Assembly: GCA_036768485.1 (NCBI GenBank)
Contig: JAVLUZ010000223.1
Coordinates: 4,667,893 to 4,731,892, forward strand
Reading direction: 5' to 3'
DNA: 64,000 nt
Source of the DNA: Mermis nigrescens
Taxonomy: Eukaryota; Nematoda; Enoplea; Mermithida; Mermithidae
Shown: piece by piece, positions 1 to 64,000 of the stretch
How the letters are laid out: each line of letters begins with the position of its first letter
Numbering within the stretch: position 1 is the first letter of the stretch
Notes under the pieces: generated by a model
What the model was told of the DNA's origin: nothing
The model's database searches: none
What the model saw: the letters and a program-made list of their open reading frames with translations, nothing else
Made by a program: the position numbers and the translations under genes

Positions 1-19
1 AAGGCAGCTACGTGTCTGC

Positions 20-345
20 TCCCAATATTAACTACTTTTCGAAAAAATCGTTGAAAAGTATGCCTCTTAAATCGGTCTTAGCTAGTTTTTTGTTCAAAAG
101 CGTCAAATTTCGGGGCTTCACGCCACATACCTACTCATTTTTTGACTATATTCCGTTCAATTTACTCGATTTTTCGAATTTTTTTCGAGGATTTCTATTT
201 TTTAATGTTATACAAAAAACAAGGATTGTCTGAAACGTCGGAAAACTGTATTTTTGACGTGAACCCATAGTTTTTTAGCCCAAAAAGGCACTTTTGCAAA
301 ATTTTTGGGCCTGATTTACATCAGAATTCCCATGCAGTACACGTA
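20..345 (+). repeat. Interspersed repeat family A copy
   Basis: This stretch shares a recognisable order of phrases with 16800-17165 and 21895-22205 (same strand) and with 52340-52760 and 56500-56800 (opposite strand): a CAAATTTCGGGGCTTC or GGCGCTTCGCGCC hairpin, then GACTATATT-TTGTTCAATTTACTCGA, then AGCCCAAAAAGGCACTTTT, then AATTCCCATGC. It has no coding potential and no clear terminal repeats. The class of element is unknown. The rest of 346-922 is AT-rich, with nothing recognisable and no further chitin synthase exon found. Confidence 0.7.
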
Positions 346-922
346 TGGATCAGACGATGGAATAAAACTTATCTGCTCTTATGACGTATTAAGTCGATTT
401 CCTATATTGAATTTTTTATTAAACTCAAAAATGGCCTGTTATCTACGGTTTTAGTATGTTGACTTCTACTCGGAGACTGTTTCAAAACAGGTATGCAAGA
501 TGACTGAAAGAGACGTATGGAAATAGATAAAATCAGGCTATGTCAATAGTATTATACTAATAATATAAAGGTAATTGTTTAGGATTGTGACACAGATAAG
601 ATAGCAACTTAATTTGATTTAGATTATTATCGGAAATGGTAAATAATTATTGCCCACTTTCAGAAATTTGATTACTTTATTAATTTATAAATTTTGTATT
701 AATTTTTATAACTTGATTAATACAAAATACTATCCCATATCACCCGCATATTAAAAGTAAATCAAGCAATCCAGCATTTATCTCTTTCTTCCAAATACAC
801 AAGAACAAACATACAATTTCGATAAGTCCTTTAATTCGATTTTATTTTGTTTTGCATTAAATAAAGACAAAAAGCAGGAAGGATTGAAGACGGAAAACAT
901 TTAAAAAACGTGTATAATTCAC

Positions 923-1056
923 CTTATGATAACTATAAACAAAAATATCGCGTGCGGAGAAGTTACGCCATCTTTGGTTATTTGCATTGCCGTTCCTACG
1001 ATGACTGCCATCATTAGCAAGGCGAAAAAAGTGCCGATAATGCGGGCCAGCAAAAG
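923..1056 (-). CDS. chs: Chitin synthase exon, C-terminal transmembrane part
   Basis: Minus-strand exon bounded by an acceptor TAG and a donor reading AAG|GTGAAT. It encodes LLLARIIG...MMAVIVGTAMQI...SPHAIFLF, which matches the C-terminal membrane region of arthropod chitin synthases, where a MMAVIVGTA segment follows the KSEIQ-type stretch. It joins in phase 0 to the exon at 1607-1790. The exons completing the C-terminus are not found in 1-922. Confidence 0.8.
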
Positions 1057-1312
1057 CTATTGAAAATATTATTCGTAAATAAAGCGGAGCGGGATAATGT
1101 GCTTACATAATCGATACAAAATTATTGCAGAAGATAAATTTTTTCAGGATTCCGTATTATCACTAATTAAACTGTCATTACCTATTTAATATCAGTGTAA
1201 ACAATTCAATGACCTATTTTTCATATCAGGCCTAGTCTGATAAGTTTATAATTTTTACGTAAGTCAAAATCCAACAGAGAATAGAGCGTAACAGAGTCAC
1301 CGAAATACATAC

Positions 1313-1403
1313 CTAATAAAGATAGTAAGATGCCTTGCGTATGCATCTCTTCTGGGGGATAACTGATCAAATACATGGATGCATTGAAGTAAGCTATTCG
1401 TGA
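1313..1403 (-). CDS. Candidate exon, out of order or unrelated
   Basis: An open stretch bounded by a strong acceptor (pyrimidine tract then CAG) and a GTATGT donor. It encodes a segment ending YPPEEMHTQGILLSLLG, vaguely like the HPQEF...GI.YLL segment that follows the SP.AIFL segment in chitin synthases. It lies before the 923-1056 exon in transcription order, and its phase (0 in, 1 out) does not fit between its neighbours. It may be an alternative exon, a rearranged piece, or chance. Confidence 0.25.
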
Positions 1404-1606
1404 CTGGAAAAAGAAAATATGTAATATTTCAAATTTTTTAAATTTCAAATGGGATTAAATATGCTTGTTTGTATAATTTTCCTAACTTACACAAAAGCAT
1501 TTCAGAGCTTTAACAAATTAGGATCACAGACTTGACTCTCAAGCCACGTACAGAAAATATTTTATGCTGAACTAAACAGTACAGTGTGATGCTATAAATT
1601 CAGTAC

Positions 1607-1790
1607 CTGCGTTTCGGTTTTGTAGCAGAAACATGAAAAGACAAATGCAGCGACGGGAATGAAAACCAAGAAGAACGAAACGTAGGTTTCCATTGAAAAC
1701 GAAATATTAAGCGCCCCGACAACCATCAGAAATATTGTTCCCGGACCCAAAATTGAACTTGCCAGCATTGCAAATTGATAACTAATGTAC
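1607..1790 (-). CDS. chs: Chitin synthase exon, transmembrane helices after the QRRRW motif
   Basis: Bounded by CAG acceptor and CAG|GTACTG donor. It encodes YISYQFAMLASSILGPGTIF and ends KTETQ. This is the arthropod chitin synthase stretch with the conserved LGPGTIFLM and K-x-E-x-Q motifs, containing two hydrophobic segments. The split codon with the preceding exon (TG|G) and the phase-0 junction with the next both keep the frame. The intron 1791-3235 has no recognised exon. It holds a GG-rich fragment (1880-2030), a GGCGTGAAGCGCC hairpin (about 2320) and repeat family B (2520-2880). Confidence 0.88.
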
Positions 1791-2519
1791 CTGAACCAAA
1801 TATTCAGGATGAGATAATCAATGTAGATGAAGAAGGCACATGTGGAAATCCGCAAGATATGTGTATTTGCAGGCACGTAGCTGTGGGGGAATGGAGGGTC
1901 CGGACCGGACCCCTAAAATTCAGAAAAAACTGGAAAAATAAGACTTTTTACACGTTATTTTGTGCTATTTTTGGTTTAAACCCCCCAAAATTGGTGTTGG
2001 TCCGCCCAAAATAGGAGGGCCAGCTACGTGCCTGTATATTTGCAATGAAACCCACTTCAATTTATTTATTCAGTAAACATCCCTGACAAGCATACGTTTG
2101 GAGAGCAGTGTTTTTTTCGTACAAGGTCCGTTTGTACATGTACAAAGATGGTCCCCAAAGGTCTGTGTGCATTCTGTACACACAAGTTTTTGAGTATTAA
2201 AATATGGTACAGTAGCGATTTTAGTGTTGTACACAAACAGAGTTGTTCGACTTTTGGTAGTGTATTTTAGCTAATGTCTGGGTCTCTGAAGATAAAAATC
2301 ACTAAGAATCGTCTTAAAACGGCGTGAAGCGCCGAAAAATTTGACATTTTCCATTTTGAAATGCAATTTCTGCCATTATAAAGATATATAGAACACACAA
2401 TTAGTCATTTTGCGAATTTAAGGCCTTTTTTGCAATTTTTGTCTTCCAAAAATCTTTGTACGACGGTCCCGGAAAGTCTTTATACATCGGGTAAAATCTT
2501 TGCCGAATACAAAAAACGT

Positions 2520-2880
2520 GGTGGAGAGGCTTCGCACTTGTGACCATAGATGCACAGCATGACTGATCTGGGGGTCAGCCAGTCTAGGGGAGGAGGGAGC
2601 CAAAGATCGAGCTTTTCTGGGCCGAAATGACTTGAAAAACTGATACAAAACGTAGAAACTACGTTATTCCAAAGTTTTTATTCAATTTATGGCACGTTGA
2701 GGAAATTTTCGATTTTAATCTAATTTTGGCCTTCATTTTGCCTTTTCCCCAGAAAATTTTCGATTCCCCAATCGGGAGGGGGTTTAGACCCCCAACCCCC
2801 TCCCTACGTGCATGTCCGTTTGTAACTCCACAGATTGGTTGCTGACAATGCTGGTGACCCGCAGAATTCTTAATCAAAAA
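2520..2880 (+). repeat. Interspersed repeat family B copy
   Basis: Shares with 7290-7560, 17690-17965 and 20510-20870, all on the same strand, the succession GGGGGTCAGCCAG, a GAGC..AAAATG segment, AAAACTGATA, AAACTACGTTA, a GATTTTAATC-AATTTTGGCC block, and a GACCCCCAAACTCC..ACGTGCATGTC end. It does not code. About 350 bp; ends not defined. Confidence 0.65.
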
Positions 2881-3235
2881 ACCTAATAGAACTTAAGCGA
2901 TCATTTGGCTCGACAGTATCAATTGTTCGGCGCTTCTTGCCCAATTATAGCCAATTAATTTGATTACCGTTTTTATGTTATAGAAAGACATTTAACGGTT
3001 TGCACGTCAATCGCGTTACCAAAAATATATCGTCGGAAAAATCAGCAAAGTAAGTTTTTGATGCGCAATCATAGTCTTGAAAGTCAAAGGGCACTCAAAA
3101 AATTTCAGAGCAGACCCCTTCAATTCAAGATGTGTGATATATGATGCGTCTCATTATACACATACAATATATGGCGTGTTCCCATTTAAGCTTGAATCTG
3201 AAGTAAAAAAATAAAGAGATTCTAAATAATTTTAC

Positions 3236-3446
3236 CAAATGGAAATGTTGTCATTGTTGGAGACGACGTGCTTAAAATCGGACAATAAATCAATGATATT
3301 AGCGAGTGTTGACGGAATCCAGCGGCGTCGCTGATTGAAAAACTCGTCAAAATTATCCGGCGCAAAGGTGAGGGCATCAGAAGCGGCGCAATATTCGACA
3401 CGATAGCCTCTTTGCAGCAATAACGTGCAAAGCCAACGGTCCTCGC
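3236..3446 (-). CDS. chs: Chitin synthase exon with EDRWL and QRRRW catalytic motifs
   Basis: Encodes GEDRWLCTLLLQRGYR and NQRRRWIPSTLANI, the two hallmark motifs of family 2 chitin synthases: the general-base aspartate region, and the Q-x2-RW product-binding motif on the cytoplasmic side of the membrane. The acceptor CAG gives a split glycine codon (G|GC) with the exon at 5957-6149, and the donor TTTG|GTAAAA gives TG|G with the next exon. Reading frame is fully open. Confidence 0.95.
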
Positions 3447-3862
3447 CTGATTGAATGCGTACCATGAATAAATTGTGATTGAAAATGATTGTGGTTTTAA
3501 GAGCATGAGCAGCCACAACTAGACATGCAATTGGGAGATTGAGAGGAATATAGATCCGAAAAAGCAGAAAATGTTCTGCGGGAAAATTAGACCAGATGAA
3601 GGTCGAAAATCGAAAAAAATCGAAAAGTTCCCTCAAAGGGCTTGAAATTGAACAGAAACCGCAGCTTAACATAGTTTTTACGCTATTGTAGCATTTATAC
3701 TAGTTTTTTAGGTCATTTTGGCCCGAAAAAGCAACTGGCTAACTGACCCCACAGACTGGCCATGCTGTGCATCTATGGTCACACTCACAACCAGACATGC
3801 ACATAGAGGGTTGATTAATCTTGACCACATATGGGCGTACGGGGACGGAGGAGCCCTAGCGG

Positions 3863-5030
3863 CCGGTTGCAATACCTCGCGCTCAGGCTTAAGCTCGAGC
3901 TCGAGCTTAAGTCCGACATGTCGAGCTCAGCTGATCGCGAACTAGAAACCGGTTGCAATATTTTTCTCGACCTCGCGATCAACTGAGCTCGAGCTTAAGC
4001 TCGAGCTCGGTTGAGCTCGAACTTAAGCTCGAGCTCAGTACACATTAATTAGGCGACCAATGAAGTATAGTGCAATATGTAACCTACATTTATGACGTCG
4101 CATGTGTGTGTGCAACGTGTATCTATAGTCTGTTTCACATAAGTTTGGGCATAAATTTTATGAATTTTTCCGAAAGTAAGCCGACGGATTATGATAATAC
4201 ATATCTAATCAATGCTATAATTGCAATCTGTCGGCTTATTATCGGACAAAGATTTTAAAATCTAAGCCCAAACTTGTGTGAAACAGAATTTAAATGTAAT
4301 TTATGTAATTTTTCATATGCGCATACACGTATCATGTTCGAGTACAAATGTTTATATAAAAGCATAACATTTTATGATGTCAGTCATAATTTTAATTGAA
4401 TCTATTTAATTTTTGATTTCAGTTTTAAATTTTAATTGTTTTTTATTAAAATTTATTTGTTAAATTAATTTCAATTTTTTACTAATTTTAATTTTAACTT
4501 TTTTTCATGTCATAATGTTCTGAATTCAATTTTTTAAGGATCGCTAAATTAATTCTAAAGTAATAAAAATGAATTTACTTAAAATTTAATTTCCTTTTTG
4601 TTCATTATTTTCATGGAACTTTTTAACAATTTAATGTATACTCGTATAAAACTGAAATCTCGTGAGGATTAGTCTAATCATTTCAAACATCGTTTCGACA
4701 AACATTTGCCGATCTAAACACGTTTCAGAATCGGCGTTCGAGCTTAAGCCTGATGGGTAGCAGGTTTAAGTTTAACACAGCGCCGATTGCGACGTCGAGC
4801 TCAACTACGGAAGGAAAATAATATTGCAACCGGCTCGAGCTTAAGCTCGAGCTCGGACTTAAGCTCGAGCTAGCTCGCGCTTAAGCTCAAGCTTAAGTTC
4901 GACGTCGCGCTCAACTGAGCTCGAGCTTAAGTTCTTAAGTTCGAGGTATTGCAACCGATGAGCGCGAGGTTGGTGAAAATAGATCGAGATGATCGTTGAG
5001 CTCGAGCTTAAGCTCGAGTATTGCAACCGG
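3863..5030. mobile_element. Palindrome-rich MITE-like element with CCGGTTGCAATA termini
   Basis: Begins CCGGTTGCAATACC at 3863 and ends with the complement GTATTGCAACCGG at 5030. A second inner pair of the same termini lies at about 3951 and 4832. Between them are many runs built from GAGCTCGAGCTTAAGCTCGA palindromes, and an AT-rich centre that contains a separate hairpin element (4129-4286). There is no coding potential. It sits in a chitin synthase intron. Target duplication is not evident. Confidence 0.7.
4129..4286. mobile_element. Hairpin MITE nested in the palindromic element
   Basis: Terminal arms TCTGTTTCACATAAGTTTGG (from 4129) and the near-complement CCAAACTTGTGTGAAACAGA (to 4286) enclose about 110 bp without coding potential. 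Arms are about 22 bp with one mismatch. Confidence 0.75.
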
Positions 5031-5956
5031 CCCCTGCAGATTAGAGGAGCCCCTGCAGATTACGGCAGACCTATAGAGTTGGATTTTCAGTACTTTTTTT
5101 CGCAACTTGGCCCATGCAGACCCCATAATTCGGCTGCTGCCCATGGCTATGGTATTAACTTCTCCTTGAAATGACAGAAGCGAAAATCTGGTAAGAATAA
5201 AACGAAGTTATTGCTAAGAACCGCTCTAAATCATAATAATGTCACAAAAGTGCTTGAAGTCGACCAGAAACTGTCATTGAGGCTATTTTAAACTTTTTTA
5301 AAGCTTATGCCAATTTTAACGAGCATTTTAGCACAAAAACAACTTTCTTACTACACCACAAGTTAGCCTAACTTCCTGATCGGTCATGCCGAACATCTTA
5401 AGTCACAATCAACCAAAGACTCGGCAAAAAGTACGAGTATTTCCTGTTTACATTTAAGGACTCTTAGTCCAATATTCAAATTTCAGAGGAGCTCATTTAT
5501 AATGAGAATGATAAACATGAAATGTTTTAGAAAATAAATAAAATTATAATATTATAATAAAACATGAAAGCACATTTATAATGTTTTAGGCAGCCCGAAC
5601 ATTTTTTTAACTAATATGAAAAGACTGCAGCTGCAGTAAACACATTTTAATTAAGAATATTACAGGTGATTATTGAACCTTTCACACCATGTTCAAATAA
5701 TGAAGCTTATCAAGCTAAAACGGTGTGATGCTGGTTCTAATTAAGTAAATCATGAATTAAAATCTGATGGAGAAACGTATAAGAACAAATGTGTAGTAAG
5801 CATTCGAAGTTCCGGACCTAACGAATTCTGTTCACCATGCAGAATGTATAAAAATACTTAATTTAAAATTCAATAGGTTAGCATAAATTCTCGACACGTC
5901 ATACACGTGTATGAATCGTTTAGATCAACCGTTTACCTTTTCATTTAAAACGTTAC

Positions 5957-6149
5957 CTTGGTCATACTGTATATTCTCTGCAGCACTATCGGCTCTAGTG
6001 GCATACTTTCTTAGAACATTGTCGTCCATTAAAGCTTTAGCCCTGAACAACGAAAAGCACCCTGGGGCACACAGGACGCAGCCGATCATGTGTTCGGCTG
6101 CCTTTTGGAACCAATGGCCGATGGCGTATTCAAACTTCTGGTACCATAT
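5957..6149 (-). CDS. chs: Chitin synthase exon, FEYAIGHW / CVLCAPGCFS part
   Basis: Acceptor CAG|ATATGG and donor CAAG|GTAACG bound an open exon encoding IWYQKFEYAIGHWFQKA, CVLCAPGCFSLFRAKAL and ending IQYDQ|G. These are signature segments of the glycosyltransferase core in arthropod chitin synthases. It joins in phase 0 to the exon ending GSGPM, and by a split G|GC codon to GEDRW. The intron 6150-7620 carries only a repeat B copy (7290-7560) and otherwise nothing recognisable. Confidence 0.95.
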
Positions 6150-7289
6150 CTGAAGAGAGGAATCGGCAAAATAAAAAGATCATCAACAATCAAAAGGTGG
6201 GCTGAGGCTGACCGTATAATATACCGAAATTATTCAAAAATTTTAATCGCCTTTTCTTGCTTTTTTCAATCCGTACATCACATGACTGACTTTTATTTTT
6301 GGTTTATATAAATAAATTTCGATTTCATAAAGTCCAGATTTTTAGGAGACACCATATAATAACGCTTTTGTATATACAAAATCATTAACTTATAGCACGA
6401 GTGTACTTGCGCGCTTAATAATCTAAATCTAAATTATTTTTGTGTAGCTATCGTGCTAGCAGGATTTTTTAGTATACATAATTACTTTTGAAGTGATTAT
6501 TTCTGCGTGTGCTTTATTTTGAACCATTCAGTCAATAAATACAGTAAGATTGAAAGTTCAAGCAACAAAGATCATTCTACTAGTTTGCTAGTCTTTTATG
6601 TAAGCACAAAAATGACTGCTTGCTCATGAGTCCCAGAGATTTTCCTGCATGTTATAATGCTTAAATCAAATTGTTTCGGCGAAAATAGCTATTTTTGATC
6701 GGTCTGCTAGTTCGCTATTTTAAGTTTAAGAGCTTCAATTATTCAAAATTTGCTGAAATCTAATTTTGCTCAAGACAGATACAATTTAGGTGAGAGCAAT
6801 AGTCATGAAAAGGAATGAAAAAATAAAGAACTGAAGAATGCCATTTAGAAAGACGTTTCTAGGCTATTTTGAAAAATCAATTCAGCTCCACCATGACAAT
6901 TATAGATCCGCTAATTGAAGTTCGAAATTGCAACAACAGTACAGCCTTTCATGTCTTGGCTAAACGCGTTCATAGTGGGTTAACAGTCACCCGTCAAAGA
7001 CTGCTGACCTCCCGCAGAATTTTCCATTTTCCAACAAACCTTGAAAATGTGAGAAAGCGTTTCAGCAATATTTTGTCTTAAGAGTAGCAATTTGTCGAAG
7101 CCAAATACTCTTTTTTTAATCATTTTTGTTCAATTTCCTTTAATTTTCAAATTTTTTTAATGTTTTTAGGTTTTAGAACAGGGAACATCGTCAAAAACGT
7201 TATATTTTTAGCTAAAGAAAGGCAATTAAAAACCATTTTTGGGGGGTTTCCATTAGAATTTATACGCTTTGCATGTTTAGTGGACTGGT

Positions 7290-7560
7290 GACCATTACGA
7301 GTTGATGTACACAAACCGGCCTGTGAGTCAGCTGTAACCTGGGGATCAGCCAGAAGGCTTTCCAAGCCAAAAAGGCCTTAAAAACTGATATTAATGCTAA
7401 ACTAGCTTAAAAACTATGTTAATTCACATTGTCTGATCATTTTCAGGCACTCTGTGTAGGAAAATTTTTGATTTTTATTAATTTGGCCTATATTTTGCAC
7501 TACTTTTCTGAAAATTTTTCATTTTGGGGCCTAGGACCCTAAACCCTTCACTTATCTGGT
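7290..7560 (+). repeat. Interspersed repeat family B copy
   Basis: Same order of blocks as 2520-2880: GGGATCAGCCAGAAGGC, CCAAAAAGGCC, AAAACTGATATTAATGCTAA, AAAACTATGTTAATTCA, then GATTTTTATTAATTTGGCC and a C-rich end. Non-coding. Confidence 0.6.
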
Positions 7561-7620
7561 AGTAATCGTAGTAGCGTGTCAAAAACATGATTAAAATAGC
7601 AAAATAGCAATAAAGACAAC

Positions 7621-7836
7621 CATCGGGCCTGAGCCACGGGGATGTATTCTTCCACAGGCAGCTCCCAGGTGTCGATTTTTGGTCATCAAATCTACAAGCA
7701 AGCGCACTGCCTGAGGCTGAAAATCCACGTCACCGTCCAGTGTCAATATAAAAGTACGCTCAGCCAAAACTTTACGTTTCAAGTCATCTATCTTCTCCAT
7801 CGTGCGATGACCGAGCAAATAATACATGTACATCAC
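7621..7836 (-). CDS. chs: Chitin synthase exon with the LDGDVDFQP catalytic motif
   Basis: Acceptor TAG|GTGATG and donor CCGATG|GTTGTC. The 72 residues include MYMYYLLGHRTMEK, TFILTLDGDVDFQPQAVRLL, and AACGRIHPRGSGPM. The DGD motif supplies the UDP-GlcNAc and metal-binding aspartates of the GT2 domain. The exon is fully open and in frame (phase 0 on both sides). It is the strongest single piece of evidence that this is a chitin synthase. Confidence 0.97.
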
Positions 7837-7925
7837 CTAAAGTATTACATGTGTAATTGAAAGATTATTTTAATTAGATGATGAAAGTAATACGCAGCAA
7901 CGTATACCAAACAACAAGTTTTCAC

Positions 7926-8079
7926 CTGACTCCATCTTTTCCTCACGCGAATTAATGATCTGTTTTTCAAGTGCACGATGAGCTTATTTTTTCCAGGTAG
8001 CGGCCAGATGAACTTGCCGCCGTAGGGAGTTGAGTAGACTTTAGGGCTGCGGATCACCACGGGAATATCGTGTACTGCA
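7926..8079 (-). CDS. chs: Chitin synthase exon, TPYGG / RKRWSQ part
   Basis: Encodes AVHDIPVVIRSPKVYSTPYG through LPGKNKLIVHLKN to RKRWSQ, followed by the CAG|GTGAAA donor; the next exon continues VMYMYYLLG. It matches the start of the catalytic domain in arthropod chitin synthases. The first base (T after TAG) completes an AG|T serine codon with the preceding exon. The intron 8080-8949 holds nothing recognisable. Confidence 0.92.
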
Positions 8080-8949
8080 CTAAAGGTATAAGATATCGTA
8101 GAAGGTGAGATGAAGTAATGACCAAACTATCCGAGGAATATATGTGGTCCAGAAATCAGCAACTAATCGAATGATTAGTTTAGTCTTCTTTTCGAGTCAT
8201 CACGATTTATGTCATTTTTCAAGATTGTTTCACAAAAATTAATTTTACGATGAATTTATTCTTGAGCAATTGCCATATATCAGGAAACAGAGGGACAATT
8301 CTAAAACAGAAAGTCTCAGGTGATTCGCGCGGGATTGATTTTTTTAAAATAATTCTGTCTTCCAAACAGCCGAATTTAAGTAAGACATACTGGATATGCC
8401 GGAATTACCTGACACTTACCCAGAATTATTCTTTTTCTGTATTGCTTTTATTTGCAATGCATCAAAGTCGAGTATGTAATAAGTACAATTTTTATCAGCA
8501 GTCGAGTTTAGACGGAATATTGAAAATCATCTATATGAGTATTTAGTGACAATTTGTTTGTAAATGACTAAAACACCTGTTTAATTATTGTAGATTTTTC
8601 AATTTTTCCATCTCCAATGCATAGAGCACGCTATGAAACGCTCATAAATAAGATTTTGTCTAAAGGGTAGTCGTCGAGATATCTGACTTCGAAATTCTCG
8701 TCCCCCAAAAGTGAATGACCAATCGATATGCAAAAAATTTTTTGGACAGACAAAACGATAATTCCTTCATACAGCACATCATTCCAAAATCTAAAGTAGA
8801 TTAAAGCAATTGTCACGTAAATATTCCAATTAAAAAAGTAGTAATCGACATATCGAATATCGAAATCGATAGCAAAAATCTAACGTGAAAGTTTTACACA
8901 ATAAAAAATAAGACGTTTTTTAAGTAAAAGTGGACTAAACTTTGTTCAC

Positions 8950-9054
8950 CTTGCAGCCATGCCTATAGAATCCACGAATTGTTTGAAAAATTTGTTCGGG
9001 AGAATCTCTCCGTAATCTCTAGTTTCAAAGATATCATCGAATATTATGATAACG
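8950..9054 (-). CDS. chs: Chitin synthase exon, IFDD..F motif; frame break at its 5' junction
   Basis: Encodes IIIFDDIFETRDYGE through FVDSIGMAA, corresponding to the IFFDDAFE...VRLLVATIDEAA region of the family. The donor GCAAG|GTGAAC joins correctly downstream. Upstream, the exon at 9133-9212 ends GAA G, and this exon begins after CAG with C GTT ATC. Together they are one base short of an open frame, so the junction contains a single-base lesion or a misread base. Confidence 0.8.
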
Positions 9055-9132
9055 CTGAAATAAAATTTTAATTATAATTTTCTACATTTCAAAGTTGAGA
9101 AATCATTAAACAAGAAAACCTCGAGCACTAAC

Positions 9133-9212
9133 CTTCAAATTCGTAATAATCGGGATCGACTACTTTGAGATATTTTTGAGCGTTGCGACGAGCACACTGA
9201 TCAGCATCAAGT
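9133..9212 (-). CDS. chs: Chitin synthase exon, DPDYYEFE part
   Basis: Short exon (80 bp) encoding LDADQCARRNAQKYLKVVDP and then DYYEFE, a conserved stretch just before the IFFDD motif. Acceptor TTTTAG|A completes an AG|A arginine codon with the exon at 9752-10017. Donor GAAG|GTTAGT. Confidence 0.9.
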
Positions 9213-9751
9213 CTAAAATTTCTGTTGTTAATCAATTAAACTTTATTTCCTATGTTACGCTGAAGAAATGGAAGTTATCCAACCATAAAAAATTAAGGTA
9301 TTTGTTTATAAATCAAATTTTCATTAAGTTCTTACTATTATTATCATAATTATCGTATTCACTAATTTTATTATTTTTCTTGATTTATACATTTAGCGAT
9401 TGAGCTGCAATTATCGATGTTTCCATCATGATTTGAAATCTTAATTTGATTATTTACAGTTGTATCAACATCTCGAATTGTTTTGTTACCGGTTAGAAAA
9501 CAAATGCCTACATGTTTTGCCGTTCTCAGCCCGCTCCTCTCTCTTCTAATCCTCTTCTATTTCAATTTCAATCGAATTACTAGTCATGGTCCCAACAGAA
9601 TTTCATTATTGTTGATATTGATTTTATTATTACTTCAATAATTTATTTGAATTTTTTGAATAAAGTACCATTTTATTAAATTTGATGAACGAAAAATTCC
9701 AAAAACTCCACCTTAAAATAAAATTCAGACAGAAAATTGTCATAACATCAC

Positions 9752-10017
9752 CTAAAAATGGATTTCAGCATGCAAGTCATCTCTGTTTCCGTTTCATGCC
9801 ACATAGTTGCGCAAGCGTATATTTTCGCAATGTTATCAGTGGTGCAGTCATTTGAATGGCGTGTTGTGATTGTGCTGTTATTACGCAACGAATCACTTTT
9901 GCAAATAGATCCATTCGACTTGTGATTAAATGAGGGCGATTTCGCGTCTTCCCTTGATGTTGGAATAACTTCATAAATGCTACACGAATTACTTCCATCA
10001 CTTTCGAAATCTAAATC
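9752..10017 (-). CDS. chs: Chitin synthase exon, cytosolic linker and YACATMWHE motif
   Basis: Acceptor TTTTTTAG|GATTTA and donor TTTTTAG|GTGATG. It begins DLDFESDGSNS, runs through a serine- and asparagine-rich variable linker, then gives IAKIYACATMWHETETEM and ends MLKSIFR. YACATMWHE is the invariant start of the catalytic domain in arthropod chitin synthases. Open throughout, phase 0 at the start. Confidence 0.92.
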
Positions 10018-10301
10018 CTAAAAAACATACGAGTAATGCATTTAATCGTTTTATACAATGGAACGGAATTACGAATAAAAGTTTAGATGAAAGCGCTAAT
10101 GTCAAAAACAAGTATTGTAACTTTATGAATTATAATTGATAATACGCATATCTTAAGATTCTTAAGGATTCTAAGATTATCACTCCATGAAATATGTACA
10201 CTGCATGGAAAACATCCGAAACTTTGTGTTGATACAATTTACATGTTTTAGAATATTTTTCAAATTCACAATTTTCCCTATTATTATTTGCTTTCGCCAT
10301 C

Positions 10302-10987
10302 GGGGCCCGGTTCCAAGTCTTGTCAAGAAAAGTCGTAAAAACTAGGGTTCTGACCACTTACTTGTCAAAACGTTTAATTTTTGACAAGTTCGACAAGTAA
10401 TCCTCTCGTAGTATTGTGAGTGAGCGCTCATGATGCATTAGGTTGCATTGCGTCAAGTAATATAATTTATCGAATAAACTTTAATATTCAGCGCCCCCTT
10501 AGGCCATAACAATTTTTTGTTTTACTTATTTTATGACGTTCAAGAAATTTTATGCTGATTACGGAATGCATGAATGAATTGAAAATTTTCGTTCATTAAT
10601 TTACCAAAACTAAAACTCGCCAGCTGAAACATAAGAGGAAGAATTTCATGAATAAGCGCTGATTTTGGAATTTTTAACTTTTCTTCACATAAGATGATTT
10701 CCGCATCATCAATGCTGAATCCGTCTGTATCCAGACTATATTTTTTCGGACAAAAGAGCAAAACAACACTAGTCAAGGCAAATTACAAGCCTAATTTCGA
10801 CTTGTCAAAATGTCACTAGTTTTGACAAGTAAATTTTTTTCTAATTTTACTCGTCAAAACGCATTTTTTTACTAGTTTGACAAGTGACAAGTCCTTGTCA
10901 GACAAATTTTTGGTGGAATCCGATTACTTGTCGGTCCAGTACTTGTCAAACTTGTGAGACCTGTCAAGGCTTGGTGGAATCGGGCTC
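10302..10987. mobile_element. MITE rich in ACTTGTCAA motifs
   Basis: Left end GGGCCCGGTTCCAAG and right end (complement) GAGCCCGATTCCACCAAG form imperfect terminal inverted repeats. Next to them lie about a dozen copies of ACTTGTCAA or its complement TTGACAAGT, facing both ways. The centre is AT-rich and non-coding. It lies in the intron between the chitin synthase exons at 11376 and 10017. Confidence 0.65.
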
Positions 10988-11375
10988 AGGTGGCAGGCGA
11001 TGCAAAGCGCCAATTATCATTGTTTTTTCCAATATTTCTCATTAACGTGCATTGCATTGAAGGTTTAAAGAATACATTAGTGGGTAATTATCACAAAGAG
11101 TCTTATTGAGCACATCTTCCGAAATTTTTCTCTGAAAATGTTACTGATTTTCTAACTATACGTACTTAAAATTGATGTGTTCATAATTATGTGGGTCAGT
11201 TTTATGGCCTACCAACGTCTCGATTCCAATTTAAGGGTCTCCATGATTTGCTTTTGTAAATTTTAATCTTGACTGATTCAACATTTCCTAGTTTAAAGGT
11301 AAATAATCTTACTACATATATACGTGAAATCATACAAATTCAACGCACTTAAGAGGAGTATAGATGCCGAATTAC

Positions 11376-11468
11376 TTCAGTTTTTATTTTTCGGACGTCG
11401 TCTTGTCGACGGTTAACACGATTGACTGGTCGACAAACAGTCGCATCGTAAAAGGCCTCTGAAAAAGC
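11376..11468 (-). CDS. chs: Chitin synthase exon with single-base deletion
   Basis: Acceptor TAG|G completes the AA|G codon of the preceding exon and gives LFQRPF...LFVDQSIVL. After a frame change at GTGTTAACC the other frame continues NRRQDDVRKIKTE to the GAA|GTAATT donor. Family members read LFV..Y..LLIDQSL.LNRRRD here, so one base is missing in the TTAAC stretch. The downstream junction (E|D, phase 0) is consistent. Confidence 0.8.
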
Positions 11469-11649
11469 CTAGAAAGATATTTTCAACAAGAACTGAGTAA
11501 TTCAAAATCAGTGAAATTATGAACGTGAATCACACAACACTGCTGAATTCGAATGTAGATGCTCAGGGATACGCACTTAACTTAGATATGCGTGAATTTA
11601 TCAAAATGTGACTTAACGTAGTTTTTGGATTATTTTGACACTTCAATTC

Positions 11650-12150
11650 ATACATGTAAGAGAGAGAGATGGATGGGATCTCCCCATCCTCAGTTGACGT
11701 TCACCCACATTCCCCAAAGCCAGAAAATTTTTGAACCCCCCTCGATTTTTGGAAAAAATATAATGTTTTGACCGTTTTTAGGCGTTTTATGGCCATTTTT
11801 TGGTAAAAAATTGGAGGTCATGTGTATCCCCACCTCAAAATGGCCGATGACCATGGGTGGGCAGCACCAAAATTCTTGGGGGGGGGGGGTGAAAAAATTT
11901 CTGGAGGGGGTGAAAAAATTTTCAAAGGTCAAAAAATGGTCTTAAAAGTGGTCGTATGGCAACAAAACACCATTTTCGACGTTTCTAATCGAGCACTATC
12001 CAATGGCATCAAAAATTTAGCCAAAAAAGCACAAAAAATATAATTCTGGGGGGGGGGGGTATTTTGATTTCCGGGGGTATTTCTCAGCTTCTGGGGGCAT
12101 ACCCCCCCCTCAAACCCCCCACGCCCATGTGTGCCGGGGACCCCCACCCA
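11650..12150 (+). repeat. Repeat family C followed by family D
   Basis: 11650-11870 (family C: TGGGATCTCCCCATCC, GACCCCCCTCGA-type block, GACCGTTTTTAGGCGTTTT, GGAGGTCA, AAAATGGCCG) recurs at 13660-13875, 57305-57500 and inverted at 50195-50430. 11870-12150 (family D: GTCAAAAAATGGTCTTAAAA, ATGGC.AAAAACACCATTTT, CGAGCACTATCCAATGGCAT, AATTCTGGGGGG, CCCACGCCCATGTGTG) recurs at 26930-27190 and inverted at 42330-42610. Both are non-coding; G and C tracts of 9-11 bases occur. The remainder of 12150-13982 holds one more C copy and otherwise nothing recognisable. Confidence 0.65.
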
Positions 12151-13982
12151 AATTTAGAGCCCTCACATGTCTGTTTCTATTAATTTTCAAACCCTTGACC
12201 CCAGACCGGACTGCCAATCTAGATCGATCTCGTTGAGCGCCTGTGTACATGACCGATTTTATCTGACTAGAACTGGGTAAGTCAGTACTTTTGAAGATTA
12301 AATAAATTGATCCACTGATTTGGCATGAAGTAAACTTGTCATCACACTAATTCTAGCAGCTGTTGCTATATGCTATTTTTCAAAATTAAAGAGATTGAGG
12401 TTTCAATTTCAAAGCTAAAATTACCACAAAATCAACAATCTTTAGTAGCTTGTCTGACATGCACATGATCAGATAAATGGTAAGCACTAGGGCTCTGAGA
12501 AAATTTTACAAATATCTCACGGGGATTATAAGAAAAACATTATGGATAAAAATGATATAATAACGCTTAGTTCCATTTTAAGAAATAATTAACAAAAAGA
12601 AATCGATTTATGCTTTGCTAAAACTTATAGCTTGATTTGACCTATGTAGGTACATTAATTTTGGAACATACTATCGTAGAATTGGTTCGTTATGGACAAA
12701 AGCGAACATGACATGATCCTTTATTTCCAAATGATTTTTTCCAAAATTTAATTATTTTTATTGCACTAAATGTTCAATTAGATTTCTCATACCTAAGTAT
12801 TACTTGGACCACCACAATCAGACATGCATAAAAGTGAAATCCTTTAAGCAAGAAAAGGGAATTTTGAAAACGATTTGCTGACTTATGTATGAAGAATAAG
12901 CATATGTTGAAGATTGCGTGCTTTTCGTGTTTTTCTCTCTCTTTTTTCGATCAAAATGTACGTTACAAGCCAGTCAAATAATTTATCGAACAGAAATTCG
13001 TAGCGTACAAACCAAAAGACATGAGGAGTGTTTGAATAAGCATTTCTCATGAATTTTTATGGATCAAAAAGCTCCCGGACTTGAGAAGGGCGCGCTGAGA
13101 TGTGCAGGATTTGACCACCAGAATATGGAAAACCTCCTAAATTTGCAAGAGCTCCAGAATTTCATTTTTGGAATTATTCGTTTTCTTAATTTTCCGATGA
13201 CGCTAAATACATTAGTTGACGAGGGACGTCGAAAAACGATTTTTCCTCCATAACCAATATTTTTTGCCCACCGACTTTATGGTTTCGACCTCTAAAATTT
13301 CGGTGTGGCTAAACTCTTTGGAGGTTTAAAATACCCAGGAACCCCAAAAACAAACAAATTTAGTCTAGTCAAGCAGAATTTTTTAAGGGGATCCGAAAAC
13401 CAGTGAAGCTATATTTTGGGATATGTTCGGCGGTGCACAAAATAAAGTGCATTTTCTGACGTTTCCGAAATGTTTTATCCATTAAGCTCATGAAATTCCA
13501 AGTTTTCGAAAATAACGTTTATTTTGTCCTCATAGGCAATAAAAAGTGACGTTTTTTGGCCGCGCTTGAGACAACCGAAAATATTGATGAAAAAGACGCC
13601 CATCTTCATTATTTTCATGCATTATCTTACCTTTCGAAAAATGTTTTGTGTCCGAGGGGTATAGCAATTATTGGATGGATGCGACATCCCCATCTAAATT
13701 CAGTTGCCCCCTTTCCTCAAAAGCCAAAAAAATTTCTGATCCCATCCCCCAATTTTTTTGAAAGAAATTAAATTTCCTGGCCTTTTTAGGTGCTTTTTTT
13801 GGCGTTTTCGGCCAAAAATATAAGGTTATTCACCCCCCCCCCCGTAAAAATGGCCAGGGATCCCCGGCCAAAATATTACGCCTTTATGATGTATGCTAAT
13901 GGGGCGGCTGCCTTACGCCCTTGCGTACGCCCATGTGTAGTGTTTATTTAATGATGTATGTCATCATCTAATTGCAACTTAC

Positions 13983-14392
13983 TTGTCCGTCGTTGCTAGC
14001 CTTTCCGCCCTCGGAAACCACAAATAAGATGTAATCCATAATTGGGATAAAAACCACCCAATCCACAACCAAGCTCTGGATGCCGTAAAGAGTGAGCTAA
14101 TGCTTTTAAGGCCGGGATTGCAATGCCAAAATAATTCGTAAGGCAAAATTTCTGTCATACAGCATGGATCGATCGATCGAATTCTGCATAACACGATCAG
14201 TAAAACAACCGCTATCGGCACGCAAAGGTTCAATGGCAAAGCTAATGCCATTTGCTGGACCATTATTTGACAAGCAAATTTAGCGCAGTGATAACAAACA
14301 AGAGAGGCTATAATTTGCACTGACGCTACCACCAGGGCATCGTATGAAGTGAGTGTAAAAGATCTTAACAACTCGATCAGAAACTCTTGCAC
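13983..14392 (-). CDS. chs: Chitin synthase exon, N-terminal transmembrane cluster
   Basis: Encodes several hydrophobic segments and ends WLWIGWFLSQLWITSYLWFP followed by RAERLATTDK, the family's SQTWIT..W.P..ERLA.TEK signature that closes the N-terminal membrane domain. The C-FACQI...PLNL.IP segment also fits. Donor GACAA|GTAAGT gives an AA|G lysine codon with 11468. The 5' splice site is uncertain; about 14371 is the phase-compatible candidate, and 14392 is the upper limit I can support. Confidence 0.88.
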
Positions 14393-14523
14393 GAGTTGAC
14401 GCTTTGATCGATTATTTGATAATAGAAACTTCGATGCGTCGATGACCTCAAAAGCACTAAATTTTTAGTGAAAGAATAGGCAAAATTGATCAGTGAACGC
14501 ATTGCATAAATTTTCCGAAATCT

Positions 14524-14553
14524 GTAATAATAAAATAATAATAATAATAATAA
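14524..14553 (+). repeat. ATA microsatellite
   Basis: A short run of AATAAT/ATA trinucleotides in a chitin synthase intron (14393-18150). The rest of that intron contains a repeat A copy (16800-17165), a repeat B copy (17690-17965), and hairpin fragments at about 15200 and 15780. Nothing coding is recognisable. Confidence 0.7.
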
Positions 14554-16799
14554 ATTTGCAATAATTCAATGCACTCTTCCCATCAAACAATAATAAATAA
14601 AACATTTTACAGCTGACATATTTAACTTTCGAAACTCAATAAAAAATTGTGAGATTGCTCCTTACTATATGATAGGTACTGAATATCATATATGTACTCG
14701 TATATAATCCATTTGACCTGATTTTCATAACACAGATATAAATATGCATAAATATTATTCAATATTAACAGTATATCATGAGATTTTCAAATTTTTCCTC
14801 GATTACTAGGCTTATTATCATTTTTACAAAAGCGCAGAAGTAAGTAATTAAGTAATCACAGGAATTTGAACTTACATAACATCGCTACGCATGTTAGAAA
14901 ACTAAATTTAAAAAATCCACGCATTTCCTACTTCTAGAAGAGGCCATATAAATACATGATATGGTGGATATGAATTTAGCTAGAGAGCGGTAGCCCTGCT
15001 TACTCTAAGATAGTCAGAAAAGTACGAAAAATCCGGCGCGTAGCTCACACTATTCGATGATAGGCAAAAACATAGGCATAGCCGGGCAGTGGGGATACAT
15101 GCCCCCCCCCGAAATTTTTCCGGAATTTTGTTGATTTTTCTGGTGCAGTAATTGTATCTGGGGAAATTGGATTCGAAAAATCAAAAACGTCAAAATTTTC
15201 GGCGCTTCGCACCGTGTCATTATTATTTATTGTTATATAGATACAATGAGTTTAAAAGCTTGAATCTGCTAAAATAATCCAACACTTCACATCACTTTAC
15301 GGATTTATTGCACTACTAGTTCGTTGAATGATACTACGCATGCTTGTTGAGCTTAATAGTAAAAGTGCGAAAATGATTGCGTACCAATTTGACTATTCTC
15401 TGCCTTGTTTATCTTTCTTTACAAGGACACACAATTCTATTTTAAATGAAAGGAACGGCAAAATTTTCTTGTGTTTCTGCGCATTTTCTCTATTCTGAAC
15501 TACATCCTACAAATAAGAAGACCACAAATGGGCCTGAAAACGGTGAGAAGAAAATTTTCATTTATACATCTTTTTATATCTTATTGACACCGACTTGTCG
15601 CTGCGCTATATACTTAGCAGAGGTCGAAAAACGCATTTCAGCTCAGAAGTTTGGTGCAATGAAGGAGTTCATCAATTTTGACTGTTTTTGGGCTTAATTC
15701 AGTACCGAGATTTAGCCAATTTAGCGAAAATTCTAACGTTACTATTTAAAATTAGATTTTAACAAAATTTTCCGGGGCTCCCGCTAGAGAGCGCTTGAGC
15801 GCGCCACCCCAGACTCCCAGCCGTACAATCTCATTGTACATGTGCAACAAGATTTTGGGAGGACAAAAAAGGTAAAAGAATTAAGAATTTTCGAAAATTC
15901 CTGGCGCCGGAATTTGTTTTTCTGTTCTGTAGGCTTTAAGCGGTATAAATTGAGTTTAAAGAGCACAAATGTCAAAATGTTTTGGCGCATAGCGCCACCG
16001 ATTACTGTTCATTCTTTTGTAAAGCTCCAGCATTGCGTTTAAAATCCTGAAGCAGTCAAAATATCTCCATACTAATTTAGTAATTCGCAGTTTTCTTGTC
16101 CTTCTCTGTCAGACTATTGTTATTCAGAGAGCTACAAAATGTTAAGGGCAGTAAAAATGACTGAATTTCATAGTGCTTCCGCCACTTATAATTTATGTAC
16201 TGTTTGTCAATAAAAACGCCGCGCATTCTACATGAAAATGGTAAAAATTTCAAAAATTATGGTCAGAAACTTATAAATTAGCTAGGCTATACCAAAAAGG
16301 TCGAAAAAACTCAGTTCTGATATACATATATAACGCTAATGGCATTCAATGCAATACTAGTCTTAAAATTTTTGTGTATGCCCGTAAACCGAAACCCTGG
16401 CTACGCCTCTGGGCAAAACTAACGGTATTTTGTAGCGTTCCTTGACAACTTGAGGAAAAAATTTCTAAAAGTTAAAAATTCTGCTTCATTTTAATCAAAC
16501 AAAAATCTTTTCGTATTAAAAAATACATAAATGATTTCTCAACATTCCATAGAAGCTCAACCTTGTAGAAATTGTTGACTTACTTCATGCTGAATTGATT
16601 TTCAAAGAAAAGCTATTTTACATATTCATTATCTCTTACACGATGAAATTGCCTTTTTAGAACACAAAAATCATACAATGAAAATACGATTACTTGATAA
16701 GTGGGAGTTTACTGTTCAAAAACGTGCTAAGTCTATTTCGACTATCTTTCAAGTGCGCTTTAGAAATTTTAAAAATTTTTTCCTAGAGAACATACATGA

Positions 16800-17165
16800 T
16801 CTTGATGAGGTGGTTTTAAATTTTTTCAACCCCACCCCCAGAATTGGCGATTTTTGAAAAATTCTCAAAAAATTTTCTAGAAATTTGCAGAAAAGATGCT
16901 TTTTATGTGTTTTTAGCTATCTATTTGCTCAAAAGTGCCAAATTTTCGGCACTTCGCGCCATTATTCGCATTTTTTGACTATATTTTGTTCGATTTGTTC
17001 CAACTTTTTTGATTTGTTTTTCGAAAATTTTTTGTTTTACGATCTAGAAAGATAGAGCATCGTCAGAAACGTATGAAAAACGATGTTTTCGACGTGTACT
17101 TACGTACCATTGTCGGACCCAAAAAAGGCGCTTTATAATCCGCCCCGAATTCTTATGCTGAGAAC
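16800..17165 (+). repeat. Interspersed repeat family A copy
   Basis: Near-complete copy: CTCAAAAGTGCCAAATTTTC, CGGCACTTCGCGCC, GACTATATTTTGTTCGATTT, GATCTAGAAAGATAGAGCA, CGTCAGAAACGT, AAAAAAGGCGCTTT, AATTCTTATGCTGAG. Non-coding. Confidence 0.7.
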
Positions 17166-17689
17166 CATATAAAAAATACTTTTAGGTGGTACTTCGAAAT
17201 TGCTGGCAAGCACTGATTCCTCCTAGATCCTTCGGACGATAAGAGTTTACAACAAGTGACTATAATTTCTAGCGCAGATTTTCTGAAAAATTCCAAAAGC
17301 TTGATGCTAAGGATAAGCTTACGCTGTCAGAACCTCGGCAAATATAATTTAAAGACAAAAATTTTGACGCGAAGAACGAGGACATTGAGGAACGTAAGAG
17401 AAAAATGGCAACCGATCGCTAAAATTACTCCTTCAGCGCTTACCTAGACGCAATCGTAACATAATAAAAAGGATCCCACTAAGAGATATGTTGAAATCGT
17501 AATGTTCACCCAGCATAAAATATTTGATCGTTGTCTTATGTAGAAAAGCATATTTCTGCGGTACAAAACTAAAGGCCTGTTAAGAAATTCTCAAGTAATT
17601 TGAAATACTGTGCTAAGTAATAGTCAAAAACAGTTAAAAATCGCACACTCCACTTCATTAATGTGCAATGCTGACTAGGAGCCGAGTCC

Positions 17690-17965
17690 TGCCCATAAAT
17701 GCCAACATGGCCAGCAGGGGTTATCAGGTCTAGGTGGAGGGGTCAGCCAGAGAGCTTGTTTGAGCCAAAATGGTCTCAAAAATGGTATAAATACCTAAAT
17801 AGCATAAAAGCTATGTTGAGTCACTGTTTCTAATTATTTTCAAGCGCTTTTGAATAGAATATTTTATTTTCATCCAATTTTGGTCTTTTCCAGTTAATTT
17901 ACCCTTTTCCATTACGAGGGAGTCCAGCCAGACCCCCAAACTACTTAAGTTTACGTGCATGTCTG
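17690..17965 (+). repeat. Interspersed repeat family B copy
   Basis: Shares GGGGTCAGCCAGAGAGCTT, GAGCCAAAATGG, TATAAATACCTAAATAGCAT, and the TTTACGTGCATGTCTGG end with the other family B copies. Non-coding. Confidence 0.65.
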
Positions 17966-18150
17966 GTCCCGCTTCCTTTGTATCCATCACTGAATCATCT
18001 AAATAAGTATATAATCATAATCTAATCTTTTAGGAAACGGTTAGTTTTACCTCTGATGCCGAATGGTTAGTGAAATTATATACAAAACGAATTTTTAAAA
18101 TCAATAGTTACAATTTTTATACATACATATAAGAGTAGGCATATAATTAC

Positions 18151-18579
18151 AGTAGGTGGCCAAGCGACGTCAGTGATATCTTGCTTATCAACCGATACCG
18201 TAGCTGATTCAAAAAATCGGTCCAGATCTGTGACATTTATTGGCCGCGCATTGATCTGGTCTTTCGTTATCAACGCTGATCGTTTCACTCGGTCGCCATA
18301 CAGTGATTCTGATCGGCTTGGCTCCGAATGGATCGCGTCCATCAACTCCGGAAGACGTATTCGGCTCGAAGTGAATATGAATAAGCCGCGCTGAAGTAGA
18401 GCAAGCGCTTCCATGCGCTGACGAATGAAATATATTTTTGATCGACTGCTTCGGGACGCGTAAGCTGACATCGAGCTAAAAAGCGTATGAAAAGGAAATA
18501 CAGAGCTGCTTGCCGGGCGAAAGTTTCCCACCACGTCAACGAACAAGCTATGACCGATAGGGAATAGTTAGCCACTGGT
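18151..18579 (-). CDS. chs: Chitin synthase exon, WWE motif; one frame break
   Basis: The acceptor CCAAAG|A completes an AT|A codon with the exon at 20892 and gives IPVANYSLSVIACSLTWWET, matching the family's IPVS.LL.S..WWEN. It continues through SFVSAWKRLLYFS in one frame. A single-base shift at about 18385 leads to LFIFTSSRIRLPELMDAI... INVTDLDRF...ITDVAWPP in the other frame, which fits the family's FTRF..AF...RINV.EV stretch. Donor CCTACT|GTAATT. The break is a one-base deletion or a sequencing error. Confidence 0.8.
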
Positions 18580-20891
18580 CTTTGGACGTACCTTGAGGCA
18601 ATTCTGCTGGCGAATTTACCGGTTTTTCTGTAAAAAAGCGGGCGATCATAAAACACCCATACGCCCCTGAAAAAGGGCTACATTTCGATTCAATAGGTCA
18701 AGCTAACATCGGCTGTCATGATGAAACTTTACGACTGACTGCATTAGATAGATAAGAGTGTTATCTTCAGACCGTGGAAAAATTTTTGGTCAGATGTCAT
18801 TGGTTCGGACGCTACAGCAATTTGTTTACACCCTACTTTGATATTGTTTTAACACCAATACCGTCATTGGTACTGCCATCAATTTGCAACCCTCTATTGA
18901 CAACATCCCGAAATTGTGGCGCTTAGTTGAAGGCATATCTACTCCGGAGGCTTTGAAAAATGTGCTAATTAATTTTTATGACGGGACATATCTGTGAAAA
19001 ATGTCAAAAGAAGGATACCTATACACGCATTAATGTGAATATAGTCCATTTTTTTAACCTGGTGCATGAAATCGCGCGATAAGAAAATGTTACCGTAGTG
19101 CCCGATTTCTCCGTGGCGGCTACGGAGGTGGAGTGACCCGAGTCGACTGCCGAGCTCTGAAAAATCTGTGTCACAGTAATGAGAATTTTTGATTATCAAT
19201 CGTTTTCATGCATTAGGTTAAAAAAACAGACTATACAAACAATGTAGAAACTCTGGGGTTTGAATAATGTCAAAGAGGTGTAAACAAATTTCCATAGGCA
19301 CGAACCGCTGGCACTTAGCCAATATTTTTATCGCGGTTTATACAGAGACATATATCCATCTATCTAATGCAGCTGGTCCTAAACTTTCATGTTCCCATCA
19401 GCCGAAGTTACGAGCATGACCTCTTAAATTGGAATGTAGCCTTTTTTATAGGTCACCCTGTATATGTATAACAAACCTAGTTCTGGCTATCCAGCTTAAT
19501 GAAGTTTTGTTCTCTGCTGATAGTTTCAAGTTTTTAATTTTTCTCGAAATAATAATTTGCTACAAAAAGGCATAAATGAAAAGGCTTCCTGATCACAAGA
19601 AAACCGGTCAAGTACATTAATAGTGATTGCACCAAACAGGTCTTTTTTTGTTTAGTGAAAATTTTGCTGACCTTGTGCAAATAGAACATGGGGGATTTCC
19701 GTACGTGCGAAGAAATTTTTTGTGCAAAAATTATGCAAAATATGCAAATGCAAAAGAGCTTTCGAGAGGCTTTTCAGTAGGTAGTGGAAAAGAGCCAGTG
19801 CAAAAAACAATGACACCCAAATTTAGAAAAACACTTCGCATTAAAACATTAAGCGGTATCATACATTAGCAGAATCGAACGATGATATATAATGAGATCT
19901 GTATTCCTCCTTTAGCAATAAAAATTACTTAAAATCAATTTGGCATGGAAATAAAGGAAGTTTTGCCGTTTTTCTAAATTTCTTAATAGAAAGTTACATG
20001 CAAGTAAAATTATAAGCAATAGGGATCCGGCAGCCACCATTTAGAGTTATTAGTATTTCTTAACTATGCCCTTTTAGTAATATGGGTATTTGGGAAATTT
20101 CCGGAAAATTTGATAAATTTTGAAATCGGGGTCTTCGTATGCAAAAACATTTCTTTCCGAAATAACCATATTCCAAAGCTTGCTAAAAAGGCATGATGAA
20201 AAAGTCACATAATATAGCCTTTTAAATTCTTCGTTATTCAGTTTTTAACTTAAGTGCACCAGTTAAATCCGAAAAATTCGGAGCAAGCTTAAGATAATCA
20301 TAATTTTCTTATACCAAAATCGATTTGTCGTTATTTGCACTACGTGAAATTGATTGTCATGCATTACTGCTTGATTCTGCACGTATTATATAAGGGCGCG
20401 AATGTTTACTGTAGATAGGTAATCACAAGCGTTCAGAGGGTGTTTAGAATGGAGAATTCGGAAACTATTGGAATAATTCAGGCAAAATGAAAGTATCGGT
20501 TTTTGAGGCCATTTTGGCTTAAAAAAGCTCTCTGGCTGACCTCTAGACGAGCCACACTGTGCATTATGGTTGCATCCATAGATGCAGAGCGTGGTCGGTC
20601 AGGCGGGGAAGGGGGTCAGCTGGTCTGGGAGGGGGTCAAGAATTGGGCTTCTTAGGGCCAAAATTACCCCGAAAACTGGTTTAAATGCTAATATAGCATT
20701 AAAACTACGTTTATTCAGTTTCAAGTCAGTTTCAAGCATTTTTGGAGACAGTTTTGAATTTTCATCCGGTATCGGCCTCCATTTTGCCTCATTTCCAACA
20801 GAAAAATCTCCATTTTATTATTCTGGGGTGGTCTACTCCCGAACTCCCCACGTGCATGTCTGGTTGCACAACCCATTATAACGATTCTTAC
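18580..20891. other. Intron of chitin synthase, mostly featureless
   Basis: Contains a repeat family B copy at 20510-20870 (GGGGGTCAGCTGGTC, GGCCAAAATTACC, AAACTACGTTTATTCAG, CACGTGCATGTCTGG). I see no exon, RNA gene or terminal repeats in the rest. Confidence 0.6.
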
Positions 20892-21132
20892 ATTTGCTTA
20901 ATTTGGTCAACACCGGTTGCTTCAGCGGCTTCGCGTAAGAATTCGCTTGGAACAGATGAAATCCATAAGGCAGTAGATTGAGCAGATATTGACAACAGGT
21001 CGAAAATTACTTGTATTACGGCCAATTTAGATGGCTTACGGGATAAGAGAGAGAAAATAGCAGGAATTAAGCAAATACCGCTTGTAAGCATCGCACTCGT
21101 AACTGAGTCGATTTCTGGCAAAATTTTGAAAG
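20892..21132 (-). CDS. chs: Chitin synthase exon, N-terminal PELD-type transmembrane segments
   Basis: Acceptor TTTAG|CT, donor CAAAT|GTAAGA. Encodes FKILPEIDSVTSAMLTSGIC, IPAIFSLLSRK and VIFDLLSISAQST, matching the family's F.LPELDVV.GAMLTN..C.IP...S.LSR...VDLLAI.AQ stretch in the N-terminal membrane domain. Open throughout. The split AT|A codon with 18579 keeps the frame. One further exon is expected between this and 25284 but was not recognised. Confidence 0.88.
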
Positions 21133-21894
21133 CTAAACAGGCTCACTCCAATCGCATGCGTAGTTTCGATTGAAAAAGAATCTTAAAGATCTGACATTAG
21201 CCATTTTGTTGTGTTGACATCATAATACTTGATAAAATGCATGCAAAGTGTAAGATTTATATGCCTGGCCTAAGGCGTAATTTATTTTTGTTCTATTGTT
21301 AAAGTCATAAATTTTTCAGTACAATGTTCCTAAAAATTTTTTATGAATTTACAAGAAATCTCGAAAAAAATTTGTACGCAATATGTACATATTTATTCTT
21401 TTAGGTGCATTTATAGAAAAGAGCAGTAATTCAATACCATCTCGGATCAGCACCGGATTTAGGCTAAAGTTAATAAACTTTTGAAAACATACACACTATT
21501 TTAAAATAAATTTTCGAAACTTTGCAATTTTATTTGAAATATTGTGCGCCAAAAATGATTCTGAGCAAAAAAAAATCGGAAAAGGACTAAAAAATAATTT
21601 AGCACATGAATTGCGGATTTCTAGTACTATTATAGCTTATTTAGAGAAAAGTTCAGATATTGTAACATACTTAGCCACTGATCACGGGTGTCGCAAAAAA
21701 TATTCAAAAGCTTTCAATACCAAGCTTGCGATCCAATTAGCTTAATACCCTAACCGAATTGATTTTAAAGACAATGTGAACGACGCTAAAGGAACATTCA
21801 TTATCGTCTATCCATACGTGTTCTTAGGGAATTGGGGGTAACCTTCCGCAGAATAGCTGCTGATCCCTGAAATAGCCGCTGATCCCCAAAATTT

Positions 21895-22202
21895 GAAAAA
21901 AATAATCGTAGAAGAGCCTTTTTCAAGCATTTTTGCTATACTCTTCATCACCAAGTGAAACATTTTCGGCGCTTCGCGCCATTTACTCATTTTTACCTAT
22001 ATTTTGTTCATTTACTCATGTTTTACCTATATTTTGCTCAATTTACTCGATTTTTTCGAGTTTTCTAGATTTTATGTTTTTATGTTCTAGAGAGAATAAG
22101 CTTCGTCTAAAAATTAAAAACTTTTTGAATTGTCACATGGTTTAAAGCCCAAAAAGGCACTTTTAAAATCGCAGCTGACCCCAGAATTCCCATGCTGTAC
22201 AC
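21895..22202 (+). repeat. Interspersed repeat family A copy
   Basis: Contains CATTTTCGGCGCTTCGCGCC, TTTACCTATATTTTG, TTCTAGAGAGAATAAGC, AAGCCCAAAAAGGCACTTTT, CAGAATTCCCATGCTGTACA. Non-coding. Abuts the complex repeat beginning at 22203. Confidence 0.7.
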
Positions 22203-25010
22203 GTAGCAACGAAAAATGCTCCGATAGAACAAAAAAGACGAATATACTTGGGATTGTGGATTATTAGGGATGTAAAAGGAAGGACTAGGAAAAAGCTACC
22301 TAAGTAAATGCCTATAGTCGCAGAATCCCTTAAAAATCAGACTTTCTCTAACCAACGCAAAAATCGAAGTATATTCTGCGGCCTGCAGATTGAAATAAAC
22401 TATTGAACCAAGAAACGATTGAAAAAGCAGCAAGTTAGCTATGCAGTAGCTATGGGGAATAAGATGGAGTAAACTGTGAACATTTCTACAAGCCAGTTGA
22501 ATGAAATAGCAAACATCGATGCATTCAAGACAATCTAAGAAATTGCTGGTTTAATTGAAACGCATAAGCTTATGTGAAACAGGCTACATGTAGGTACATA
22601 CACTTGCATGCCCGCAACGATTGTGTGCACTAATCAATTGACGCCAGGTTTGCTTGCTATAATCCTCATGATAACAAAATAAAGTATCTTTAAATACCAT
22701 TACAGTTACTTTTCTATCAATCACGATACGAAGCAAGTCAGCGTTGCAACTTGCAAGCAATTTACAAAAAGTAAACATTTTAGATTATGTTTATACACTC
22801 TTATGTGAAGAATTGAAAACTACTTAAAGAAGGTTACACTAATTCAAAGGCCAAATATTCTTCGATTTTTGCGTTGCTTAGAGAAAGTCCAATTTTAACA
22901 GATTTGGCGACTTAAGGCGTATACATAGGTAGCTTTTTTCCAGTCCCCTCCTCTTACTCGTACATCCTTAATAATCCACAATCTCAAGTATATTCGTATT
23001 TTTTGTTAAAATGGATTATTTTTCTTTGCTAGTACCCTACTTTTAATTAGCATGATGTTGAGTAAATCAGTCAGTTAACACATATGTTTACATGCCACAA
23101 TAATGACAGCAGTCCAAGAACGCGGAAAACAATATTGTCCAGAACAGCAGCATTATCTTTTCTAAACGAGACAATCTTACCTTATTCAAGCGGATCAAAG
23201 GTTTTCAACATAAGCTTTGCTCAAATATTAGGTGTAAAGAACACTTACGCTCAGATTCGTAATCCTGACTTTATATCGAAAACTTTGAAAGGAAATTAAG
23301 TTGCTGCAACGCTCTGGAACTAAATTTAATTTTCAGTGTAACCTTTACGTTACTACTGAGTGTAGATGAAACATACAGTCAGATACGTAATCCTGACCTT
23401 ACGGAACATAATTTGAAAAAGGTTGACGTTTTGCAACGCTCTGGGAATAAAATAAATTTGTATTATAAACTACACATTGACAATAAATGAATAGTGTAAA
23501 ATTTACACAGCTATTAGGTGTAGAGAAAGCTTGCAGTCAGATTCGTAATTCTGGGGTTACGCATAACATTTTGAAAAAAATAAAGCTTCTGCAAGACTAC
23601 TAGAACTATAGTTAATTTACAGTGTAAACTTTACACACAACCACAGAGTAAAGATTTTAGTCTGATTCGTAATCCTGATATTACTCTGATATTACGATCA
23701 ACATATATGAAAAAATTAAATTTCCAAAATGGCCTGAAGAAAATTAAATATTAGATATAAACCATTTTAACCACTGTTGAGTGTACTCAAACGCGCCAAA
23801 CTGGCGTGTCACGTTTAATTCTTGGCACATTTTCAGACTTTAGATCATGTCCAGACTCATAACTGGAGGAGTGAACAGAAAAAGCAAGATAGAAACATGT
23901 TTAACACACCCAATTTCTGAATTTACACCTCCCGAAAAGCTCAATGTTAATGTGAATAAAAGCAGTGACGGGTATCCCTAAGACAGTACTTTATTTTTAT
24001 TCCATTCGACCTATCCCGACTTCTAAACGGAGAAAATGGCGAACAAGAAAACGGACAAAAACGTATTTTTCCATCCATCCACCATATTGTAAACTTTAAA
24101 AATCTGAACCTAACTCCCCTTTGAATGCAGAGAAATTCGGTTTGGGCCAGCTTATAGCCTTTAAATCGAAGTAAGTTGGTACGTGGAAAACTTCTGTTCC
24201 GCAAAATATTTGAGATATCTACCAATCAAAATAGGGAAAAACGTATTTTTTCGTTAATTTTACACCCCTAATTTCGAACTTTACACCTCCATAAATAATT
24301 CAATATTGTGTTTTCTAAACGCGATTTGCTGCGACGTGTAGCCCTTGTAAGGTACATTATTTTTATTTTATTCAGTTTATCCCGACTTATAAGCGGGAAA
24401 AGTTGGTTGGCAGAGAAATCTTTAGACAATATCTGTTTTTTACACCATCCACTAGAGTGTAAAGTTTAAACCCCTTATTGAGCGTGAAAAAGTTTTGTCT
24501 GGTAAGCAGAAATTAGCCTATAAACCGTAGTACATTTCTATCAGAAAAAATTTCTTGGGACTCATAACCTGGAGTTGTTGGCAGACATCAAGAAGGAAAA
24601 AACGCAAACCAAAATCTGTCTTTACATGCGCAGATTTTCACACTCTTTACATTCTCCTTCAAGAACTAATGCGGAATTCCAAAAACAAAAAAGTCTCATC
24701 TGGAGCATTTCTTCCTCTACAATTCGAAATCATTAAACTGCTTGAGGCCTTAATATTGAGTTGTTCACAAGCAGTTCAAAAAACAACCACCAAAATTCGT
24801 TGTATCTTATAACGTTACGCCAAAACTTTATACACTCATTACAACTCAGTATTGAGTGCAAAGAAAGAAAGCTCCATCGAGTTTTCTATTATCAATCTTT
24901 TAAAAAAGCCGCACCTCCCAGATGTGTCCCGTTATAGCTGTAGGGGGTGCACAGGTGTTAGGGGTATCCAAATAACTATATTATAGGTACCGCGCTAACG
25001 CGCTACTTAT
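22203..25010. repeat. Complex 2.8-kb repeat, inverted partner of 53770-56440
   Basis: Two parts. 22203-23040 has subterminal inverted repeats of about 200 bp (AGCAACGAAAAATGCTCC at the left, complement of AGCAAAGAAAAATAATCC at the right) around a non-coding centre. 23089-25010 includes four imperfect units of about 130 bp (each with CAGATTCGTAATCCTGA and GCAACGCTCTGG) and two units with TTTATTCCATTCGACCTATC-type blocks. It ends with a TAACGCGCTACTTAT stretch. The whole order reappears inverted at 53770-56440. No long ORF; class unknown. Confidence 0.75.
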
Positions 25011-25283
25011 GATGAAACGATTCGATGCAAATGGAACATCTTCATTTTATAAAGAAGCTCACGACTAAGAATTGTGCCGGATCAGGCGATCTAATTCGAC
25101 TGAAGCAAACATTGTGAAGGCAGCGGAGAAAGCAGAGCATTTCGGGTGCGCTCAGACAGATAAACAAAGCCCAAATCCATTTGACGACGTGCTTGTTTTC
25201 TATGCTTATAGCGTTCGTATTGTATGCGCCTGAAAAGATTAAGTTCGCGTTTGTTTTAGGTACTATTCAATGAAAAAGCTTAC

Positions 25284-25487
25284 CAATCGTATTAGGATTG
25301 CTACAGATCGTGAAACTTCTCCCCCAGTTTCAGCCCCAGCGGCTATTAATAAAAAAGTTAATTTCGCAACCAGAGCGCTAGAGAGTACTAACAAGAATAA
25401 TATGAAAGTGGCCAATATTTTGAAAATTTGTAGTAATACATTTGTCAGCTTTTTGATCTGCTGCTATCACTTCTTTCCGGAACAAGC
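25284..25487 (-). CDS. chs: Chitin synthase exon, first transmembrane helix; frame break in an A run
   Basis: Acceptor TTTTCAG|GC and donor ATTG|GTAAGC. It starts LFRKEVIAADQKA. After an extra base in CAAAAAGC the next frame continues KLTNVLLQIFKILATF and ...SALVAKLTFLLIAAG, matching the W..FR...LK.LTY...V..SG..AKG.LLFM segment near the chitin synthase N-terminus. The A-run indel may be a sequencing error. The start-codon exon was not found. It must lie at higher coordinates, so the viral element at 28.3-36.6 kb is either in the first intron or just 5' of the gene. Confidence 0.75.
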
Positions 25488-28303
25488 CTGAAAACATCCC
25501 AATCCATGGAATATCGTTAACTCTCGTTTGCACAATACACAAAGTATGACTCGACTCTTAGGCGATCACATGTTTTGTGAAGAATAAGCAATAGCAAAAA
25601 ATGTACTAACAAGACAATATACAGATCGTCTTCTTTGTATATGCACTTAACAAAAAGGAAGAAGTTTCGTGGCACGAATCTCACCCTGCATATTTTATTG
25701 TTGCCACTTCGAAATCTTTTGGGGAAAATCGTTTAGTAGTCGAAAAGTACAGTTTCTCATGCAAAGGCAAGTCTGTAAATGAGCACTCAGAATAAATATT
25801 GACTCTGTGTAGTGGTAAGCTGAAAGCTAATAATGACACGATCTTTGTGTGCGCATAAAATCATACCGCAACGGTAACGAAAAAACTTTCGTGAGTTATG
25901 AAACGCAAATGGAAAGTGTTTGTTATTTCGGAAAAGCTAATTTGCACAGTTACATAATGCTGAGTAAGACGTCCGCTTAGCAAAAGTGCTATACAAAAGG
26001 TGTCGTGGAAATTCCGAATGATTTCTGACACTTTGCCAGTTCGTTATGTCCGTTTCAGCAACAAAAACATTTTATGTGCTATTTAAAAAATATCAAGAGA
26101 TGCGAAAATCACATAAAAAACTACCTCTATTCCGTCGTATTCCGTCAGATTTTCACGCGTTATCATTTATTTTTAATTAATTTGTGTTTTGCCGCATAAA
26201 ATCCTTACGCACTTGCTAAAACGACTATAAGTTATGCATGTAGCACTTGTCTTGCATTTTTCTATATTTAACATGCACAAAACTCACTTGTGCTATATTT
26301 AGCTACAATTCATAATTTAATAACATCGTAGCTACCTACCTACACTTGAATAATGCGTTTTAAAAAATTTTTCAGCTCAATAAAGCCAACAATTTCAGCC
26401 TTTTGCCTCGCGTCCGTGAAATTTTACTGGAATGCTTTTCACACTGAAAGAATGTTCCGTCTATTCTTGCCAAAAAATTTTTAAAAAATAACGTTAATTT
26501 CGATGATATTAATATTAATGCCAGTGGGCTTTAAACTGCATTTTAAGCTTCAGCACAAAATTCCCTACCAGAATATCTGAAGAACAGAAAAATTTAAGCC
26601 GAATAGCAAAAAAATGTGGTTCAAAATTAACGATATTTGAATAACGTTTACGTTTGCTAACGCTAGTCTGATGTGGCTAAATCACAAAAAAGTATCACAA
26701 ATTGAATTCTGGGGGTCCAATGGATTCTGCGGGGTCTTTTGGATTCTTGAGAGTCCTGAACATACATGGGCACAAGGGGTTTGCGGTTTTAAACCTAGAA
26801 TCCGGTAGAACCCAAAAAATTGTAGATCCCCAGAATTGAATTTTTGGCATTTTTTGGAATTTGTGCCAGTTTTACATCATTCAGACACCCCAAAATTTGG
26901 TCGCTCGCTGCCCATGTATGGTCGAGACTATAAGTGGGCGGCCCCGAAATTCTGGGGGGTGCATGATTTTTCAAAGGTAAAAAATGGCCTTAAAAATGAT
27001 GGTATGGCGAAAAAACACCATTTTTCAACGTTTCTCATCGAGCACTATCCATTGGCATGGAAAAAATTACGAAAAAACGAAAAAAATTTCGAAAATTGAA
27101 TTCTGGGGGTACTCTGATTTCTGGGGGGGTTATTTTGGTTTCTGGGGGTGCATACCCCAAACCCACCTCCCCCTCCACGCCCAGGTGTGGTCGAGACCCC
27201 CAACCGTCGCCGTCGGTCGGAATTCTTAAGAAGAATCATCCAGGACTAACTGCAGCGCGGACTTGAGGGGGGCGGGGGGGTGGCGCTCTCATTGGCCAAA
27301 AATATTTGGCGAGATAAAGAATGGATAAGCAATTTGCAATGATTTTTGGCCGTCAGTGACCATAATTTCTCAAATTTTTTCGGCGCTACGCGCCGGATGA
27401 TGTCTATCAATGACATTTCTTAACTTTCTTAACGACCTAGAAGCCATTTTCTGTTCTATTTTTTCATAGTTTTCTTCTATTTTCAATCGAAAATTTCGAT
27501 GCTATAAAAACAGGAAATCAACCAGTAAATCATGCTCCTAGACGTCTATCCGCCTTAATTTCACAAATTTTCAAGCGCTACGCGCCAGATTTTTGTAAAA
27601 GTCAAGGAAATTTAATGATTTTGCGCACAAAATTGTCTAAAATTCTAAAATTTTTCGAAAAAATATTGCGTCAAAAGTGATTTTATGTGAAAGTATACAA
27701 TGTAAAACACCGAAAAAAGCTATTTCGCGCGTTAAGGGCGAATTTTCGGACCTATTTTTGACTGTTTTGGAAAAGTTGGGATGCCGCCCCCTCCCCCCTT
27801 AGGAAAATCCTATATCCGCCACTGGGACTAATAGAACTCAGGCTATGAGTAGGATAAATGATTAAAATGAATTCAAAATATTCATATATTGTTTGCTCAG
27901 GCAATGAGATATACAAAATAGTAGAATAATTTGGGATAAGCCACCGAAGGCTTTAAATTCGTTAAAAACGACAAAACCGAATAATTACATACGCTTGACT
28001 ATGAAAATTTCTGTACGATTTTTAGCATTCATCACCTACGGAAAGTTATTTTCATATACATATATATCGAATTCGTATTGCATGGAAATTATGGAGAGGA
28101 AGTCCCGAAAAAAGGTTTTGACGATGCTCGTTCCTTTAGAACATAAAAACATGACCAGAACAGCACTTTCGACGACTTTTTTGGTAAATCGACAATTTTA
28201 TGGAGGTCATAGCATTTTGAGGGGTGGTCAGTAGTTATTCTAGGTTCAAAAAATTTAGCATATTTTGTATTGCAATGCAGCATTGTAACAAAGTTATATT
28301 CAT
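25488..28303. other. Non-coding stretch with repeat families D and G
   Basis: 26930-27190 is a family D copy. 27240-27830 is family G (GGGGGCG..GGC, TTTTTGGCCGTCAGTGAC, GGCGCTACGCGCC, ending CCTATATCCGCCACTGGG), which recurs at 39690-40190 and 45720-46300. 25488-26700 and 27850-28300 show nothing recognisable. The left edge of the viral element is placed at 28304 only because polymerase similarity stops there. Confidence 0.55.
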
Positions 28304-28671
28304 TCAAATGGGACCGTTGCCTACCCTGAATGTCATATATTCATCAAAGCAAAACTCCTTTTTAGATTGCGCAACATATTCCATAATACTCAAAACCTTG
28401 TCAGCATTCAAATATTGACGCTGAGTGAATGGGACTATTACACGCTCATATAAAGTTGGGTGCCTAATTTCAATGCCTACCATACAGTCTGCAGGGTAGT
28501 CAGCGTAACATTTTTTGATGACATCTTCAAAAATTGGCTCAAAAAGCTCAATTATATGGGGGCACTCATAAATGTTTCGAAACTTCAACAGAAACGTTTT
28601 TGCAATAGATTTAAACTGCGAACAGATATGGGTGGAAGCTCACCTACTTCATAATATCGATTTACATCCAT
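28304..28671 (-). pseudogene. Protein-primed family B DNA polymerase, N-terminal fragment
   Basis: A first ATG at 28671 opens MDVNRYYEVGELPPI... and, after a one-base frame change near 28588, a second frame carries an E-[IL]-RHP-TL..VIVPFTQR segment and a VAQSKKEFCFDEYMTF segment. This succession (P-L-x-x-P-I-x-[IL]-PF, then Q-S-x-x-x-F-x-x-D) is typical of the N-terminal region of Polinton polymerases. Similarity stops at a TGA at 28304, leaving about 120 of more than a thousand expected residues; no exonuclease or polymerase motifs remain. It reads divergently from the small plus-strand ORFs. Family assignment rests on recall of the pattern rather than an alignment. Confidence 0.55.
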
Positions 28672-28708
28672 GTTTAAATAGAACTTTACTTAAGTCAAAA
28701 TGTATTCT

Positions 28709-28733
28709 TATTTATAAACAATACCTATAAATA
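28709..28733. promoter_or_regulatory. Bidirectional TATA-box promoter (polymerase / small ORFs)
   Basis: TATTTATA at 28709-28716 (TATAAATA on the minus strand) and CTATAAATAC at 28725-28734 on the plus strand lie back to back. The minus box is 38 bases from the first ATG of the polymerase fragment, and the plus box is 48 bases from the ATG at 28782. The plus box is the exact 10-mer shared with 31723, 32373, 33325 and 33733. Confidence 0.7.
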
Positions 28734-28781
28734 CTAGAAGTGTTTTGCTGCTTTAACTTGTGATTTTCTTCTATTAAAAAA

Positions 28782-28877
28782 ATGGAAGAATTGAGAGAAT
28801 TCAAAAAATTGCCGTTCAACGAAGGATTAAAAAAAGCCCTATTGGAGGTCATTCCGACCGCCTATAGAGCTATGTAG
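28782..28877 (+). CDS. Small hypothetical viral ORF (31 aa)
   Basis: First ATG after the CTATAAATAC box. The product MEELREFKKLPFNEGLKKAL... is amphipathic and charged, with no recognised family. It may be a short genuine product or the start of a gene broken by the TAG at 28875. Nothing confirms translation. Confidence 0.35.
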   Translation: MEELREFKKLPFNEGLKKALLEVIPTAYRAM

Positions 28878-28998
28878 CAGAAATCTGGAGCACCCCATGT
28901 TCCCCTGATGATCTTACCTCTGCTACTTTTGCCAAAAATATGAGTTCCGAGAGGGACTTTTTGAAACAAATGCAGGCAGGTGGTACTTGAATATACAA

Positions 28999-29112
28999 AT
29001 GTGTCCCAAATGCTCCGAATCTAATAGGGCCATGCAAGAAGCAGGGCAACGCGTCCTGAAGCGCTACACTGAGCAGCAGGCTGGGGAGGAAAAGGCCAAA
29101 GCTACGTACTAA
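28999..29112 (+). CDS. Small hypothetical viral ORF (37 aa) with a CPKC knuckle
   Basis: Begins MCPKCSESNRAMQEAGQRVL and ends in a charged E/K/A-rich tail, with its stop three bases before the next TATA region. The single C-x2-C pair could be half of a zinc knuckle. It may be a fragment, because open frames upstream (28868-28980) are interrupted by stops. Confidence 0.3.
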   Translation: MCPKCSESNRAMQEAGQRVLKRYTEQQAGEEKAKATY

Positions 29113-29117
29113 AAGTC

Positions 29118-29125
29118 TATAAATA
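29118..29125 (+). promoter_or_regulatory. TATAAATA box of the 29170 gene
   Basis: TCTATAAATAAGG at 29116-29128 matches the shared element motif over CTATAAATA and lies 44 bases upstream of the ATG at 29170. Confidence 0.6.
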
Positions 29126-29169
29126 AGGGCGCGCACCAGGTATATTATATATGTACGTTACAAACAACA

Positions 29170-29358
29170 ATGTCTTCTCCTTGCGAACTAGCGTATCATC
29201 ATTTTGTTCAAAGGCTCGTCGAAAAAGCAAACAACCGCTACTTGAGCATCAAAAATGTTCAAAATATAGGCTCGTGTTTCTGGGGATTCATGGGCGAAGA
29301 GTTTAACGAAGAGCAACGCGAAATTGATAAACGCAACGCGTTCTGGGTCCTTGCTTAA
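29170..29358 (+). CDS. Paralogous small protein C (GxxFW family)
   Basis: 62 residues, no known family. It contains Y-x-HF-x3-L near residue 9, then G34-SCFWGFMGEEF...EID. The spacing G-x2-F-W-x5-E-[YF]-x7-D is identical to that in the proteins at 30634 and 36316, which indicates three members of one family in this element. This copy has a six-residue longer loop before the glycine and stops soon after the aspartate, so it may be truncated. It has its own TATAAATA box. Predicted largely helical from its composition; function unknown. Confidence 0.55.
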   Translation: MSSPCELAYHHFVQRLVEKANNRYLSIKNVQNIGSCFWGFMGEEFNEEQREIDKRNAFWVLA

Positions 29359-29500
29359 AATATAAAGCAAACGATTCTGAATAAAGATATTGATGCTATA
29401 TGTATTCTATGATCGTCATTCGACATAAATGGAAAAAACATGTGGAAGAATTTGTATGAAAATTGTATCGATTATCATGTAAATCGTGTGTTGTGATGTT

Positions 29501-29509
29501 GATAAATAC
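29501..29509 (+). promoter_or_regulatory. Degenerate TATA box of the integrase gene
   Basis: GATAAATAC differs at one position from TATAAATAC and lies 28 bases upstream of the integrase ATG at 29538, within the spacing seen for the other genes. Confidence 0.45.
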
Positions 29510-29537
29510 ATAAATAAATAAATAAGAAAAAACGGAA

Positions 29538-30601
29538 ATGGATAGAATACTGAAAAAATTGTACTACGACCCTCAAAGCGGGTTCATGGGCGTCAATCAA
29601 CTTTACATTCGAGTGAAAAAAATTTGCCCGACCGCCAAATTGGAACAGGTAAAAGCATGACTGGAAAAACAACCTACCTAAACTTTACACAAACCCGCAT
29701 TCAAGCGATATTCTCGAAACAAAGTCCTAGTGAGCAGCGTAGATGAGCAGTGGCAGGCCGATTTGGCCGACCTTCAATCATTAGCCGACCACAATGATAA
29801 TTTTAAGTATCTACTCATCTGCATAGACATTTTCCCAAAGTACGCATGGTCCGTTCCACTGAGAAGCAAAAATTCTAAAGATATGGTCGAGGCTTTTAAA
29901 CACATTTTTGCATCGTCTGGCCGCTAACCCTATAAGCTACAAACGGACGCAGGAAAATAATTTGTATACAACGAGTTTCAGGAATTTTTGAAATGGGAAT
30001 CTGTCGATTTTTTCACCACTAAAAGCGAAATGAAAGCATCTGTTGTGGAGCGTTTTCATAGAACACTCAAAGAACGCATGTGGAGGTATTTTACTAATAG
30101 CAACACGTACAAGTATATTGACATTTTGCCAAAAATTATGAAAAATTACAACGATTCGTTTCATAGAACAATAGGTACGTGTCCGGCGAATGTGACGGCT
30201 AAGAACGAGCGTGAAATATCGAACAGAGCATTCCGCCTTACTGGCGATAATCATAACTGAATTCAAATTCGAAATTGGCGACTAAGTCAGAATAAGTAAA
30301 GTGAAACGTACGTTCGAAAAAGGATTCTGGCCCAATTGGACCGAGGAGTATTTTGTAGTTAAAGAAAGATACGCTAGAACACCACCCGTCTATGTTTTAG
30401 AAGATCAAATGGGCGAAAAACTAGATGGTATTTTTTACGAACCCGAACTGCAAAAGATTAACATTTCCACTGACGATCTGTTCATTATTGATAAAATTAT
30501 AGAAACGCGAAGAAGAGGTAGCAAAAACTGATTATTTGGTACGTTGGAGGGGCTACCCGCCCAAATTCGATTCATAGGTATCTAATGTGCTAAAAGAATA
30601 A
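29538..30601 (+). pseudogene. Retroviral-type (rve) integrase with C-terminal chromodomain, decayed
   Basis: Would integrate the linear element DNA. 29538-30260 is one frame interrupted by four in-frame stops (one TGA, three TAA). It contains an N-terminal helical region, a QWQADLADL segment with the first catalytic aspartate, an LQTDAGK segment with the second, and KASVVERFHRTLKERMWRYF with the catalytic glutamate. A frame change near 30255 leads to the C-terminal segment with KRTFEKGFWPNWTEEYF and FYEPELQK, after another TAA. A further shift near 30525 leads to a chromodomain-like DYLVRWRGYPPKFDS, with one more stop. Order and motifs are those of Polinton integrases. At least six stops and two frameshifts make it non-functional. 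Confidence 0.9.
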
Positions 30602-30604
30602 ATA
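30597..30604 (+). promoter_or_regulatory. Degenerate TATA box of the 30634 gene
   Basis: AATAAATA, one mismatch from TATAAATA, 29 bases upstream of the ATG at 30634 and overlapping the end of the integrase gene. Confidence 0.4.
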
Positions 30605-30633
30605 ATGATTTTGTCTCGTGTGAATTTTAAAAA

Positions 30634-30972
30634 ATGGAGGTTGGACATGTTTTTTTCAATCATGCGTTGCACCGTTTGTCTCAATACACGTACTTTTCTG
30701 ACGCCGCACTTGGCGCGTATTTTTGGCCTAAAATGAGCAAAGAATATAGGCAAACATTGCTAGAAATTGATGAACACGCCATTTGGCGCTTTTCAAAGTA
30801 TATAAGAAAATATTTACAAAGAGGCGAATTGAGCACGCTTTTCAAGTTATGTGAATGTTTAAGCCCAGAGGCCAAATTTTATCATGCAAATCTTTACATA
30901 AAAAACCTCGATGAGCACATCACCTCATCCATGACAAACGTTCTAATCTACAAAAGCGCAAATTTTTTGTAA
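30634..30972 (+). CDS. Paralogous small protein A (GxxFW family)
   Basis: 112 residues, intact, no recognised family. It shows FFNHALHRL, then G27-AYFWPKMSKEYRQTL..ID, and a C-terminal half with LCECL...AKFYHANLY and LDEHI. The same succession occurs in the gene at 36316-36631, and the first half in the gene at 29170. It appears helical. It lies between the integrase and the convergent TBP gene and is the only one of the three copies with an unbroken full-length frame, so it is the reference member of the family. Confidence 0.65.
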   Translation: MEVGHVFFNHALHRLSQYTYFSDAALGAYFWPKMSKEYRQTLLEIDEHAIWRFSKYIRKYLQRGELSTLFKLCECLSPEAKFYHANLYIKNLDEHITSSMTNVLIYKSANFL

Positions 30973-31199
30973 AGTTTGGAATATTTTCTCGTGATAGTTT
31001 GGAATATTTTTTGTAAAGTTCGGAATCATTTTGCGTGCTCAAGCATAGGATATTTTTGCAGAGTTTGGAAAAAATTTTGCAGAATTTGGATAAATTTTAC
31101 ATGTTTAAGCAGAGTACTTTTGTGAAGTTTGGAAAATTTTTTGTAAAGTTCGAAATATTTTTTGTAAAGTTTGGAAAAGTTCTAGTAAACTTTAGAATA
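30970..31199. repeat. Degenerate ~20-bp tandem repeat between convergent viral genes
   Basis: About ten imperfect units built on TTTTTTGTAAAGTTTGGAAT, with variants such as GTAAAGTTCGGAAT and GCAGAGTTTGGAAA. The tract fills the gap between the 3' ends of the plus-strand 30634 gene and the minus-strand TBP gene. T-rich on the plus strand. It could serve in 3'-end formation for both transcripts, or be a simple expansion. Confidence 0.7.
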
Positions 31200-31719
31200 T
31201 TATGTATCTAATCTGCATTTCTCAAGCATTGTTGAAACTATTTTATACGCTATATGCAACTCGTGCTTGTGTTTTGCACCTGTGAGAATCATTTTTCCGC
31301 TTGTAAAGAGTAAAAAAGTCACATTTCTAAATTTGTATACTAGGCCGGTAAATAATTCTACTTCGTACATGCATTTTCTTTTCATCAGCTCATAAAACTT
31401 ACAAAGATCAATGCGAAATCCCAAGTTAGCCGAGCCAACAAACAGCACAAGGCTTTATTTTCAACATTAAATTCTCCATTTTTAGTATATGGATGAATGC
31501 CTTTATCGTATTTTCTCCTTCTTGAACAGTTTTAGCTCCAACACATACAATTTTGCCCGACTTGAAAATCAGCAACGTAGCTGGGAGTAATCGAAATATG
31601 ATGCCTGGAAATTTTAGGCGATTGTATTGCGTAGTATTTGGCAATTTAAGGTAGATATCATCTAGATTTAGCGTGTTTGGTAGTGCTGTAGTTAGCACAA
31701 TGTTCTGTATTGTAACCAT
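31200..31719 (-). CDS. TATA-binding protein (TBP) homologue, one internal frameshift
   Basis: The core TBP fold is a saddle made of two direct repeats that bends TATA DNA. Repeat 1 (from the ATG at 31719) begins VTIQNIV and has KFPGIIF...LLIFKSGKIVCVGAK. Repeat 2 has VGSANLGF...ELFTGLVY...LLFTSGKMILTGAK. Both copies keep the SGK-x-x-x-x-GAK strand and the two phenylalanines that intercalate into DNA (repeat 1 residues 37 and 52; repeat 2 equivalents 15 apart). The loop between them is two residues shorter than in cellular TBP in both repeats. There is no N-terminal extension; total length about 172 residues. A one-base frame change at about 31455, between the repeats, splits the frame. Head-to-head with the ATPase gene across a shared TATA region. 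Confidence 0.85.
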
Positions 31720-31722
31720 TTT

Positions 31723-31755
31723 CTATAAATACCTATATATAAATTGTTATTTATA
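31723..31755. promoter_or_regulatory. Shared bidirectional TATA promoter of TBP and ATPase
   Basis: CTATAAATAC at 31723-31732 faces the ATPase ATG (31763, 31 bases after the box). TATTTATA at 31748-31755 is TATAAATA on the minus strand, 28 bases before the TBP ATG (31719). The boxes are inward-crossed, so each lies in the 5' leader of the opposite gene. The 43-base gap leaves no room for anything else. Confidence 0.75.
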
Positions 31756-31762
31756 AACAAAA

Positions 31763-32410
31763 ATGATTTTCAAACACCCTTTCACCTGTCTTGTCTCTGG
31801 ACCAACAAAGTCCGGTAAAACTACATTTGTTGGGCGATTAATCGAAAATAGAGCACACTTGATTGATACCAAAATTAAAAAGATTTGGTGGTGCTTTGCA
31901 GAAAATCAACCACTTTACAGGAAAATTGAAAATGTTTCGTTTATAGAGGGGCTTCCTGATTTTTCATACTTGAAACAGTTTAGTCCTGTGCCGCAACTTT
32001 TGATTCTCGACGATCTGATGCAAGAGAGCAAAGGTAATACTCAGATTGTACAGCTGTTTACACGTAGTTGTCATCATTGGAACATTAGCATTATTCACAT
32101 TGTTCAAAACGTGTTCTTTGAGGGACTCAGAACTTCACGTATAAACTCTGACTATATAGTTTTATTTAAAAATCCTGCCGATCAATTACAGGCGCAAGTT
32201 TTATCTCGTCAGCTTTATCCTGCCAATCCGAAATATTTCCTAGAAGCCTACTCCGATGCTACTGCTCAGCCGCATGGCTATCTCTTGATTGATCTTACTC
32301 AGAACGCTAGAGATGAACTTAGGCTAAAAACGAATATCTTCAGCAGTCATCCAGCTGTTTATATGCAAAAATCTATAAATACTACAAAAAAAGGTGATGA
32401 AATCAAATAA
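31763..32410 (+). CDS. A32-like genome-packaging ATPase
   Basis: 215 residues, intact. FtsK/HerA-superfamily ATPase that pumps viral DNA into capsids in Polintons, poxvirus-like viruses and virophages. Walker A is GPTKSGKT at residues 13-20, Walker B is LLILDD at 79-84, a candidate arginine finger sits in FTRSCHHWNIS (R101), and the sensor-like IHIVQN follows at 111-116. Length is typical of this family in Polintons. It starts the plus-strand morphogenesis block and shares a promoter with TBP. The ATG was chosen because it is the first after the TATA box and lies shortly before Walker A. Confidence 0.93.
   Translation: MIFKHPFTCLVSGPTKSGKTTFVGRLIENRAHLIDTKIKKIWWCFAENQPLYRKIENVSFIEGLPDFSYLKQFSPVPQLLILDDLMQESKGNTQIVQLFTRSCHHWNISIIHIVQNVFFEGLRTSRINSDYIVLFKNPADQLQAQVLSRQLYPANPKYFLEAYSDATAQPHGYLLIDLTQNARDELRLKTNIFSSHPAVYMQKSINTTKKGDEIK
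32374..32381 (+). promoter_or_regulatory. TATAAATA box of the 32417 gene
   Basis: CTATAAATAC at 32373-32382 lies within the 3' end of the ATPase reading frame, 35 bases before the ATG at 32417. A second TATAAATA at 32497 lies inside the 32417 gene and has no start codon at the usual distance. Confidence 0.65.
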
Positions 32411-32416
32411 AACAAA

Positions 32417-32767
32417 ATGGGTAAAGAACGATTAAGACGCAATATTATTTGTTTACACCTTCTAAGTCAAGCAAGGAAACCTCAAAGGGACGCTATTATA
32501 AATACTGCCAGTAAAGATCAGATTCTTTGTCTCTGTGACTGTGCAAACAACTTTCTTAACGGTAATATTCCCTTTTCTGAAAAGGATATCAACAAACTTC
32601 GAAGATACCAGCATCAAATAAGGTACTTGGCAAACAATAAACAGGCAAACACAAAACAAAAAAGAGGTATTTTAATACAAGACGGTGGTTTTCTTCCACT
32701 TTTACTTACTCCTATTCTTACAATTGCAGGTACTTTACTAGCTGATGCAATAACGCGCAGGCAATGA
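32417..32767 (+). CDS. Polinton-type small basic protein with hydrophobic tail
   Basis: 116 residues, intact. A basic helical front (MGKERLRRN, CDCANNFLNGNIPFSEKD) is followed by a lysine/asparagine-rich linker, and then a conserved GGFLPLLLTPIL..AG hydrophobic C-terminus. A protein of this pattern (helical, NVLNGN-like motif, RGGFLG-like tail) is common in the morphogenesis block of Polintons and adintoviruses and is presumed virion-associated. Its exact role is unknown. The stop overlaps the next ATG by four bases (ATGA), which suggests coupled expression. Confidence 0.65.
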   Translation: MGKERLRRNIICLHLLSQARKPQRDAIINTASKDQILCLCDCANNFLNGNIPFSEKDINKLRRYQHQIRYLANNKQANTKQKRGILIQDGGFLPLLLTPILTIAGTLLADAITRRQ

Positions 32768-33330
32768 AGCACACTGAAAAAATGATTTTAATACCCGCTG
32801 AAATCAGTGAACGTTCTAAACCGGTCGACGTTTTGCTTGATAACTTAAATAATGAGATGCAACAAATTTTAAGCAGCAAAAATGTACCATCTGATGTAAA
32901 ACTTGTAAAATATAATCAAATACTAGGCAAATTTAAGCGATTGCTCGAACAGAAGCAGCAACCATATAAAGCTACTATTGTAGGACATGCAAGTGACACA
33001 ATTAATGACGAAGAAATACTCACTGGTATACCGAAAAATCAGATTCCAAAGGCAAAACTCCTTCTACACTACATTCGCACAAACCCATTTGTGGAAATCG
33101 AGCCTAATGGTGAGCTTGTAATAGATGGTCAAAAAATCAATGGTTCAAACATCACAGATTTAGTTAATGATCTGGCACGTGAGCGCAAAAAAATAAGCAG
33201 GCATCCTGGCACAAAAGAATTGCTGAAAGTGTTTAATCGCACAAATGTACCACTAGAAAGTATTGCTAATAGACAAGGTAAGGAGATTTTTGCTGCAGGC
33301 GACGAATTTGACTGGGATGAAAGTCTATAA
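32764..33330 (+). CDS. Polinton-conserved hypothetical protein
   Basis: 188 residues, intact. Contains MILIPAEI near the N-terminus, a coiled-coil-like charged first half (LDNLNNEMQQIL, KYNQILGKFKRLLEQ) and a C-terminal INGSNITDLVNDLARERKK segment followed by EFDW. The V-P-x-x...YNQ-x-L and S-N-I-x-D-L-V-N-D pattern is familiar from a conserved gene beside capsid genes in animal Polintons. Function is unproven; a scaffold or virion role is plausible. It has no TATA box of its own and starts inside the preceding gene's stop. Confidence 0.65.
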   Translation: MKHTEKMILIPAEISERSKPVDVLLDNLNNEMQQILSSKNVPSDVKLVKYNQILGKFKRLLEQKQQPYKATIVGHASDTINDEEILTGIPKNQIPKAKLLLHYIRTNPFVEIEPNGELVIDGQKINGSNITDLVNDLARERKKISRHPGTKELLKVFNRTNVPLESIANRQGKEIFAAGDEFDWDESL

Positions 33331-33333
33331 ATA
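33326..33333 (+). promoter_or_regulatory. TATAAATA box of the 33372 gene
   Basis: GTCTATAAATACT at 33323-33335 overlaps the last codons and stop of the preceding gene, 38 bases before the ATG at 33372. The spacing decides in favour of that ATG over the GTG at 33354. Confidence 0.7.
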
Positions 33334-33371
33334 CTTATTGTTTTATTTTTTATGTGAATAAAATTTTAAAA

Positions 33372-33815
33372 ATGCATGTACAATTCACTCCTGACAATTA
33401 CACCGTTTGGTTGGAATACTACACTGGGCAGGCTGCCCAAACCGGCTATGGGTTGGATGGGTTTAAAGGCATCCCATACCAGCGGGGTGTTGGCCTTGGC
33501 AGCTTTTTCCGCTCACTTTTTAGAATGGCCGTCCCTGTTTTGCAATCAATAGGTAAGCGTGTTGGAAAGCATGCTTTAGCAGCAGGTGCAAACATAGCGT
33601 CTGATTTGGCTCAAGGAAAACCGCTTTTTGAGTCTACTAAGGAACATTCAAAGCGAGAAGCTGCTCAACTTTTTGATGAAGCCTCTCAAGCCCTGCAGCA
33701 GCAAGGAGAGGGTCTTGGTTACCGCTCAAAGTCTATAAATACTAATGCAATTGATGCTTTTTCTAAAAACGACAAAAATGGCTCTCATAGACGTAAAATC
33801 TATCCCAAGTACTAA
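33372..33815 (+). CDS. Minor virion protein with membrane-active/core segment (adenovirus pX/pVI-like)
   Basis: About 147 residues from the ATG chosen by box spacing. It carries YGLDGFKGIPYQRGVGLGSF, then an amphipathic glycine/alanine/arginine-rich segment (FFRSLFRMAVPVL, GKRVGKHALAAGANIASDLA) and a charged tail. A GF-G-x-P-x-QRG-x-GLG motif before a hydrophobic basic helix is the usual form of a small virion protein next to the capsid gene in Polintons and adintoviruses, often compared with adenovirus core or membrane-lytic proteins. Its 3' end overlaps the major capsid start in another frame. Confidence 0.6.
   Translation: MHVQFTPDNYTVWLEYYTGQAAQTGYGLDGFKGIPYQRGVGLGSFFRSLFRMAVPVLQSIGKRVGKHALAAGANIASDLAQGKPLFESTKEHSKREAAQLFDEASQALQQQGEGLGYRSKSINTNAIDAFSKNDKNGSHRRKIYPKY
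33734..33741 (+). promoter_or_regulatory. TATAAATA box of the major capsid gene
   Basis: GTCTATAAATACT at 33731-33743, inside the preceding gene, 36 bases before the ATG at 33778. An in-frame ATG at 33745 is only three bases from the box, so 33778 (MALIDV) is the likely start. Confidence 0.7.
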
Positions 33816-35072
33816 AACCGAACTAGACCTTTTTACGGTCCCTCCTACCCAAGTAGTTGTGAAGCAAGGCTTCTGGCATGAAATTCAACCTACGCACCCT
33901 ATCACTAACGAGGGGCCCTATGAATTTAGAATTCCACCCGACCCCCATTATCTTCAGCTGAACAAAAACTACATTTATATGCTATTAAGGATCAAAAAAC
34001 CAACAGTCGCAGCTGGAGCATCAGTACCCGACTATGCGCCTATCAATCTAATTGGTAAGACTTTCTTCAAGCAGGTGAAATGTTTCCTAGGAGGCCGCTT
34101 AATTTTTGATAGCTCTGATAAGTATGCATACAGATCGTACTTTGAAACTGAATTAAATTATGGTTATGATGCAAAGCATTCTCAACTTGCAATCTGCCCT
34201 TTACTTCCACGAAGGAGGAGGCAATGTGGACACAAAAGACAATGAAGCATTCAAGAATACGTGCTAAAATGTTTAAAGATGAAAATTTTGTAGAAGTGGC
34301 GGCTCCATTGCACATTGACTTGTTCTTGCAAGACAGATTTCTGATTAATTTCACCGATTTTCGCTTAGAATTACATAGAAATAGCGACGCATTTTTACTA
34401 CAGTGCTTTGAAGACGCTATTTTAGAATTAAAAGTCTCACAAATGAAATTTTTTATTCGAAAAGTTGAGGTTTTAGACACTGTCAATTTAGCACTTGAAC
34501 AAACAATGCTCTCATATACAGCAAAGTATCCTATTAGGCGCGTGGCTATGACTAACTTACACATTTCAAATCCTGCTAGAGAAACGCCCAATTATACCCT
34601 GTTTAATGGTCAGCTACCTAGGCGTATGGTGTTTGCTTGTGTCGATGGCAATGCATATCGAGGCAATTTGGCCAAATCGCCATTTAATTTCAAACCATAC
34701 AGCATATACGATGTAAAAGTAACGTGTGGCGGCACAACCTACCCCGCTTATCCACTCAACATTGCATTCAAACACGATAGGTACTTGCAAGCTTATAATC
34801 AGATGTATGATGCACTAGATATAGGACGTGAAGGTAATTTCATTAGCAGAGACGAGTTTAAAACAAGCCACTGCTTCTTTGTGTTTGACCTAACGCCTGA
34901 CGCAGATGATGGAGGGCATTGGGATCTAGTGCATGAAGGAACAACGAGCATAACTGTAAGGTTTGCTGACAATTTGCCTGATTCTGGCGTGGAAATCATT
35001 ATATACGCCGAATTTGATAACTTAATAATGATTGACAAAAATCGAAACACGTTTCATGACTATAATGCATAA
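33778..35072 (+). pseudogene. Double-jelly-roll major capsid protein, two frameshifts
   Basis: Forms the hexagonal capsomers of Polinton and adintovirus particles. Begins MALIDVKSIPSTKTELDLFT with the family's LDLF-x-VPPTQ motif, followed by GPYEFRIPP and SYFETELNYG...HSQLAI. A one-base frame change near 34200 leads to a short glycine-rich stretch, and a second near 34262 to the frame with EVAAPLHIDLFLQDRFLINF (a strongly conserved capsid motif), which is then open to 35072. Total span about 430 codons, normal for the family. Both shifts look like single-base insertions in or near short runs. They may be decay or sequencing error. Confidence 0.92.
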
Positions 35073-35075
35073 AAA

Positions 35076-35501
35076 ATGAATACCATTGAAATATTCAAAA
35101 TTCTTCAGCGTAATATTAAAAAGGATATATTTTTAGGTGTTTTTCCATTAGACCGCCTGCCACCTATTAGAACCTACCCTGCGGCTCTAGTGATTAATTT
35201 AGATACTAGCAATGCACCTGGCTCGCACTGGGTCGCCATATACTTTCAAAGCAATAAACACTGCGACTATTTTGACAGCTATGGGCGAAAACCATTTAAC
35301 CACTTATTGCATTATATTTCAAATAATGCACTCACATATGCGTACAATAATGCGCAGGTACAGGGGCTCTTTTCAATCAGCTGTGGTCACATGTGTGTAT
35401 ATTTCCTAGTTTGCAGAAGTCGAGGTATTCCTTTCAAAAATACTGTCTTATCTATGCTCAGCGAGAAAATTAATAAATACTTTAATAAACTAGAATTATA
35501 A
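35076..35501 (+). CDS. Adenain-like maturation cysteine protease
   Basis: 141 residues, intact. Cleaves virion precursor proteins. The catalytic set of the adenain (C5) family is visible in order: His51 in GSHWVAIYF, Asp67 in YFDSYG, Gln96 in QVQGLFS and Cys103 in SISCGHMCVYFL. Starts four bases after the capsid stop, with no TATA box at the usual distance (only CTATAATGC about 10 bases upstream), so it is probably read from the capsid transcript or a weak promoter. Confidence 0.93.
   Translation: MNTIEIFKILQRNIKKDIFLGVFPLDRLPPIRTYPAALVINLDTSNAPGSHWVAIYFQSNKHCDYFDSYGRKPFNHLLHYISNNALTYAYNNAQVQGLFSISCGHMCVYFLVCRSRGIPFKNTVLSMLSEKINKYFNKLEL
35472..35479 (+). promoter_or_regulatory. Degenerate TATA box of the penton gene
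   Basis: TAATAAATAC at 35471-35480 has AATAAATA, one mismatch from the consensus, 24 bases before the ATG at 35504 and inside the end of the protease gene. Confidence 0.45.
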
Positions 35502-35503
35502 AC

Positions 35504-36280
35504 ATGGATACCAAACAATTTTACATCACTCTTCCGAGCAATTCGCAAGAATCAAATACCGCGGCCACATTCATAACCAGCCTGCCTAGGCGAATCGTGC
35601 TAAATGGCGACTGGGAAGTTGGTCTGGCTGAAATAATCTACGCAAATACGTGGCACAATGTTGCCGAGGATCAGACTATGATACAATTTTACGATTTTAA
35701 AAATAATGTACGAATAAAGATGCTCATTCCCCGAGCCAGATACCAAAGTATACACGATCTCGTTAAAACAATCAGCGAGGGATTAAAAATGGTAAGTCAG
35801 AACGAAAAATTTGACTACACGGAACATATAAGCTTGCAGTATGATGATAATAAAAAATGCTGCCATCTGAAACTTAACACTGAACACGTTCGAAGCTTAA
35901 AATTAACGACACATTTAATGTACATGCTGGGATTCATAGAAAGCCAACTCAGTAGTATAAATTATACTGTCGCACAAGAATTAACTATAGCTGCCCATCA
36001 TTCTCCTGATATGCTAGGTGGTATGCATAATTTTTACGTGTATTGCGATATAGTTGAGCCTCAAATAGTTGGGAATATTTTTGCGCCACTTCTGCAAGTT
36101 GTAAATATTGAAGGAAAATACATGGATATTGTAAATCACTCGTACATTAGCCCCCATTATATACCTGTACTCAAGAAAGCATTCAATACTGTTGAAATGG
36201 ACATTAAAAGCGACCAAGATAAACCCGTGCCTTTTGAATTTGGCAAAACTATCGTTAAATTGCATTTCAGACGTCAGTAG
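35504..36280 (+). CDS. Penton-like minor capsid protein
   Basis: 258 residues, intact. A single-jelly-roll vertex protein. It opens MDTKQFYITLPSNSQ and then LPRRIVLNGDWEVGLAEIIY, the invariant start of Polinton minor capsid proteins (F-Y-x-T-L-PSN-S ... LP-x-x-I-x-L-x-G-x-WEVGLAEI). Further segments include YMLGF and PDMLGGMHNFYVYCDIVEPQ, also family-typical. It follows the protease gene by two bases. Confidence 0.93.
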   Translation: MDTKQFYITLPSNSQESNTAATFITSLPRRIVLNGDWEVGLAEIIYANTWHNVAEDQTMIQFYDFKNNVRIKMLIPRARYQSIHDLVKTISEGLKMVSQNEKFDYTEHISLQYDDNKKCCHLKLNTEHVRSLKLTTHLMYMLGFIESQLSSINYTVAQELTIAAHHSPDMLGGMHNFYVYCDIVEPQIVGNIFAPLLQVVNIEGKYMDIVNHSYISPHYIPVLKKAFNTVEMDIKSDQDKPVPFEFGKTIVKLHFRRQ

Positions 36281-36315
36281 GCCCTAAATATCACCTTTTA
36301 TCAAATATTGTAAAC

Positions 36316-36631
36316 ATGGATCAAGGACAAAAAATTTACAATCATTTCTTAATGCACCTGCTTCGCCTAGACAATGTATCTACCTTTGCTTTAGGCAACT
36401 ACTTTTGGCCCCTGCTCAAGGCCGAGTACAAACAAAGTTTAATGCAATACGATGCAGAGGCTTTCAACAGACTTTTCTCGCCTCATCAAACAATGTTGCA
36501 CTCTCCGAGACATACACACTCTAGCTAATCTGTGGCAAAATTTTAATGACCGAGCAAAAGAATATTTTGCATACTTTCACGAACGATCAATTGACGAGCA
36601 TATACTTTGCTGCATAGTACTCAAGAATTGA
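36316..36631 (+). pseudogene. Paralogous small protein B (GxxFW family), frameshifted
   Basis: The first frame (36316-36528) reads KIYNHFLMHLL, then G27-NYFWPLLKAEYKQSL..YD. After a one-base change near 36480 the other frame continues with TLANL...AKEYFAYFHER and SIDEHI to the TGA at 36631. These parts align in order with the intact protein at 30634. A weak CCTAAATA box lies 25 bases upstream. It is the last gene of the element that I can recognise. Confidence 0.6.
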
Positions 36632-39600
36632 ACATCACTTTGATTTAATTACAAAAATGCCAGCGCACGCATAAAAATTCGACCAGACTGCTTAAAAGCC
36701 GCTGCTTTTTCAGGGGCTTGTGAACAGATGCGTTTTAAAGACTTCATAAACAACTAAAAACCAAATCAATAATTAGCCCCCTCTTTTTAAGACCCCTCTG
36801 TTCCATCTCTCAGTCAAATTTCACACAAATCCGACCGTCGGTTCGTAAATTACTAAAAAATCAATAAAATCAATTAATAATCAAAGTTTTCCGGGAAACC
36901 CCCATGGGGAGGTTCAGGCACGCCCCAGGCCCCATCCCCTTCCTATCCCTCACTATTGCCTATGCTACAGCATTGCTACCTGGCCCCACCCCAGGTAGCA
37001 AGTTTGGGCCCGCCCGCCTATGCTTAAGCACTGTATATGCTATATCATGTGTTCCCAGGGACGCACGCTATACTACTAGCGTATCTCGGCAAGCTTTATA
37101 CGATGGTGAAGAAAAATTTCATGATAAAATTTCAAGAAATTTTCACTCTATTCAATATTGTTAAACAGAAAATTTATCATTTAAGCTATCTGCACAACGA
37201 TTTCTTATCATTCAATTCACGAGGAATTTCTCATCTCTCGTCTTTGTACTTAATCATCGTGCTTTACAGAGAAATATTATACAGATAATAAATAATTCGG
37301 CGCGAAGCGCCGAAAGCAATTTGACATATTCTGCAAGTCAAGCTCAAATCCGAGCGGTTTTGAGCGAACAAGAAAACAAAACCGTAAACAATAAATCCAG
37401 CACCAAGCGCCGGAAAAAATTTCATGTTCTTTGGCATAACTCAAATTTGAGCTATTTCGAGTGCGCTAGAAGGCAAAAGTATAGCTGCAGAATGAATCCG
37501 GCGCACAGCGCCGAGAAAAATTGATATGTTCACTATGTTTATCTCAAATTTGAGTGATTTTTAGCTGTTGATAAGACAAAACCATACATAAACAAGTAAT
37601 CCGGCGCGAAGCGCCGAAAAATTTTGAGTTTACTAGTTCAAAAACACGCTAAATACCTGTTTAGGCGATGCTTTACACGCACTTCACAAATTTTTTATTT
37701 TTCCTTCTAGAGCACCCTTGGGAGGAACAGATTTTCATTTTTTCCTGAGATGGAGCGGTCCAGCCCAACGGGTCCAGGTAAGACATTTCCAAATAGCCCG
37801 ACTATTTGATTGCCTTGGATACAAAAAGAATGCAAGAAACACCCTCGCTTTTATACTTGAGGGATCTGGGGTGGCGCGCTTTAACGCCCGTATGTAGCAG
37901 GGCCCGCGGCGGAGCCTCGGAAAATTCAGTAAAATGAAATGTTTAATTGTTACGTTAAAACTTTCACAAAATCGACCGAATTATGGCTCTAAACTCAGCC
38001 TAAAAACATTTATAATTAACGTACGAGCCACTACAAATTCTTGCTGTGAAATGCCTTCTGAACTAAAAAAGAAACGAAACGAAAAATTGCTGAACCGGCA
38101 CAAAATGATTTTCACACGCCTTTAACAGGATGTCCGACCAGAGTAAATTAAATCAATAACTTGGAGTGAAGCACTGGAATATTTTAGCTACTTCAAGATT
38201 CTAAGCACAACGCTAGGACACAATAATAAAAATAATGATGATTCGGCGCAGGGCCCCGAAAATTTTTGACGTTTTTGCGTTTTTAGCTCAAGTTTGGGCG
38301 CATTTAAACGTATATCTGCTGCTAAAAAAATTTTCAAAAAGGGTTTTGGGGGCGGCCGCCCCCCGTCCCCCATACCTGGATCCGCGCCCAATCACTCGCC
38401 ATTTCAATAAGCTCACATACCTAAATACAAACATATTTCCATACTTCTGATAGAAGCTGGAGCCCATTGAGTCGCCGCTAGCGTTGGAAAAGTCTGACTG
38501 GGACAAAGACTCGACAGGCTAAATCTTTTTTGAGTCTTGTCTCGGACTAGAACTGGGACTGTATCTTTTTAAAAGACTAGTTCTAGACTAGGACAACGTC
38601 TAAGGACTTACTCAGATATCGTCTTTTTGTGCAAAGCAGGTTCATAATGTCATTGCTAAAAAGGACGGCTTCTTTATTTTCGGTAACTGGCCCAATTCAT
38701 TTCTGATAATGAATGAGCACAAACCGAGGCGAGAACATTTTTTATGTACATAAATCAGAACGTTCGTTTTATAAAACTGTTTTGAGGATCTATGTAGGTA
38801 ACTTTTTTTGAATCAGGTTCTAGGATTTTTAAGCCTCATTCGAAATGCTTTTGCCATGTACGAGAATTGATTTCTAGATTCAGAACGTTCACTTTGTCAC
38901 TCTTTTTACGCTTAGTTGTAGGGTCATTAAATAGCCTTGCCGCTTTTGAGCTTTGCACATAGAAGCTGATGAAGAATTCATTTACCTTATGTTGTACGCG
39001 CATGCAGGCCAATTTAAGAAAAAGGCCAGAAGTTTAAAAAAAGATGAATCCAGATTTTCACGACCAAATACTATCTAAAATAGTGTTTTGCTCCAAATCG
39101 AAGCAAATTACATTTTTGTAGTTTTTCGCATAAAACTAATGAAGAAATAAAGGAAAAACGTCCCCAGATTTGTTTCGGTAAGGGCAACACTGCCCTCTAT
39201 CCTTTTTGGAAAATAATATGTCTTTGCACTTGTACCTACCCTGATTTTCCCTGTAAGTACTTACTTATCTGATTCATTGACGTACTGGTGCTGTTTGTTG
39301 GGTTATATTGTGTGTTTAGATAGGTAGGAGTATCTATCGCATCTCATGTAATGTAAATTAGAGATACAGAGCAACATTTTTCTGACCTCTCTGACATGCT
39401 TAAAATTCACTATTCTGACCCTAAAATGCACAAGGGTAACTATTTCTTGGACCCTGCAAAAGAGGTTCACACGTAAGCGGGGTGTAAACCCCCAGAATCA
39501 GGCGGACCCCCTAAATCGATAGACTCCCGAATTGAGTTTTTGGTGCTATTCTTGGTAAGATTATCCCATCGGACCACTCCCCCCAGACTTTGGCTGCTAC

Positions 39601-39690
39601 TCATGATAATACTTCCGCTCACTCCTCCCTTTGTGTTTGTATGTATGACTGGGGAAATGTAAAATCCGAAAAATGGAAGAAGGCCCACTG
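36632..39690. other. Non-coding stretch right of the viral element
   Basis: 36632-36900 could still be viral flank (AT-rich, no terminal repeat recognised). 37290-37640 contains three GGCGCGAAGCGCCG or related hairpins spaced about 150-200 bp, each followed by AAATTTTGA or AATTTGACAT, which suggests tandem repeat fragments. 37860-37940 is GC-rich repeat debris. 38500-38640 has AGACTAGTTCTAGACTAGGA-type runs that reappear at 41600-41670 and 43355-43400. No gene recognised. Confidence 0.45.
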
Positions 39691-40190
39691 AAGGACAGGC
39701 GTGGATTTAGAGGGAGCGGGGGGCGTCCCCCTGTCGTCAAAAAATAGTTAGGCGCAGCCCGATAGAGAATAATGTCTGATTTTTGATGACTTTAGTCAGT
39801 TTTACACGATTTTTCGAGTTATTCCGGCGCTTCGCGCCAAAGTGTACTCATTAATGACATTTACTGACTTTCTTAGCACTCTAGAAAACTTCATTTTTAC
39901 GTCAGCAGAGTAGTTCACTTACAGAACAAGGATTTTTTAGTTCTTACAATGATTTCTCGAGTGCTTGTGCCGATTTTTGGAGTAATTTGGCGCGTTTTTC
40001 GAAGAAAACTACAAATTTTTCAGCTTTTTTCGGATCAAAAACGATGCTGTCTACCAAAAGACAAAAGACCGATACTTCAAGCATATTGAACGGATTAGTT
40101 TGGACAATTTCTGACACTATTCGGAAAATTTGGGGTTTCGCCCCCCCCCCCTCTACGCCCTGTCAGAAAATCCTGGATCCACCACTACCG
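39690..40190 (+). repeat. Interspersed repeat family G copy
   Basis: Begins GGCGTGGATTTAGAGGGAG, contains TTCCGGCGCTTCGCGCC, CATTTACTGACTTTCTTAGC and ends CAGAAAATCCTGGATCCACC. The same order occurs at 27240-27830 and 45720-46300, and an inverted start at about 49270-49520. Non-coding. Confidence 0.65.
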
Positions 40191-41390
40191 AAGGGTAGTT
40201 TCAGGGCTCGGAAACGGGTAATCCGGTAATTTCTTGTTATGCCACACGCCGTTTGTCGGTGGTTTCCTTACCGCTGGGGTGGTTAAAAGTGCCGAAATGG
40301 GGTTAAGCAAAACCCATCTGGTTAAACAGCCCAACCCCGTTTCCGGCAAAACTTCTCCCATTGAAGAGCAATTCCAGGGCTCGGAGATAGGTCACTCACT
40401 AGGTACCTGTCATGTTGCACCCCATTTCCGTTGATGCTTTCTCCACCCTAAGGTTGGTGCAAAATGCCGGAACCGTTGTTTCCTAAGTGGGCCGTCAGGG
40501 TTAATACCTCAAACCCCATTTCCGGCTAAATATTCCCAACTTAACGGTAGTTTTCATACATGGGCAGCATACAGATTCTGAAGGGGGTCAGAATGGGGTG
40601 AATCGCCAAAACTGTTACTAAAAGTAGGATTCTGAGGGTCTTCAGTAATCCGCGGGGGCTTCAACTTCTAGGGGGAAGGGTGCAAACCTTATCACGACAA
40701 TATGTAGCCGTTTTAGGGTCCAGAAATGGAGTACCTACTGCATTATTGGATGTAATATATGGTACAAAAACTCCGTTTCCGTCTGGGTTTCCCCACCCTG
40801 GAGGTGGTTCAAAGTGCCGGAAGCGGGATTTTTCAAGTGAGGTCTGTCAGGGTGAACACTCCGACCCCGTTTCCAGCACTTTGAATACCCCCAGGGTGAA
40901 GAAATTCCGACAGAAACAGGGTGTAGTGTGACATATAATAATGGGGTGCCCCGTTTCCGGGCCCTTAAACTACCCTTAAGTGCAAAGAATTCTGCATAAA
41001 CAAGGTGGAGGGTGTTTATCCTGATGGGCTCTACGTAAGGAAGCGTATTTTTGGTAGTTTGAACTGCCCCAAGGTAAAGAAGCCCGCGATGGAAAGGGGT
41101 GCAGCGTAATGGGGTACCTCGTTCCAGAACCCTACCATAAAATCCGAAAAATTTTGTCGGTAGCAAGGGCTGTGGTGTTAACCCTGACAGGCTCTGATAA
41201 ATAAATTCCGGTTCGGGCACTTTGAATCACCCGCGGGGTAGAGAAGCCTACGACGGAAAATGGGAGTAGCGTAACATGTAATAATGGGGTAACCACGTTT
41301 TTAAACCCAAAAACTACCCTTAAGTAGAAGAAATTTCGCCGGAGGCGGGGTTGCAGGTATCCATCCCGATGGGCCCTATCCAGCTCCTGG
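40190..41390. repeat. GC-rich repeat array with tandem and inverted units
   Basis: Units built from AAACTACCCTTAAGTGCAAA, a CGTTTCCGG-type block, GGGGTGCAGCGTAACATG, TAATAATGGGGT and CCTGATGGGC occur about three times in one orientation (40890-41390), and in complement in 40190-40890 (TGTTATGCCACACGCC, GGTGGTTCAAAGTGCCGG). Unit about 250-300 bp. No convincing protein. Confidence 0.6.
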
Positions 41391-41673
41391 CGTTAGAACG
41401 TTTCCGTTTCTATCTTTATTTTATATACATCGTTTCCGTTTCCAGATTTTATCCACCCCCATTTTTCAACCTATATCATTGTTACTGCACAATATGTTTA
41501 CTTTGTACAAGTACATAAAATAGCAACTCAAAAATTCTGAGAAAATCGATAAATTTTGAAATGGGAATACATTCCCCCCGCATTATTAAGTACTCATTTA
41601 GTGCGGTAAAAAGTTTTTTGAGACTATATCTGGGACTCAAAGATTTAGTCTTTTGAGATATTGTCTTCAGTCT

Positions 41674-43352
41674 AAAGCCCGGTTCAGAAGTAAAAGTCGG
41701 CGATATCGCCGATTTTTGTCGGCGATATCGCCGATTTTTGTCGGCGATATCGCCGATTTTACCGATTCAGTCGGGAAAGTCGGCGATATCGCCGACAAAA
41801 ATCGGGAAAGTCGGCGATATCGCCGACAAAAATCGGGAAAGTCGGCGATATCGCCGACTGAAAATCGGGAAAATCGTAAGAATCGGGGATATCGCCGACA
41901 AAAATCGGGAAAGTCGGCGATATCGCCGACTGAAATCGGGAAAGTCGGCAATAGATACACACATAATGACCAGCACAACAGAACACAAACCGAATAAAAT
42001 CGGGAAAGTCGGCAATAGGTATACATAATTTTTAACGCATACCCTTTGTTTTTAGCCCAAAAAGGGACTCAAGAAAAAATTTTTGCTTTACACCCCTCCC
42101 CCCAGAAATTTTTTTACTGTGCATGTCTGCGGCCAAGTCAGAAATTTTCTGGGAAAAATAGGGCAGAAATAAGGACAAAGGTGATAAAAATCGCAATTCT
42201 TTCACAAGTGTCTGAATTTCGTTCTTTATCATGAATTGTGGTAGAATTGGCGCTAATTTGACTTTTCTAGCACTTTTTCAGTCGTTTCTGGCCGTAAAAA
42301 CCGAAAAAATTTCGACCTTATGGTACCGGCTGACCGCCCAGATTGACCATGCTGTGGGCGTGGGGGGTTTGGGTGTATGCACCCCCAGAAGGCAAAATAC
42401 ACAACATGAAAACCAGAATACCTCCCAGAAATCGATTTTCGAATTTTTTAGCACTTTTCGCGATTTTTTGATGCCAATGGATAGCGCTCGATGAGAAATA
42501 TCGAAAAATGGTGCTTTTTCGCCCTACCACCATTCTTAAGACCATTTTTTACCTTTTAAAAATTTTTACACTCCCCCAGAATTTTTGTGCTGCCCACGTA
42601 TGCTCTGGGCCCCCAGAATCTGAAAGTTACCTAAAAATCAAATGACCTCGGAATTCAATGTTTAATGCGATTTTTGGCATTTTGGTCCCATTGGACTTGT
42701 AGGTACGTACGTACATACAATTATGTAATAGCACAAAGTGCCAAAATGTGTGCAGAAAAGTCAGTTGAGTATCTCAGCTAATTAAAATTCATGACGTAAG
42801 ATAGTAAGCAGTATAGTTTTTCCGTACTCGCAGCTAAAAGTACGTAATATGTGTTAATCAATAGGATTTGTTATGTAGTCAGGCACCTAGATTGGTGGTA
42901 CCTACAACATTATATGTACTTTATGATGATCTACATGAACAGCTACGTGCTTAAGTAGACAGCAGCATACCTAGCGCATACTTCAATGCACCAAAAATCG
43001 GCGATATCGTAGAAAAATAGGATGGGTTCCTATTCTTACGATTTTAGTCGGCGACATCGCCGACAAAAATCGGGAAAGTTTGCGATATCGCCGACAAAAA
43101 TCGGGAAAGTCGGCAGTATAACCGATAAAAATCGGGAAGTCGGCGATATCGCCGACTAACAATCGGGAAAATCGTAAGAGTCGGCGATATCGCCGACAAA
43201 GATCGGGAAAGTCGTAAGAATCGGCGATATCGCCGACAAAAATCAGGAAAGTCGGCGATATCGCCGACTGAAAATCGGAGGCACTTCTGAACCGGAAAAA
43301 AGTGTCGGCGATGTCGGCGATATCGCCGATTTTTACTTCTGAACCGGGCTTT
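41674..43352. mobile_element. Non-autonomous DNA transposon with palindromic GATATC arrays
   Basis: Perfect terminal inverted repeats of at least 22 bp start AAAGCCCGGTTCAGAAGTAA at 41674 and end with the complement at 43352. They are flanked by a perfect 5-bp direct repeat AGTCT (41669-41673 and 43353-43357). Next to both ends lie arrays of the perfect palindrome GTCGGCGATATCGCCGAC, separated by AAAATCGGGAAA spacers: about seven perfect copies at 41697-41945 and about five at 43140-43335, plus decayed ones. The centre (42030-42960) is filled by fragments of repeat families A and D. No transposase. Confidence 0.85.
42330..42610 (-). repeat. Interspersed repeat family D copy, inverted
   Basis: Complement of the 11870-12150 pattern: GGGGTGTATGCACCCCCAGA, CATCGAGCGC-type block (here in complement TAGCGCTCGATGAGAAAT), ATGGTGCTTTTTCGCCCTAC, ACCATTTTTTACCTTTTAAA. 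It lies inside the palindromic transposon. Confidence 0.6.
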
Positions 43353-43423
43353 AGTCTTAGTATTTCAAAAAGATAGTCAGACTGAGACTAGGACTATATA
43401 TTTTTGTTGGGAATTTACCAACG

Positions 43424-43620
43424 CTACCCTGCGGAGTGCAGCCAGCCATACTCCTCTTATGCCTCGACCGATACTTTTGAATAATTCAGCTGCGGAATTA
43501 GATTCTAGACTATGTACCATGTCAGTGAACGAATTGGTATTATTCCACGGGAAGCAATAGAATTTACAAAATTCTCTTAGAAAGCCATCCAAATCCCCAA
43601 GTCATTAGCGAACTACTTAA
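43424..43620 (-). CDS. Candidate coding exon of unknown minus-strand gene
   Basis: Open minus-strand frame with DLDGFLREFCKFYCFPWNNT and ELFKSIGRGIRGVWLAALRR, protein-like in composition, ending at a possible donor GCGTTG|GTAAAT. A possible partner exon lies at 38421-38477 (acceptor GCTAG|CGGCG, donor TTTAG|GTATGT) but in phase it reads into a stop, so the link is weak. It may equally be a transposon-derived fragment. No family recognised. Confidence 0.22.
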
Positions 43621-43629
43621 AGTGCGCCC

Positions 43630-46600
43630 GTGATAATACCCTGCAAGCAATTTCAAAGCTAGAAAACTAAACATTAATTCAAGTCAACAAAGCATTTATA
43701 TTGGTACCTTGCCTGACCTTCATTGGATAGCGAACAAGATAAAACAGGAATTTATATATATTTTTTATATTAGAGAAAGAGCGAACACCAAAAAAGCATG
43801 TTTTTATTCATGCGTAGGCATGTACACACATCATGAAGGGTTTCACTTTAATAATAAACACAAAATTAGACGCATGCAAATGATACAAGTGCAATGCAGG
43901 TACAAAGAAGACTATAAAAAATATCAATTTATTGGGTGTTGCTGCTATTCAATCGATATCCATCGTAAGCTGGTCTTCGAGAGGTTTTGCTTCGTGCTGG
44001 GACGAGCTAGAAAAAATATTAAATAAGCAGGACAACGGATGTGCGTGCAAAACTACAAGGCAAAAAGACTGAATCGGGAAGGAAAAACTGTAACGTAAAT
44101 TTTACTAAGTCCATTTTAGACGGGTTTAGGCAAGGCACGTAAATTTTTATTAGCAGCAGCAGATTACGATATCTATAATTTATGTGAGATTTCATCTTAA
44201 CATCGGTGAAACGTCTAAAATTCACGTCCAAACTAAATAGAACCGACTACAGAATATGTACAAATAACCATAATCATATATATAAAAGATTAAATTCTAA
44301 TCCTTTCATCGAGCTCCACCCACTGGCATCAATAATCGAGAGAAAGAATATTCCGAAAATACTACGATTTTTTGAAAATTTTGGAAAACTCGAATTCTGT
44401 GGGGGGAATGAAAACCCCGGCTTAATCTCCAGAAACGAATATAATAACAAATAATGGCCACATATTATTTTATCAGGTATGCGAAAAAACGGAAAATGTA
44501 GTACTTATAAAAAGCACTTTTGTACCCACTTTCTCTTACATTGAACATGGGTTCCCATGCACAAGGTTTCGCGAGATACAATTCAGTAGAATAAGTTTTG
44601 CTCTAAAGACTTAAACATATGAGCTAATTCGGAAACTAATCCTCGTGCTTCCCTGTATAAGCATTGGAGCTTAGTAAATGGAATAACTTTTAAGCAAAAG
44701 AAACCTCCCATACTAGCCTATACTCAGGGAGGCTGGCTTCCCCCTGAAATATAAAATAATTTTTGATTCTCAAAAGGGTCCCCCAGAGAAAACAAATGAA
44801 AAATCTTCGATGTGCGTCTGAAGCACCGCCGAAATGGTTTTTAGGAAATTTTCCAGCGCTTCGCGCCGGACTTAGTGTTTATGTATAGTTTTGCCAGCTA
44901 AGTCACTCAAATTTAACTTGGACATGAAGAGCATGTCAATTTATTTCCAGCCCAGCCCGTTCAGATTCAACAAATTTGAGTTAGATATGTAAGATATTTC
45001 AATTTTTTTCGGCGCTTCGCGCAAAATTATTTATTTTCTATATTTTTCCCTTGAAGAACACAAAGATAAAACATAAAAACAAAAGTTAGGACATTGCTTT
45101 TGGATTGAATGATCAGAAATGATTTGTGTAGATAACTTAAACGTTAGATTTGTGTTATTTCAGTATGAAATAGAGTGAAAATTTTTTCGAAATCTTACTT
45201 CGCCGTTGTGTATGTAGTGCTCGCCCAGATACGCGAAAAAATGCACTCATTTTTGCTTATCTCCAAATGGTTTTCGAGATATATGACCTCAAAATCCCCC
45301 TCAAATAGAATCCTGGATACGATCATACGGGCCTGCTCCCATATATAGCCTTAGTTTGACAGGGGCCATAGGTGCACAAGGTCAGGGTCGGCAGGGGGGG
45401 GGTGAGATGCCAAAAATCTAAAACAGTAAATTTAACGTTCACGATTTTTTTGCTGTTTTAAAAAGCTTTTTTAGTCTATTTAGACTGAATTATATCACTT
45501 TTAACACTAAAAAATGCATAAATTCATCAATTTTGGGCGCTTTTTGAGTAAAAACTACTTAAAAGTACTAATCTGGCGCAAAGCGCCGGAAAAATTTTGA
45601 CATTTTCACTGATTTTGATGTCAAAAATGATGCAAAACAAGACCTGTTTGCTCAAAATCGCCGGACAGTACCGGTCTAGCTGACCCCTCAGGGGGTAATA
45701 CCCTCCCTCACCCCCTATGTGCATGTGTGACAGGGGCGATTTTAAGGGGCGGGGCGGGGGCCTTTGGCCCAATATAGCTGGCGAAATAGCGAATAAATAT
45801 GTACTTTGTATTGATTTTGGCCATCGACTATCGTAATTTCTCTAATTTTTCCGACGCTTTGCTCCGGATAATACCCATTAACTAGATTTATTCACTTTCT
45901 CGGCGACTTGAGAGTCATTTTTTATTTTTCTCCCATTTTCTGCATCATTCCAAAACATTATCACCGCTTCGCTCCAAATGCTTCAACTAAAAGACTCAGC
46001 TGCAAGTGTACAAATACAGGAAGAAGCTAAGTTATTTAAATGCCTAAACTCTTTTTGCCTAATTTCACTGATTTTTGGTGCTTCGCGCCAATTTCTTGCT
46101 AAAATAAAAGATAGCTATTAAACACTTTTTCACACAAAGTTAACGGAAATTTTGAAAGTTTTTGAAAAGATGTACTAGAAATCATTTTAAACAAACGAGA
46201 ACCATGTAAAACGGCGAGACGACGGTGTTTTGCTCGTGAACAGGGTATTTTTGGACATATTTTGAATTATTTGGAGAAAAAGTTGGGATTCTGATGTATA
46301 AATGGGCAGCAGTCAAATTCTGTGGGTCCGATCAAGCCAAATTACCAAAAATAGCGCCTAAAATTTTGATTCTAATCTTCTATCAATTCTTGAGCAGGTT
46401 TCCAGATTTTGGGGTTCAGAACCCCACACTCCTGCGTTAGTATCGTCCCCTTTATGAAAATTCTGGTCCGCTATTGTAGCTAAAACAAATGAAGATCTAA
46501 AGTAGGAAATGTAGCCAGGGCTATCGGTGATGAATCAACTTGATTTTTCAGTTTTATCGAGTTTACGATTGCATAGAAAATTTTTATATCGAAATTCAGA

Positions 46601-48041
46601 CTGCCATAAGAAGAATCACATAAATCCAGACATGTATGTGCATTGCATACTCGTATATGTACAAGGAAGGTGGCTAAAAAATAAATGGCATATTGATTCC
46701 TAGGACTTCTCTAATTCTTGATCAAATTGAACACGGTTTGCTTATTCCTATAGCCTATTACCTTTGCAAGAAAGCGCTAAAGGTGCGATAATGCTGATCA
46801 AGCTGCTTTTGGTTCACACTTAATTAAGCAAAAGTCGTTTTTTCGTCTTTTTTGTAGATTTTTTGCCTAAATAAGCTATCTTTACAACAATGTGACTCCC
46901 CCAACAAAAAAAGGATAATCCAACGCGGTTTGGTTTACAAAAAGCCAAAAGTATTTCTTTAAAATCATTCTATTTTTGTTTTGAGTGGTGTAATCTGCGC
47001 GAAACAGCAGCACCTTTACCACGGAATGCTGAATTCCTACGTGTTTTTAATTTGCTAGCACTTGCCAAAGTGTGCAACCTTTGAATAATTTTTCAGCAAC
47101 TTTAAACACCGTTGAACAAATCATATAACACATAGACAATTGAAAGGGCTCTAAAATAAAAGAAGTTGCATTTAATTGTCTCGAGATTCTGTAAAGTTAC
47201 AGCGTTTCAAAGGCAAATAATGCTTCTGGCAGATGCTTACATTACTAAAAAAATGACTTCTGCCTAATTTATTGTAAAACAGCAGCAGCTCTACCTGCAT
47301 AACTAAAGCTTTGTTACATTCTTACAGAGGTCATAGGCTCTTGAACAAAAGCATACCGCGTTTAATTTGGTCCAGTTTTGAAGAACTTATAAGGACCAAT
47401 ATGCCATTCGTTTTTGAGCCAACCTGTGTGTATACACTATAGGAATTTTGGGTGACTTCTGATCGGGTCTCAGAATTTTTCAAAGTACGAGTACATTACT
47501 GGGATTGAAAATTGTGGGCATTGGGCAAACGTCGAACACATAATTTTTCTACATTTTTTCTTTCTAAAACACGAAAACATAAGGAATTTCTTTAAAAAAT
47601 TCCATAAGTTGAACAGAAAATTATTTTAAAAAATTGCTAAAAGATTGATACTTCTAAGCTAAAAGTCTGCTAAACGCTTAAAATAAAATACTTTCGTAGG
47701 TGTATTCTGGAGAACTGAATCTGCGAGGAAGGGGGTCAGTAATCATTTAAGGGTCAAACCCCCAAAACCATGTATACATAGAATTACAAATTTGATAACG
47801 GAGCAGTCATTAATAGAATGCATAATAATCGTCTATCGTTTGTTTTAGCATAAAGTATGACAATTTTCCGAGCTTTTACTTACATATTTTGGCAATATGC
47901 AACTAGCTTAAATAAGGTGTCGTGTACAACGTAAATAAACTACAGTAAGCAAAATTTTCAAAAAAAACAGCTCAGCTGTGAAAAATCAAATTAATCGATT
48001 CGGCTGTAGCTATGTATTAACACTATAATCTGCTTCAAAAC
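43630..48041. other. Intergenic stretch with repeats
   Basis: 44300-44430 is a partial family D copy. 44850-45050 and 45560-45620 carry GGCGCTTCGCGCC or GGCGCAAAGCGCCG hairpins. 45720-46300 is a family G copy. The remainder shows no supported gene. Confidence 0.5.
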
Positions 48042-48225
48042 TTAGGTGCTAAATAAATACGAGTTTGACACATTTTCGAACCTTTGTGTGGAAGTCAGCG
48101 ATATAGATTGGCTGTTAAGCGATTCGAGCAAATGCTCTCTTTTGGGCTTTGGTAAAAGACGGTTGATCGACTCATTATTCGGCATCCAAAGCACTATGTC
48201 TGTGCAAGGATTTGGCAATAAAGAC
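48042..48225 (-). CDS. Last exon of a HCFC1R1-like host gene
   Basis: Acceptor AATTAG|GTC, reading SLLPNPCTDIVLWMPNNESI, then LLPKPKREHLLESLNSQSIS to a TAA at 48042. The phase (TT|G) fits the exon at 49893-50039. The C-T-D-I-V-L-W-x-P segment recalls the short C-terminal L-x-LW motif of host cell factor C1 regulator 1. With the other two exons it gives a small acidic or mixed protein with no catalytic motif. The gene is supported by splice phase; the name is tentative. Confidence 0.55.
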
Positions 48226-49892
48226 CTAATTTTATAAGAAATTTTTCGATGAAAACCTGTTTGAATTTGTACTTGAAAAGAATACAAATAAATTCATGCA
48301 ATTAACATAAGCTATAAGGAAGCTGTGGCCATTCTCGGCAGATTTAACATGCATTTAATAATTTTTAGCAACATTTAACATTTTTTTAATTTTTAAACAC
48401 ACATTATTCAACAATTCTGGGGTTGATGGTCTGGTATCTCCGGGATTTGGGGAACTAAAATTTTGAAGTCAGGTATCTTAAGAACTGGATATTTGTAGTT
48501 AGACAAAAATAATGGTGTTTTTGAGCGTTTCCCAGCAAACTCTACATACTGGAGGGCAAAAAAGAAAAATTAATTTTGATTACAATAACCTTTAAAAAGG
48601 ATGTCGTATAAAATAACCAAGCAAATTATTTTTCAACATTGAATCCAAGCTCGACCGCGCTGAAAAATTATTTCACTTTTTTATACTCAATTCTGGTGCA
48701 TTGCAAAGCAAAGCAATACGAGAAATAAATGATTCTGCGTGAAGCGCCAGAAAATTTTGACATATTCACCATGTTTACGCGAAATTGGGCTGTTTGGAAG
48801 ACAAACGTTATGCAAAAACAAAAACTTCGGATTCGGCGCGAAGCGTCCGAAAAATTTTGGGCCTATTAGTTGAAAAGTATGCTAAAATCTATTTTGGCGG
48901 TCTTTCAAATAGCTTTTCAAAATCGAGGGGCTAGCCCCTTCATACCCCCCGAAGCTACGTGCCTTGGGTAATCGACATTTTTTATACTAAATACGATATA
49001 AAAAATCACAGCTTCAAAGAATGAAGTGCAGCATCGGACTTTTGCTGAGGGATAGGTAAAGCTTACACTTAAATGCACATTTAATGCAAGCTTACTTAAC
49101 GCGTAAATCAGCTAAACAAAAACAAGCTCACTATTTAAATTTGTTTTCAATATTTTACTAGCAAAGTTATAAAATTATTTCTATTTTTATGTCCTTCAAA
49201 AACAAGCATTTTAGCAACAGAATAGAAGGCCCTGACTAAGGAAATCAGGAAGTATGTAGATTAGGTAATGGAAGGAAGGGCAGATCCAGGATTTTCGTAT
49301 GCGGGACGAAGGCATCCCTATTTCCCCAAATGGTTCCAGAAAGCCACTTTTCACATGCGAAAAATTTTTTTGCCGTTTTCTTAGGTCTGATCTTACACAG
49401 AATCATTTCTGTTGTAATTTTTTTTCAGTGCTCATGTTTAGTTAATTTTATTAATTTCAACGGAAATCAAGCAGAAACGCCGAAAAATTCATAAAATTTC
49501 GACAAAAAGATGGGTTGGTGAAATAACTATTTTACTCTGCTTTTAATTTCTCATGATGCCATATAATTGCTTCTCAGGTAAGTAAAAATGCTAGAATATA
49601 TTCACTTTTGCTGCAACAATCGATGCTTTTTCAGCCATGAAATCTTCGTTAAAAAATTATCTACAAAGCAAAAATATGGCTATTAGAATTTAAGGCGAGA
49701 AAAGACTGTTTGATCACTATGTTAAATAATATGTTTATTAAACGGACTCCCTCTGATGCTCTTGAAAACCTTTTGCCACTTTTAATTTGACATTATCTGC
49801 TGACTGAATGCTACATACTCGTTTACGAAAGCAAGGAATGAGTTGAAAAAAAACATTGAACACAAGACAAACTAAAAGTTGATTGCACTCAC
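48226..49892. other. Intron of the HCFC1R1-like gene
   Basis: Contains two hairpin-bearing repeat pieces (TCTGCGTGAAGCGCCAGAAA at about 48733 and ATTCGGCGCGAAGCGTCCGA at about 48830) and an inverted family G start (49270-49520). No exon seen. Confidence 0.5.
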
Positions 49893-50039
49893 AATAAAGG
49901 TGGTTTGAGAAGGCGTTCTTCAAACGCACCCTTTACTAGTCGCCTTATATTGTCATCAATTTCGATTACTGAATTCTCATTGTCTTCTTTACAATCACAG
50001 TCAGCACCATTTTTTTCATCTTCACTGTTGATGGATAAT
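49893..50039 (-). CDS. Internal exon of a HCFC1R1-like host gene
   Basis: Acceptor CAG|A completes AG|A with the exon at 57591 and gives LSINSEDEKNGADCDCKEDN, then SVIEIDDNIRRLVKGAFEER and LLKPPLL, ending at TTATT|GTGAGT. Acidic, low-complexity first half; helical second half. Phases agree with both neighbours, which is good evidence of a real gene. Confidence 0.6.
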
Positions 50040-50194
50040 CTGAAAACAAAAGTTAGTTCAACAAGACATCATATTGATCGGTTATTTTTTACGCACTTAT
50101 ATATCATTAGTAAAAATTGTAGCAGATGCATATTTTCTAACTAATATTAGTGCAGTCGTTTTGTGTGTTTTTATAAGTTATTATGTTTTAGTTT

Positions 50195-50430
50195 CATACG
50201 TCCCCATAGGAGTGAGGGCATACGTGTAACGGCTCGAAATTTCGGTTGGGAGTTGTCCCCGGCCATTTTTAAGGGGATGGAAAGGTAAATGACCTCCAAT
50301 TTTTGGCCAAAAAACACCTGAAAACGGCCGAAAATTCAATTTTTTCCAAAAACTCGGAAGGGGGTCAAAAATTTTCTAGCCTTGGGATGATGGGGGACAA
50401 CCAACTTTGGGTGGGGGATCCCCCATTACC
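50195..50430 (-). repeat. Interspersed repeat family C copy, inverted
   Basis: Contains CCCCGGCCATTTTTAAGGGG, TGACCTCCAATTTTTGGCC, ACACCTGAAAACGGCC and GGGGGTCAAAAATTTTCTAG, the complement of the blocks at 11650-11870. Non-coding. Confidence 0.65.
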
Positions 50431-51590
50431 CTGCTACATGTATATGGTGAGGGGTATTAACCAGGGAACGATCGGGTACCCGACTCGGGCCCGGTTTTTA
50501 GAGGTCGGGCACGGGCCTGAGTTATTATTCTATTTAGCTTTTTTTGGAGAATACATGTGCGCGCTTTGTTGCCATTTGAGGTTTAATTCGGTTTAAAAAA
50601 ATGTAGAAAACGTAATCGAAAGAAGCTAGAATGAGCTTAGCAGCTAATGTACCATGCTGCTTACAACTTGACCGATGATTAGTAGACTAGATTATATTGA
50701 TGTTAGTTACTCGCTCTGAATTATTTCTATTCTATGCCTTTTATGTTATCTCTTTAGTGTTTATTTGTGCACACTAAATTAATGTCTTCTCACTTAACTA
50801 TACGTTGATTTCCACGATTAATCTCAGAATGAGGTCAACCATGTTTCAAATTATTATTTTTATGAATTTTAAAAGATTTTACAGTTTCACGAATTATTTT
50901 TAATCCAATTTCGGTCGCATTTTAGAGTATTCGAGCTATAAACCTAAAGCTGCTTTCTTAATTCCTCTCCGATTGAGACTAGACTTGTCAAAGATTTGCG
51001 CTCAGCATAACGAACATTCATATGTAGCTCAAGCTCGGGTTGAACGACATATTTTTGCCTTACTTTCAAAAAACAATTACTCGCCAATTTTCGTAAAACT
51101 AAGGATAAAAATGTTCAATTTCACACAAAATGAATACAATTTTAGCAGAGTATTACGCACGTTTGAAAAATTTTTATTTTTAAACAATAAACTATATAAT
51201 GAATGGAGTTCAAAATATAAAATGCTTTATTTCTAAATTAGGTTGCGATCCTAGTTTGCTACTCATGTTCTTTGCTGTAAAAATAATGAAAGGAACGAAA
51301 TTTATACATAAAACGAAAGAACAGCACTTGATTTGCGTGTACTGACTGACCATTATGCAGAACGGCGAGGCAAGAAACTTGAAGTAATTTTCATGTCTTG
51401 AAGATTTACTCCGATTTTCACTAATTCACACATCTCAATTATACTTTAAATCAGTTCAAACCATTTGGAAAAATTTTTAGCTTTCTTCAATTACTCCTTG
51501 TAGCATGAACTCTCGTCGTAAGCAATATCTAATTTAGTTGAGACATTTTAGTGAGGAGAATGAAGAAGCGATTGACTTAACAGTAGCAAG

Positions 51591-52992
51591 TAGTGATCGA
51601 ACGGGGCCCCGGCCCCGGCTACCCCGGCCATTTTTCAGCATACCCGGCCCCGGCCAGGGCAAGGTCAAGGTCAAAAAATGGCCGGGGAAAAATTTAGTGT
51701 AATTTGTATTTTGTACAGAATGTGATACTGCCAGTTATTTATCAATGGGCAAGTGTTATTTTAAGAACTGTACTGATTCGACCATATGTATTCTTAGTCC
51801 TTGTTATACCTTTGCTACTGTGTATAAATGAGCTTTTACTAAATAAATGTTTAGGACAATCCGTACGTTTTCGATTCCTTCACTTAACTCATTAAACCAA
51901 ATGCTACTTTTATCTCATTTATTAGTAGCTAGTGGCTAAAAGATTTAGAGTTGACAAATACGTTCTATTTCTAAATGGAAATTGTACGTTTTCAAAAAAC
52001 TATTTTTACAAAAAACACTTTTACATTTAATTGAATGGGACCCGCCTACTTTAAAACGCGTTTCTTGTGTAATAGTTATTAGGACGGAAATTAATTATAG
52101 GCGAATGTAAACTACGCTACAGAATTGCGTTCGATCCGATAAGTTATATATGTCTCATTTATTACATCCAATAACTATTCCGCCCAATCGCTACATCTCT
52201 GTGATTCCACTACTTCTGTTTCTGGTTTTGTTAGTAACGATTATTACTTCTATTTTTCATCGGAGCTTTCTCATTTATATTCAAATTCTTTGTTTCTTAT
52301 TTTAACTTGCTTGGAAAATTTATGCTCTGTTAGGACATTGACTGTGTGCCATCATTTCTACTCGCTTCCAGACATGCACAGTGAAAAATTTCTGGGGGAG
52401 GTGGAATCGAAAAAATTTTCGAAGTGCCTTTTTTACCGTAAACACGCTTGATAAGCGTTGAAAACGCGATTTTTTAACATTTCTGATGATGCTCTTTCTT
52501 CCTAGTACATAAAAACACGAAAAAATTTCGAAAAATTGCATTAAATTGACCAAAATATAGTCAGAAAGTGACTATTTAACGCAATGCGCAACCGCAAAAA
52601 TTTGACAATTTTGAGCCATTTGGATGCTGAAAACGCTTAAATCTGGACACTTCCTATGATTTTTCTAAAAAAAGCTGTGATTTCTGGGGGGGACGAAAAA
52701 TTATTTAGCGGGGGTGAAAATATTTTTAGGGGAGGGGTGGAACCTCCGCCCCCAAACTCCCATGATTATGTATGCTCGCTTCTATAAGTTAGCTCTCACT
52801 AAAAATTTTTATTTGAGATTGCATCAAATCGCAATTATATTCAATTACTGTTTTTAGGAATTATAACAAATTTAGTATATGTCATGCAATAATATTTTCC
52901 TTGTCTGACTACGGCCCCGGCCGGAGCCGGGGATTTTTTCAGCCCCGGTACTGCCCAGGCCCCGGCAAAAAATTCGCCGCCGTCGATCACTA
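51591..52992. mobile_element. hAT-like non-autonomous element (inner, 8-bp TSD)
   Basis: Ends TAGTGATCGA at 51591 and complement TCGATCACTA at 52992, flanked by the perfect 8-bp direct repeat GTAGCAAG (51583-51590 and 52993-53000), the target-duplication length of hAT transposons. Subterminal segments are CCGG-rich (GGGGCCCCGGCCCCGG). The centre holds a family A repeat (52340-52760, minus). No transposase ORF. Confidence 0.8.
52340..52760 (-). repeat. Interspersed repeat family A copy, inverted
   Basis: Complement carries the family order: TCAAAATTGTCAAATTTTTG, CACTTTCTGACTATATTTTG, GTACTAGGAAGAAAGAGCAT, AAAAAAGGCACTTCG, and CACTGTGCATGTCTGG. Non-coding. Confidence 0.65.
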
Positions 52993-53769
52993 GTAGCAAG
53001 GAACAGCTTTTTTAAATTTCATTTTTTAGTTTTCGTCTGGTCTGGTAAAGTGATCAGAATAGAAAATGTTATCACTAAAAATTATGAATGCCAGAAATTT
53101 TCAGCTGATATACTGTTGATACAATTTTCCCAAAATCTTGAAAAAAGATCAATGCAGAACTGCTTATCTAAATACATTTTCTAAAACGTCACTGCAATCT
53201 GGCAAAAAAATCGCGCAATATAGCACTAATACAGAAGGCTTCTTATGACACGAATAAAGAATAGAGGTTTTTTCCATTAAGTTATTTATCAGAGCTAGGT
53301 ATTTAATACTAATTCCTTAAGTGCTCAGATAAATAGTGAATGCTTCTACATTTGCCTATATATAACTAACTAAGTACCCCTTTCTAAAACATGCACACAT
53401 CTAGTATCATATACATGTACATATACTTGTTTGTGTACTGGATCCTAAACTTAGTACACATAAGGCCCGGGTTCAAGCCCGTCGAAAAATTTCAAGCCTA
53501 GGCCCGGTTTTTGTCGGGCCCGTCGTTCGCTGGTATTATTAACCCTACACTCAGAGTCAAGAACCGAGTCGCTATCAGGCGATTTCGAGCTATTGCACAT
53601 ATTCTGCATGATTTTCGGAGACAAAACAATACAGATTTAAAAATTTTTCAGGCTCGCTCATTAAATGCATAGAATAAAATTAGAAATGATCTAAAAAAGG
53701 CAACATTTTCCATGAATTAATGTATTTTTTATCGATAAAAAAGACGAACGAGTCAAGATGAGCTAAATA

Positions 53770-56440
53770 GTTCATAGGTAGCGCGTTAGCAGTTACTTAT
53801 AATATACTTGGGTACACCTGGCCCTAACATCTGTGCACCCCTACAGCTATAACGGCACACGTCTGGGACGTGCAGGTTTTTTAATAGATTATAAAAAATT
53901 CGCTTCGGGTCTTTTTTCTTGTTTTTTAAAAATAATACCCATTGTGTTTAGAGCGTGTAGTTTTACTGTAACGTTATGACACATAGTTTTTCAAATTTTG
54001 GTCTGACGCTCGACTTAACTAACTCAGTTTTGCGTTCTATTTAGTCTGCTTTTTTAAATTGTGGGTAATTGAGTAAGCTCAAAAGCATTTTTTATTTTTT
54101 TGAATAGTGACTTATTTCAAGAGTGGCAGTGTAAAGAGTGTAAAGGAATCTGAGGGGGATAAACACATTTTGGCCTTTTTTGTCCGCCAATAACTGCGCA
54201 TATTAGCCCGAAGAAATTTTTTGATAGAGATGTTCTATGACCAAAGGGCTACTTTCAGTTTACCATTAAACTTTTGTTCACTCAATATGGAGTTAGATCC
54301 AGGGCTTTAAGGTTTAAAATCTAGTGGATGGTGTAAAAAACAGGTTTTGCCACAGATTTCTCCGCCAGCTTCTCTGCTTATTAGTCGGCACAAGTTTAAT
54401 TAAATAAAAATAAAGTACGTTTCAAATCTACACGTCACAGCAAACCGCGTTTAAAAAACTCAATATTGAGTTACTTCTGGGAATGTAAAGTTAGAAATCA
54501 GGGGTATAACATTGGGCAAAAAAACACGTTTTCTTTCATTTTCAATTGGACAATATCACAAATAGGATGCGGAACAGAAGTTTGTCACATACAAATGTAC
54601 TACGACTCAAGAGCTACGAACTGGCCCAAACCGAATTTGTTTACACTCAATGGGGAGTTAGGTTACAAGTTTACAATGTGGTGGCTCGTCGAAAAGTACG
54701 TTTTATTCCATTTTTTGTTGGTCAATTTCTCAGTTTAGAAGTCGGGATAAGTCGAAAGAATAAAAATAAAGTACTTCCTAATAACACGACACAGCAAATT
54801 GTGTTTTTTTACATCAATACTGAGCTTTTTCGGGAAGTGTAAAGTCAAAAATCGGGGATGTAAAACATGTCTCTGTATTGTTTTTTTCTGTCAAGTTCTC
54901 TGGTATTGAGTCTGGACACGAACTCGAGTCTTAAAATGTACCAGAAGTCAAACGTCATACGTCAATTGGGCCCATTTGTTTACACTTAACAGTGGTGTAA
55001 ATTGATTTACATCTTATATTAATTTGTCTTCAGACCATTGTGGAGTTAAATTTTTCGTAAATATTGATCGTGATATCAGAGTAATATCAGAATTACAAAT
55101 CCGTTTAAATGTCCTGTACACTCGGAGCTCGTGTAAAGTTTACACTGAAGATCAACTTTAGTCCTAGAGCGTTACGGAAGCTTAATTTTTTTCAAAATGT
55201 TCGATGTAAGGTCAGAATTACGAATCGGACTGTTAGTTTTTCTAAACCAAGTGGTTGCGTGAAGTTTACTCTATTTATTTATGTATTGCCGATGTGTTAA
55301 GTTTACACAACACATTTATTTCGCTTCCAGAGCGTTGCAAAACGTTTTTTTAAATATGTCCCGTAAGATCAGGATTACGAATCTGACTAAATGTTTCCCT
55401 TACACCCAGTAGTTGTGTAAAGTTAGCATTGAAAATTAACTTTAGTTCCAGAGCGATGCAAGTTTAATTTTTATTTATAAATATTCAGTGTAACATCAGG
55501 ATTACGAATCTGAGTGTCAGTGTTCTTAACACCCGGTAGTTCCGTAAAGTATACGCTGAAAAGATAGGATCTGTTTAAATGAGGTAAGGTTGTCTCGTTT
55601 AGAAAAGATAATGTTGATGCTCAGAAGATTCTTGTTTTCCGCGTTCTTGGATTGCTGTCACTATTGTAGCACGTTGGCTGTATGTGTTTACTGACTGATT
55701 TACTCGAATCTTACTAATTTAAAGTAGGGTAGATACTAGCAATGAAAAATGCTCCGATGGAACAAAGAAGACGAACATACTTGGAATTACGCATCCTTAA
55801 GGACATAGAAGGAGGGGACTAGGGAAAATTTACCTATGTATGCCTGTGAATGTTGTAAGAATCTACTAAAAATTAGATTTCCGCTAAAAAACGCAAAAAA
55901 ATCGAAGTATATTCTGCAACTTCTAAAAAAATTGCCTCCACAAAACATTGTTCATTGGCTCAGAAAAAGAGATTATGAAGAAGCTATGATGTGTTTTAAT
56001 AACCAATTTAAATTCTTATCAATACCAAATATCACTTTCAAGATATAACCAACATTTACTTAATTGTCAATGGCTTCATAAATGAATTATGACAAGCACA
56101 CCATCATGTTAATTGCTGCCCACAGCAATGCGTGTCATGGTAGTGTACGAATGCACATTATGTCGTTTTTTTATCAGTGATCGCTTCTTCTCTAGGAATA
56201 AGTTATTCATGTTATTTATTTTTACGTCGGAGGTGCAAACCCTCCTGCAAGCCGCAGAATAAACTCCGATTTTTTGTGTTTTTAGCGGAAAACTAATTTT
56301 TAGTAGATTGTTACAACTTTCACAGACATATATAGGTAACTTCTCCCTATTCCCCACCTTTTATGCCCTTAAGAATCAGTAATTCCAAGTTTATTCGTCC
56401 TTTTTGTTCCATAGGAGCATTTTCTTTGCTAGTTAGAAAG
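53770..56440. repeat. Complex 2.7-kb repeat, inverted partner of 22203-25010
   Basis: Reads as the complement order of 22203-25010: a GCGCGTTAGCAGTTACTTAT start, the CACCCCTACAGCTATAACGG block, the AATAAAAATAAAGTACG units, four units of about 130 bp with ATCAGGATTACGAATCTGA and CAGAGCG.TGCAA, the CGCGTTCTTGGATTGCTGTC block, and finally a segment with inverted termini (AGCAATGAAAAATGCTCC at 55740; complement of AGCAAAGAAAATGCTCC at 56437). Divergence from the partner is moderate, so this is an old dispersed repeat. Confidence 0.75.
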
Positions 56441-56499
56441 ATACATGCTTATAGGGGAAGTGGGGTTATCCGGTATACCCACAGCTGAAGGGTCAATCC

Positions 56500-56800
56500 C
56501 AGACGTGCATAGCATAGGAATTCTGAGAGGATGAAATTTTAAACTGCCTTTTTCGGACCCAAAATGGTAGATACGCGTCAAAAACATCGTTTTTCGGCGT
56601 TTCAGACGATGCCCTCTCTTTGTAGAGCTAAAAACAGAAAATTTAGGAAAAAATCAGAAAAAGTCAAACAAATTGAACAAATTATAGTCAAAAAATGAGT
56701 ATAAGGCGCGAAACGCAGAAGATTTGACACTTTTGAGGAAATTTCTGGAAACTTTTGGAATATCACAAATTCTGGGGGAGAGGGGGTTAAAAAATTTCTA
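56500..56800 (-). repeat. Interspersed repeat family A copy, inverted
   Basis: Complement includes CGTTTCGCGCC, CATTTTTTGACTATAATTTG, AGAGGGCATCGTCTGAAACG, GAAAAAGGCAGTTTAAAAT and CAGAATTCCTATGCTATGCA. Non-coding. Confidence 0.65.
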
Positions 56801-57304
56801 GCGGATGAAAAGTTTTCTAAAGATAAAATCCCCCAACAGCCCCCAGATCATTTATGATCTATCTGACGCGGGTCAGAATGGTGCGTATGGTGAGGCTGAG
56901 GAGGCGGCTGTCCTCACCAGAAATGACATAGCTATTGCAGAAATTATGAAAAATAGTGCATTTTTTCATAAACTACATTTTCTTGGCGTGTGAAAAAATC
57001 AAAAAATATTTTGAAGAAAGGAGTCATTTTTTAGTAAAAAATAATAAACAATTTAAAGATAAAACTTCAGACCTTCGATTACAGTCGTTCATTTGCTCGT
57101 ACATATCAATAATAACTTGTTCTTGTGAAATTGAAAATTACAATTACACCTTTAAAAAAGCGTTCTTGAAGTATCTTTTGTGTTAGGTATGCCGACCGAG
57201 GCCCTTTTTATCATAAGGATGCAGCTTGTTTTTTAAAAACGAGAATGATTGATACTTCACAAAAACTGTCAGCAAACAAGAAAATGCCTTAGAGCATACA
57301 TGTA

Positions 57305-57500
57305 ACAGGTAGGATGGGGTGATGCCCCATCCCAACCAAAGCCAGAAAGTTTTTGACCCCCATCATTTCATTTATGGGAAGAATTAAATTTTTTGGCCAT
57401 TTTTAGGTGTTTTTTCGTCCGATTTTGGCCAAAAATTGAAGGTCATTCACCCCCCCTCCTCCCTCCCTATAAAAATGGCCGGGGACCCCCTAACCCAGCA
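57305..57500 (+). repeat. Interspersed repeat family C copy
   Basis: GGTGATGCCCCATCCC, GCCAGAAAGTTTTTGACCCC, GGCCATTTTTAGGTGTTTTT, TTGAAGGTCATTCACCCCCC, AAAATGGCCGGGGACCCCC. Non-coding. Confidence 0.65.
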
Positions 57501-57590
57501 TTTCGAATCGTTACATGTATGCCTTAGATTTTAATTCAAAAAAATAAAAATAAGATTTAACAAGCGAAATTTGAGATTGCTTTTTCCTAC

Positions 57591-57740
57591 CTGTCCTCAA
57601 TTTCTTCGAATGTCTCGAACCTTCTTTCCCCGAGAAACTTAACGGAATCGTTCATCCACTCGCCAGATATGTGAAAGTTTTTCAGTCTAGCAGCTATTTT
57701 TTCTTCTGTGACTCGTATTTTACGAGCCGGTGATTCATCC
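57591..57740 (-). CDS. Upstream exon of a HCFC1R1-like host gene
   Basis: Acceptor ATAG|G, donor GACAG|GTAGGA. Encodes DESPARKIRVTEEKIAARLK, NFHISGEWMNDSVKF, and ETFEEIEDR. The V-[TS]-EE-K-x-A-A-x-x-x-x-x-HIS core recalls the LSEENMA...LSLHN segment of host cell factor C1 regulator 1, a small nucleocytoplasmic regulator of HCF-1. The AG|A junction fits 50039. The start codon exon is not identified. The gene spans the hAT elements and one arm of the inverted repeat in its introns. Confidence 0.55.
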
Positions 57741-60700
57741 CTATTTCAGAGGTAATGAATAAATAGAAAAACAAAACGAAGCGGAAAAATCTAAATAAAG
57801 AAATCAGATCTATTAGATCTATGCCCGTGAGGGAGAAAAAATTTCAAATAGTAAATAAGTCAAAATTTGTAAAATGAAGAATGTGATTAAACGATAGTTT
57901 AATAACATTCTGTTTATTTAAAAATCAATAAATAATAAAATAATAAATAATAAATTACTAATTATTTATTCTTAAAAATAATAGCCGAATATTTTTTATA
58001 TAATAAAATAAGATATTCAGCAACTGAAATGCTTTTTTTCTTATTTTTAACATTAAAAAATTCTCTTATTTTCTGAGTTGCTAGATAAATAAAAAAAATC
58101 ACAAAAAAGGTATTTTATCATCCGGAGAAGACTTTTCAGCCGGGGCCCGGACAAGATGTTATATAAACTAATGTATGTTAACCCTATTAGTGTACACTCA
58201 AGATCATTAATGGTACTTTTTTACAATATTACTTAATCACATGACTGCGAAAAAGGATATTTACAGGTTTCTCATCGTATAAAGGCTTTAAATTAAGAGC
58301 TGTAGGAGTTGAGTTTAAAAGTTTGAAACGTATCAATGATGCTCCTGATACTGAATCATTTCATTTAAAGGACAATTGTTAACGCTAAATCTTGAATGTG
58401 CAAGCGATCTTCAGATTTTCAAAAGTTCAAGACTGATTTCCGGGGAGGTGAGGAATTGCTAGGTAATCGTAAATTTCATAATAGATTACCTACGTCACTT
58501 AGGATCTAACCTCTCAATAAATGATGACAATGTTTGAGAAAAATAGAAATTTTCTATAATGCTACGTGCTCGTCATTTTATATATGGTGAAGATTAACTT
58601 GTCCGCAAGAAAATAAACAAAATAAGCATTTCAGTTTATAGTATACATTTTTAAGTTTGACCGGATCGTTTTTGTGCTATTTTCCACGGATCTAGTATAC
58701 AATTTACCCGCCACCGTTTTTTAGCCGATTCAAATAAGCTACAGTGACCAACACTGTAGATTCAAATAAGCTACAGTGACCAACACTATTTTTATTGATG
58801 CGAGTCAGAACGTGTCTGATAATTTTTCTGTAAAGTTTGGTCATTGTGGCTTATTTGAATCGGCTAAAAAACGGTGGCGGGTAAACTGTATACTAGATCC
58901 TATTCCAATTTAAAAGACTGGAGGCTACGAAAATTCATAAGTTTTCATCAGAAAAAGTGTTAATTAAACTACTGATTGAGTACATTGCATTCTTTGATTT
59001 AAGACTCCCATCGATTCTACATAGTCTATTTACAATAGTCGTGTCCCCAGCTGTATTAGGCCATAAAAATCGTTGAAGTACAAATTTTAAGCATCTTTTT
59101 CTTTGTCGAAATTGTGGCTGTCATACGAATTTCATTTATAAGATATAATAGAAAAGAATAAAAATTTATGGGACATCCGATTTAGGCTATTTATTCAGAG
59201 ATGAAGTATAAAAGTAATAAATAAATCACAAAATATCAATAATATAATAATAGTAATATTAATTACAAATATATTAATCACTACATTAGAAAGTAAAACG
59301 AATACGCTGAATTCAAATTGTTCAAGTTAGGTTTAAATCTACATTTTGGATATAGAAACAATCCAACGATCCAATTCTGCTATTTGAATTCGTCAGTATT
59401 CTGAAACGGACCATTTTATGGTTCTTAACAATTTACTAAACTGATTTTGAAAGAGAATCTAAGAGTTATACAATTAATTACAACTCTTTCAGCCCCGACC
59501 CAGGGCAAGCCTTTCCCCGGCCCAAGGCATAAGCCCCGGCACCAGGGCCGGGGTTTGGGACATCCCTAAGTTTGAATTATTATTTCAAAACTTTCGTTCT
59601 TTGGTGTTTCTCGGTCTTTTTGGCAAAAATTGAATTTCGATACGTTACATATAAGATCAGTGAACGTCATCCAAACTACAAGCGCTTTATCCAAATTGGG
59701 TCACTGTATACTTTCGACATGAAATACTCAAAAAAGGGTTTATTTGCCTTAAGTAAGGTAATTACCATACTTGCCTTTGCACTTTTTGCATGAGCCTCGT
59801 TTGTGCATGTACAAAGATCTCCAGGAGTCTTTGTACAAGCGAAAAAATGTTTGTACAAACGAGTATATGTACACATGCACAATGGGGGGTATGGGGACAT
59901 CCCCTTACCAGGACTCTTAAAAACCAACCCCCTCAGGCCGTTTTGGGACCAAACCTATTGCTCGATTCACGAAAAAGCGTCAAATGACGTCTATCCGTGT
60001 AATTTCAAGTAAAAATACTTATATTTCGAGCAGTAGAATTTTCAATTCATTCATCGAGACACGTTTTTCCATTATTTCGTGTAGATTTGATGTTGCAGGT
60101 CATTCCATCACCTTTTCTTTCTATTTGTTCACATGCAAAAATAACCACAAAAATTCATAAAGAATAAAATCAACGAATAAGTAGGTATCCAAATTTGATA
60201 TTAAATGACAAAATTAGGTACTCATTCACTCCCTCGAAGGACACTCGGTTTACCCCTCCAAAAACTTTTGACCGTGTGCATGTTACTCTGCCAGTCTATA
60301 ATAAGCGATCCACTTGTTGCCCAAAAAGTCTTACTTGGTCTTAAATTCAGTTGATAATATTAGTTCGATGCAATGCAGAAATTTTTATGAATTTCCAGCT
60401 GAATGTAAACATAAAGCTAGATTCAAAAACGCCTCAAAAATCATATTGGAATTGCAATTTGCTAATTGAAATCTCGCAATAAACGCACGGCGCTGATGAA
60501 TTCAATGTAACAAAAGCAAAAGGAAGATATTTCATCTCCAAACAGCTGAAAGGAGTACTAAGTTATGACTTTTTACAGAGGTTTGAGACTGTACAAAGAT
60601 TGATTCGGAGTGTTGAATGCACGCACTTGGAGCTAAATAGGCTTTGATTGCGATAATTTTTGAAAGTCTCGGTGAAAAAAGGTAAAAAGTGTTAAAATCA

Positions 60701-60930
60701 CTATACATACATACATTTATCCCAAAGTCTTGCTGCATTGTGAAAAGATGGCTCCATCCAAAAATCTTTATATGAGTCACATTTGATACGTACAAGAAAA
60801 GAGTGCTCAGTACATTCATAAAACGCCTGAAACAAATTAAATGCACCTAATTTTTACGATTTCTAAATTTCGATCTAGCAACAAAATAAATTATATCCAC
60901 TTGCATAAGTTAATATCAAAAACTTTATTA
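57741..60930. other. Stretch without recognised gene
   Basis: 57850-58110 is strongly AT-rich. 58688-58900 is a long hairpin MITE. 59480-59570 is a GC-rich end of a further hAT-like element (complement TTAGGGATGTCCCAAACCCC), whose other end I could not find. 59797-59880 repeats TTTGTACAAACGAG-type palindromes also seen near 2110-2190. Nothing coding is supported. Confidence 0.5.
58688..58900. mobile_element. Long hairpin MITE with internal 29-bp duplication
   Basis: Arms of about 60 bp (GGATCTAGTATACAATTTAC... and complement ...GTAAACTGTATACTAGATCC) include ACCCGCCACCGTTTTTTAGC and GATTCAAATAAGC in near-perfect complement. The left arm tail GATTCAAATAAGCTACAGTG (29 bp unit) is tandemly duplicated at 58727-58755 and 58759-58787. 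Non-coding. Confidence 0.8.
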
Positions 60931-61158
60931 TCACAATAAAATGTGACGGGCATAATAACTTGGTCTTCCAATAAACTCAACGCACCGTGGAAGTTCATTT
61001 TTCCGTTTGCTGGCGGGTACGTGCACCAAAGGACATTCAGCAATTTCATCCAAGACAATGTTTTTTGCATTCTCAAAAACACCGCGACCACAATGTAATC
61101 GTTTTGCCTCGGGATATTCTAATATTGCATCGTGGGCATAACGTCTGTTTGAGGTCAT
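60931..61158 (-). CDS. Hypothetical protein or exon (75 aa), unknown family
   Basis: ATG at 61158 opens MTSNRRYAHDAILEYPEAKR, followed by CGRGVFENAKNIVLDEIAEC and VPASKRKNELPRCVEF. The composition is balanced and protein-like, unlike the surrounding AT-rich frames. No family is recognised. It could be a single-exon gene, a retrocopy fragment or a domesticated transposon piece; there is no supporting splice or promoter signal. Confidence 0.3.
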   Translation of the reverse strand: MTSNRRYAHDAILEYPEAKRLHCGRGVFENAKNIVLDEIAECPLVHVPASKRKNELPRCVEFIGRPSYYARHILL

Positions 61159-61690
61159 AACTAATGAGTTGAATAAATAATTTCTTCGCTTATAGGGGCT
61201 CTAACCCTAGGACAATAGTTGCCTACAAAAAAACGTTTTGTCTATAAATATTATTTGAATGCAAAATGCTCTCAAAGAGTCAAAGTAAACTTGAATTAAT
61301 CGTCGTTTATTTTTTAAACTGAATAAAAGTAGGATAATTCACATGCCTTCTAAAATAAAATGCCAACTATGATGATTTAAGTTTCAAAAGACAAATAATA
61401 CAGATTACTGAGTGAATTGGTGTGGGTGAATGTTCCTATTTAAACTGATCGAGTTCAACCTCAAAGCTCTTGTCAACATATTTTTTGCAGATCGGGAAAT
61501 TTTCGCTTTATAGACCGACCATCCGAAAGAAAAGTCTTGAGGCCGTACAATGATTTTGGGTAAACAATGACAATTTTCGGTATTCCTTTGTCTAATAGGC
61601 ACCTATTTTTGTACATGAATTCAAAGAGTTGTTAAAGGAAACACGTAGGAATGCCTTGTTTAAAGTGCCTTCTTCGACGAAAATATGTTA

Positions 61691-61775
61691 TTAATAAAGG
61701 GATTCGAACCATAAGCCCCTTGTGGGCAACTTGCTCCATAATTGAGCACTTTAACACCTCAACCAACCAACGCTG
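61691..61775 (-). repeat. tRNA-derived SINE-like unit
   Basis: The complement contains an A-box-like TTGGTTGAGGTGTTAAAG and a near-perfect B box GGTTCGAATCCC, but the acceptor stem does not pair, so it is not a functional tRNA. It looks like the head of a SINE. Confidence 0.5.
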
Positions 61776-61842
61776 GTTCATTTGATAATAAAGAATGTAA
61801 CTTAATTAGCGTTTTTAATGGATGATCCACAACTTGCTGGCA

Positions 61843-61937
61843 TTTAAAATAAGCCTAAAAAAGAAATAGGATGCAACTCGCGCCACTCACTTCGCTCGCT
61901 CGGTTCATCGCATCCCATTACTTAGGCTTATTTTAAA
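61843..61937. repeat. Hairpin / foldback unit
   Basis: TTTAAAATAAGCCTAA (61843-61858) is exactly complementary to TTAGGCTTATTTTAAA (61922-61937), with a second inner pair GGATGC / GCATCC. The loop contains CACTTCGCTCGCTCGG. Could be a small MITE or a structured SINE part. Confidence 0.65.
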
Positions 61938-62045
61938 CGCTGGAAACAACATTTTGGTCAGCCATGAATACACATTACTAAGCCTAAGCCTAATAAGCAG
62001 GTAAACCAATGCAAAACATTAGGAATAACTTGTGTTCATTATCGA

Positions 62046-62610
62046 AATGAAGAAGCCTTAGTCGATTGGTTAAAGTTCTGGGCTTTGGAACAAGAGGTCC
62101 ACGTTTCAAATCCAGTTGCCAGCGACTTTCTTTCGTTTCCTTAGAGGCTACCGACTGCATTTATACGCCCTTATATGAGTATGTTAATATATATGTAAAT
62201 CTGCTACACGAATGTCAGGTATATATTTGTCTGGAATTTTTACTCAGATCACCTTGCGACCATGTAATGCAACTGCACCCAGTGCACCCCAAGCCCCTAT
62301 GCCCTGGCTTATCTTCATTTACATTAGTGCCAGCGCATGGACTAAGCCTGAGATAAATAGGGCAAAAATTGTGCAAGCGAGCGAAGCAAGCAGAGCAATT
62401 TTAACCCCATTTTCGCCTAGACTTAGCCCATGTCTGGCACAAATCCAAATCCTCAAGAAATCCCAGAAACCTCCCTAACCGATATTAATACATACAGAAG
62501 ATTCATTGATAAAAGTTTTCCCTATATCGAAATGAACCGGCCCTCGTCCATTGGTAAAGAAGTCAGACTTTGAATCAAGAGGTCCACGGTTCTGAGTTCA
62601 GCAAGCAGCA
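62046..62610 (+). repeat. Pair of tRNA-Gln-like SINE heads
   Basis: Two units start after the same sequence TATCGAAATGAA (about 62040 and 62525). Each carries TCGATTGGTTAAAG or TCGTCCATTGGTAAAG (A box), GGGCTTTGGAACAAGAGGTC or GACTTTGAATCAAGAGGTCC (anticodon-arm region like tRNA-Gln, TTG) and a decayed B box. Spacing is about 485 bp. Neither can fold as an intact tRNA. Confidence 0.5.
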
Positions 62611-62619
62611 CTTTAAAAA

Positions 62620-64000
62620 TGTCACCAATAGAGTCGGCATATGCGAAAAACTACGAAAACCGCAACCAAGTGCGACTAGAAGCGCTTACTGGAAGCAATG
62701 TAATCTTACACACAAAAGATAGGTGTGCACCAGGCACAATAATACCGAATAATTTTTGCCATTTTCGACAAATTTTTTGGGTTCAACCTAAGCTTTAAAG
62801 AAGTAGGTTAGCAATATAATGATTGAAAGTTGATAGATTTCATTGAAGCGAAGCGGCTGAAATTATTGGCATTTATCACCAGTTCCTACTTCCTTTCAAA
62901 TTTAACCTTCATAGAATTTCATCCGCTAGAAAATTTACGATCAATTAGAGCAAAGCTCAAAAGATTTTGCGATTCGCAATGCTAGGCTAATTAAAAAGTA
63001 TTTTCACTGTCATAGAATCACTTATCAATGTAGCTGAAGTACGAAGGTAAGTTAAGTAATTTAGAACATCAGTTCGTCGAACATTTTGAAATTTTATAGG
63101 CCTAGCCTAAATGTAAGTATATTATTTCTTTGGATTTATTTTACACACAGGCAAAGTGCAAACCCCTACTCTACTTTGTTTCTTTCTCCTTACAACAGGC
63201 GTCTTTGCATAGGAGGTAGGAGGTTACTCACTGCTGCCATTGCGGAAAGTGTGGGTATTTATGTGTCAGCGTGTTGCGTGCGTTTTTATATAGGTACCTA
63301 TCGCACTAAATATTTGTATTGCGTATTTGTTGTGTACAGTCCATGACTGAGTCATTTTCTGTATTTTTGCAGCATGTTCAGGTACTTTGGCGCCTAAAAA
63401 TGGATTTTTAAATCTAAGAATCCAGTTTTTCAACCCGACCAGAAAATCTCAAAGTGCACCCCTCAACCCGCGACTCGAGGTGTTCTGCATTCTGCCCACC
63501 CGACCCGCGGGTAGAGTTTTCGGATCGGGTTGTCTTGTTGGGCCCCGAATTTTCAACTCTAGTGCTAAACTTTACTTTATGGTGTGAACGGAAAACTTGC
63601 AGATGTATGTGGAAAGGAACGACATTGGTTGAAATGAGGAGGACATACAAAAGAAAGTGCGGAAAAAAATTTCATGGAAAACGGACCAATATTGGTGAAG
63701 ATAGAGTTGCGGTACCTACTTTACTAAAGTAGGGCATCAGGAAAAGTCTGTGGCGATGTGAGCAAAAACGATTGAACAAGTTACTCCGGATATAGCTGCA
63801 ATAAAGTGGGGTATTTGACAGTTTACCAAAAATGTTCCGAATTTGGGATAACAACATATTTAACTAACATTTTCAAGGTCGCTGATTACGAAAAATGACT
63901 GTAATTGCGCGGAAAAAAATTTTTGTTTCAAAATTTTTAAATTTGAAAAAAACAATCTTTTTGCAAGATGTGTAAAAATTCAAGTTTCTGCGTAAATGAC
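62620..64000. other. Right end of window, no recognised gene
   Basis: 63420-63570 has GC-rich CCCGACCCGCGGG and GGATCGGGTTGTCTTGTTGG stretches, like the hAT-type ends elsewhere. The rest shows nothing I can support. Confidence 0.4.

What the first reader, a model, noticed from the sequence alone, without database searches (positions are those of the whole stretch)
31200..31755. A Polinton-type element encoding its own TATA-binding protein
Seen: two TBP-fold repeats on the minus strand inside the virus-like gene block, each with the SGK-x4-GAK strand and both intercalating phenylalanines, no introns and no N-terminal extension, head-to-head with the packaging ATPase. Known: TBP homologues occur in some large eukaryotic DNA viruses; I recall none in Polintons, Mavericks or adintoviruses, but cannot search. 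Inference: the element brings its own promoter-recognition factor to capture or bypass host transcription.
Basis: partly seen in the sequence, partly recalled or inferred. Interest (0 to 1): 0.93.

Follow-up and report, generated by a model that had tools for sequence, protein, structure and literature searches.

The report
Polintons carrying their own TATA-binding protein
A virus-like mobile element present in well over a hundred copies in one eukaryotic (likely animal) genome carries its own gene for a TATA-binding protein and has a shared TATA-type signal just upstream of many of its genes, so it likely switches its genes on with a promoter-reading factor of its own rather than only the host's.

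Summary
Both halves are TATA-binding protein (TBP) lobes by profile and predicted fold. In the window copy they lie in two different frames: this insertion is decayed (capsid and integrase genes too). Open copies exist: 10 of 11 nearest siblings have a 172-aa TBP frame, and 210 of 259 TBP genes or halves listed for this genome lie in frames of at least 160 aa (capped lists). TBP belongs to the element: of 101 packaging-ATPase copies whose flank is known, 99 have TBP (three truncated) beside the ATPase, nearly always head-to-head 44-53 bp away; other Polinton lineages carry it elsewhere. A host retrocopy is rejected (p 0.0018); dN/dS is 0.12-0.25. New: many element genes have TATAAATA about 30-45 bp before their ATG. 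TFIIB-contact glutamates are kept in 20 of 20; the basic patch used by host regulators is reduced. Most likely a self-encoded promoter-recognition factor. DNA binding, TFIIB recruitment and expression are untested; no TBP-free Polinton control could be run. Nine literature searches found no such Polinton.

The parts
31426..31719 (-). TBP N-terminal lobe (own reading frame)
   Evidence: PF00352 E 2.8e-20; predicted fold matches TBPs
31200..31448 (-). TBP C-terminal lobe (a different frame: gene broken in this copy)
   Evidence: PF00352 E 1.3e-18; predicted fold matches TBPs; siblings have one open frame
31720..31762 (.). 43-bp spacer between TBP and ATPase with TATAAATA on each strand (31724 +, 31755 -); likely a bidirectional promoter
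31763..32410 (+). A32-like packaging ATPase, intact
   Evidence: PF04665 E 4.1e-4, 20.4 bits, below the 22.8 cut-off; 150 relatives listed in the genome
32417..32767 (+). conserved element gene, unknown function
   Evidence: relatives in L023, L024, L025; no Pfam match
32764..33330 (+). conserved element gene, unknown function
   Evidence: relatives in several loci; no Pfam match
33372..33815 (+). conserved element gene before the capsid gene, unknown function
   Evidence: relatives in L023, L024, L025
33745..35072 (+). double jelly-roll major capsid protein, in two frames here (33745-34245 and 34224-35072); broken in this copy
   Evidence: PF21738 E 7.2e-4, 19.3 bits, below the 27 cut-off; matches one open 439-aa frame of L023 in pieces
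35076..35501 (+). adenain-type protease
   Evidence: PF00770 E 2.3e-4, 21.3 bits, at the cut-off
35504..36280 (+). conserved element gene, unknown function
   Evidence: 81% identical to L023 gene
29538..30564 (+). decayed integrase
   Evidence: 69-70% identical, in pieces, to L024 integrase, which has rve E 8.4e-14 and a chromodomain E 4.6e-9
28322..29493 (.). remnants of three further element genes (28322-28618 -, 28819-29094 +, 29170-29493 +)
   Evidence: 46-59% identical to L024 genes
32374..32381 (+). TATAAATA box, 43 bp before the 32417 gene, inside the ATPase end
33326..33333 (+). TATAAATA box, 46 bp before the 33372 gene, over the stop codon of the preceding gene
33734..33741 (+). TATAAATA box, 11 bp before the first ATG of the capsid frame
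29116..29125 (+). TCTATAAATA box, 54 bp before the 29170 gene remnant
   Evidence: gene remnant

Best explanation
The window holds a decayed copy of a Polinton-type element whose lineage encodes its own two-lobed TATA-binding protein, which likely binds the TATAAATA boxes that lie about 30-45 bp before many element genes and is predicted to recruit host TFIIB and RNA polymerase II there. Shown: the gene, its linkage to the element, purifying selection, the repeated box with a preferred spacing, the kept intercalating and TFIIB-contact residues, and the weakened basic helix-2 patch. Inferred: the protein binds those boxes, works through host TFIIB and Pol II, escapes regulators of host TBP that use the basic patch, drives its own gene and the ATPase from one short bidirectional promoter, and so lets the element express itself when host TBP is limiting or held in check.
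For: TBP profile and fold. 99 of 101 ATPase copies with known flank have TBP beside the ATPase. TBP in divergent Polinton lineages in other positions. dN/dS 0.12-0.25 between window-lineage TBPs. Boxes: TCTATAAATA 6 in the window against 0.34 expected; within 100 bp upstream of 5 of 8, 5 of 8, 9 of 13 and 3 of 8 genes in four loci against 0.2-0.8 for random positions; 17 of 33 sites have an ORF start 10-80 bp downstream, 15 of them at 35-47 bp, against 579 of 8000 random positions; the same word is used in two reading frames of different genes. E284 and E286 in 20 of 20 element TBPs.
Against: No binding, expression or start-site data. No TBP-free Polinton could be examined, so the boxes might be read by host TBP. 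The C-lobe contact Asn is kept in only 9 of 20 element TBPs, and two have Tyr in place of one intercalating Phe. Several element genes have no box within 100 bp: 3 of 8, 3 of 8, 4 of 13 and 5 of 8, and 16 of 33 boxes have no ORF start of 80 aa or more 10-80 bp downstream. One non-element database protein (P0004) also has a non-basic helix 2.
Confidence: 0.7

Rival explanations
1. Host TBP reads the element's boxes; the element TBP is an auxiliary copy that matters only in tissues or stages where host TBP is low or replaced.
For: TATAAATA is an ordinary TATA box that a cellular TBP could bind (established knowledge); no TBP-free control was run.
Against: Selection on TBP and its presence in 99 of 101 copies with known flank point to a standing need.
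Confidence: 0.15
2. The protein acts against the host: it competes for TFIIB or promoters and dampens host or antiviral transcription.
For: TFIIB-contact residues kept and regulator patch weakened.
Against: The boxes before the element's own genes give it a simpler use.
Confidence: 0.08
3. The protein has left transcription and serves DNA packaging, replication or chromatin of the element, hence its place beside the ATPase.
For: Head-to-head pairing with the packaging ATPase in the window lineage; loss of one contact Asn in 11 of 20.
Against: In other lineages it lies away from the ATPase; TFIIB contacts are kept in 20 of 20.
Confidence: 0.06
4. A host TBP retrocopy caught by chance in the element.
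For: Intronless frame.
Against: Host plus elements as one clade is rejected (p 0.0018); host TBP is 34-35% identical to two fetched copies; it recurs in many copies and several lineages.
Confidence: 0.01

Closest known systems
Polinton/Maverick elements
   Same: packaging ATPase, jelly-roll capsid, adenain-type protease and rve-chromo integrase in this lineage; family-B polymerase gene near TBP in a related stretch, L029
   Different: carry a TBP gene and a repeated TATAAATA box; none of nine searches of the held library found this described
TBP/TFIIB genes of large dsDNA viruses (PMC7221094, PMC12085832, PMC11464507; passages)
   Same: a virus-encoded two-lobed TBP with kept DNA contacts and, as said there of viral TBPs, an N-lobe regulator signature that is not kept
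   Different: those viruses mostly pair TBP with their own TFIIB and vary at the TFIIB glutamates; here both glutamates are kept in 20 of 20 and no TFIIB was seen among 30 proteins scanned
Mirusvirus TBP (PMC10132985, passages)
   Same: TBP as a widespread gene of a dsDNA virus group (59% of their genomes)
   Different: a different virus group (related there to herpesviruses and giant viruses), far larger genomes
Cymbomonas heliorhodopsin-containing mobile elements (PMC10675990, passages)
   Same: repeat elements in a eukaryotic genome that sporadically carry TBP genes
   Different: [quoted passage not shown] the authors tie them to mirusviruses

Membership tests
TBP (PF00352) | two PF00352 lobes over the curated cut-off | tested here: met
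   67.1 and 72.4 bits against 22.9; one 172-aa frame in siblings
TBP (PF00352) | TBP fold of each lobe | tested here: met
TBP (PF00352) | four intercalating Phe and two contact Asn | tested here: inconclusive
   four Phe in 18 of 20 (Tyr at one place in 2); N-lobe Asn 20 of 20, C-lobe Asn 9 of 20; numbering by a recalled human sequence
TBP (PF00352) | binds TATA DNA and TFIIB | not testable with these tools
   needs a bench test
Polinton/Maverick | packaging ATPase, jelly-roll capsid, adenain-type protease | tested here: met
   weak single Pfam hits (E 4.1e-4, 7.2e-4, 2.3e-4; two below and one at the cut-off) in one conserved gene block of related loci
Polinton/Maverick | rve-type integrase | tested here: met
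   L024: rve E 8.4e-14 with chromodomain E 4.6e-9; decayed in the window
[quoted passage not shown]
   PF03175 E 1.1e-19 in the related stretch L029; that protein found no match in the window; genome-wide search not answered
Polinton/Maverick | terminal inverted repeats and target-site duplication | not tested
TBP/TFIIB system of large dsDNA viruses | own TFIIB encoded alongside TBP | tested here: inconclusive
   no TFIIB match among 30 proteins scanned; genome-wide search not answered

The most novel reading that the evidence does not exclude
Animal Polintons run a self-contained core-promoter system: each lineage pairs its own TBP with its own TATA variant (AAAGTCTATAAATACTA in most, TCTATAAAAGA in the L022/L025 lineage), uses the host's TFIIB and Pol II but is deaf to the host's TBP regulators, and has kept this pairing while gene blocks were reshuffled between lineages.
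Probability: 0.35. Interest if true: 0.92.

Novelty: new variant of a known kind. Interest (0 to 1): 0.82.

Why it matters
How integrated virus-like transposons switch their genes on is largely open. A Polinton that brings the most basic promoter-recognition factor, with a defined DNA box before many of its genes, makes that question directly testable with one small protein and a 43-bp promoter. It would also be a TBP that keeps the TFIIB contact while weakening the surface used by host regulators: a natural experiment in what TBP needs.

Tried and rejected
Host retrocopy: rejected by tree and copy distribution. Chance similarity: rejected by profile and fold. Programmed frameshift in the window copy: set aside, because 10 of 11 siblings have one open frame and the capsid and integrase genes of this copy are broken as well. 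One origin of all element TBPs: undecided; 16 of 18 rows group (support 84/86), the L022/L025 lineage falls elsewhere on a long branch, but one clade is not rejected (p 0.241; 0.283 with 55 rows). Archaeal origin: the element group stands next to archaeal TBPs and the best PDB match is Sulfolobus, but fast evolution can give this; not claimed. Viral contigs: window TBP lobe none, element TBP alignment three distant hits, ATPase none. Literature: nine searches and passages of eight papers; Jeong et al. 2023 on nematode Polintons is not held. Host identity: TBP tree is animal-like with weak support; my suspicion of a nematode rests on a recalled C. elegans TBP and was not tested, since the spliced-leader search did not complete. 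Not run because the genome search was busy: TFIIB and polymerase genome-wide, genome-wide motif count, TBP-free Polintons as control. Rfam on the window, gathering threshold: nothing. PHROGs: matches for 2 of 10 proteins only, integrase and polymerase.

Full report
The observation. On the minus strand, 31426-31719 and 31200-31448 each match the TBP family (PF00352, 72.4 and 67.1 bits; cut-off 22.9). Predicted structures of the two lobes match TBP chains or TBP fusions in 44 of 44 PDB hits at E<=0.001 each, going by entry titles. The two frames differ, so the gene is broken in this copy. The same copy has its capsid gene in two frames and a decayed integrase. It has to be judged through its relatives.

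Relatives in the same genome. The window lies in a 524-Mb assembly of 860 contigs. The window's ATPase returned 150 places (the number scored, of 2047 candidates), 83-100% identical. Of the 11 next-best siblings (L010-L020), 10 have one open 172-aa TBP frame and L020 is broken. The TBP profile and the N-lobe returned 150 rows each, also the number scored; merged they give 259 TBP genes or halves, the host's two exons included, 210 of them in frames of at least 160 aa. These counts are lower bounds.

Linkage to the element. With the merged lists, 94 of 150 ATPase copies have TBP on the opposite strand within 150 bp, measured between match edges: 27 at 44 bp, 40 at 46, 25 at 48, 1 at 53, 1 at 69; in 83 of the 94 the TBP frame is at least 160 aa. 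One copy has it 2573 bp away, and 55 have none in these capped lists. Of those 55 I read the flank of six: three hold truncated TBPs (L057, L062, L063), two hold full ones (L064, L065) and one holds none (L061). So TBP stands beside the ATPase in 99 of 101 copies with known flank; 49 of 150 were not seen. Twenty 9.9-kb stretches around diverse TBPs, picked, show other arrangements: in L022 and L025 TBP ends the capsid block on the same strand; in L039 it lies beside a capsid gene 25% and an ATPase 28% identical to the window's; in L031 and L037 beside capsid genes 28-31% identical; in L028 near protease, integrase and an F-box gene. In some stretches, such as L032, few or no hallmark genes were recognised.

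Origin. In trees of 30 and 55 rows, 16 of 18 and 13 of 14 element rows stand together (support 84/86 and 93/91); the L022/L025 lineage stands apart on a long branch. One clade of all elements is not rejected (p 0.241; 0.283). The host TBP stands with human TBP (89/36) and with human, fish and beetle TBPs (95/29), that is, animal-like with weak support; host plus elements as one clade is rejected (p 0.0018). The element group falls next to archaeal TBPs, and the best PDB sequence match is a Sulfolobus TBP (E 1.3e-30; human 6.8e-23); fast evolution can give this. dN/dS between window-lineage TBPs is 0.12-0.25 at dS 0.30-1.11; between two pairs of near copies it is 0.46 and 0.65, as expected once insertions decay. 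In the protein database a window-lineage TBP found 3 distant hits, another element TBP 120 hits, the best 44-46% identical and, where named, mostly cellular TBPs, and the ATPase 455 relatives up to 78% identical. TBP thus seems confined to a part of Polinton diversity, within the limits of a word-based search.

Promoters. The 43-bp spacer between TBP and ATPase holds a TATAAATA on each strand. TCTATAAATA occurs 6 times in the window against 0.34 expected (0 of 100 shuffles reached 6); 5 of the 6 lie in the element. TATAAATA or TATAAAAG lies within 100 bp upstream of 5 of 8 genes in the window, 5 of 8 in L023, 9 of 13 in L024 and 3 of 8 in L025, against means of 0.48, 0.38, 0.78 and 0.19 for random positions (0, 0, 0 and 1 of 2000 draws as high); the gene lists were picked by hand and the copies are related. 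In the 20 stretches, 17 of 33 TCTATAAATA sites have an ORF start 10-80 bp downstream, 15 of them at 35-47 bp, against 579 of 8000 random positions; 16 of 33 have none. The box is embedded in preceding genes: at the ends of the ATPase and of the 33372-33815 gene it encodes Lys-Ser-Ile-Asn-Thr, while at the end of the 32764-33330 gene it is read in another frame and supplies the stop codon. The same DNA word in two frames of different genes argues for selection on the DNA. L025 has TATAAAAG at matching gene ends. No TBP-free Polinton was available as a control.

Interfaces. With a recalled human sequence for numbering, 20 of 20 element TBPs keep both glutamates that contact TFIIB (E284, E286), with Leu (14) or Ile (6) at 287; 18 of 20 have all four intercalating Phe and two have Tyr at 305. 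The N-lobe contact Asn is kept in 20 of 20, the C-lobe one in 9 of 20. Helix 2 of the N lobe, where host regulators bind, has net charge -3 to +1 against +3 in host and human TBP and +2 in yeast; one non-element database protein (P0004) also has -1, and the three viral TBPs have +2 to +3. In PMC7221094 (passages) viral TBPs often lack the TFIIB glutamates, mostly come with a viral TFIIB, and do not keep the N-lobe regulator signature. The element shares the last trait and differs in the first; none of 30 proteins scanned with Pfam is a TFIIB, but the genome-wide search did not complete.

Mechanism. I take the element TBP to be a promoter-recognition factor for the element's own TATA boxes that feeds host TFIIB and Pol II, much as is proposed for TBP and TFIIB of a giant virus that redirects host polymerase (PMC12085832, passages). 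Shown are gene, linkage, selection, boxes and residues. Binding, recruitment, evasion of regulators and expression are inferred.

Novelty. Polintons are known, and viral TBPs are known in large dsDNA viruses and mirusviruses (PMC7221094, PMC10132985, PMC12085832, PMC11464507: passages). Sporadic TBP genes were reported in Cymbomonas elements tied to mirusviruses (PMC10675990, passages). Nine searches of the held library found no Polinton with a TBP gene; most subscription papers are not held there, and Jeong et al. 2023 on nematode Polintons could not be read.

Noticed in passing
L013 and L024, TBP and ATPase genes: TBP dS between these copies is 0.30 while the neighbouring ATPase has dS 1.07: the two genes have different histories, as if TBP had been exchanged between element lineages.
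   Followed up: partly
window 32374, 33326, 33734: The TATA box doubles as coding sequence (Lys-Ser-Ile-Asn-Thr) or as the stop codon of the preceding gene.
   Followed up: yes
L028:5478-6341; also L027, L029, L033-L035: F-box genes (PF12937 E 1.8e-11 in L028) lie near TBP in other lineages.
   Followed up: no
G000:C51 3876189, 3884571, 3892956: Three TBP matches with the same scores and the same two stops, 8.38 kb apart: a tandem array of one decayed copy.
   Followed up: no
window 30970-31200: Repeats of a unit like TGTAAAGTTTGGAATATTTT directly downstream of the TBP gene, seen by eye; a similar low-complexity frame lies downstream in L064.
   Followed up: no
window 41697-43357: Cluster of palindromic TCGGCGATATCGCCGA repeats.
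   Followed up: no
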